Assembly (NCBI GenBank): GCA_030829955.1
Contig: JAURNY010000028.1
Span: 1-38,967 of the forward strand
Direction of reading: 5' to 3'
DNA length: 38,967 nt
From: Gammaproteobacteria bacterium
GTDB lineage: Bacteria > Pseudomonadota > Gammaproteobacteria > Eutrophobiales > Eutrophobiaceae
Numbering within the stretch: the first letter of the stretch is position 1; each line of letters opens with the position of its first letter. Under the pieces are notes generated by a model that was given only the letters and a program-made list of their open reading frames with translations, ran no database searches and had not been told where the DNA came from. Position numbers and translations under genes: made by a program. Below, one piece after another: positions 1 through 38,967 of this stretch.

Positions 1-2
1 AA

Positions 3-245
3 TTATTTACTGAAGGTTATTGTGTACCGGAAGGTGAATTTTATGCCGCGGTAGAGCATCCAAAAGGCGAGTTTGGCATTTATCTGGTATCAGATGGTGC
101 GAACAAACCTTATCGCGTGAAGATTCGTGCTCCAGGGTTTCCTCATCTCGCATCAATGAACGAAATGGTTAAAGGTCATATGCTTTCTGATGTGGTGGCA
201 GTTATAGGCACACAGGATATCGTTTTTGGTGAGATCGATAGATGA
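3..245 (+). CDS. nuoD: NADH-quinone oxidoreductase subunit D, C-terminal 80 residues (partial)
   Basis: This is the 3' end of nuoD; the gene begins upstream of the window. Reading from base 3 gives an open frame ending in FGEIDR and a TGA stop at 243-245. It carries the conserved end of the 49-kDa-type subunit, including [15 protein letters not shown] and a stretch reading [13 protein letters not shown]. In the family this part packs around the quinone-binding cavity at the junction of the hydrophilic and membrane arms of complex I, and derives from the large subunit of NiFe hydrogenases. It is followed by nuoE to nuoN in canonical order, so identity is secure despite truncation by the window edge. 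Whether nuoC is separate or fused to nuoD cannot be seen. Confidence 0.95.
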
Positions 246-255
246 TCATAGTTTC

Positions 256-360
256 TTCATTTTATCCACTACTTCGTTGCATTACTTTTTTAGATGCTCA
301 CGTATTTACTATACGCTCTCCGTCTAAAAAAGCACTGCGCCTCATATTGAATAAAATGAT
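256..360. repeat. Large imperfect palindrome between nuoD and nuoE
   Basis: The nuoD-nuoE gap is almost filled by one imperfect inverted repeat centred near base 308. Outer arms are TCATTTTAT (257-265) and ATAAAATGA (351-359). Inner arms are CTTTTTTAGA (285-294) and TCTAAAAAAG (323-332), with ACGTAT/ATACGC-type sequence near the centre. It resembles small palindromic intergenic elements (REP/BIME-like or MITE-like) of proteobacteria, but I cannot assign it to a named family. As RNA it could fold into a long hairpin inside the nuo transcript. No coding potential was seen in it. Confidence 0.7.
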
Positions 361-398
361 TCTCTCTAATGCTGAGGTTTGGAATTAATAATTTAGAT

Positions 399-896
399 AT
401 GGCTGAAGTTAAGGAAAATATTTTAACGCAACACACGATCGAGGAGATCGATAAGTGGCTGGCAAAATATCCTGCTGATCGAAAACAGTCAGCGGTGTTG
501 GCTGCATTACGCGAAGCGCAACATCAGAATAAAGGTTATCTCACGCCTGAATTAATGGATGCTGTTGCTGATTATTTGGGTATGCCAAAGATAGCGGTGT
601 ATGAAGTTGCATCATTTTATTCAATGTTGGAAACGAAAGCTTGTGGACGACATAGCGTATCTATATGTACCAATATTTCCTGCATGTTGATGGGGTCGGA
701 TGCAATAGTTGAGCATATTGAAAAAAAATATAGCATCAAAATTGGTGAATCAACTGATGATGGCAGGATCTTTCTGAAGCAAGAAGAAGAGTGTTTGGCG
801 GCATGTTGTGGTGGTCCAATGATGATGGTGGATCATGTTTATTATGAAAATCTGACGCCGGAAAAAGTTGACGAAATACTGGATGAACTGGATTAA
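399..896 (+). CDS. nuoE: NADH-quinone oxidoreductase subunit E (24 kDa, 2Fe-2S N1a)
   Basis: This subunit of the NADH-dehydrogenase module of complex I holds the off-path [2Fe-2S] cluster N1a next to the FMN of NuoF. Counting from the ATG at 399 (165 residues), the four cluster cysteines are C90 and C95 (CTNISC) and C132 and C136 (CLAAC). The N-terminal helical part contains [11 protein letters not shown], typical of the family. An upstream in-frame ATG at 369 would add ten residues, but it abuts the palindrome and lacks a Shine-Dalgarno sequence. The 399 start gives the usual family N-terminus; neither start has a strong ribosome site. It lies 5 bp before nuoF. Confidence 0.93.
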
Positions 897-901
897 CAGA
901 G

Positions 902-2209
902 ATGGAAATTAATACCGTTTGCTATGCAACGCTAAAATTTGATGAGCCATGGACGCTTGAGAGTTATCTCAAGGTGGGTGGCTATGAAGCGTTGAAAAAG
1001 ATCATCAATGAGAAGATGACACCAGAGCAGGTGGTAGACGAGGTCAAGGCATCTAATCTTCGCGGTCGTGGTGGTGCAGGTTTTCCAACAGGTTTGAAAT
1101 GGAGTTTTATGCCGCGTACATCACCGGTTCAAAAATATATGGTGTGCAACTCTGACGAGAGTGAACCTGGCACGTGTAAAGATAGAGATATATTACGCTT
1201 CAATCCTCACTCAGTGATCGAAGGGATGACTATAGCCTGTTATGCAGCTGGCGCGACAGTTGGTTATAACTATTTGCGTGGCGAATTTATGGATGAACCA
1301 TTTATTCGTTTTGAAAATGCACTTAAAGAAGCTTATGAAAATAACTTCCTGGGAAAAAATATATTAGGTAGTGATGTCAGTATCGATATCTATGCTTCAC
1401 TTGGTGCAGGCGCCTATATCTGTGGTGAAGAAACTGCATTGCTTGAATCATTAGAAGGTAAAAAAGGTCAACCACGTTTTAAACCTCCATTTCCTGCAAA
1501 CTTCGGTTTATATGGAAAACCAACCACGATTAATAATACTGAAAGTTATGCTTCGGTACCCAGCATCATAAGAAATGGTGGTGGTTGGTTCGCTGATAAA
1601 GGTGTACCTAATAGCGGTGGTATGAAATGTTTTTCAGTGAGTGGTCATGTAAATAACCCGGGTAATTTTGAAATTCCTCTGGGCACGCCATTCGCAAAAT
1701 TACTGGAAATGGCCGGTGGTGTTCGTAATGGACGTGGTCTTAAAGCCGTCATTCCCGGTGGTAGTTCCTGTCCTGTTGTTCCCGGTGAAAAGATGATGGA
1801 AGTCAACATGGATTATGACTCGATTTCCAAAGCCGGTTCGATGTTGGGTTCAGGCGGGTTGATCGTTATGGATGACACCACTTGCATGGTTAAAGCCCTG
1901 GAAAGAATTTCCCGTTTTTATTTTGCTGAGTCTTGCGGTCAATGCACGCCTTGTCGTGAAGGTACGGGCTGGATGTATCGTGTGATCAAACGTATTGAAG
2001 AAGGCAAGGGTACACAAAGTGATCTGGATAAACTCGATGATGTAGCCAGTAAGATAGAAGGCAGAACGATTTGTGCCTTTGGTGATGCTGCTGCATGGCC
2101 GGTAAGAAGCTTTGTCAGGGAATTCAGAGATGAATTCCAATATCACATTGATCACAAATGTTGCATGGTTGGTGAAGGTAGCAAACAAAATTCGGATGAA
2201 GCCGCATGA
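902..2209 (+). CDS. nuoF: NADH-quinone oxidoreductase subunit F (51 kDa, FMN and NADH binding)
   Basis: This is the NADH-oxidising subunit of complex I: it binds NADH and FMN and carries the [4Fe-4S] cluster N3 that passes electrons to NuoG. Visible motifs are the glycine-rich nucleotide loop [15 protein letters not shown] (residues 55-69), the FMN region [19 protein letters not shown], and N3 ligands C345, C348 and C351 ([12 protein letters not shown]) with C391 (TICAFGD). Length 435 residues is normal. It follows nuoE closely, and its stop overlaps the nuoG start by 4 bp (ATGA), suggesting translational coupling. All expected ligand residues are present. Confidence 0.97.
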
Positions 2210-4599
2210 GTGTCGTAATGTCAGAAGACCAAATTACTATTGAGGTTGACGGTAAGGAATTATCTGCCAGAAAAGGGCAGATGATTATCGAAGTCACCGA
2301 TGCGAATGACATTTATATTCCGCGTTTCTGTTACCACAATAAATTAAGTATTGCTGCTAACTGTCGTATGTGTCTGGTCGAGGTTGAAAAAGCACCGAAG
2401 GCATTACCAGCATGTGCAACACCTGTTATGGAAGGCATGAAAATTAAAACGCAGTCCAAAGCAGCTGTTGAAGCGCAAAAAGCCATAATGGAATTTCTGT
2501 TAATCAATCACCCGCTTGATTGTCCTATTTGTGATCAGGGTGGTGAATGTGAATTGCAGGATTTGGCAATGGGCTATGGTCAGGACGTTTCGCGTTACCA
2601 GGAAAAGAAACGTGTTGTTAAAGACAAAAATATTGGTCCATTAATTCAAACAGATTTAACCCGTTGTATTCATTGCACACGCTGTGTTCGTTTCGGTGAG
2701 GAAGTCGCAGGGTTAAGAGAAATGGGCGCAACCGGCCGCGGCGAAAACATGACGATTGGTACTTATATAGAAAAGAGTGTTGATTCTGAAATGTCAGGCA
2801 ATATTATTGATCTATGTCCGGTAGGGGCATTAACTTCAAAACCATTTCGTTACTCTGCACGCACATGGGAACTGATACAACGCGATACTATCGCACCACA
2901 TGATTGTGTTGGTTCAAACATGCATGCGCATATCAAGATTGATCGATTAAAACGCGTTGTGCCAGCAAATAATGAAGCCATTAATGAAGTCTGGTTATCT
3001 GATCGTGATCGTTTTAGTTATGAAGGCATTTATTCGGATGATCGTCTGACGACACCGATGATTAAAAAGAATGGAGAGTGGCAGGAAGTTGATTGGGATG
3101 TTGCTTTAACAGAAGTTAAAAATAAGCTTGCCAACATTCTTTCATCACAAACTGCTGAAAGTTTTGGTGTGATTGCATCACCATCTTCTACTCTTGAAGA
3201 ATTGTATTTATTACAAAAGATATGTCGTGCTCTGGGTTCAAATAATATTGATAGTCGATTACGACAATCGGATTTATCTGATCAGGATGATGCGCCGGTT
3301 TTTCCATGGTTAGGTATGCCTATTGAATACATGGAAACATTAAATTCCGCGTTATTAATAGGTAGTAATATCAGAAAAGAGCAACCTATTTTAAATCATC
3401 GTTTGAGAAAGGCGGCATTGAGAGGTTGTCAGGTTTCAGCGATTAACATGATTGACTACGCTTTTAATTATGATCTGGCGAATAAGCTTGTAGTTAGTCC
3501 AAATCATATGCTTGATGAATGTCTGGGTGTTTTAAAAGCACTGGTTGATGAAACGGGTGCATCTGTGCCGCAATCAATCACAGATAAATTGGCCGGAATC
3601 ACTGTATCGGAAAGTCATAAGGCGATTGCTGAATCATTAAACGATGTTGAAAATAGTGCCGTCTTTTTTGGACTTGGTGCCAATTCGCATCAGGCATCAT
3701 CTCAGCTCAGAACAATAGCCGGTTTAATCGCCAGTATTTCAAATTCTAAACTGGGATATTTATCTGAAGGTGCAAATAGCACTGGTGCGTGGCTATCGGG
3801 CGCAGTTCCACATCGTTTAGTCGGTGGACAAAAGAACGCTACACCGGGTAAATCAATAGCAGAGATGCTGGATGCAGGTTTGAATGCCTATTTCATATTA
3901 AACACCGAGCCGGAACTGGATTACTGGAACGGTGCTGATGCACAAACAGCGTTATCCAATGCCGAAATGGTTGTTGCTATGACGCCTTATATTAGTGATG
4001 CAATGAAAGACTATGCTGATGTGTTATTACCGATTGCCGTATTTGCAGAGACATCAGGTAGCTATATGAATGTTGCCGGAGAATTGCAGTCGACTAACGG
4101 TGTGTCAGCACCGGTCGGAGAGGCCAGACCGGCATGGAAAGTATTGCGCGTTTTAGGAAATTATTTTGATCTGGATGGTTTCGATTATGTAACGTCTACT
4201 GATGTTTTAGCAGAAGCTTTAACAGCGATAGGTGATATTACACCTGATAATGATAAACATTGGGCGGAAACATTTAGTGATAATACGCAATCTTCAGGTA
4301 TAGCTTGTATTAAAGATGTGCCTATGAATTCTGTCGATGCAATCTGTCGTCGATCAAAGCCATTGCAGGCAACATCCGATATTGCTGATGGTAAATTGCA
4401 TGTTAATTCATCAACAGCCGCATCACTGGGTTTAACACAGGATGGTATGGCTAACGTTGAGCAGGATGATAATGCTATTCAATTAACTGTTTTATTCGAT
4501 GAGCGCGTACCTGATAACAGTGTTTATTTGCATTCAGCTAATGCAGCTACTAATTCAATCAATGCCAGTCTGGGCAGTGTGAAGGTAAGTAAGGTTTGA
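2206..4599 (+). CDS. nuoG: NADH-quinone oxidoreductase subunit G (75 kDa iron-sulfur subunit)
   Basis: This subunit holds the main iron-sulfur chain of the peripheral arm. The [2Fe-2S] N1b ligands are C42, C53, C56 and C70. The N5 motif is H102 with C106, C109 and C115 ([14 protein letters not shown]). The N4 ligands are C154, C157, C160 and C204. The C-terminal two thirds is a molybdopterin-oxidoreductase-like domain. Only one cysteine (C234, in APHDCVGS) remains where E. coli and Thermus have the CxxC..C set of the extra cluster N7, so N7 is absent, as in most lineages. The ATG at 2206 overlaps nuoF; an in-frame ATG at 2218 is an alternative. Length 797 residues. Confidence 0.96.
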
Positions 4600-4606
4600 T
4601 CTTGTG

Positions 4607-5737
4607 ATGGAAGCTATTTACCAATTTATTAACCAACAGTTGTTGATGCCTATGTCAGCAATGATGTTTCCTGCTGATTTGCAGGCAGAGGGTTTGTATT
4701 TAATGCAAACCAGCTTGAAGGTAATGGCGATACTTTCCCCGGTTTTATTTACCGTCGCATACTTTACTTATGCTGAAAGAAAAATTATTGGTTTCATCCA
4801 GGGGCGTATCGGTCCAAACCGTGTCGGTTTTTTTGGGTTTAAATTATGGGGTTTAGGTCAACCAATTGCTGATGCAGTCAAACTGATTGTTAAAGAAATT
4901 GTTATACCATCAGGTGCAAATAAAACACTGTTTGTTATTGCACCGATTGTATCTCTGGCACCGTCGTTGGCGGCATGGGCCGTTGTGCCATTTGATGATA
5001 CAAAAGTATTAGCCGATATTAACGCAGGCTTACTTTACATCTTGGCCTTAACTTCATTAGCCGTTTACGGTGTGATTATTGCCGGTTGGGCATCAAATTC
5101 GAAATATGCTTTTCTGGGTGCTATACGTTCAGCTGCACAAATTGTTGCATATGAAATTGCCATGGGTTTTGCTCTGGTTGGCGTATTGGTAGCCGCAGGT
5201 AGTTTAAATCTGGGTGATATTGTTATGGCTCAATCAGGTAGTGTTTTCCACTGGTTCTGGTTGCCATTGTTACCTTTGTTTCTGATCTATTTTATATCCG
5301 GCGTCGCGGAAACAAATCGCGCACCATTTGACGTGGCTGAAGGGGAATCTGAGATTGTTGCCGGATTTCACGTTGAATATGGTGGTATGGCATTTTCGGT
5401 ATTCTTCATGGCGGAATATGCCAATATGGTATTAATTTCAGTGTTATCAGCCATTATGTTTTTAGGTGGTTGGTTGTCGCCATTGCAAGGTATCTTGCCT
5501 GAATCAGTATTATCCAGTGAAGTTATTGGCTCATTAATTGGCCCAGGATTACATTGGTTATTGATAAAAACATCGATATTTATGTTTTTCTTTCTTTGGT
5601 TGAGAGCAACTTTCCCCAGATATCGTTATGACCAGATCATGCGTTTGGGTTGGAAGGTGTTTATACCGATTACCATAGTATGGTTAGTAGTGGTGTCAGC
5701 ATTAGTCGTTGCTGGTGTACCGCCATGGTTTGATTAA
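4607..5737 (+). CDS. nuoH: NADH-quinone oxidoreductase subunit H (quinone-site membrane subunit)
   Basis: NuoH (ND1) is the membrane subunit that forms the quinone channel with NuoB and NuoD and anchors the peripheral arm. It is strongly hydrophobic, with about eight predicted membrane helices. It shows the family signatures [20 protein letters not shown] near residues 55-75 and the acidic loop [20 protein letters not shown], which carries glutamates coupling quinone chemistry to proton movement. I prefer the ATG at 4607; a GTG at 4604 adds one residue. It starts a few bases after the nuoG stop. Length about 376 residues, slightly above E. coli NuoH (325) because of an N-terminal extension and the loop near the C-terminus. 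Confidence 0.96.
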
Positions 5738-5743
5738 AAGAAT

Positions 5744-6235
5744 ATGATACAAAAAGTTAAAAATTACATAAGCAGTTTGTTCCTGTGGGAATTAATCAAG
5801 GGTTTGAATTTAACCTTTCGTTATATGTTTAAGCGTAAGGTCACAGTGCAATACCCTGAGGAAAAAACACCACAGTCACATCGATTTCGTGGATTACATG
5901 CCTTGCGTCGTTATCCAAATGGTGAAGAGCGTTGTATTGCCTGTAAGTTATGTGAAGCTGTATGTCCTGCAGTAGCAATTACTATTGAATCAGAACCACG
6001 TGATGACGGTAGTCGTCGTACAACCCGTTACGATATTGATTTAACTAAATGTATTTTTTGTGGATTTTGTGAAGAATCCTGTCCGGTAGATTCGATTGTT
6101 GAAACGAGAATCTTTGAATACCACGGTGAAAAACGGGGTGATTTATTAATGACTAAATCACGTTTGCTTGAAATTGGAGAATTGGCAGAAAAACAAATTG
6201 CAGAAGACCGTGCGTTGGATGCACTTTATAGATAA
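5744..6235 (+). CDS. nuoI: NADH-quinone oxidoreductase subunit I (2x 4Fe-4S)
   Basis: This ferredoxin-like subunit carries clusters N6a and N6b, relaying electrons from NuoG to NuoB. Two classical motifs are complete: C64, C67, C70, C74 ([12 protein letters not shown]) and C103, C106, C109, C113 ([12 protein letters not shown]). The N-terminal 30 residues include an amphipathic helix expected to lie on the membrane. At 163 residues it is the usual proteobacterial length. It sits 6 bp after nuoH and 7 bp before nuoJ. Confidence 0.97.
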
Positions 6236-6242
6236 ATAACAC

Positions 6243-6845
6243 ATGATAGAACTCATCGTATTTTATATTTTTGGCGCATTATTGCTGGGCGCGGCAACCA
6301 TGGTGGTTGTAATGCGTAATCCGGTACATGCTGCCTTGTTTCTGGTCCTCGCATTTTTCTGTTCTGCGGCTATCTGGTTGTTGTTGCAAGCAGAGTTTCT
6401 GGCGATTGCCCTGGTGCTGGTATATGTAGGTGCGGTGATGGTGTTATTCCTGTTTGTTGTCATGATGCTTGATATCAATATGGTCACCATTCGTGAAGGT
6501 TTTGCTCGTTATTTACCATTTGGATTATTTGTCGCAATCCTGATGTTTCTGGTGATGGGTCTGGTAGTAAGTTCCGATTACTTTTTATCAGATGCCTTTT
6601 CTACATTTTCACACGTCAGGGAAGGTTATAGTAATACTCAACATTTAGGTCAGACTTTATATACCGAATATTTGTATCAGTTCGAGATTGCCGGCGCCAT
6701 TTTATTAGTGGCGATCGTTGCAGCTATTTCATTGAGTATGAGTAAGGCAAAAGTGACCAAGGCACCTAATCCGGGCGATCAGGTCACTGTGAAAAAACAG
6801 GATCGTTTACGTATCGTAAAAATGGATGCGGAGGGTAAGGAATGA
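6243..6845 (+). CDS. nuoJ: NADH-quinone oxidoreductase subunit J
   Basis: NuoJ (ND6) is a membrane subunit with five predicted helices. Its third helix holds a characteristic glycine- and valine-rich stretch with a pi-bulge ([18 protein letters not shown]), seen here around residues 58-77. The C-terminus is a charged tail ([13 protein letters not shown] onward). It connects the quinone-site subunit NuoH to the antiporter-like subunits. The stop overlaps the nuoK ATG by 4 bp. Length 200 residues is normal. Confidence 0.95.
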
Positions 6846-7147
6846 TTACCTTAACCAATGTGCTGTTGTTAGCTGCCTTGCTGTTTTGCATCAGTGTTGC
6901 TGGCATATTTCTCAACAGAAAAAATATACTCATATTATTAATGTGTATTGAATTGATGTTGCTGTCAGTCAACATGAACTTTATCGCGTTTTCTCATTTT
7001 CTCGGTGATATCCATGGTCAGATTTTTGTGTTCTTTATCCTGACTGTAGCAGCTGCAGAAGCGGCGATAGGGCTGGCCATTTTGATCGTGATGTTTAGAA
7101 ATCGCGATACGATTAATGTTGAATCACTGGATAGTATGAAAGGGTAG
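6842..7147 (+). CDS. nuoK: NADH-quinone oxidoreductase subunit K
   Basis: NuoK (ND4L) is a three-helix membrane subunit forming part of the E-channel of complex I. Conserved membrane glutamates are visible in [16 protein letters not shown] (second helix) and [13 protein letters not shown] (third helix). A good ribosome site (GGAGGGTAAGGA) lies in the end of nuoJ just before the ATG. At 101 residues it matches the family exactly. It is homologous to the MnhC-like subunit encoded at 14674-15024, so the window holds two distinct NuoK-family genes. Confidence 0.96.
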
Positions 7148-7152
7148 TGGTG

Positions 7153-9126
7153 ATGAGCGAACATATGGAAAATATTTATCTCGCGATTGTCTTGTCACCG
7201 TTGATTGGTTCGATCATTGCCGGATTGTTTGGCAAGCTCATTGGTCGTAGTGGCGCACATTGGGTAACCATTATTGGTGTTGCCGTTGCCAGTATCTTAT
7301 CCATGTTTGTATATAAACATCATATGTTTGATGGTGCCCCTGATTATAATGCGGCGGTTTATACATGGCTCAGTAGTGGCGGAATTAATTTTGAAGTTGG
7401 TTTTCTAATCGATCCATTGTCAGTGACCATGATGGTCGTCGTGACATTTGTTTCGTGGATGATTCATATCTATACCATCGGCTATATGCATGATGATCCC
7501 GGTTATCAGCGCTTCTTCAGTTATATCTCCTTATTTACCTTTGCCATGCTGATGCTGGTTATGTCGAATAACTTTATGCAGTTGTTCTTTGGTTGGGAAG
7601 CTGTTGGTCTGGTGTCTTATTTATTAATCGGCTTCTGGTATAAAAAGGACACAGCAATCTTTGCCAACCTGAAGGCATTTTTAGTGAATCGCGTAGGTGA
7701 CTTTGGTTTTCTATTAGGTATTGCTGCTGTATTAATGTATTTCAATTCACTGGATTATTTTGAAGTATTTGCACAAGCTGAAGGGCTGGCTGACACCACC
7801 ATTGTCATATTTGGTGATCATGCATGGTCCTTAATGACTGTTATTTGTATTTGCCTGTTTATTGGTGCGATGGGTAAGTCCGCTCAGGTACCGTTACATG
7901 TCTGGTTGCCTGACTCAATGGAAGGTCCGACACCTATCTCTGCATTAATCCATGCGGCAACCATGGTAACAGCAGGCATATTTATGGTGTCACGTATGTC
8001 ACCGTTATTTGAATTATCAGAAACCGCGCTGAGTTTCATTTTAATTATCGGTTCTATTACAGCCTTATTTATGGGTTTTCTTGGCCTGGTACAAAACGAC
8101 ATTAAACGTGTTGTTGCCTATTCAACCTTGTCACAATTAGGTTATATGACGGTTGCTTTGGGCGCTTCAGCCTACGCAGCAGCCATGTTTCATTTAGTAA
8201 CTCACGCATTTTTCAAGGCATTGTTATTTCTTGCTGCTGGTTCAGTAATCATCATCATGCATCATGAACAAGACATGAGAAAAATGGGTGGGCTATACAA
8301 GAAGATGCCTATTACATGGATCACGTGTTTTGTAGGTTCGATTGCCTTGATTGGTTTTCCTGGCACCTCTGGTTTCTTTTCAAAAGATGCAATTATTGAA
8401 GCTGTACATCATTCACAAATATTCGGTAGTACCTTTGCCTATTATGCTGTGTTGTCTGGTGTCTTTATTACTGCCTTATATAGTTTCCGTTTATTCTTTA
8501 TGACGTTTCATGGTGAAGAGCGCATGGATAAGGAAACATGGATGCATTTGCATGAGGCACCTGCAGTTGTCACTGTGCCATTATCAGTACTGGCGATTCC
8601 TTCATTAATACTAGGCGCGTTCTTAATCGGACCAATGCTATTTGGTGATTACTTTGGTAACACTATCTACGTTGCTGAAAAACATAATGTCTTGCATGAG
8701 ATTGGTAGTCATTACGAAGGCATAATGCTTTTTACGCTTTATGCATTTAAACACCCGCCAGTCTATCTTGCTTTTGCCGGCATCTTTGTTGCCTGGTTAT
8801 GTTATATCAAATTCCCTGACTGGCCTGGACTGATAGTGTCACGTATCAAATGGATACATTGCATACTGGAAAAGAAATATGGCTTTGATGAGTTCAATCA
8901 AAAAGTATTTGCTGGTGGTACGCGTTGTCTGGGTCGTATGTTATGGAAATATGGTGATATAAGTATTATTGATGGCATTTTTGTCAATGGCACCGCGCGT
9001 AGCGTTGGCATTATTTCCAGTGTGATTCGCCATATTCAATCGGGATATCTTTACCATTATGCCTTTGCCATTATTTTGGGCTTATTGGTATTAATCGCAG
9101 TGTTTGTGCACGGTGTTTTGAATTAG
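7153..9126 (+). CDS. nuoL: NADH-quinone oxidoreductase subunit L (antiporter-like proton channel)
   Basis: NuoL (ND5) is the distal antiporter-like subunit of complex I, with a long lateral helix along the membrane arm. Key residues include the helix-5 glutamate in FFGWEAVGLVSYLLIG, the central lysine in GKSAQVPLHVWLPDSM, and the distal lysine in GTSGFFSKDAII. The hydrophobic C-terminus forms the lateral helix and terminal membrane segment. GTG codons at 7147 and 7150 are in frame, but the ATG at 7153 is spaced correctly from an AAAGGG site at 7139-7144, so I chose it (657 residues). It starts 5 bp after the nuoK stop. Confidence 0.95.
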   Translation: MSEHMENIYLAIVLSPLIGSIIAGLFGKLIGRSGAHWVTIIGVAVASILSMFVYKHHMFDGAPDYNAAVYTWLSSGGINFEVGFLIDPLSVTMMVVVTFVSWMIHIYTIGYMHDDPGYQRFFSYISLFTFAMLMLVMSNNFMQLFFGWEAVGLVSYLLIGFWYKKDTAIFANLKAFLVNRVGDFGFLLGIAAVLMYFNSLDYFEVFAQAEGLADTTIVIFGDHAWSLMTVICICLFIGAMGKSAQVPLHVWLPDSMEGPTPISALIHAATMVTAGIFMVSRMSPLFELSETALSFILIIGSITALFMGFLGLVQNDIKRVVAYSTLSQLGYMTVALGASAYAAAMFHLVTHAFFKALLFLAAGSVIIIMHHEQDMRKMGGLYKKMPITWITCFVGSIALIGFPGTSGFFSKDAIIEAVHHSQIFGSTFAYYAVLSGVFITALYSFRLFFMTFHGEERMDKETWMHLHEAPAVVTVPLSVLAIPSLILGAFLIGPMLFGDYFGNTIYVAEKHNVLHEIGSHYEGIMLFTLYAFKHPPVYLAFAGIFVAWLCYIKFPDWPGLIVSRIKWIHCILEKKYGFDEFNQKVFAGGTRCLGRMLWKYGDISIIDGIFVNGTARSVGIISSVIRHIQSGYLYHYAFAIILGLLVLIAVFVHGVLN

Positions 9127-9145
9127 GAAACAGAAGACTTAACTT

Positions 9146-10666
9146 ATGACGGTTAGTAATTTACCCATTCTCAGTATGTTAATCTGGACACCAATTATTG
9201 GTGGTATCTGGACATTAATCGCGGGCGATCGTCAGGAACAAACGGTTAAGTATTTTTCACTGGCTGTTTCAATATTAACCTTCGTCTTTTCTGTCTTGCT
9301 TTATCTCGACTTCGATAATGCCAGTGCTAGCATGCAGTTCGTTGAGAGGGTGTCATGGATCAAGGCATTTGATATTCAATATTATCTTGGCGTTGATGGC
9401 ATTGCTTTACCATTAATATTACTGACCTGTTTTACAACTATTTTAGTTGTATTGGCGGCATGGGAAGTCATTGAAAAGCATATTTCCTACTACATGGCGG
9501 CCTTTCTGATTCTGACCGGATTAATGAATGGTGTCTTTGTAGCGCTCGATGCCATTCTGTTTTATGTCTTCTGGGAAGCCATGTTGATACCTATGTTTAT
9601 TATTATCGGTATCTGGGGTGGGCCAAATCGTGTTTATGCCACGATTAAATTCTTTCTCTATACCTTTTTAGGTTCTGTCTTCATGCTGGTGGCGTTTTTA
9701 TATCTCTATGCGAAGGCAGGTAGTTTTGAAATTTCAGCTATGCATGATGTTGCACTTACATTGCAGGCCCAGAAGTTAATCTTTATTGCTTTCTTCCTGG
9801 CCTTTGCAGTGAAGATTCCAATGTGGCCGGTTCATACATGGTTACCGGATGCGCACGTTGAAGCACCGACAGGTGGTTCCGTCATACTGGCAGCAATTAT
9901 GTTGAAGATGGGCGGTTACGGTTTTTTACGTTTTAGTTTGCCTATTACACCGGATGCCAGTTTGCATTTTGATGACTTTATGATTGTTCTGTCATTAATT
10001 GCCGTTGTATATATTGGTTTTGTCGCCCTTGTTCAGGAAGACATGAAAAAGTTGATTGCTTATTCATCAATTTCACATATGGGTTTTGTCACACTCGGTT
10101 TCTTTATTCCATTTACCATTGTTGCCAATACCGGTGAAACTTCCGGTGCGATAATGGGGATGGAAGGTGCAATGATGCAGATGATTTCTCATGGTTTTAT
10201 CTCTGCGGCGATGTTCCTGTGTGTTGGTGTTATGTATGACCGTATGCATAGTCGTATGATTAAAGACTATGGCGGTGTGGTAAATAGCATGCCTTATTTC
10301 GCAGCCTTTATGTTGCTGTTTGCGATGGCAAACTCCGGTTTACCAGGCACATCAGGATTTGTTGGTGAATTTTTAGTTATCTTAAGTAGTTTTGAAGCAA
10401 GTTTCTGGATTGCATTCTTTGCAGCGTTTACATTAATTCTCGGCGCAGCATACACATTATGGATGTATAAGCGCGTTATCTTTGGTGATGTAACGCGGGA
10501 AGAAGTTGCCGAATTAACAGATATCAATGCAAGAGAAACATTAATATTAGTTTTATTAGCTATTGTGGTGTTGTTGTTTGGTGTCTGGCCTGCACCTGTT
10601 TTTGATGTCATGCATGCCAGTGTAGAACAATTGATCAATCATTCTTTACAAAGCAAGGCGTTTTAA
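9146..10666 (+). CDS. nuoM: NADH-quinone oxidoreductase subunit M (antiporter-like proton channel)
   Basis: NuoM (ND4) is the middle antiporter-like membrane subunit. The helix-5 glutamate lies in LFYVFWEAMLIPMFIIIG, the central lysine in FAVKIPMWPVHTWLPDAHVE, and the C-terminal channel lysine/glutamate position in GTSGFVGEFLVI. The last is Glu (FVGEF), as expected for NuoM and unlike the Lys of NuoL and NuoN. About 14 membrane helices, 506 residues. A ribosome site (AGGAAA) lies just after the nuoL stop, 20 bp before the ATG, in a 19-bp gap. Confidence 0.96.
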   Translation: MTVSNLPILSMLIWTPIIGGIWTLIAGDRQEQTVKYFSLAVSILTFVFSVLLYLDFDNASASMQFVERVSWIKAFDIQYYLGVDGIALPLILLTCFTTILVVLAAWEVIEKHISYYMAAFLILTGLMNGVFVALDAILFYVFWEAMLIPMFIIIGIWGGPNRVYATIKFFLYTFLGSVFMLVAFLYLYAKAGSFEISAMHDVALTLQAQKLIFIAFFLAFAVKIPMWPVHTWLPDAHVEAPTGGSVILAAIMLKMGGYGFLRFSLPITPDASLHFDDFMIVLSLIAVVYIGFVALVQEDMKKLIAYSSISHMGFVTLGFFIPFTIVANTGETSGAIMGMEGAMMQMISHGFISAAMFLCVGVMYDRMHSRMIKDYGGVVNSMPYFAAFMLLFAMANSGLPGTSGFVGEFLVILSSFEASFWIAFFAAFTLILGAAYTLWMYKRVIFGDVTREEVAELTDINARETLILVLLAIVVLLFGVWPAPVFDVMHASVEQLINHSLQSKAF

Positions 10667-10669
10667 TTA

Positions 10670-12106
10670 ATGAGTATAAGTAACGAAATATTATTAGCAT
10701 TACCCGAACTTAGCCTGTTAAGTATGGCTTGTTTGGTACTCGTTGTAGATGCCTTTAGTAAAGATCCGGATCATCGAATTACTTACTGGCTTACGCAAAT
10801 CAGTTTGGCAATTGTATTTTTGCTGGTTTTTACTTCTATTCCTGACGAACCACGTCTGGCTTTTCATAATAGTTTCATCGATGATGCGATGAGTTCGGTG
10901 CTTAAGTGTTTTATCTGCGCAATCACGATTATTGTCTTTCTATATTCCTATGAGTATTTGAAAGAAAATAAATTAATGAAAGGCGAATATTTCGTGCTTG
11001 GTTTATTTGCTGTGTTAGGCATGATGATTATGTCATCAGCCTATAGTCTCTTATCTATTTATTTAGGTCTGGAACTCATGTCATTGTCAATGTATGCAAT
11101 GGTTGCCATGAATAGAAAGTCAGCAGCAGCATCAGAAGCGGCAATGAAATACTTTATTCTTGGCGCTCTTGCTTCAGGCATGTTGTTATATGGTATTTCC
11201 ATGATCTATGGCTTGACCAGTAGCATTCAATTTACCGAGATTGCTGCCATATCGATGACAAGTGTCGAGAATTCACGCTTTCTGGTATTTGGTATGATCT
11301 TTATGATCATTGGTATTGCATTCAAACTGGGGGCCGCACCATTTCATATGTGGGTGCCTGATGTTTATCAGGGTGCACCAACATCTGTTACCTTATTTAT
11401 CAGTACTGCACCAAAACTCGCGGCGTTTGCCATGGCGATTAGAATTCTCGTAGATGGTTTATTCCCACTGGTAGCGGATTGGCAATCAATACTCATGGTG
11501 CTGGCCGTATTGTCTATGGCGATTGGTAATATCGTTGCGATCTCGCAAACGAATATCAAACGTATGTTGGCTTATTCAACTATTGCCCATGTCGGTTATT
11601 TATTTCTGGGATTAATAGCAGGCACAATTAATGGTTTTGCCGGCTCCATGTTTTACATCATTAGTTATGCACTGATGAGTATGGGCACCTTCGGTATGAT
11701 TATTCTGTTAGGCCGTTATGAATTTGAAGCTAAAAACCTCGAAGATTTTAAAGGGCTATCAGGACGTTCTCCCTGGTTTGCTTTTATTATGATGTGCCTG
11801 ATGTTTTCAATGGCTGGTGTTCCTCCATTTTTGGGTTTCTGGTCAAAATGGTTTGTCTTGAAAGAATTAGTTGCTTCAGGTTATTTCGCATTGGCTGCTG
11901 TTTCAGTCGTCTTTTCAATCATTGGCGCTTATTACTATCTGCGCATTGTTAAACTGATGTACTTTGATAAACCGGATAAAATGACTGCGATCAAGGCAAC
12001 TAAACAAATGCGAGCAGTGCTTACTGCAAATGGTTTATTGATTCTGGTTCTTGGTTTATTACCTAATAGTTTAATGCAAATCTGTCTGACAGCATTGGCC
12101 CACTAG
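10670..12106 (+). CDS. nuoN: NADH-quinone oxidoreductase subunit N (antiporter-like proton channel)
   Basis: NuoN (ND2) is the antiporter-like subunit nearest the NuoAJK segment and the last gene of the operon. Diagnostic segments are the helix-5 glutamate in YLGLELMSLSMYAMVA, the channel lysine in GIAFKLGAAPFHMWVPDVYQ, and the C-terminal lysine in PPFLGFWSKWFVLKE. Length 478 residues with about 14 helices. The start is 3 bp after nuoM. Its TAG stop (12104-12106) shares bases with the stop of the convergent psd gene, leaving no room for a terminator between them. Confidence 0.96.
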   Translation: MSISNEILLALPELSLLSMACLVLVVDAFSKDPDHRITYWLTQISLAIVFLLVFTSIPDEPRLAFHNSFIDDAMSSVLKCFICAITIIVFLYSYEYLKENKLMKGEYFVLGLFAVLGMMIMSSAYSLLSIYLGLELMSLSMYAMVAMNRKSAAASEAAMKYFILGALASGMLLYGISMIYGLTSSIQFTEIAAISMTSVENSRFLVFGMIFMIIGIAFKLGAAPFHMWVPDVYQGAPTSVTLFISTAPKLAAFAMAIRILVDGLFPLVADWQSILMVLAVLSMAIGNIVAISQTNIKRMLAYSTIAHVGYLFLGLIAGTINGFAGSMFYIISYALMSMGTFGMIILLGRYEFEAKNLEDFKGLSGRSPWFAFIMMCLMFSMAGVPPFLGFWSKWFVLKELVASGYFALAAVSVVFSIIGAYYYLRIVKLMYFDKPDKMTAIKATKQMRAVLTANGLLILVLGLLPNSLMQICLTALAH

Positions 12107-12975
12107 TTTTTTATAGACAAACTTCCTAAATGATTTGCGCACTGAATCTTGCTATGCGCGCTAAAATTATCTTCCCATTTAATTTTGTCTTGTTGAAATA
12201 ACAGTATGACTGTTGAGCCCATATTAAATAATCCAAATTCATCGCTCTGATTTAATTGAATCTCTTCATCTTTTAAGTATTCATTAGCTGCTAAATGTCG
12301 GTGTTTAGAGGGCGTAATTTGACCTGCCCATACAGTTGACATGCTGCCTACAAATAAAGCCCCGACCATGATCATTGCAAATTTTCCAATATCACTTTCA
12401 AAGATTGATATAAAACGTTCGTTTCTGGCAAACACGCCATCAACTGTACGCACGGCAGGATTATTAACAGCAAAAAGATCACCGGGAATATAAATAGATT
12501 TAATGAGTCGGCCAGAGTAAGGCATATGAATGCGATGATAATCCCTTGGAGAGAGATATAAAGTAGCAAACTGACCATTTTCAAATGTGCTTACCAGATC
12601 TGTATCGCCAGCAAATAATTGCATAAGGGAATAGTCTTTACCTTTCGCCTGAATGATCGAATGTTTATCAATACTGCCTAATTGGCTGACTGCGCCATCA
12701 ACGGGGCTTAGTATGTGTTGATTATTTACTTGCCAGTTTCTGGCATCTGTTTTTAATTCCCGGGTAAAGAAATCGTTAAATGAGACGTAATTTTCGATGT
12801 TTTCCTGTTTAGCCTCTTCCATGTTTACTCGAAATATGGAAATAAAGGTTTTTATAAGCAGTTGTTTAAACCAGAATGTTTCAATGCGCGTAATGCGATA
12901 AACAAGTCCTGTCAGAAAATGTTGTGGTAACAAATATTGGGGGAATGTCAGCAGGTAATCGAGTAATTTATTCAA
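12103..12975 (-). CDS. psd: Phosphatidylserine decarboxylase proenzyme
   Basis: This membrane-associated enzyme decarboxylates phosphatidylserine to phosphatidylethanolamine, using a pyruvoyl group made by self-cleavage. The fold is recognisable: SFNDFFTRELK (65-75), SPVDGAV with catalytic Asp93, YHRIHMP with the catalytic histidine near 147-150, and the cleavage motif NMGSTVILLF. Cleavage would fall between Gly253 and Ser254, giving a beta chain of 253 residues and an alpha chain of 37. The usual LGST motif here reads MGST, a conservative change outside the scissile pair. It is the last gene of the minus-strand sco/PCu(A)C group, 9 bp after the previous stop. Length 290 residues is normal for the prokaryotic type I form. 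Confidence 0.94.
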   Translation of the reverse strand: MNKLLDYLLTFPQYLLPQHFLTGLVYRITRIETFWFKQLLIKTFISIFRVNMEEAKQENIENYVSFNDFFTRELKTDARNWQVNNQHILSPVDGAVSQLGSIDKHSIIQAKGKDYSLMQLFAGDTDLVSTFENGQFATLYLSPRDYHRIHMPYSGRLIKSIYIPGDLFAVNNPAVRTVDGVFARNERFISIFESDIGKFAMIMVGALFVGSMSTVWAGQITPSKHRHLAANEYLKDEEIQLNQSDEFGLFNMGSTVILLFQQDKIKWEDNFSAHSKIQCANHLGSLSIKN

Positions 12976-12984
12976 GAAAAACTC

Positions 12985-13434
12985 TTAGTGATGATGATGG
13001 TGGTGTGTTGTACGTCGGACTTCTGCAATGACTGATATTGAAATACTATTATCAAAGTCGACAGTCATATTAATTTGTTCGCCAGCGACCAGTCTTTTAA
13101 CCGGTGAAAATAACATCATGTGATAACCACCCTGAGTAAATTCAAGTTGTCCATTTGCAGGGATAGTAATGGTTTCATGTTGCTTCATGGTTGCGACGCC
13201 ATCGTAAATGACACTTTCATGCAATTCAATCTTTTCAAATAATTCACTATTGATATTAGTTAATATTATTGGCTTATCAATGTGGTTAATAATTGTTCCA
13301 TAAGCGGCAAGAATGGAGACACCGGGAGGTGCTTCATTAATCCATATATCGCTAAGCGTGATTTCGTTTGCATAACTATTCAACTGCACTATGAAAGTCA
13401 GCAAACCAAATAAGAATAATCTAGCCTTGTTCAT
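12985..13434 (-). CDS. Periplasmic copper chaperone PCu(A)C with C-terminal His6 tail
   Basis: This is a PCu(A)C-family (DUF461) protein that binds Cu(I) in the periplasm and helps load the CuA centre of cytochrome c oxidase, usually with a SCO protein. A signal peptide covers about residues 1-22, with likely cleavage after SYA. The copper motif H-x10-M-x21-H-x-M is exact: H72, M83, H105, M107. The protein ends RRTTHHHHHH, a run of six histidines directly before the stop. His- or Met-rich tails occur in this family and probably add a labile copper site. It overlaps the upstream sco gene by 14 bp, supporting co-translation and a shared role. Length 149 residues. Confidence 0.93.
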   Translation of the reverse strand: MNKARLFLFGLLTFIVQLNSYANEITLSDIWINEAPPGVSILAAYGTIINHIDKPIILTNINSELFEKIELHESVIYDGVATMKQHETITIPANGQLEFTQGGYHMMLFSPVKRLVAGEQINMTVDFDNSISISVIAEVRRTTHHHHHH

Positions 13435-14080
13435 TGATAAATGTTTGTATTTCCATGATGTGAGATTTAATCATTTCAGCTGTATGTGGTGGAGAGATCT
13501 TGCCTACTAGTCGTTTATCAGGATCGATCAAAAACAGAGAAGCAGAGTGGTCGACCAGATAATTGGAATCACCTTCTTTCTTCTGATGAAACCAGGCAAC
13601 TCCCAGCAAACGTGTCAGTTGATCAATTTGTTTCTGATTGCCACCAAGACCAATAAATTCATCATTAAAGTAGGCTATATAATCATTCAGTTTATCGATT
13701 GTATCGCGTTCAGGATCAACAGTGACAAATAACACCTGAATATTATCTGATGCTTTTTTCAGTTTCGGATAGATTTGTCCTAGTAAAGACATCGTTACAG
13801 GACAAATATCAGGACAATGGGTGTAACCAAAAAAGATTAAACTCCATTTATTCAGTAATTGTCCGGAGTCAAACACATTACCTTTATTATCTTGTACTTC
13901 AAATTGAGTTAGTGTTCTGGGGTTTGGCCAGAATAATCCCGGCACATCTACGCGCACGAGTTGCATTTCCTCTCTTTGTGTCTGTTTTACAGAAATAAAA
14001 AAACCGGCTGCAGCTGCTAATACGGCAAATGCAGTCATTGCAAGGAGCATATATTTGCTTTGGGCTAACTTGTAAAGCAT
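13421..14080 (-). CDS. SCO1/SenC family copper chaperone / thioredoxin-like protein
   Basis: SCO proteins are membrane-anchored, thioredoxin-fold periplasmic proteins that deliver copper to CuA and/or reduce its cysteines during cytochrome oxidase assembly. A single N-terminal membrane helix spans about residues 13-30. The copper site is complete: C89 and C93 in YTHCPDICPV, and distal H178 in LVDHSASLFLID. Length 219 residues is typical. It is the first gene of the minus-strand group sco-PCu(A)C-psd; a perfect 10-bp dyad lies 41 bp upstream of its start. The overlap with the PCu(A)C gene agrees with the known cooperation of these two families. Confidence 0.94.
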   Translation of the reverse strand: MLYKLAQSKYMLLAMTAFAVLAAAAGFFISVKQTQREEMQLVRVDVPGLFWPNPRTLTQFEVQDNKGNVFDSGQLLNKWSLIFFGYTHCPDICPVTMSLLGQIYPKLKKASDNIQVLFVTVDPERDTIDKLNDYIAYFNDEFIGLGGNQKQIDQLTRLLGVAWFHQKKEGDSNYLVDHSASLFLIDPDKRLVGKISPPHTAEMIKSHIMEIQTFINEQG

Positions 14081-14120
14081 ATCTTTTACTAGGTATCTCG
14101 GTGTTAAAAATTATGATCAC

Positions 14121-14142
14121 CTGAAGATATCAATATCTTCAG
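14121..14142. promoter_or_regulatory. Perfect dyad upstream of sco (possible operator)
   Basis: CTGAAGATAT (14121-14130) and ATATCTTCAG (14133-14142) form a perfect 10-bp inverted repeat with a 2-bp spacer, 41 bp upstream of the sco start codon on the minus strand. Its size and position suit a dimeric repressor or activator site, or a hairpin in the 5' leader. There is no T-run after it on either strand, so a simple terminator is unlikely. The binding factor is unknown; a copper or redox regulator is only a guess from the neighbouring genes. Confidence 0.5.
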
Positions 14143-14282
14143 CAGATTACTCAAGAGTAGAAAGTATTTACGGCAGGATTATACTTTAATCAGTAATCTA
14201 GGTCTGCTATTTATGAAGAATAACAATAATAGCATAAGCGTGATCACCAACACAGACAAATAATATTGGTCGTATTAAGAGA

Positions 14283-14560
14283 ATGGAAATAGCAAAGTCA
14301 TATACAATCGATGAGCGGATAATGTATTTGGATTTGCTGTCTATCGTTTTGTAAGTGACCCACTGATTTATCGATGGACCATATTATCTGTCGTTTCCAC
14401 TGCCGAAGTTTCTGTTATGGGGCAGGCCAAAGATATCTATACTTTATTTTCACATCTTAAATTGATTTTGGCGATTGCGCTGGATTATGCCGCCAGTATC
14501 TGGGTATATTTTCTGGTTAATATTCATTTTGTTGGTATTTTGGGTTTGAATAAAATCTAA
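14283..14560 (+). pseudogene. Probable broken small membrane-protein gene
   Basis: An ATG at 14283 opens a frame (MEIAKSYTIDERIM) that stops after 23 codons at a TAA. A second frame, open from 14315 to the TAA at 14558-14560, encodes 81 codons of hydrophobic, protein-like sequence (including FAVYRFVSDPLIYRW and LDYAASIWVYFLVNIHFVG) with no start codon until an internal ATG at 14417. One single-base shift between about 14315 and 14338 would join them into a protein of roughly 90 residues with two or more membrane helices. I do not recognise the family. It lies between the sco promoter region and the antiporter operon. It could be a relic, a sequencing error, or a 47-codon gene starting at 14417. 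Confidence 0.4.
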
Positions 14561-14595
14561 TTTTTCCCACTTTAGTCTGGCAAGAGTCGTCTGAC

Positions 14596-14624
14596 TGTTA
14601 CCTTCACCACGTTTTCGTTATAAT
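14596..14624 (+). promoter_or_regulatory. Candidate promoter for the antiporter-like operon
   Basis: A perfect -10 hexamer TATAAT lies at 14619-14624, about 50 bp before the MnhC-like start at 14674. At a 17-bp spacing the -35 position is TGTTAC (14596-14601), a weak match. The nearest upstream + strand gene is the broken reading frame ending at 14560, so a promoter is needed here. This call rests on the -10 box and position only. Confidence 0.35.
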
Positions 14625-14673
14625 CTTTTTTATTTCAATTCCTTGTATAGTGTCGGGCTATAAGACAATAATA

Positions 14674-15024
14674 ATGATTATATTGGAACATATTAATTAT
14701 TGGGTGGTAGTGATATTGATGATGACAGGCTTTTATGTCGTTATCTCTCACAATAATCTGGTGAAGAAATTAATCGGTATCAATATATTTCAGACTTCAA
14801 TTTTTATTCTCTTTATTTCTTTCGGTAAAGTAGATGGCGGTACGGCACCCATATTGTCAGAGGGCTATCAAAATTTTTCTGCGCCCTTGCCACATGTATT
14901 GATACTTACAGCGATTGTAGTAGGTATTGCTACAACAGCATTGGGTCTGGCGTTAGTCATTCGTATTAATCGTGCGTTTAATACAGTTGAAGATGATGAG
15001 ATTAAAAAGGCGATGTCTCAATGA
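14674..15024 (+). CDS. MnhC/MrpC-like (NuoK-family) cation:proton antiporter subunit
   Basis: This is a three-helix membrane protein of the NuoK/MnhC superfamily. Features are the N-terminal helix (YWVVVILMMTGFYVVIS), a second helix after NLVKKLIGINIFQTS, the loop GGTAPIL, and the third helix following the MnhC-type signature LPHVLILTAIVVG. That LTAIV motif and the proline-rich loop point to the Mrp-type C subunit and not to the complex I NuoK, which is separately encoded at 6842-7147. An in-frame GTG at 14650 would add eight residues; the ATG at 14674 gives 116 residues, close to the family norm (about 113). Its stop overlaps the next ATG. It is the first gene of a five-gene coupled operon of antiporter-like subunits; the ion carried is not evident. 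Confidence 0.85.
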   Translation: MIILEHINYWVVVILMMTGFYVVISHNNLVKKLIGINIFQTSIFILFISFGKVDGGTAPILSEGYQNFSAPLPHVLILTAIVVGIATTALGLALVIRINRAFNTVEDDEIKKAMSQ

Positions 15025-16502
15025 CTTCGCATCTGGCTGTCTTACAGGTTGTTACTCCATTACTTGCCGCACCTGTAGTCGTTATCCTGCATAACAAAAC
15101 ACTGGGGTGGTTAATTGCGACACTCGTCAGTTTAAGCTGTTTTATTATCGCCTGTGTATTATGTTTACAGATATACGATGGTAACAATATTGTCTATACG
15201 TTAGGTGGTTGGGCTGCACCGGCAGGTATTGAATATCATGTTGATCGTCTTACTGCATTTTTACTTATTATCATTTCTGGTCTTGCAACGTTTATCCTGA
15301 TAGGCGCTAGAGAAAGTATCGATAACGAAATCTCCGCCGATAGACTTTATTTATTCTATACAGCCTTCCTGTTAAATCTCACTGGTTTGCTTGGCGTGAT
15401 TGTTACAGGTGATGCCTTTAACGTCTTTGTCTTTATTGAGATCGCATCACTATCTTCATATGCATTGATTAGTATTGGTCGTGACAAACGTAGCTTATAT
15501 GCAGCCTATCAGTATTTAATCTTTGGCACGATTGGCGCCAGTTTTATTTTGATCGCGATTGGCCTGATGTACGCTGTTACTGGCACATTAAATATTCACG
15601 ACCTTCATGAGCGTCTTGCTCATGTGCAGGATAGTCGAACCCTTATAACAGCATTAGCGTTTTTTATCATTGGCATTGGTTTGAAAGCCGCTATCTGGCC
15701 ATTGCATATCTGGTTGCCAGATGCCTATACCTATTCGCCTTCAATCGTTTCTACTTTCCTGGCAGGTACAAGCACGAAAGTTTTCATCTATGTCCTGATC
15801 AGGTTTGTATTTTCAATATTTGGTATTGAGTTCAGTATTAATGAATTGTCAGTGCAATATATATTAATGAGTGTTGCATTGATTGCCATCGTGTATGGAT
15901 CACTGCAAGCAATTAAGCAAGATAGCCTTAAACGTTTATTGGCATATTCCAGTATTGCCCAGATAGGTTATATGATTCTGGCTATTTCACTGGTAACTGT
16001 TGCCGGTGTTGCTGCAGGTCTGATTCATGTCTTCAATCATGCGATTATCAAAGTCACATTGTTTTTATGTGTCGCGAATATCATTTATTTCACTGGAACA
16101 GATTCGATTAATAAACTCGCGGGGCTGGGCAAACAAATGCCTGTCACCTGTGGTTTATTTGTTATTGCCGGTTTAAGTATTATTGGTGTGCCTTTAACTG
16201 CAGGCTTTACCAGTAAATGGTTTCTAATCAAGGCAACGATTGATAGCGGCTATTGGTTGGTTATTCCAGTGATCGTTATTTCATCTCTAATGGCAATTGT
16301 TTACATCTGGAAAGTTGTTGAGCAAATATATTTCAAGGAAGCAGATCACGCCCACGTTGTTACTAACAAGGCAATGCCTTACTCCATGTATGTTTCTTTA
16401 TTCGTATTTACTGCTGCCTGTATTTATTTTGGTTTGCAAACCGACATTAATGTCGGGTTAGCACAATTAATTGCCGATGATCTCATAGGTGCAAGGCCAT
16501 GA
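15021..16502 (+). CDS. MnhD/NuoM-like proton-conducting membrane subunit (paralogue 1)
   Basis: This 493-residue protein has about 14 membrane helices and belongs to the antiporter-like superfamily (Proton_antipo_M) shared by MrpA/D and NuoL/M/N. The conserved channel residues are present: helix-5 Glu in FVFIEIASLSSYALIS, central Lys in GLKAAIWPLHIWLPDAYTYS, a further Lys in NHAIIKVTLFL, and distal Lys in LTAGFTSKWFLIKA. The GLKAAIWPLHIWLPDAY form is typical of Mrp subunit D. It overlaps the MnhC-like gene by 4 bp and the next paralogue by 4 bp. It probably conducts H+ in exchange for another ion or as part of a larger complex; no Mrp A, B, E, F or G partner is nearby. Confidence 0.85.
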   Translation: MTSHLAVLQVVTPLLAAPVVVILHNKTLGWLIATLVSLSCFIIACVLCLQIYDGNNIVYTLGGWAAPAGIEYHVDRLTAFLLIIISGLATFILIGARESIDNEISADRLYLFYTAFLLNLTGLLGVIVTGDAFNVFVFIEIASLSSYALISIGRDKRSLYAAYQYLIFGTIGASFILIAIGLMYAVTGTLNIHDLHERLAHVQDSRTLITALAFFIIGIGLKAAIWPLHIWLPDAYTYSPSIVSTFLAGTSTKVFIYVLIRFVFSIFGIEFSINELSVQYILMSVALIAIVYGSLQAIKQDSLKRLLAYSSIAQIGYMILAISLVTVAGVAAGLIHVFNHAIIKVTLFLCVANIIYFTGTDSINKLAGLGKQMPVTCGLFVIAGLSIIGVPLTAGFTSKWFLIKATIDSGYWLVIPVIVISSLMAIVYIWKVVEQIYFKEADHAHVVTNKAMPYSMYVSLFVFTAACIYFGLQTDINVGLAQLIADDLIGARP

Positions 16503-17962
16503 GCAGTTCTTCCATGTTGCTGGTGGCAGTGCTGGTTCCATTGCTTGGTGCTATTGGCATTTATATAACAGGCAAACATCCGAATTTGAGAGAAACCGTT
16601 ACCTTAATCGCTGCCGGATTATTGTTACTCATTGTTTATTCTTTATTACCGGGAGTATTAGCAGGCGCACGACCTGAATATAAATTCTTTGAAATATTTC
16701 CTGGGCTGGATGTTGCTTTTCGTCTTGAGCCATTAGGCATGTTGTTTGCCTGTATTGCTTCATTATTGTGGCCCGTCAATTCAATCTATTCCATTGGTTA
16801 TATGCGTGGCAATAATGAAAAAAAGCAAACATGTTTTTATATATGTTTTGCTGTTGCCATCGCCAGTACGATTGGTATCGCTTTTTCAGCAAACCTAATC
16901 ACCTTATTTATCTTTTATGAAACATTAACGTTATCTACCTATCCGCTGGTCACACATAAAGGCAATGATGCGGCGAAAAAATCCGGTCGGGTTTATTTAG
17001 GTATTTTATTAACAACATCAATTTGTTTGTTATTACCTGCAATTATCTGGATTTACTCTATTGCTGATACAACTGCCTTTACTGAAGGTGGCATCCTGCC
17101 TGCCACCACACACAAATCAGTTTTGTTAGCATTATTATTAATGACGACCTACGGTATTGGTAAAGCAGCGGTGATGCCAGTACACCGTTGGCTACCTGCG
17201 GCGATGGTCGCACCAACACCTGTCAGTGCTTTATTACATGCTGTTGCCGTTGTGAAAGCCGGTGTGTTTAGTATTGTTAAAATCATGACGTATATCTTTA
17301 GCCCTGCTGTTTTGTCAGAGCAATTGGATATTAACTTTGTCATTTATCTATCCAGTTTTACGATCATTGCAGCATCTTTTGTTGCCTTACAGGCAGATAA
17401 CCTAAAGAGACGCCTGGCGTATTCAACCATTAGCCAATTATCTTATGTAGTATTGGCAACCGCTTTATTAGCTCCTTTATCAATATTAGGTGCGGCATTA
17501 CATATACTTGCACATGCCTTTGGTAAAATAACCTTATTCTTTGCAGCGGGTTCTATTTATACCGCTGCACATAAAACATTGGTCAGTGAGCTTGATGGTA
17601 TTGGTTATAAAATGCCGATTACCATGTTGGCTTTTACTATTGGTAGCTTATCGATGATTGGTGTACCACCTACCGCTGGTTTTGTTAGTAAATGGTTTAT
17701 CTTGCAAGGTTCGTTTTCTGTTGATAGTACGGTAGCGATTGCTGTAATTGTTTTGAGCACATTATTAAATGCAGGATATTTTTTACCGATTGTCTATCGC
17801 GCCTTTTTAAAGAAACCGGACGGTGCTGAACAATCAATCCATGAAGCGCCATTGCCGATGGTAATGGCATTATCGTTTACAGCATTAATGACCATCATAT
17901 TATTTTTCTATCCTGATTTGGCGTTGAGTTTACTTGAGCCATGGCTGGAGAGTTTGTCATGA
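16499..17962 (+). CDS. MnhD/NuoM-like proton-conducting membrane subunit (paralogue 2)
   Basis: This is a second, clearly different antiporter-like subunit of 487 residues and about 14 helices. It keeps the channel residues: helix-5 Glu in LFIFYETLTLSTYPLV, central Lys in GIGKAAVMPVHRWLPAAM followed by a second Lys in HAVAVVKAGVFSIVK, a Lys in HAFGKITLFFAAGS, and distal Lys in PTAGFVSKWFILQG. The HRWLPAAMVAPTPVSALLHA stretch is nearer to NuoL- and MrpA-type sequences than paralogue 1. ATGA overlap with the preceding gene and overlap with the next small gene imply one polycistronic message. Confidence 0.85.
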   Translation: MSSSSMLLVAVLVPLLGAIGIYITGKHPNLRETVTLIAAGLLLLIVYSLLPGVLAGARPEYKFFEIFPGLDVAFRLEPLGMLFACIASLLWPVNSIYSIGYMRGNNEKKQTCFYICFAVAIASTIGIAFSANLITLFIFYETLTLSTYPLVTHKGNDAAKKSGRVYLGILLTTSICLLLPAIIWIYSIADTTAFTEGGILPATTHKSVLLALLLMTTYGIGKAAVMPVHRWLPAAMVAPTPVSALLHAVAVVKAGVFSIVKIMTYIFSPAVLSEQLDINFVIYLSSFTIIAASFVALQADNLKRRLAYSTISQLSYVVLATALLAPLSILGAALHILAHAFGKITLFFAAGSIYTAAHKTLVSELDGIGYKMPITMLAFTIGSLSMIGVPPTAGFVSKWFILQGSFSVDSTVAIAVIVLSTLLNAGYFLPIVYRAFLKKPDGAEQSIHEAPLPMVMALSFTALMTIILFFYPDLALSLLEPWLESLS

Positions 17963-18204
17963 GTAACGAAAACTGGTTTTATAAAAAATCTTCTATCAAA
18001 AAATTATGGATAGGCACTTATGTGGTTTTGGCATTGACTGTCATAGCCGAGATTTTTATCAAACTACAACCTCATTTCAAGATAGAAGCCTTGTTTGGTT
18101 TTCACGCCTGGTATGGTTTTTTAACATGTGTAGCCATGGTCTTGTTTGCCAAAGTGTTGGGGTTTTTAATTAAGCGACAGGATGATTATTATGATGATGA
18201 ATAG
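17959..18204 (+). CDS. Small two-helix membrane protein in the antiporter operon
   Basis: This encodes 81 residues starting at the ATG that overlaps the preceding stop (ATGA). An earlier in-frame ATG at 17941 would add six residues but lies deeper in the upstream gene. Two hydrophobic segments are visible: about residues 18-36 (IGTYVVLALTVIAEIFI) and 48-67 (HAWYGFLTCVAMVLFAKVLG). The tail KRQDDYYDDE is strongly acidic. I do not recognise a named family. Position between two antiporter-like subunits, with overlaps on both sides, makes it a likely subunit or assembly factor of that complex. The two-helix hairpin with charged ends recalls accessory subunits of complex I-like membrane arms, but that is inference. 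Confidence 0.75.
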   Translation: MSNENWFYKKSSIKKLWIGTYVVLALTVIAEIFIKLQPHFKIEALFGFHAWYGFLTCVAMVLFAKVLGFLIKRQDDYYDDE

Positions 18205-19855
18205 TCTCATGCATCCTGGCTTTTTATTAATACTTGCAGGGTTATTGTTGCCGCTATTCAAAGGTGCGGCACGCACAGCCATAATACTCATTATGCCGTT
18301 AGTCGCGCTGGGGTTTATCTGGACATTATCGTTTGGTAATCATCTTTCATTTGAATATCTGGGTCATGAGCTGGGCTTATTAAAAGTAGATGCTGTCAGT
18401 CGTTTATTTATTACTGTTTTCGCTCTTACTGTATTTACGGGTTCGCTCTATTGTTGCAAACAGGCGAATTCCACTGAACTAGCAGCTGCATTTTGTTATG
18501 CCGGTGGTGCAATGTCAGTTGTGTTGGCAGCTGACTTGATTACGTTATTCATCTTTTGGGAGATTATGGCGATTGCGTCAACCTTATTAATTTGGTCTTC
18601 GCGCACAACATCTTCTCAAAAAGCGGGTATGCGTTATGTCATCATACATTTGCTTGGCGGAGTAATACTCATGGCAGGCATTGCCGCACATGTTTATGAG
18701 ACAGGTTCGATTACCTTTGAACAATTTCAGATGGATTCATATGCATCCATTTTTATTCTTTGCGGGTTTTTATTAAATGCTGGAGCGCCACCATTAACTG
18801 CATGGCTTGCGGATGCCTATCCTGAATCATCATTCAGTGGCATGGTTTTTTTAAGTGCCTTTACAACCAAAACTGCGGTGTATGTTTTATTGAGAGGGTT
18901 CCCAGGCACTGAAATATTAATTTTCATCGGTATATATATGATCTTTTATGGAATCATCTATGCCTTACTTGAAAATGATATGCGGCGCATACTTGCCTAT
19001 AGCATTATTAATCAGGTGGGTTTCATGATTACCGGTATAGGTATCGGTACCGATATGGCATTAAATGGTGCAGCTGCTCATGCCTTCACGCATATTGTTT
19101 ATAAAGCGTTGTTATTAATGTCTGCGGGTTCTGTTTTATTTATGACAGGCAAACGTAAATGTACAGACCTTGGTGGATTGATCCATACAATGCCGGTAAC
19201 GGCTATTTGTGGAATTATAGGAGCTTTAGCAATATCATCATTTCCATTAACGTCCGGCTTTGTCAGTAAATCTATGATCACGCAGTCATCTGTTGATGAA
19301 CATATTTTATGGGTATGGTTATGTTTGCAAGCGGCATCAGCAGGTGTGTTTTTGCATGCGGGTATAAAATTCCCATGGTTTGTTTTTTTTCAAAAAGATA
19401 GCGGGCTTAGACCAGATGATCCTCCCTGGAATATGCAGGCAGGCATGATACTTTTTGCCTTCGTATGTATATTTCTAGGTGTATTCCCGAATGTGCTTTA
19501 TACCATGTTGCCATATACCATTAATTATGTTCCTTATACCGCTGCTCACACTGTGACTCAATTACAATTATTGTTATTTTCAGGTCTGGCATTCTTTATC
19601 ATGTTGCCGTTGATGAAACGTACATTAACGATCAGTCTTGATTTCGACTGGTTTTATCGAGTTGCAGGGATAAGGTTATTTGATGTATTGATGAAAATGA
19701 TTGTTGCATTGAGTGGTCTTTCGCATGTTTTCTGCGAAAAAATCTGTTCATTAGCATCTCGCGCGGGGCAACTTTCATTGAATTCATCAGTTGCTCTGTA
19801 CATGACTCTGGTATTATTAATTTTTACTAGCTGTTTAATCTATCTGTTGTTTTGA
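18191..19855 (+). CDS. MnhD/NuoM-like membrane subunit (paralogue 3), central Lys replaced by Asn
   Basis: This is a third antiporter-like subunit, with about 554 residues from the ATG at 18191, chosen because AGGA lies 7 bp upstream; ATGs at 18182 and 18194 are also in frame. It keeps helix-5 Glu124 (FIFWEIMAIAS), Lys227 (AFTTKTAVYVLL), a Lys in THIVYKALLLMSAGS and the distal Lys in LTSGFVSKSMIT. The central helix-7 position, Lys in paralogues 1 and 2 and in NuoL/M/N, is Asn196 here (LLNAGAPPLTAWLADAYPES), and the following His is Thr. An extra C-terminal extension of about 80 residues ends in one more membrane helix. It overlaps the small two-helix gene by 14 bp and is the last gene of the operon. 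Confidence 0.83.
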   Translation: MMMNSLMHPGFLLILAGLLLPLFKGAARTAIILIMPLVALGFIWTLSFGNHLSFEYLGHELGLLKVDAVSRLFITVFALTVFTGSLYCCKQANSTELAAAFCYAGGAMSVVLAADLITLFIFWEIMAIASTLLIWSSRTTSSQKAGMRYVIIHLLGGVILMAGIAAHVYETGSITFEQFQMDSYASIFILCGFLLNAGAPPLTAWLADAYPESSFSGMVFLSAFTTKTAVYVLLRGFPGTEILIFIGIYMIFYGIIYALLENDMRRILAYSIINQVGFMITGIGIGTDMALNGAAAHAFTHIVYKALLLMSAGSVLFMTGKRKCTDLGGLIHTMPVTAICGIIGALAISSFPLTSGFVSKSMITQSSVDEHILWVWLCLQAASAGVFLHAGIKFPWFVFFQKDSGLRPDDPPWNMQAGMILFAFVCIFLGVFPNVLYTMLPYTINYVPYTAAHTVTQLQLLLFSGLAFFIMLPLMKRTLTISLDFDWFYRVAGIRLFDVLMKMIVALSGLSHVFCEKICSLASRAGQLSLNSSVALYMTLVLLIFTSCLIYLLF

Positions 19856-20204
19856 TATCTACTCGAATAAGGGTGGAAATTTTCTAATTCAAAATACCCC
19901 ATAGGGAAGAAGATTAATTTCTCTTGATTAAATAATTACTAGAAACGAATATGAAGTTGGTTAAGGAGGAATATTGTGCCACAAAGGCACAACATTAGAC
20001 TTAAGATAAAGTCTTAACAAAATCTCACACACAAGTTTTTTACTAGATGAGTTTTAACCCATCTGTAGACATATTTATCTTAATTACTCTTAGATCAGGT
20101 TTATTTCCAAAATTAAAGAAGTTAGATTTGCCTTTTTTATTTTCGGATTTCTTAAATATTAGAAATATCAGATTTTAGTCTTAATTGCATTTGAAATACT
20201 TTAT
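19856..20204. other. AT-rich intergenic stretch with small hairpins, no convincing gene
   Basis: No gene of normal length is visible here on either strand. It holds a strong Shine-Dalgarno-like AAGGAGGA (19963-19970) followed at 19976 by a GTG that opens only 13 codons. A hairpin TTGTGCC/GGCACAA (19974-19980, 19986-19992) covers that start, and a second small inverted repeat TTAAGA/TCTTAA follows (20001-20006, 20012-20017). I see no obvious T-tailed terminator for the antiporter operon. Confidence 0.5.
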
Positions 20205-20348
20205 TCACATCAAGTCGCTAGTTCGGGCGCAGATATCCGTCTTATGTCTCTGCTGAACAAGGTGTGCAATGCTCTCAATTTTGTTGTGTAGTAAACGTGT
20301 AGCCGAAGCCAGCCTTTTTATTTTGTTGAAGTAAGATGTTGTTTTCAT
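20205..20348 (-). CDS. Possible 47-residue small protein gene
   Basis: On the minus strand an ATG at 20346-20348 opens 47 codons ending in TGA at 20205-20207. The product begins MKTTSYFNKIKRLASATRLL and is basic, with an amphipathic helical middle part (LHNKIESIAHLVQQRHKTD). The stretch is visibly less AT-rich than the flanking intergenic DNA, which is why it stands out. The ribosome site is weak (GAGA directly before the ATG). A perfect 13-bp dyad (20354-20389) lies just upstream and could be its operator or a leader hairpin. I recognise no family. A relic of a longer gene or chance are real alternatives. Confidence 0.35.
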   Translation of the reverse strand: MKTTSYFNKIKRLASATRLLHNKIESIAHLVQQRHKTDICARTSDLM

Positions 20349-20353
20349 TCTCA

Positions 20354-20405
20354 AGTTATAAGCAGTTTTTTGACAGACTGCTTATAACTAATAATTTAAA
20401 TTATT
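20354..20405. repeat. 13-bp perfect inverted repeat plus adjacent 16-bp palindrome
   Basis: AGTTATAAGCAGT (20354-20366) and ACTGCTTATAACT (20377-20389) are perfect inverted arms around a 10-base loop. A second perfect palindrome, AATAATTTAAATTATT (20390-20405), is directly adjacent. No T-run follows the stem on the + strand, so it is not a classical terminator there. It lies 5 bp upstream of the possible small minus-strand gene and about 165 bp upstream of the 4.5S RNA. It could be an operator or a hairpin; the role is unknown. Confidence 0.6.
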
Positions 20406-20516
20406 TTCCAATAGTACAGATAATACTACCACTTAAAAACGTATTAGTTTGTTGGCATCACAATAAAAAGGGTATTTATATTGTCATAAAAAAGTAATAT
20501 TAATTTTCATTCACTA

Positions 20517-20545
20517 TGTGAAAATTGTTTTTGAATTGGTAATAT
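20517..20545 (+). promoter_or_regulatory. Candidate promoter for the 4.5S RNA gene
   Basis: A -10-like TAATAT at 20540-20545 lies about 10 bp before the predicted 5' end of the SRP RNA. TGTGAA (20517-20522) sits at a 17-bp spacing as a weak -35 element. The GC-rich bases just after the -10 box (TCGCTG) could act as a discriminator. The call depends mostly on position. Confidence 0.4.
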
Positions 20546-20554
20546 CGCTGTCCT

Positions 20555-20677
20555 CAATGGTGGCCCGTGCCGGTCCCCCCGCAACATGAAATTGTGAATC
20601 CCGTCAGATCCGGAAGGAAGCAGCGGCAGCAGTGGATGTGTGTGCCGGGGTAGGGACGGTGCGGGTTGCCTCCATTT
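20555..20677 (+). ncRNA. ffs: 4.5S RNA, small bacterial signal recognition particle RNA
   Basis: This is the RNA component of the signal recognition particle, which binds Ffh and targets nascent membrane proteins to the inner membrane. The invariant apical domain is obvious: CAGATCCGGAAGGAAGCAGC (about 20605-20624) with the GGAA tetraloop and the symmetric and asymmetric internal loops recognised by Ffh, followed by the conserved TGTGCCGGGGT on the other side. The terminal helix pairs AATGGTGGCCCG at the 5' end with CGGGTTGCCTCCATT at the 3' end. Exact ends are inferred from that pairing. A T-rich stretch follows (TTTTCGTCCTTATTTT). Location just upstream of dnaX is common in proteobacteria. 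Confidence 0.95.
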
Positions 20678-20707
20678 TCGTCCTTATTTTCTGCTTAAAT
20701 TCAAGAC

Positions 20708-20735
20708 TTGCCGCGATTACTCTCTGATGTATTAT
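20708..20735 (+). promoter_or_regulatory. Candidate promoter for dnaX-ybaB-recR
   Basis: TTGCCG (20708-20713) and TATTAT (20730-20735) form a sigma-70-like pair with a 16-bp spacer, about 58 bp before the dnaX ATG. It lies downstream of the 4.5S RNA and its T-rich end. Support is sequence similarity and position only. Confidence 0.4.
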
Positions 20736-20792
20736 GATGGTTAAGTTAAACTATATTCTCTCACCGCATATCAATAATATTTAATATAAACA

Positions 20793-22391
20793 ATGAGTTA
20801 TCAAGTATTAGCACGTAAATGGCGACCCCGCAGTTTTCAAGATATGGTTGGTCAATCACATGTACTCAAGGCATTGGGTAATGCACTTGATCAGGATCGT
20901 CTACATCATGCTTATTTATTCACCGGTACGCGTGGCGTTGGCAAGACCACTCTCGCTCGTATTCTTGCGAAATGTCTGAATTGTGAAACAGGTGTTAGTT
21001 CAACTCCATGTGGTGATTGTAGTGCTTGTAAGGCGATTGATGAGGGACGTTTTGTCGATTTGATCGAAGTGGATGCAGCATCTCGAGCAAAGGTCGAAGA
21101 AACAAGAGACTTGATGGAAAATGTGCAATATTCACCAACGGTAGGTAGATATAAGGTTTACCTTATTGATGAGATTCATATGTTTTCCAATCATAGTTTT
21201 AACGCTTTATTGAAAACGCTGGAAGAACCTCCACCGCACGTGAAGTTTTTATTGGCGACAACTGAGCCAAAGAAATTACCCGTTACGATTTTATCGCGTT
21301 GTTTACAATTTAATTTAAGTCATTTAACCAATGATCAAATCACAGATCAGTTACAAAATATTCTGTGTAAGGAATCGATTGAATTTGACACTGTTTCTAC
21401 GGAATTAATTGCACGTGGTGCATTTGGCAGTATGCGCGATGCATTAAGTCTTCTGGACCAGGCGATTTCCTATGGTGGTGGTGCACTGGATGAAAAACAG
21501 GTGCGTGATATGTTGGGTACAGTTGATGGTGCCGACTTATTAGGATTGATAGAAACACTTAATAACAATGATCCGCAAGCGTTAATGAGCCAATTGGATA
21601 AGATTGCAATGCAAAATCCTGATTACGATGCATTGTTAAATGAAATGATGAGTCAATTACAAAGCATTGCCATCATCCAGTTATTGCCGGAAGGTGCCAA
21701 GCATCCAGCATCAGAAAATAAAGAATTGGTTAATTTGGCAGCGATTATGAACAAGGAAGATGTGCAGCTGTTTTATCAAATTGCCATGATGGGTAAAAAA
21801 GATTTATATCTAGCCCCTGATGCAAAGTCGGGTTTTGAGATGGTAATGATTCGCATGCTGGCATTTCGCCCGATTAATCAAAAGGAAATCCCTAACACTA
21901 CGATGCCTGTTGTGGAGATACCTAAAAAAAAGAGTGATGTTTCCGACCTAAGTGAATCTTTAAATCATACTTCAGCCAGATCTGAAGTAATTAGATCAGA
22001 AAACAATCTGTCTGTAGATAGTGATTGGAAAAATATCATTGATGAAATGGCGCTGGTTGGTTTAGTAAAGGAATTAGCCGGACATTGTGCATTAAAATCG
22101 CATACCGAAAACAAAGTAACGTTATCATTATCACCTAATCAGGAACATTTATTAAATCCGAATCAGAAAGTCCGTTTGGAAAACGCAATCAAAACACATT
22201 TTGGTGATCAAGTTACTTTATATATCGAAATCGAAGATCCTAATAATGAAACTCCAGCTGAAACAAAAGCTCGTGAAGAACGGGAACGCCAAAAAACAGC
22301 AGAGCAATCTGTGAAAAATGATCCCATTGTTAAAGTACTAGAAGAGACTTTTAACGCTAAGATTGAAGAAGGCTCAATTCAACCTATTTAA
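20793..22391 (+). CDS. dnaX: DNA polymerase III subunit tau (and frameshift product gamma)
   Basis: DnaX is the ATPase subunit of the clamp loader that places the beta clamp on DNA and organises the replisome. The Walker A loop GTRGVGKT spans residues 45-52; zinc ligands C64, C73, C76 and C79 sit at the same numbers as in E. coli. Walker B is DEIH (126-129) and the arginine-finger motif is SRC (168-170). Length 532 residues is shorter than E. coli tau (643); the C-terminal third is divergent. An in-frame slippery heptamer A AAA AAG (21926-21932) followed by GAG TGA in the -1 frame predicts a 381-residue gamma form. First gene of dnaX-ybaB-recR. No clear Shine-Dalgarno sequence precedes the ATG. 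Confidence 0.96.
21914..21989 (+). promoter_or_regulatory. Programmed -1 ribosomal frameshift signal in dnaX
   Basis: The signal has three parts. A Shine-Dalgarno-like GGAG lies at 21914-21917, 8 bases before the slippery sequence. The slippery heptamer A AAA AAG lies at 21926-21932 in the correct register (codons Pro377, Lys378-380). After a -1 slip, ribosomes read GAG and then TGA (21935-21937), giving a protein ending Lys-Lys-Glu as E. coli gamma does. Downstream, TACTTCAG/CTGAAGTA (21968-21975, 21982-21989) forms a perfect 8-bp stem with a 6-base loop. It begins 35 bases after the slippery site, further than the E. coli stem, so its part is uncertain. Confidence 0.8.
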
Positions 22392-22420
22392 TTCAATTAA
22401 TTCCCAGAGGTTTATATAAG

Positions 22421-22741
22421 ATGAAAGGCTTAGGAAATATAATGAAACAGGCCCAGCAAATGCAGGCCAATCTTGAAAAAACACAAAAAGAACTTGCTGA
22501 TGCTGAAGTTATTGGTGAATCAGGGGCAGGCATGGTTAAGGTCACCATGAATGGGAAATATGATGTAAAACGCGTCGAGATTGTTCCTGAATTATTTAAA
22601 GATGACAAGGAAATGGTTGAAGACCTTATCGCTGCGGCCGTTAATGATGCCAATCGTCGTGTAGAAAAGATGTCTCAGGAAAGAATGTCTAAAATGACAG
22701 CAGGGATGGGATTACCACCAGGAATGAAGTTGCCATTCTAA
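22421..22741 (+). CDS. ybaB: YbaB/EbfC family nucleoid-associated protein
   Basis: This is a small DNA-binding protein forming tweezer-like dimers that associate with the nucleoid. The N-terminal helix is rich in Gln, Lys and Met ([19 protein letters not shown], residues 7-25), followed by the conserved beta region [20 protein letters not shown] and the C-terminal helix with [13 protein letters not shown]. Length 106 residues and position between dnaX and recR are classical, and the conserved pairing with recR has led to proposals of a link to recombination repair. An AGAGG ribosome site precedes the ATG; the gene starts 29 bp after dnaX. Confidence 0.96.
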
Positions 22742-22773
22742 TAATTTTATATTTTCATAACATCAATAAACTT

Positions 22774-23367
22774 ATGTCAGAAATTTCTCTACTTGAAAAA
22801 CTGGTAGAAGCACTTCGTATTATGCCGGGCATAGGCAGAAAGTCTGCACAACGTATTGCCCATCATCTATTACAAAGAAATCGAGATGGCGCAAAACACC
22901 TTGCTGCCATGTTAAATGAAGCAATGGAACGAGTCGGCCACTGTGAACGTTGCCGAACATATACTGAAAACCAACTTTGCTATCGCTGTGTAAGTAGCAA
23001 ACGCGATAATAGTGTGATTTGTGTGGTTGAAAATCCTTCCGATGTTGATGCAATAGATGATGCAAATTTTCGAGGGCGTTATTTTGTATTACTTGGACAC
23101 CTATCACCGTTAGATGGTATTGGTCCTGAAGATTTAGGTTTAAATGAATTTCATAAATTACTTGATGATGAGGAATTACAGGAAGTTATTTTAGCAACCA
23201 ATACAACAGTAGAGGGTGAAGCTACTGCGCATTTCATTAGTGAAATGGTTAAGTCAAAAGGCAAAAATGTTTCACGTATTGCACATGGTATCCCGATGGG
23301 TGGTGAACTGGAATATGTGAATAGTATGACGATTGCACATGCTTTGGACGGCAGAAAAACAATCTAG
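22774..23367 (+). CDS. recR: Recombination mediator protein RecR
   Basis: RecR acts with RecF and RecO to load RecA on SSB-coated single-stranded DNA gaps. Domains in order: helix-hairpin-helix (MPGIGRKSAQRIAHHLL, residues 17-33), C4 zinc finger (C57, C60, C69, C72 in CERCRTYTENQLCYRC), and Toprim domain (VICVVENPSDVDAID), then the Walker-like C-terminal tail. Length 197 residues is standard. It is the last gene of the dnaX group, 32 bp after ybaB. A short AT-rich hairpin with a T-run follows its stop. Confidence 0.97.
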   Translation: MSEISLLEKLVEALRIMPGIGRKSAQRIAHHLLQRNRDGAKHLAAMLNEAMERVGHCERCRTYTENQLCYRCVSSKRDNSVICVVENPSDVDAIDDANFRGRYFVLLGHLSPLDGIGPEDLGLNEFHKLLDDEELQEVILATNTTVEGEATAHFISEMVKSKGKNVSRIAHGIPMGGELEYVNSMTIAHALDGRKTI

Positions 23368-23368
23368 T

Positions 23369-23845
23369 TTGTTATCAATTTTATTGATTAATTTTTTAAA
23401 CCCACTTTTGACACTTATGAGTAAATCATCTGGTGATTCAGCCTGTTTATAAGCTATAAATAATTGGTCAATAAAGATTGGTGGTATGAAATAACCTAAT
23501 TGTATCGAATAATTATAACTGGCCTCACAGAAACAATAGGCAACATCCCGATCAAACTAAGCGGTGTTGACTGCCACGACGTATTTAGGTTGTTTCCAGC
23601 CATGTTGTTGAATTAGGAAATGAGCCGAAAAAGTTTATATATGATGGATGATAAAATAGTGCCGCACTAGCATCCTGAACTCGTTTTACTTCATATACAA
23701 CACGTTCAACATCAACAAGACCCGCATGTTCAATAAATTTTGCCTCACCTTCTATTTGAAATAATTTAACAGGATCAGGTTTGGAAGACAGACTAAGGCT
23801 GCCGCCTAAACCCAATTTAGGGAGCTGTTCTATGGCTGAATTCAT
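23369..23845 (-). pseudogene. Decayed unknown gene (one frameshift, one nonsense codon)
   Basis: A start with good ribosome site (AGGAA, 5 bases before the ATG at 23845) opens 86 codons, beginning MNSAIEQLPKLGLGGSLSL and ending at 23585. After a run of five A (23628-23632 on the + strand) the protein-like sequence continues in another frame (AHFLIQQHGWKQPKYVVAVN). It then meets a TAG at 23557-23559 and continues open (FDRDVAYCFCEASYNYSIQL) to the recR end. Removing one base from the run and reading through the TAG would give a protein of about 160 residues. I do not recognise the family. It is the third gene after the M48 peptidase and cytochrome c. The 86-codon frame could still be expressed. 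The original stop is not evident. Confidence 0.55.
23374..23397 (+). terminator. Weak candidate terminator after recR
   Basis: ATCAAT (23374-23379) and ATTGAT (23383-23388) form a 6-bp AT-rich stem with a TTT loop, followed by TAATTTTTT, just 7 bp after the recR stop. The stem is weak, so efficient termination is uncertain. The stretch also overlaps the tail of the decayed minus-strand gene. Confidence 0.35.
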
Positions 23846-23889
23846 ATGATTCCTAATTTTATTATCAGCGCATTGGGTAATTGATAACT

Positions 23890-24180
23890 TTATTTATCCA
23901 ATTCGAATTTGTAATACGTTTCATTGAGGTAGGCAGTTACATCATTGATTTCATCATCAAACCACGCCATCTCTGCCATGATTTCACATTGCCGAATACG
24001 TTCATTTAATTCTGTATAACTATGAATCATGCTATTTTCATGTGTGTAGATATCAGGTTGATGACAACGCGTGCAATTTTCATTGTGTAATGTTTTGCCA
24101 TTTTCAATATCAACAGCGTTGATAACAGGATGGAATAAAATCAGCAGGCTTATTGCGCAATTTAATAATAATAGTCTCAT
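23890..24180 (-). CDS. Small periplasmic mono-haem c-type cytochrome
   Basis: A 96-residue exported cytochrome c. The signal peptide spans about residues 1-22 (hydrophobic LLLLNCAISLLILF, likely cleavage after INA). The haem attachment site is C36-T-R-C39-H40 (NCTRCHQPD). The C-terminal helix WFDDEINDVTAYLNETYYKF is typical of small class I cytochromes c. The axial methionine is probably in AEMAWFDDE. Its ATG overlaps the stop of the M48 peptidase gene by 4 bp, so the two are translationally coupled. The electron partner is unknown. Beyond a periplasmic electron-carrier role I would not assign function. Confidence 0.82.
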   Translation of the reverse strand: MRLLLLNCAISLLILFHPVINAVDIENGKTLHNENCTRCHQPDIYTHENSMIHSYTELNERIRQCEIMAEMAWFDDEINDVTAYLNETYYKFELDK

Positions 24181-25427
24181 GCAAACTTGTTTTTTAAATG
24201 CGCTATTCGTATTGGCGCCGGTGGATGTGAATCATGAAATGCAGAATACATGGGATCGGGCGTTAATGTATTTGCATTTTCACGATACAAACTTACTAGT
24301 GCTGTAATCAGATTTTCAGTTTGCGCCTGCTCGGCAGCAAAGTCATCGGCTTCAAACTCATGTTGTCTGGATATAGCAGAAAACATGGGTTGCATAAAAA
24401 ATGTGAATGCAGGTGAAGCCACCATGAATAGAACAAGCACCATATAGTCAGAAGGAATAGTTGCACCTAATCCATTAAAGAACCATGCTTCATTAATCAG
24501 CCAACCTAATATGCCCAAGCCAATTAAAAATACTGAACCCAAAACAGTTATACGTTTTTTAATGTGATTACATTTAAAGTGACCCAATTCATGTGCAAGT
24601 ACTGCTTCGATTTCGTCATAACTTAATTCATCTATCAATGTGTCAAAAAAGACGATACGTTTATTGGCGCCAAGACCAGTAAAATAAGCATTGCCATGTG
24701 TAGAGCGCGTTGAACCATCCATGACATAAATTCCCTGACTTTTGAAACCATTTCGATCTAGCAGATTTTCAATTCGGACTTTTAATTCTTCATTTTCAAG
24801 AGGGCGAAATTTATTAAACATGGGCGCAATAAAAGCAGGATATGCCCACATCATCAGCAGACTAAACACTAACCATGTTGCCCATACATAAAGCCACCAG
24901 TAACTGCCACTATTTTCCATTATCCACAAGACAAACATAATTAATGGCGTGCCAATAATTAACGCAACGATTCCATTTTTAATCATGTCCATAAAAAATA
25001 CTTTGGGCGTCATTTTATTAAAACCAAAAGACTGTTCGAGATTAAATGCTCGATACCAACTCATTGGTGTATCCAGAATTGCGCTGATCAGAAATACGGC
25101 AAGTATAAAAATCGTCCCGGTATAGATTTCTGCTAATCCAATTGAACGAACATAATTGTCCAGAAATTGTAAACCACCACCTAATGTCCATATTAATAGA
25201 ATCACACTGCCGATAATTAATTCTACCAAACCGGTTTTTACTTTTGCTTGAGTATAATCAGCTGCTTTATGATGCGATGCTTCAGGAATTTTATCGCTGA
25301 ATTCAGCAGGAACCTGAGCCCGATTGGCACGGATATGTCTAATATGGCGTTTTACCAATACCCACTGGGTGATTATGCTGGCAGCCAGACAAAAAATAAA
25401 AATATAACTAAAGGTATTCACGCCCAA
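24177..25427 (-). CDS. M48 family membrane metallopeptidase (Ste24/CAAX protease-like)
   Basis: An integral membrane zinc protease of the M48A (Ste24-like) group; bacterial members are thought to act in membrane protein quality control. Several membrane helices precede and follow the catalytic HExxH motif, H279-E280-L-G-H283 in VLAHELGHFKCNHIKK. The third zinc ligand is a glutamate in RQHEFEADDFA near 357. There is no ATG at the 5' end: TTG at 25425-25427 has AGGAG 5 bases upstream and gives 416 residues. The GTG two codons later is the alternative. It is the first gene of a minus-strand group with cytochrome c and the decayed gene, and is divergent from orn. Confidence 0.93.
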   Translation of the reverse strand: MGVNTFSYIFIFCLAASIITQWVLVKRHIRHIRANRAQVPAEFSDKIPEASHHKAADYTQAKVKTGLVELIIGSVILLIWTLGGGLQFLDNYVRSIGLAEIYTGTIFILAVFLISAILDTPMSWYRAFNLEQSFGFNKMTPKVFFMDMIKNGIVALIIGTPLIMFVLWIMENSGSYWWLYVWATWLVFSLLMMWAYPAFIAPMFNKFRPLENEELKVRIENLLDRNGFKSQGIYVMDGSTRSTHGNAYFTGLGANKRIVFFDTLIDELSYDEIEAVLAHELGHFKCNHIKKRITVLGSVFLIGLGILGWLINEAWFFNGLGATIPSDYMVLVLFMVASPAFTFFMQPMFSAISRQHEFEADDFAAEQAQTENLITALVSLYRENANTLTPDPMYSAFHDSHPPAPIRIAHLKNKFA

Positions 25428-25539
25428 ATTGACTCCTGTTTTACGTTATTCTTAAAGTGTTTTGGCATTAAGTCGTTAATAATGTTCAATTATTATAAAT
25501 AGAGTTTAAAATAGATAATTCAATAGTACCGGATATATC

Positions 25540-26082
25540 ATGTCACAATCTGAAAATAACCTCATCTGGGTCGATCTGGAAATGACTGGTCTGGATACTG
25601 ATAACGACTTTATCATTGAAATAGCGACTATCGTCACTGATCCACAATTAACCATTCTGGAAGAAGGGCCGGTGATTGCCATTCATCAGCCAGATGCCAT
25701 TCTGAATGGCATGGATGAGTGGAATATCAAACAGCATGGCCAATCAGGACTGATGGAAAGAGTGAAAAATAGTCAGTTTTCAGAAGCAGATGCCGAGAAG
25801 CAGACTATCGAATTTCTGGAAAAATACGTGCCAGCCGGCAAGTCACCAATGTGTGGGAATAGTATTTGTCAGGACCGTCGCTTCATGTATCGAATTATGC
25901 CCTCATTGGAATCATATTTTCATTATCGCAATATGGATGTGAGTTCAGTAAAGGAGATGTTGCGACGTTGGGCACCGGATAAATTCACATATGTAAAAAA
26001 AGCGACGCATTTAGCGATCGATGATATTCGTGATTCCATTGAAGAATTAAAGTTTTACCGGAAAAATTTCTTCAACTGTTAA
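25540..26082 (+). CDS. orn: Oligoribonuclease
   Basis: Orn is a DEDDh 3'-5' exoribonuclease that degrades two-residue RNAs, including pGpG from cyclic-di-GMP turnover, and is essential in many gammaproteobacteria. Motifs: Exo [11 protein letters not shown] (residues 10-19; D12 and E14), Exo II around [12 protein letters not shown], and Exo [20 protein letters not shown] with the catalytic His and Asp. Length 180 residues matches the family. It is 8 bp before nnr, an arrangement also seen near E. coli yjeF. The ribosome site is weak. Confidence 0.97.
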
Positions 26083-26090
26083 GCAATAGT

Positions 26091-27578
26091 ATGTCTACTT
26101 CTTTACCGCATCGACTCTACACAGCGGCGCATGTTCGCGAACTCGATCGTATTGCGATAGAGGATTTATCTATCCCCGGTTATACGCTCATGCAACGAGC
26201 TGCCAGTTTTAGTTATGGTTGTTTAAAACAATATTGGCCTGAGACTCATTCGATTCTTGTTTTATGTGGCGGCGGCAATAACGCTGGAGACGGTTATATG
26301 CTGGCATCTATTGCCATACAGGATGATAACCAAGTAACGGTTGTAGCATTGATCAATCCTGAAAAACTTGTCGGCGATGCACAAAAAGCTTTTCAGGATT
26401 TTATTCAAGCAGGCGGTGAAGTTCTTGAATTTGATCCGACGTTATTAAAAGGTATTGATATTGTAGTTGATGCCATTTTTGGTACGGGACTGGATCGCGA
26501 TATAGAAGGCGAGATAGCTAACACCATTAGTTGTGTAAATGCTTCGACTATTCCGGTGATGTCGTTAGATATTCCCTCTGGTCTAAATGCGGATACCGGC
26601 AGTGTGATGAATGTTGCGATTCAATCTGATATCACCCCGACATTTATCGGTCTGAAGCAGGGGATGCTGACACATAATGGGCCGAAATATGCTGGCGAAA
26701 TAATATTTAATGATCTCGATGTGCCGGATGAAGTATATCGACGTTTGGGAAATTTTGATGCTGCTCTGATTGAGTTTCAGGATTATTTGCCATTACTTGC
26801 CCAGCGTGACCTGAATGCGCATAAAGGCCACTTTGGCCACATTCTGGTTATCGGTGGTGATACAGGATATACCGGTGCTGCACAATTAGCAGCCGAAGCA
26901 GCTTTAAGAGTAGGCGCAGGGCTTGTCAGCATTGCGACCAGAAAAACACATGCAGCAATTATGAATATCGCTTGTCCGGAAATCATGTCTCACGGTGTAG
27001 AAGAAGTTGATGAATTAAAGGCATTGCTAAAACAGGTTACTGTGGTGATTATCGGCCCCGGTTTAGGGCAGTCAGAATGGTCACAGTCGTTATTAGCATG
27101 TGTATTGGAAACATCTTTGCCATTAGTAGTCGATGCAGATGCACTGAATCTATTGGCAAATGAACCGGAACAAAATTCAAATTGGGTATTAACACCGCAT
27201 CCAGGTGAAGCCGCACGTTTATTGGAAACCGATACCCCATTAATTCAGTCAGATCGTTTTACTAGTGCAACTAAATTACAGGAAAAATATCAGGGTGTGA
27301 TCGTCTTGAAAGGTTGTGGTAGCGTGATTGCAGACTCAAATGCACAATTACATATTTGTCCGGCGGGTAATCCCGGTATGAGCAGTGGTGGTATGGGTGA
27401 TGTGTTGAGTGGAGTGATTGGAGGTTTACTGGCACAACATTTATCGATCGATGATTCAGCAACATTGGGCGTGACCTTGCATGCTACAGCTGCTGATATT
27501 GCAGCTGCAGAAGAGGGTCAGCGTGGATTGCTAGCGAGTGATTTATTTCCCTATCTAAGACAACTGGTTAATACCTGA
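26091..27578 (+). CDS. nnr: Bifunctional NAD(P)HX epimerase / ADP- or ATP-dependent NAD(P)HX dehydratase
   Basis: This enzyme repairs hydrated NAD(P)H: the N-terminal YjeF domain epimerises R- and S-NAD(P)HX, and the C-terminal ribokinase-like domain dehydrates the S form. The N-terminal domain (about 1-220) shows the Rossmann motif CGGGNNAGDGYMLA near residues 59-72 and SLDIPSGLNADTG. The C-terminal domain starts around 240 with HKGHFGHILVIGGDTGYTGA and includes TPHPGEAARLL and the nucleotide motif PGMSSGGMGDVLSGVIGGLL. Length 495 residues is normal for the fused form. Its stop touches the tsaE ATG with no spacer, so tsaE is probably translationally coupled. Confidence 0.96.
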   Translation: MSTSLPHRLYTAAHVRELDRIAIEDLSIPGYTLMQRAASFSYGCLKQYWPETHSILVLCGGGNNAGDGYMLASIAIQDDNQVTVVALINPEKLVGDAQKAFQDFIQAGGEVLEFDPTLLKGIDIVVDAIFGTGLDRDIEGEIANTISCVNASTIPVMSLDIPSGLNADTGSVMNVAIQSDITPTFIGLKQGMLTHNGPKYAGEIIFNDLDVPDEVYRRLGNFDAALIEFQDYLPLLAQRDLNAHKGHFGHILVIGGDTGYTGAAQLAAEAALRVGAGLVSIATRKTHAAIMNIACPEIMSHGVEEVDELKALLKQVTVVIIGPGLGQSEWSQSLLACVLETSLPLVVDADALNLLANEPEQNSNWVLTPHPGEAARLLETDTPLIQSDRFTSATKLQEKYQGVIVLKGCGSVIADSNAQLHICPAGNPGMSSGGMGDVLSGVIGGLLAQHLSIDDSATLGVTLHATAADIAAAEEGQRGLLASDLFPYLRQLVNT

Positions 27579-28025
27579 ATGCAAAAAATAATATACATTG
27601 CCGAAGCGATGGAAGCATTTGGCGCTGAAATCGGCAAACAATTTACTGGTGGTGAGATCATTTTTTTAAAAGGCGAATTGGGTGCCGGTAAAACTACGCT
27701 GGTTCGTGGTGTGTTACGTGGGCTTGGACACTCGGATAAGGTGAAAAGCCCGACGTATACGATTGTTGAAATGTATGAGTTGGCTCAATTTACGGTATAT
27801 CACTTTGATTTATATCGCTTGAATGACCCTATGGAGCTCGAGGACATGGGAATCAGGGATTATTGTAATGCAAAAGCCGTTTGCCTGTTTGAATGGCCTG
27901 AGCGTGGACAAGGCATTATGAACGAACATGATTTATTTATTGAAATCGATCATCTGGATGAAGGCAGGCAGGTAAATTTATCCAGTCACTCTGACCGTGG
28001 AACAAGATTACTAAAAGCCCTTTAA
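27579..28025 (+). CDS. tsaE: tRNA threonylcarbamoyladenosine biosynthesis ATPase TsaE
   Basis: TsaE is the P-loop ATPase that drives the TsaB-TsaD complex in forming t6A at position 37 of ANN-decoding tRNAs. Walker A is GELGAGKTTLVRG (from about residue 32); the conserved KSPTYTIVEMYE and YHFDLYRLNDPMELEDMGI stretches follow, with LFEWPERG. Length 148 residues is standard. It follows nnr immediately, as yjeE follows yjeF in E. coli, and precedes amiB after a 139-bp AT-rich gap. Confidence 0.96.
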   Translation: MQKIIYIAEAMEAFGAEIGKQFTGGEIIFLKGELGAGKTTLVRGVLRGLGHSDKVKSPTYTIVEMYELAQFTVYHFDLYRLNDPMELEDMGIRDYCNAKAVCLFEWPERGQGIMNEHDLFIEIDHLDEGRQVNLSSHSDRGTRLLKAL

Positions 28026-28164
28026 ATTAGACCTTTTATTTCTAAAAATATTGTCTAAAATTCATTATTAATCATTAAAAACAAACATATAGCTTGATTT
28101 TTTAAAAAAAACTTGAAATTATCTCGATAAGAACAAAATAACTAACAGAAAGGTCTTTTTTTGA

Positions 28165-29475
28165 GTGGTTCGGATGCGGTTAGTACTATTCCATTTATTG
28201 CTATTTTCTTCGATTCTGGGAGCGGCAAACCCGGTTATCATCGAAAATGTTCGAGTTTGGGCGGCCCCCGATAGCACTAGAGTTGTATTTGATATTAGCG
28301 AGCCCATAGACCATCAACTCATTTCTCTGGATTCACCATATCGTACAGTTATCGATTTAAAAAACGCCCGAATCAGTAATGAGCTAACCCAACCAGGGCA
28401 TGACGACAAATTTCTTCAAGGAATCCGAACTGCGACTCGTAACCAGACTGATCTACGTGTTGTGCTGGATTTAAAAAAATACGTAAAGCACAAAAGTTTC
28501 CAGTTAAAACCCAATCAATATTATGGTCATCGTCTTGTTATTGATTTATTGGGCGGCGAATTGGAAGAATCTGTTGCTATTGATACTGTAGAGGTAACGG
28601 AAAAGAATCGTCCTAGAGATGTCATTATTGCATTGGATGCAGGTCATGGTGGTGAAGATCCTGGTGCAATAGGCCCTAAAGGAACGTATGAAAAAGAAGT
28701 CGTTTTAAATATTGCTAAAGAATTGTATGGCAGAATTAATAATGAACGTGGCATGCGCGCAGTCATGATTCGTGAAGGTGATTATTACATGCCTTTACGT
28801 AAACGTATTGAAAAAGCTAGAGAACATAAGGCTGATTTATTTATCTCAATCCATGCTGATGCTTTTCGTGATAGCCGTGTACATGGTTCATCTGTTTATG
28901 TCTTATCTCAACGTGGGGCCAGTAGTGAAGCGGCAAGGTGGTTGGCTGAAACAGAAAATGCTTCTGACCTGATTGGTGGTGTGAGTCTCGATATTAAAGA
29001 TGATGTGTTGGCTTCCGTTTTGCTGGATTTATCGCAAACAGCCAGCCTTGAAGCCAGTATTGATATTGCAGATCGCGTATTAAAAGGTTTAAAGAATGTG
29101 GGTAAAGTTCACAAACGTACAGTGCAATCAGCAGGTTTTGCAGTCTTGAAGTCACCTGATATTCCATCAATCTTGATAGAAACCGCTTTTATTTCCAATC
29201 CGGAAGAAGAACGCAAACTCAAAAGTAAACAGCATCGGGTACGTTTATCAAATGCCATTGTGACGAGTTTACATGGTTATTTTCGTGACTTTGCGCCGGA
29301 AGGTACCTTATTAGCTTCCAGAAAACATATTATTACTCGTGGTGAAACGCTTTCGACAATCGCCCAGCAGTATAGGATCACGACACAGAGTCTGCGCGAG
29401 TATAATGGGTTAAAAGGTGATTTGGTTCGTGTCGGACAAACCTTGAGCATCCCCTACAATACTAGCGGCACATAA
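28165..29475 (+). CDS. amiB: N-acetylmuramoyl-L-alanine amidase (AMIN-Amidase_3-LysM)
   Basis: This periplasmic zinc amidase cleaves the peptide stem from septal peptidoglycan during daughter cell separation. Order: signal peptide (about 1-21, cleaved after ILGA), AMIN domain (about 25-130), Amidase_3 domain (about 152-375) with zinc ligands H161 (LDAGHGGEDPGA), E176 and the later SIHADAF, and catalytic-region LIETAFISNPEEE, then one LysM repeat at the C-terminus (HIITRGETLSTIAQQY onward). The GTG at 28165 is better spaced from AAAGG (28149-28153) than the ATG at 28174, so I used GTG. The single LysM is the AmiB/AmiC-type architecture; placement beside tsaE and mutL identifies it as amiB. Confidence 0.94.
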   Translation: MVRMRLVLFHLLLFSSILGAANPVIIENVRVWAAPDSTRVVFDISEPIDHQLISLDSPYRTVIDLKNARISNELTQPGHDDKFLQGIRTATRNQTDLRVVLDLKKYVKHKSFQLKPNQYYGHRLVIDLLGGELEESVAIDTVEVTEKNRPRDVIIALDAGHGGEDPGAIGPKGTYEKEVVLNIAKELYGRINNERGMRAVMIREGDYYMPLRKRIEKAREHKADLFISIHADAFRDSRVHGSSVYVLSQRGASSEAARWLAETENASDLIGGVSLDIKDDVLASVLLDLSQTASLEASIDIADRVLKGLKNVGKVHKRTVQSAGFAVLKSPDIPSILIETAFISNPEEERKLKSKQHRVRLSNAIVTSLHGYFRDFAPEGTLLASRKHIITRGETLSTIAQQYRITTQSLREYNGLKGDLVRVGQTLSIPYNTSGT

Positions 29476-29523
29476 TTACCGTGCCCCTATAGCAATATTT
29501 CTGACTGTCTTATTATTAACGAG

Positions 29524-31167
29524 ATGTCAGTGACAAAAGCATTTCCAAGAATACATAGACTCGAAACTGAAGTTGCGAACCAGATTGCAGCGGGTGAAGT
29601 GATCGAAAGACCTGCATCCGTTGTTAAAGAATTGGTTGAAAACAGTATAGATGCGTCAGCGACTCATATTATTGTTGAAGTTGAGAACGCAGGTAGCACG
29701 CTTATTCTAGTTAAGGATAACGGCCAGGGAATTTACAAAGATGATTTAAAACTGGCTTTAACACCTCATGCTACCAGTAAATTAAGTTCAGTCTCTGATC
29801 TAAATCATATTGCTTCATTGGGGTTCAGGGGTGAAGCCTTGCCAAGTATTGCATCTGTTTCGCGATTTTTATTAACGTCAAAACAAAACAATGAAGCGGC
29901 ATTAAGTATTGATCATGAATTATCAATTAAACCAGCCTCACACAATCAGGGTACAACTGTTGAAGTTCAGGATTTATTTTATGCAACGCCAGCAAGACGA
30001 AAGTTTTTAAAATCAGAACGTACAGAGTTTTTGCGTATTCAGTCTATCCTGAAGGCAATAGCCCTCGGCCATGTCGATATTAGCTTTCGCTTTATTCATG
30101 ATGAACAAAAAATTTTTCATTATGCCGCTGCAGAATCAAAACCCGAGCAAAGAATTACAGATATACTTGGTAAATCTTTTATCAGAAAAAGTCTACATGT
30201 CGATGATGAAAGAGATAATATGCGTTTGTATGGCTGGATTGGTTCTGCAGAGCAATCCAGGAGTCATTGCGATAGACAGTTTTTCTTTATTAATGGTCGT
30301 TTGATACAGGATAAGCATGTTAACCATGCCATCAAGCTTGCTTATGCTGATAAGATTCCGCCTGGTCGTTATGCAAGCTATGTGCTCTATTTACAAATTG
30401 ACCCTTCAGAGATGGATATTAATGTTCATCCTTCAAAATCTGAAGTGCGATTTGCTGAAGTACGTAATGTGCATGATTTTATTTACGCTGCATTAAGTCA
30501 AACCTTTACCCTTCAAACGAAAATTACCTTTGATGAGATAATGGACAAAAATAATAATGTAGAAGATGTCTATACTGCTTACCCAATTACTAAAAAAGAA
30601 TTGATAAATAACAATAGCCATTCAAGCAGATATTTTTATTTGCAAGATGGTAAATATGTTATTACAAATCAGGATGCCGATTGCCTGATAGTCAATGTGC
30701 ATCAGGCAATGTTGTTTCTTGTAAGAGAAAGAATCAATCAGGAAATAAGTATTGGGAAATTACAAAGCCGTTCATTAGGTTTGCCAATTACTATTAATTT
30801 AAGCTCAAAAGAAATAGCAACTGTGAAGACTCATCAACAGGAATTAATGAAGCTGGGATTTGAGTTTAACTTAAATAATAAAGACATAGTATCGATCTTA
30901 GCTATTCCTGTTTGTTTGCCCTATGCTGATTTGTTTAAATTAATTCTTGCTTTATTAAATGATATGCAGATTAATCGAACTCATGAGCAGATGGTTAATA
31001 CAATGTTGTCGCATGCCAATATTGAGAATTGCCAATTAAATGACGAGATGCTTGATAACTTGATCGAAGAGATTAAAGAGTATGAATCAAAACTAGGTCA
31101 TCATCACTCTGGTGTATGGCGCTATCTTGATGATCAATTTTTTAATTTGCTATTGACTAATGAATAA
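29524..31167 (+). CDS. mutL: DNA mismatch repair protein MutL (compact, no endonuclease motif)
   Basis: MutL couples mismatch recognition by MutS to downstream excision. The GHKL ATPase half is intact: AAGEVIERPASVVKELVEN with catalytic Glu36 and Asn40, DNGQGI (65-70), TPHATSKL, GFRGEALPSIASVS. The transducer domain ends with VHPSKSEVRF. The linker is short (about 45 residues), explaining 547 rather than about 615 residues. The C-terminal dimerisation domain has NVHQAMLFLVRERI where nicking MutLs carry DQHAxxE, and the CPHGRP-like zinc motif is missing. It therefore probably lacks endonuclease activity, as in MutH-dependent species. It overlaps miaA by 8 bp. Confidence 0.95.
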   Translation: MSVTKAFPRIHRLETEVANQIAAGEVIERPASVVKELVENSIDASATHIIVEVENAGSTLILVKDNGQGIYKDDLKLALTPHATSKLSSVSDLNHIASLGFRGEALPSIASVSRFLLTSKQNNEAALSIDHELSIKPASHNQGTTVEVQDLFYATPARRKFLKSERTEFLRIQSILKAIALGHVDISFRFIHDEQKIFHYAAAESKPEQRITDILGKSFIRKSLHVDDERDNMRLYGWIGSAEQSRSHCDRQFFFINGRLIQDKHVNHAIKLAYADKIPPGRYASYVLYLQIDPSEMDINVHPSKSEVRFAEVRNVHDFIYAALSQTFTLQTKITFDEIMDKNNNVEDVYTAYPITKKELINNNSHSSRYFYLQDGKYVITNQDADCLIVNVHQAMLFLVRERINQEISIGKLQSRSLGLPITINLSSKEIATVKTHQQELMKLGFEFNLNNKDIVSILAIPVCLPYADLFKLILALLNDMQINRTHEQMVNTMLSHANIENCQLNDEMLDNLIEEIKEYESKLGHHHSGVWRYLDDQFFNLLLTNE

Positions 31168-32089
31168 CTTACCAATCATTTTTATTATGGGACCAACTGC
31201 AACGGGTAAGACAGAGTTGGCGATGCAATTAGCGGATAGACTGGATACCGAGATTATTAGTGTAGATTCGGCAATGGTTTATCGTGATATGAATATTGGG
31301 ACAGCCAAACCTGATAACGTAACACTCGAAAAATATCCTCATCATTTAATCGATATATGTGATCCAGCCGAGTCTTACTCTGCAGCTTCTTTTCATGAAG
31401 ATGCCAATAAACTCATTCAATCAATTTTAGAAAAAAACAAGATTCCCATATTGGTAGGAGGTACTGGGCTTTATTTCAGATCGCTGGAACAAGGGTTAGC
31501 GGAATTACCTGAGGCTAATTATAGGATTCGACAGGATCTTGAATCTAAAGCAACAAAGATAGGCTGGCATGAAATGCATAATCGTTTAAAGTCCATCGAT
31601 CCACAATCAGCCGAGCGTATAAATGAAAACGATTCTCAGCGTATTCAGCGAGCGCTAGAGGTTTATGAGATTACTGGCATTTCCATGTCTGAACTATTAG
31701 CGGTAGGTCGAGCCAAGGCAATGATACTATCACCCACAAAAATATTATTGATGCCTGATGATAGAGCCGAATTGCATGAGCGAATTCACAAGCGATTTTT
31801 GGATATGTTATCGTCTGGTTTGGTCGAAGAAGTTGAAAATTTATTCCAGCGTGATGATCTATCATTGGATAAACCGGCAATGCGGTTGGTTGGCTATCGT
31901 CAGGTATGGCGTCATTTAGCGGGGGAAATAGACTACGAGACCATGGTTGAAGAAGCGGTCGCAGCTACAAGACAGTTAGCAAAACGTCAAATGACTTGGT
32001 TTCGTAATGAAAGTGCGGCTAAATGCTACGAACCTCTTGAAAAAGGAATAGTCGAGTCTATTATGAGTATAATTACTTATAGCGAATGA
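31160..32089 (+). CDS. miaA: tRNA dimethylallyltransferase
   Basis: MiaA transfers a dimethylallyl group to N6 of A37 in tRNAs that read codons starting with U. The P-loop is GPTATGKTEL (11-20), followed by the signature DSAMVYRDMNIGTAKP with the catalytic aspartate, and later GGTGLYFRSLEQGL and RLVGYRQVW. The C-terminal QLAKRQMTWFRN is typical. Length 309 residues. The start lies within the end of mutL, and hfq follows after an 83-bp gap, the same order as in E. coli. Confidence 0.97.
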   Translation: MNNLPIIFIMGPTATGKTELAMQLADRLDTEIISVDSAMVYRDMNIGTAKPDNVTLEKYPHHLIDICDPAESYSAASFHEDANKLIQSILEKNKIPILVGGTGLYFRSLEQGLAELPEANYRIRQDLESKATKIGWHEMHNRLKSIDPQSAERINENDSQRIQRALEVYEITGISMSELLAVGRAKAMILSPTKILLMPDDRAELHERIHKRFLDMLSSGLVEEVENLFQRDDLSLDKPAMRLVGYRQVWRHLAGEIDYETMVEEAVAATRQLAKRQMTWFRNESAAKCYEPLEKGIVESIMSIITYSE

Positions 32090-32172
32090 CAGAATATTTG
32101 TAATACAATATAAGAAAAAAGTAAGTTAGGGAAAATCACAACTATATAATTATAAAGTAAAGGAGAAATATT

Positions 32173-32415
32173 ATGAGTAAGGGACACCATCTGCAGGACC
32201 CTTTTTTGAATATTCTCAGAAAAGAACGTATTCCTGTATCTATTTTCTTGGTCAACGGCATCAAATTACAAGGTCATGTCGAATCTTTCGATCAATTTGT
32301 CATTTTACTGAAAAACACCGTAAATCAGCTTGTTTACAAGCATGCAGTATCGACTATTGTGCCAGCTAGAAACGTCAAATTACCTCGCGCTGATGAAGAA
32401 GGGACAGAGGCTTAA
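32173..32415 (+). CDS. hfq: RNA-binding protein Hfq
   Basis: Hfq is the hexameric Sm-like chaperone that pairs small RNAs with mRNAs. Both Sm motifs are clear: Sm1 [20 protein letters not shown] and Sm2 [12 protein letters not shown], with the proximal-face signature (FDQF, YKHA). The N-terminus [19 protein letters not shown] is nearly invariant across gammaproteobacteria. At 80 residues the flexible C-terminal tail is short compared with E. coli (102). A good AGGAG site precedes the ATG. A promoter of its own in the AT-rich 83-bp gap is plausible but I see no clear one. Confidence 0.97.
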
Positions 32416-32433
32416 CGCCAGAATTTCTAGCAG

Positions 32434-33720
32434 TTGGAACCACAAATTTCAGAAATTAAACGAGCGTTTATTGTTTATGTCGATTTAGATGCAAACACAA
32501 ATTTTAACGCTGCTGAAGAATTTACTGAATTAGTGATCTCCTCGGGGCTTGAGATCGTAGCCTCTTTGCGTTCGCCCAGACATACGCCGGATCCACATTT
32601 TTTTATAGGTAAAGGCAAGGTAGATGAAGTACAACAGCTTGCAAAAGAATGTGAGGCCGATGTGATTATTTTTAGTCAGCCATTGTCGCCTGCGCAGGAA
32701 CGCAATCTAGAAAAGACAATCAATCTTCGTGTTATAGACCGTATTGGTTTAATTCTGGATATCTTTGCTCAGCGAGCCAGAACATATGAAGGTAAATTAC
32801 AAGTCGAACTTGCACAGTTACAGCATTTATCAACTCGCTTGATTCGTGGTTGGACTCACCTCGAACGACAGAAAGGTGGTATTGGTTTACGCGGACCAGG
32901 TGAAACACAGCTGGAAACTGATCGTCGATTGATCGGACATCGAATCAAGATTATTAATCATCGTTTGGAAAAAGTATGTAAACAACGATTACAAAGTCGA
33001 CAAATGCGCAAACGCAACTCAATTCCGATTATATCGCTTGTGGGTTATACCAATGCTGGAAAATCAACATTATTTAATAAAATTACAGGAGCTAAAGTAC
33101 TAGCCGCCAATCAATTATTTGCAACGCTGGATCCCACACTAAGACGTATCGAGACTGCAGCCGGTCGTCAAATTATATTAACGGATACTGTCGGGTTTAT
33201 TCAGGATTTGCCGCCGGAATTAGTAGAATCGTTCAAGGCGACACTTGATGAGGTGAGTGAAGCTGATATTTTGATTCATGTGATTGATTCTGATCTTGAT
33301 AATCGACAACAGCGAATTGATGAAGTGAATCATATAATTAACAAGATTGGTGCCAGCCATGTTCCCCAAATAGAGGTTTATAACAAGGTAGATTTGTATG
33401 AAAATCTATCAGTCAGGGTAGAGGAAAATTCATTGAATTCTCGCACACTTGTTTGGTTGTCGGCACAAACGGGCGAAGGCATCAATCTGTTATTAGACAA
33501 ATTGAATGAGTTGATTTCAGCCAATCGTAGCACGCATTATCTTCATATTCCTATGAGTGCAGGAAAATTAAGGGCAAAACTATTCGACTTGGGCGCTGTC
33601 AGAAGTGAAGATGTAAATGAACATGGTAAATGGTTGATGCAAATAGAGTTAGAAGATTTTATGTTGGATAAACTCTGTGCTGAAGCTAATTTAGACGTAT
33701 CAGAGTTGCAGAGTGGGTAG
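32434..33720 (+). CDS. hflX: Ribosome-associated GTPase HflX
   Basis: HflX is a GTPase that binds the 50S subunit and rescues stalled or heat-damaged 70S ribosomes. The N-terminal ribosome-binding domain includes HFFIGKGKVDEVQ and the glycine-rich GGIGLRGPGETQLE (148-161). The G domain has G1 GYTNAGKST (204-212), G3 DTVGFIQDLP and G4 NKVDL. No ATG exists near the 5' end; the TTG at 32434 is the only start that gives the full family N-terminus, and its ribosome site is weak. Length 428 residues. It follows hfq after 18 bp, as in E. coli. Confidence 0.95.
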   Translation: MEPQISEIKRAFIVYVDLDANTNFNAAEEFTELVISSGLEIVASLRSPRHTPDPHFFIGKGKVDEVQQLAKECEADVIIFSQPLSPAQERNLEKTINLRVIDRIGLILDIFAQRARTYEGKLQVELAQLQHLSTRLIRGWTHLERQKGGIGLRGPGETQLETDRRLIGHRIKIINHRLEKVCKQRLQSRQMRKRNSIPIISLVGYTNAGKSTLFNKITGAKVLAANQLFATLDPTLRRIETAAGRQIILTDTVGFIQDLPPELVESFKATLDEVSEADILIHVIDSDLDNRQQRIDEVNHIINKIGASHVPQIEVYNKVDLYENLSVRVEENSLNSRTLVWLSAQTGEGINLLLDKLNELISANRSTHYLHIPMSAGKLRAKLFDLGAVRSEDVNEHGKWLMQIELEDFMLDKLCAEANLDVSELQSG

Positions 33721-33798
33721 TGTCACGATTAAGATTGTCATCCTGTTTTTAAAACTGTTCAGATATAAAGTAATCATAATAATTGGAGAATTAAGTTA

Positions 33799-34971
33799 AT
33801 GGGCTGGAACGAACCATCTGAAGGCAATAAAAATAAGGATCCCTGGGGTAATAGCAGTAATGGCGAAGGACCACCTGATCTAGACGAAATCGTTCGCAAG
33901 ATGAAAAAAGGCTTGGGTGGCATGTTTGGTGGTAAGAAACCGACGGACATAAATAATAATGGTGGAGGTTTTCCTATCTTTCTCACTATTCTGTTATTAA
34001 GTGCATGGCTTGCCTTCGATATGACCTACCTGATCGATGAACAGGAACGAGGTGTAGTACTGCGTTTTGGCCAACATGTAGAAACATTGGAGCCAGGTTT
34101 ACGCATTCGTCTGCCAAGACCGATTGAAACAGTCGACAAAGTTAATATTGGCCAGGTGAGAACCATTACTCATAAGGCTTTGATGTTGACACAGGATGAA
34201 AATATTGTAGACGTGGAAGTCGCTGTACAATGGCGCATTAATGAGCCCACCGAATATTTATTCAATGTACTTGCTCCCGCTGCGACCTTGCGTCAGGTGA
34301 CCGAGAGCGTGGTGCGTGAAGTCATTGGTAAAAGTAAGCTCGATTTCGTATTAACCGAAGGTCGTAGTGAAATTGCCGAAAAAATTAAAGTATTAATCCA
34401 GCAAACTCTGGATGAAGATTCAGCATTAGACGATTATGAAACCGGTATCTATATTTCCAGTGTGGAAATGCAGCCTGCCAAACCACCTGAAGAAGTAAAA
34501 GCGGCATTTGATGATGCTATTAAGGCTCGTGAAGACGAGCAACGATTGGTGAATGAAGCAGAGGCTTATAAAAATGATATCATTCCAAAGGCACGTGGTG
34601 CAGCTGCAAGACTTAGAGAAGAAGCAGCGGCATACAAGGCACGTGTTATTGCAAAGGCTGAAGGTGAAGCGAGTCGTTTCGAACAATTACTAACCGAATA
34701 TAAGCTTGCGCCAGAAGTTACGCGCGAACGTTTATATCTGGATGCAATGGAATCAGTATTATCGAATACAAATAAAGTATTAATCGATAACGATAATGGT
34801 AATAGCCTGATGTATTTGCCGATTGATAAGATTCTTGAGAAAAGACAAACAAGTTCAGGTGATGCAAGTAAGAGTGATTTTACGTCTAGCAGTTCTTCCA
34901 ACTCATCACTCTCGTCTTCATTGGATGATGTAAGACAACGCATAGATGATCGTTTAAGGAGGGGAAGATAA
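33799..34971 (+). CDS. hflK: FtsH protease modulator HflK
   Basis: HflK, with HflC, forms a large periplasmic SPFH cage around FtsH and restrains its proteolysis of membrane proteins. The N-terminus is glycine- and proline-rich (GWNEPSEGNKNKDPWGN onward) as in family members. One membrane helix is at about residues 52-69, then the SPFH/band 7 domain (YLIDEQERGVVLRFGQH, VQWRINEPTEYLFNV) and a coiled-coil region rich in Ala, Glu and Arg. The tail is serine-rich (SSSSSNSSLSSS) before an arginine-rich end. GGAGA lies 11 bp before the ATG. Its stop overlaps the hflC start (TAATG). Confidence 0.96.
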   Translation: MGWNEPSEGNKNKDPWGNSSNGEGPPDLDEIVRKMKKGLGGMFGGKKPTDINNNGGGFPIFLTILLLSAWLAFDMTYLIDEQERGVVLRFGQHVETLEPGLRIRLPRPIETVDKVNIGQVRTITHKALMLTQDENIVDVEVAVQWRINEPTEYLFNVLAPAATLRQVTESVVREVIGKSKLDFVLTEGRSEIAEKIKVLIQQTLDEDSALDDYETGIYISSVEMQPAKPPEEVKAAFDDAIKAREDEQRLVNEAEAYKNDIIPKARGAAARLREEAAAYKARVIAKAEGEASRFEQLLTEYKLAPEVTRERLYLDAMESVLSNTNKVLIDNDNGNSLMYLPIDKILEKRQTSSGDASKSDFTSSSSSNSSLSSSLDDVRQRIDDRLRRGR

Positions 34972-35837
34972 TGCCTTCAAGTCAGAAAATTTTAATACCA
35001 TTGTTATTAGCGTTATTTGTCGGCTATTTTTCAGTCTATAAAGTAAATGAATACGAACAGGCTATTGTCTTTGAGTTTAGAAAAATTAAACGATCTGATC
35101 ATCAACCAGGCTTGCATTTTATGTGGCCACTTATTAACAATGTGCAAAAATTTCAAAAGCGTTTATTAAACCTTGATCAGGAACCACAGCGTTTTCTAAC
35201 CTCCGAAAAGAAAGATGTGATTGTTGATTACTATGTAAAGTGGCGTATTAGTGATGTAGAAAAGTTTTATACCTCAACACGAGGTGATATTGCTGTTGCA
35301 AACCAGTTATTAGGGCAGCGTATTAATCGCGCACTTAGAGATCAGTTTGGTGCCCGAACCGTGCAGGAAGTGGTTGCTGGGGAACGTTCCCAGATTCTGG
35401 AAGTTGTTAAGACGACAACGTCTAATTTACCTGAAGAATTAGGTATTACAGTAGAAGATGTGCGAACCAAACGTATCGATTTGCCATCAGAAGTGAGCAA
35501 TTCCGTTTATGAGCGTATGCGTGCAGAGCGTAATCGTGTCGCAAAAGAGTTTCGCGCTAATGGTTCGGAAGCAGCTGAGCGTATTCGTGCTCTTGCTGAT
35601 AGAGAGCGTGAAGTAATTCTGGCAAATGCTTACAAGGATTCTGAAATAGAACGAGGTGAGGGTGATGCTCAGGCGACTGATATTTATGCAACAGCATTTA
35701 ATAAAGATAAGGAGTTTTATTCCTTGTATCGAAGCCTGAATGCGTATCAAAATAGCTTTTCAGGTAACAACGATATTATGCTGGTAGAGCCTGAATCCGA
35801 ATTCTTTAAATATTTTAATAATCCCAAGGGTAGATAA
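34971..35837 (+). CDS. hflC: FtsH protease modulator HflC
   Basis: HflC is the partner of HflK in the FtsH-controlling membrane complex. One N-terminal membrane helix (about residues 7-22, LIPLLLALFVGYFSVY) precedes the SPFH domain (NEYEQAIVFEFRKIKR, PGLHFMWPLINNVQKF, DYYVKWRISDVEKFY) and the helical region with RIRALADREREVILANAY. Length 288 residues. A strong ribosome site (AGGAGGGGAAG) lies within the last codons of hflK just before the overlapping ATG, consistent with balanced production of the two partners. Confidence 0.97.
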   Translation: MPSSQKILIPLLLALFVGYFSVYKVNEYEQAIVFEFRKIKRSDHQPGLHFMWPLINNVQKFQKRLLNLDQEPQRFLTSEKKDVIVDYYVKWRISDVEKFYTSTRGDIAVANQLLGQRINRALRDQFGARTVQEVVAGERSQILEVVKTTTSNLPEELGITVEDVRTKRIDLPSEVSNSVYERMRAERNRVAKEFRANGSEAAERIRALADREREVILANAYKDSEIERGEGDAQATDIYATAFNKDKEFYSLYRSLNAYQNSFSGNNDIMLVEPESEFFKYFNNPKGR

Positions 35838-35896
35838 AAAACACCTTCAAACTATCTGTTAATGTCAGATAGAACTGCGCAAAGGGGAAAGCGTCT

Positions 35897-36091
35897 TTGA
35901 ATTTAAATTTTTTAGATTTGTTCTCGGCGTTTGCTCTCGTCTTTGTGTTTGAGGGGTTGATGCCTTTTATTAATCCTGCCAGTGCTAGAAAGCTTTATTT
36001 TCAGGCCTCACAACTGGATGATAAAACGTTAAGATTTATTGGATTTGCCAGTATGTTTGCTGGCTTAATACTTTTATATTGGGTGCGATAA
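35897..36091 (+). CDS. yjeT: DUF2065 family small membrane protein
   Basis: A 64-residue protein with two hydrophobic helices: about 5-21 (FLDLFSAFALVFVFEGL) and 47-62 (FIGFASMFAGLILLYW). The central PFINPASARKLYFQ is the DUF2065 hallmark. The family, YjeT in E. coli, is almost always found between hflC and purA, as here; its function is not established. The start is TTG at 35897, supported by AAGGGGAAA about 8 bases upstream; no ATG is available. It lies 4 bp before hisZ. Confidence 0.88.
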   Translation: MNLNFLDLFSAFALVFVFEGLMPFINPASARKLYFQASQLDDKTLRFIGFASMFAGLILLYWVR

Positions 36092-36095
36092 GACT

Positions 36096-38581
<2,486 letters not shown>

Positions 38582-38601
38582 AAATTTGTCATGGTTTGAC
38601 C

Positions 38602-38967
38602 GTGTTATTCAAGATCAAAGGATTTATTCCCTATATCATTGTTGTCTTTCTCAATGCGTTTATCGATCTAGGTCACAAGATTATTGTGCAAAACACGATC
38701 TTTAAGATTTACGACGGTCAATATCAAATTATCCTGACAGCAATTGTTAATGCACTCATCCTGATGCCTTTTGTTATGTTGCTTACGCCATCAGGTTACT
38801 GTTCAGATAAATATTCCAAGAATATAGTCATGAAGATAACCAGTATGATGGCTGTCGTGTTAACTATCATGATCACTATCTTTTATTATGCTGGCTGGTT
38901 TTGGCCTGCATTTGCCATGACGTTTTTACTGGCTGTGCAAAGTGCATTCTACTCGCCGGCTAAATAT
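38602..38967 (+). CDS. MFS transporter, lysophospholipid transporter/Aas-like (5' part only)
   Basis: The window ends inside this gene; 122 codons are visible. The sequence KGFIPYIIVVFLNAFIDLGH begins the first membrane helix, and TAIVNALILMPFVML and the loop TPSGYCSDKYSKN, equivalent to the MFS motif-A loop, follow. This pattern matches LplT-type transporters and the transporter half of bifunctional acyl-[ACP]-phospholipid O-acyltransferases (Aas-like), which recycle lysophospholipids. Whether an acyltransferase domain follows cannot be seen. The start is GTG at 38602, or TTG at 38596 with two more codons; neither has a clear ribosome site. It begins 20 bp after purA. Confidence 0.75.
   Translation, partial: MLFKIKGFIPYIIVVFLNAFIDLGHKIIVQNTIFKIYDGQYQIILTAIVNALILMPFVMLLTPSGYCSDKYSKNIVMKITSMMAVVLTIMITIFYYAGWFWPAFAMTFLLAVQSAFYSPAKY

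What the first reader, a model, noticed from the sequence alone, without database searches (positions are those of the whole stretch)
14674..19855. A stripped complex-I-like / Mrp-like operon: one MnhC-type, three MnhD-type and one unknown two-helix subunit
Five overlapping genes encode one NuoK/MnhC-family subunit, three distinct antiporter-like channel subunits and a small unknown membrane protein. There are no MrpA-type fusion, B, E, F or G subunits, no hydrogenase or NADH module, and no DabA-like gene in reach. The K + three channel subunits stoichiometry mirrors the NuoK-L-M-N part of complex I, whose own operon lies only about 2.5 kb upstream. Possible roles: a standalone Na+/H+ (or K+/H+) antiporter, a pump element docking on another redox complex, or an alternative membrane arm. 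Related Mrp-type genes exist in other proteobacteria, but I know of no established function for this minimal set.
Basis: partly seen in the sequence, partly recalled or inferred. Interest (0 to 1): 0.75.

Follow-up and report, generated by a model that had tools for sequence, protein, structure and literature searches.

The report
Half of a split Mrp antiporter
The five genes are not a stripped-down stand-alone pump but one half of a known type of ten-gene sodium (or potassium)/proton exchanger whose other five genes sit elsewhere in the same genome; what stays unexplained is a small conserved partner protein and a missing key lysine in one pump subunit.

Summary
The five overlapping genes are real: C (MrpC), D1, D2, a two-helix protein S, and D3. 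The "stripped" reading is refuted: the same genome encodes MrpE, F, G, an MbhD+MbhE protein (the MrpA C-terminal part) and MrpB in a second cluster. In 63 of 66 named loci with enough upstream DNA all ten genes lie together, in the order E-F-G-A2-B-C-D1-D2-S-D3. The window's clade was split once, between B and C. Best reading: half of a group-3-like Mrp Na+(K+)/H+ antiporter with three antiporter-like subunits. This gene set is named in print as MrpEFGBCD1D2D3 (PMC13274419), and two MrpD-like subunits replacing NuoL in rhizobial "green" complex I are known (PMC9040806); I see D2-S-D3 in that place. Not found described: S occurs in exactly the 36 of 184 genomes that have D3, and one branch of D3, the window's included, has Asn for the TM7 lysine (13 of 37 in an even sample of the class). 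Ion, stoichiometry and assembly are inferred, not shown.

The parts
14650..15024 (+). C: MrpC/NuoK-type subunit (GTG start 14650 or ATG start 14674)
   Evidence: PF00420 72.6 bits; two NCBIfam antiporter subunit C models over cut-off
15021..16502 (+). D1: MrpD-type antiporter-like subunit, key residues E140, K222, K253, K399 present
   Evidence: tree groups it with MrpD and NuoN; Glu in 84 of 85 rows (one gap) and the lysines in 85 of 85
16499..17962 (+). D2: antiporter-like subunit of its own family, with the MrpA/NuoL-like TM8 histidine (H247) and the key Glu and lysines
17941..18204 (+). S: 87-aa two-helix membrane protein with no Pfam/NCBIfam family; neighbour of D3
   Evidence: same genomes as D3, 36 of 184
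18182..19855 (+). D3: antiporter-like subunit of its own family with a C-terminal long helix (489-527) and a last helix (537-556); TM7 lysine replaced by N199
   Evidence: (PRK12668 above cut-off)
7147..12106 (+). nuoL, nuoM, nuoN of the ordinary complex I operon: context only, open reading frames intact, not counted as part of the antiporter

Best explanation
The five genes encode one half (C-D1-D2-S-D3) of a ten-gene Mrp-type cation/proton antiporter of the group-3-like gene order. The other half, E-F-G-A2-B (A2 = MbhD+MbhE domains, the C-terminal part of MrpA), is at contig C10:8662-10718 of the same genome. Shown by sequence: both halves exist, the ten genes are one row in most relatives examined, and a tree places one separation between B and C in the window's clade. 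Inferred: the ten proteins form one complex in which E, F, G, A2, B and C make the cation path, D1 stands where MrpD stands, and D2-S-D3 stands where the single MrpA N-terminal (NuoL-like) domain stands, D3 at the far end with a short lateral helix and S fastening D3 to D2. Protons flowing in along the antiporter-like subunits would drive Na+ (or K+) out, as in Mrp. The window's D3, lacking the TM7 lysine, probably does not run the usual Lys/Glu switch but still offers LysTM8 and LysTM12 for proton passage.
For: Own genome: MnhE, then E, F, G, MbhD/MbhE, B in a row; queries with D1 and D3 each find only six antiporter-like proteins in the genome, three of them Nuo. Relatives: of 20 fetched loci 7 have all ten genes together, 9 are split, 4 are cut by contig ends; all 9 split genomes have E-F-G-A2-B as a separate block, as do 4 more. 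First sample: D3 in 21 of 58 genomes, MnhE in 20 of those 21, the exception 63% complete. Named loci: 63 of 66 with at least 6.3 kb upstream have all ten, gene order the same in all that were present. Class sample: MnhE in 34 of 36 genomes with D3 and 45 of 148 without; of the two exceptions G179 begins at F on a contig edge. Split rows form one clade, 10 of 10 among 81 rows. D1 with MrpD/NuoN; D2 and D3 separate. The D3 model's three best PDB matches are MrpA chains. D2-S-D3 stands in place of NuoL in two rhizobial-type plasmid nuo operons. NhaD sits inside the row in one relative, in keeping with Na+/H+ exchange.
Against: No antiport, expression or assembly data for this organism. Genes in two places need matched expression, not tested. 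G137 has two S-D3 pairs, no MnhE in its genome and no other part of the row in the 12 kb scanned, so S-D3 can exist apart. D2-S-D3 also serves in a complex I, so the part list alone does not fix the function. MnhE without D3 also occurs (45 of 148), so MnhE alone does not point to this complex. The D3 model has pLDDT 53-80 over residues 481-557, and matches to MrpA, NuoL and MrpD chains differ little in score.
Confidence: 0.87

Rival explanations
1. The five genes form a complete stand-alone complex with no other subunits.
For: They form one tight overlapping gene row without Mrp E/F/G/B genes next to it, and this arrangement is kept in 9 of 20 relatives fetched.
Against: E-F-G-A2-B present in the same genome and as a separate block in all 9 split relatives; ten genes together in 63 of 66 named loci; MnhE in 34 of 36 genomes with D3 against 45 of 148 without.
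Confidence: 0.05
2. The five proteins, or D2-S-D3 alone, are spare or extra parts of complex I, as in rhizobial green complex I.
For: D2-S-D3 stands in the place of nuoL in Sinorhizobium and Phyllobacterium plasmid nuo operons; in 8 of 9 split relatives fetched nuoN lies about 2-6 kb upstream.
Against: The window's own nuoL, M, N are intact open frames of their usual families; here D2-S-D3 follows MrpC and MrpD-type genes and tracks MnhE across genomes. In L037 nuoN is not within the 6.5 kb upstream that was fetched, and one ten-gene relative, L056, also lies just after nuoN, so closeness to nuo neither always holds nor depends on the split.
Confidence: 0.06
3. The two halves work as two separate devices in split genomes.
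For: Two fissions at the same B/C border, the second on a long branch; G007 shows only the E-F-G-A2-B half.
Against: G007 also lacks any NuoL/M/N-like match, so a contig with both may be missing; all 9 split relatives keep both halves.
Confidence: 0.04

Closest known systems
Group 3 Mrp antiporter of Pyrococcus furiosus, MrpEFGBB'CD (PMC8415708, passages read)
   Same: Same gene order E-F-G-(MbhD+E protein)-B-C-D; no MrpA gene
   Different: Here D1 is followed by D2-S-D3; the window's genome has the genes in two places
Mnh/MrpEFGBCD1D2D3 of Verruconatronum alginivorum (PMC13274419, passages read)
   Same: Same kind of subunit list with three D genes, annotated as a Na+/H+ antiporter
   Different: Given there as genome annotation in the passages I saw; S is not named in them; I did not compare the sequences
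Rhizobial green complex I, two MrpD-like subunits in place of NuoL (PMC9040806, passages read; original Degli Esposti and Martinez Romero 2016 not held)
   Same: D2, S and D3 homologues in that order in the nuoL place; D3 of L189 with Asn at TM7
   Different: There they sit among nuoJ, nuoK, nuoM, nuoN; here among Mrp genes. That these two plasmid operons are the published green complex I is my inference from the description
Mrp complex of Anoxybacillus flavithermus, Bacillus and Dietzia (6z16, 7qru, 7d3u; PMC7419157, passages read)
   Same: E, F, G, B, C, D subunits; the D3 model matches MrpA best
   Different: MrpA is one long protein there; two antiporter-like subunits; seven subunits, none like S listed

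Membership tests
Mrp (CPA3) cation/proton antiporter | MrpB, C, E, F, G homologues encoded in the genome | tested here: met
   PF00420, PF01899, PF04066, PF03334, PF04039 all above cut-off
Mrp (CPA3) cation/proton antiporter | MrpD-type antiporter-like subunit | tested here: met
   D1 groups with MrpD and NuoN, support 98
Mrp groups 1 and 2 | one long MrpA gene (N-terminal antiporter domain fused to MbhD/MbhE part) | tested here: not met
   six antiporter-like matches in the genome, none of MrpA length; the MbhD/MbhE part is a separate 186-aa protein
Mrp group 3 (irregular order) | each subunit domain present in an irregular gene order | tested here: met
   E-F-G-A2-B-C-D1-D2-S-D3 in 63 of 66 named loci; in the window's genome in two blocks. 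The group's definition is from PMC5703873 and PMC8415708 passages
Mrp (CPA3) cation/proton antiporter | Na+ or K+/H+ antiport activity | not testable with these tools
   needs vesicle assays
Complex I / green complex I | antiporter-like subunits encoded with Nuo catalytic and J/K subunits | tested here: not met
   the five genes stand apart from nuo, whose own L, M, N are intact frames and different; contrast L189, L190
DabAB | DabA (PF10070) | tested here: not met
   0 matches in the genome; 2 of 14 control genomes rang
Membrane-bound hydrogenase (Mbh/Hyf) | [NiFe] hydrogenase subunits with the membrane part | not tested
   no such gene among the nine proteins scanned around the set; the genome was not searched

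The most novel reading that the evidence does not exclude
D2-S-D3 is a portable three-protein end piece that takes the place of the single MrpA N-terminal domain or NuoL in two different machines. S is an unrecognised obligate subunit that joins D3 to D2, and in one branch of the family, the window's and the rhizobial one, D3 has given up the TM7 lysine held to be essential, so that it works as a terminal proton gate or brace and not as a third ordinary pump.
Probability: 0.3. Interest if true: 0.55.

Novelty: new member of a known kind. Interest (0 to 1): 0.33.

Why it matters
It corrects an attractive but wrong idea of a minimal pump and shows how reading one window misleads when an operon has been split. 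It also points to a testable gap: antiporters with three antiporter-like subunits and one small subunit without a family model are widespread in Proteobacteria, and in one branch one of the three lacks a lysine described as absolutely conserved and essential (PMC7419157, passage). Comparing branches with and without that lysine would bear on how antiporter-like subunits are coupled in Mrp and in complex I, and on whether such a complex moves two or three protons per cation.

Tried and rejected
Rejected: a stand-alone minimal complex; DabB-type pair; extra arm of complex I. S has no match in Pfam or NCBIfam, no significant match in PDB sequences (profile of 18 rows, best E 0.16) and none in the PDB by fold. 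Promoter and terminator scans were at chance level. Paper searches on this set; all but one of the 40 papers listed were unrelated. I found no paper that names S or the D3 lysine change, but only the library held here was searched and only passages were read; Chadwick 2018 and two Degli Esposti 2016 papers were not held.

A result mended on checking: among 98 distinct D3 rows TM7 is Asn in 91 and Lys in 7, but those rows lean to near relatives of the window. I therefore fetched D3 from the genomes of the class sample: Lys in 24 and Asn in 13 of 37 rows from 36 genomes. The change marks a branch, not the whole family; I lowered the novel case from 0.35 to 0.3 and the interest from 0.35 to 0.33 for this.

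Limits: the 80 named loci are the best of at least 579 that match. The threshold for D3 was E 1e-80. each drew 184 genomes with the same handles as far as listed; genomes without a match are only partly listed. My script counted 45 of 66 complete; 18 more carry A2 fused to B, hidden by its no-overlap rule. Of the 45, 44 have A2 and B as separate frames and L157 has both in one. Not complete: L087, L091 (split) and L122 (only D2-S-D3 seen). Fourteen of 80 loci were not counted, upstream DNA being too short. Four of 85 rows of unknown state were left out of the tree. In one search, 73 of 87 sequences were used (loci L037, L056, L124, L190 left out); some unrelated proteins there carried an HMM label D1 or D2 (L168, L169, L171, L172), hence more than one change for those groups; E. 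coli HyfD fell beside MrpA and NuoL. Trees were quick ones without bootstrap. L193 is a long branch, so its second, independent split is likely, not proven. Five of 37 S matches were flagged with a stop in the matched stretch (G203, G085, G207, G162, G158); each of these has an open S frame of 80 aa or more. E. coli residue numbers are recalled; the letters found there fit them, and NuoN K247 fell one column off the other TM8 lysines.
Full report
What is in the window. Five same-strand genes lie at 14650-19855 and overlap by 4, 4, 22 and 23 nt. Pfam and NCBIfam call them a MrpC-type protein, three proteins with the antiporter domain PF00361, and one 87-aa protein without a family. nuoN ends at 12106; between it and the set lie, on the other strand, genes for phosphatidylserine decarboxylase, an unscanned 149-aa frame and SCO1. 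An SRP RNA gene and dnaX follow.

The missing half. The genome (1.89 Mb, 32 contigs, listed as 100% complete) has six antiporter-like proteins by searches with D1 and D3: Nuo L, M, N and the three here. A search for MnhE found one at contig C10. The region holds, in order, MrpE, MrpF, MrpG, a 186-aa protein with MbhD and MbhE domains, and MrpB. MbhD together with MbhE corresponds to the C-terminal part of MrpA (PMC7419157, passage). So Mrp E, F, G, B, C and the MrpA C-terminal part are all in the genome.

The two halves belong together. In 20 relatives whose D3 region was fetched, 7 have E-F-G-A2-B-C-D1-D2-S-D3 in one row, 9 have C-D1-D2-S-D3 without the rest beside it, and 4 are cut by contig ends. 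All 9 split genomes, and 4 more, have E-F-G-A2-B as a block of its own. In the first sample D3 orthologues (E below 1e-120) occur in 21 of 58 genomes and MnhE in 20 of these; the exception is 63% complete. A scan of named genomes gave 80 loci, mostly alpha-, beta- and gammaproteobacteria with a few others. Of 66 with at least 6.3 kb before D3, 63 have all ten genes: 45 by direct count and 18 with A2 fused to B; the genes present follow the same order in 66 of 66. The three others are L087 and L091 (split) and L122. In 184 genomes of the class at 90% completeness or more, 36 have D3; 34 of these have MnhE, against 45 of 148 without D3. Of the two exceptions, G179 starts at F on a contig edge and G137 has S-D3 pairs alone in the stretch scanned. 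Positions, give for the 36: 31 joined (28 with E and D3 within 9 kb on one strand; G179, G200 and G203 inferred from rows cut by contig ends), 3 split (G000, G001, G121), 1 undetermined (G114), 1 without MnhE (G137).

Fission. On a tree of joined D1, D2 and D3 rows the 10 split rows form one clade among 81 rows (local support 100). G121 is split at the same border and lies elsewhere in the tree, but on a long branch. In one joined relative (L056) the ten-gene row lies just after nuoN, so I infer that the row may have stood by nuo before E-F-G-A2-B left.

Which subunit is which. D1 groups with MrpD and NuoN (98). D2 (99) and D3 (100) are families of their own; MrpA and NuoL, with E. coli HyfD, form another group (98) (SH-aLRT, quick search). 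The proteins of plasmid locus L189 fall in the D2 and D3 families. D2 has the TM8 histidine of MrpA and NuoL in 90 of 92 rows, the other two being gaps. The D3 model (mean pLDDT 87.5) has a helix at 489-527 and a last helix at 537-556, both at lower confidence; its three best PDB matches are MrpA chains (TM-score 0.80-0.82 over the query), then mostly NuoL-type chains with a MrpD at rank 6. I take D2 and D3 together to do what the MrpA N-terminal domain does alone; this is inference.

Key residues. D1: TM5 Glu in 84 of 85 rows (one gap), TM7, TM8, TM12 Lys in 85 of 85. D2: TM5 Glu and TM7 Lys in 90 of 92 (two gaps), TM8 Lys in 89 of 92 (two gaps, one Thr), TM12 Lys in 92 of 92. D3: TM5 Glu, TM8 and TM12 Lys in 98 of 98, but TM7 is Asn in 91 and Lys in 7. 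These rows lean to the window's near kin. In the 36 genomes of the class sample, TM7 is Lys in 24 and Asn in 13 of 37 D3 rows, the other key residues present in 37 of 37. Asn is found in all rows 48% or more identical to the window and in G175 and G137 (40-44%); L189, from a rhizobial plasmid, has it too. PMC7419157 calls these lysines absolutely conserved and essential (passage).

S. It is present in all 66 countable named loci, modelled as two membrane helices (mean pLDDT 83.5), and has no family or fold match. In 184 genomes it occurs in the same 36 genomes as D3 and in none of the 148 others; 37 S matches lie next to 37 D3 matches, at most about 0.4 kb away, G137 having two of each. It also stands between D2 and D3 in the two plasmid nuo operons.

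What it probably does. By homology to Mrp: a secondary antiporter that uses the proton gradient to expel Na+ or K+. In one relative a NhaD Na+/H+ antiporter gene lies between D2 and S. PMC7784846 reports nhaB near a Mrp locus with two extra genes after mrpD (passage). The Mrp structure paper explains two protons per Na+ by two antiporter-like subunits (passage); a third would suggest three, but the missing TM7 lysine of the window's D3 speaks against a third normal pump there. This is open.

What is known. Group 3 Mrp with order EFGBB'CD is studied in P. furiosus (PMC8415708). The list MrpEFGBCD1D2D3 is printed for Verruconatronum (PMC13274419) and MrpEFGBBCDD for a Solemya symbiont (PMC4287430). 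Two MrpD-like subunits replacing NuoL are known as green complex I (PMC9040806). All of these were read as passages. So the kind is known; the window is a split member of it. I did not find S or the D3 substitution in the passages or listings I saw.

Organism. Loci of the same family include one titled uncultured Legionellales bacterium (L087, whose contig length equals that of G027:C10).

Noticed in passing
L191, L200 (G137:C244): Two S-D3 pairs stand without another Mrp gene in the 12 kb scanned, beside a nonribosomal peptide synthetase ORF and a sensor kinase/response regulator pair; both D3 have Asn at TM7.
   Followed up: partly
L055:10986-12434 (G051): A NhaD Na+/H+ antiporter gene is inserted between D2 and S inside the ten-gene row.
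   Followed up: partly
L193 and L194 (G121): A second, probably independent separation of the operon at the same B/C border.
   Followed up: partly
L152: Record titled Klebsiella pneumoniae MAG has the contig length of G036:C2, a genome placed in the window's family; the title looks wrong.
   Followed up: no
20568-20664: Small bacterial SRP RNA gene between D3 and dnaX.
   Followed up: no
L186 (G021): E-F-G-A2-B-C-D1 followed by a NuoL-like and a NuoM-like gene in place of D2-S-D3: perhaps another way of adding pump subunits.
   Followed up: no
L168 (G055): Mrp row with a D2 relative followed by a distant antiporter-like gene; S was not detected by the models.
   Followed up: no
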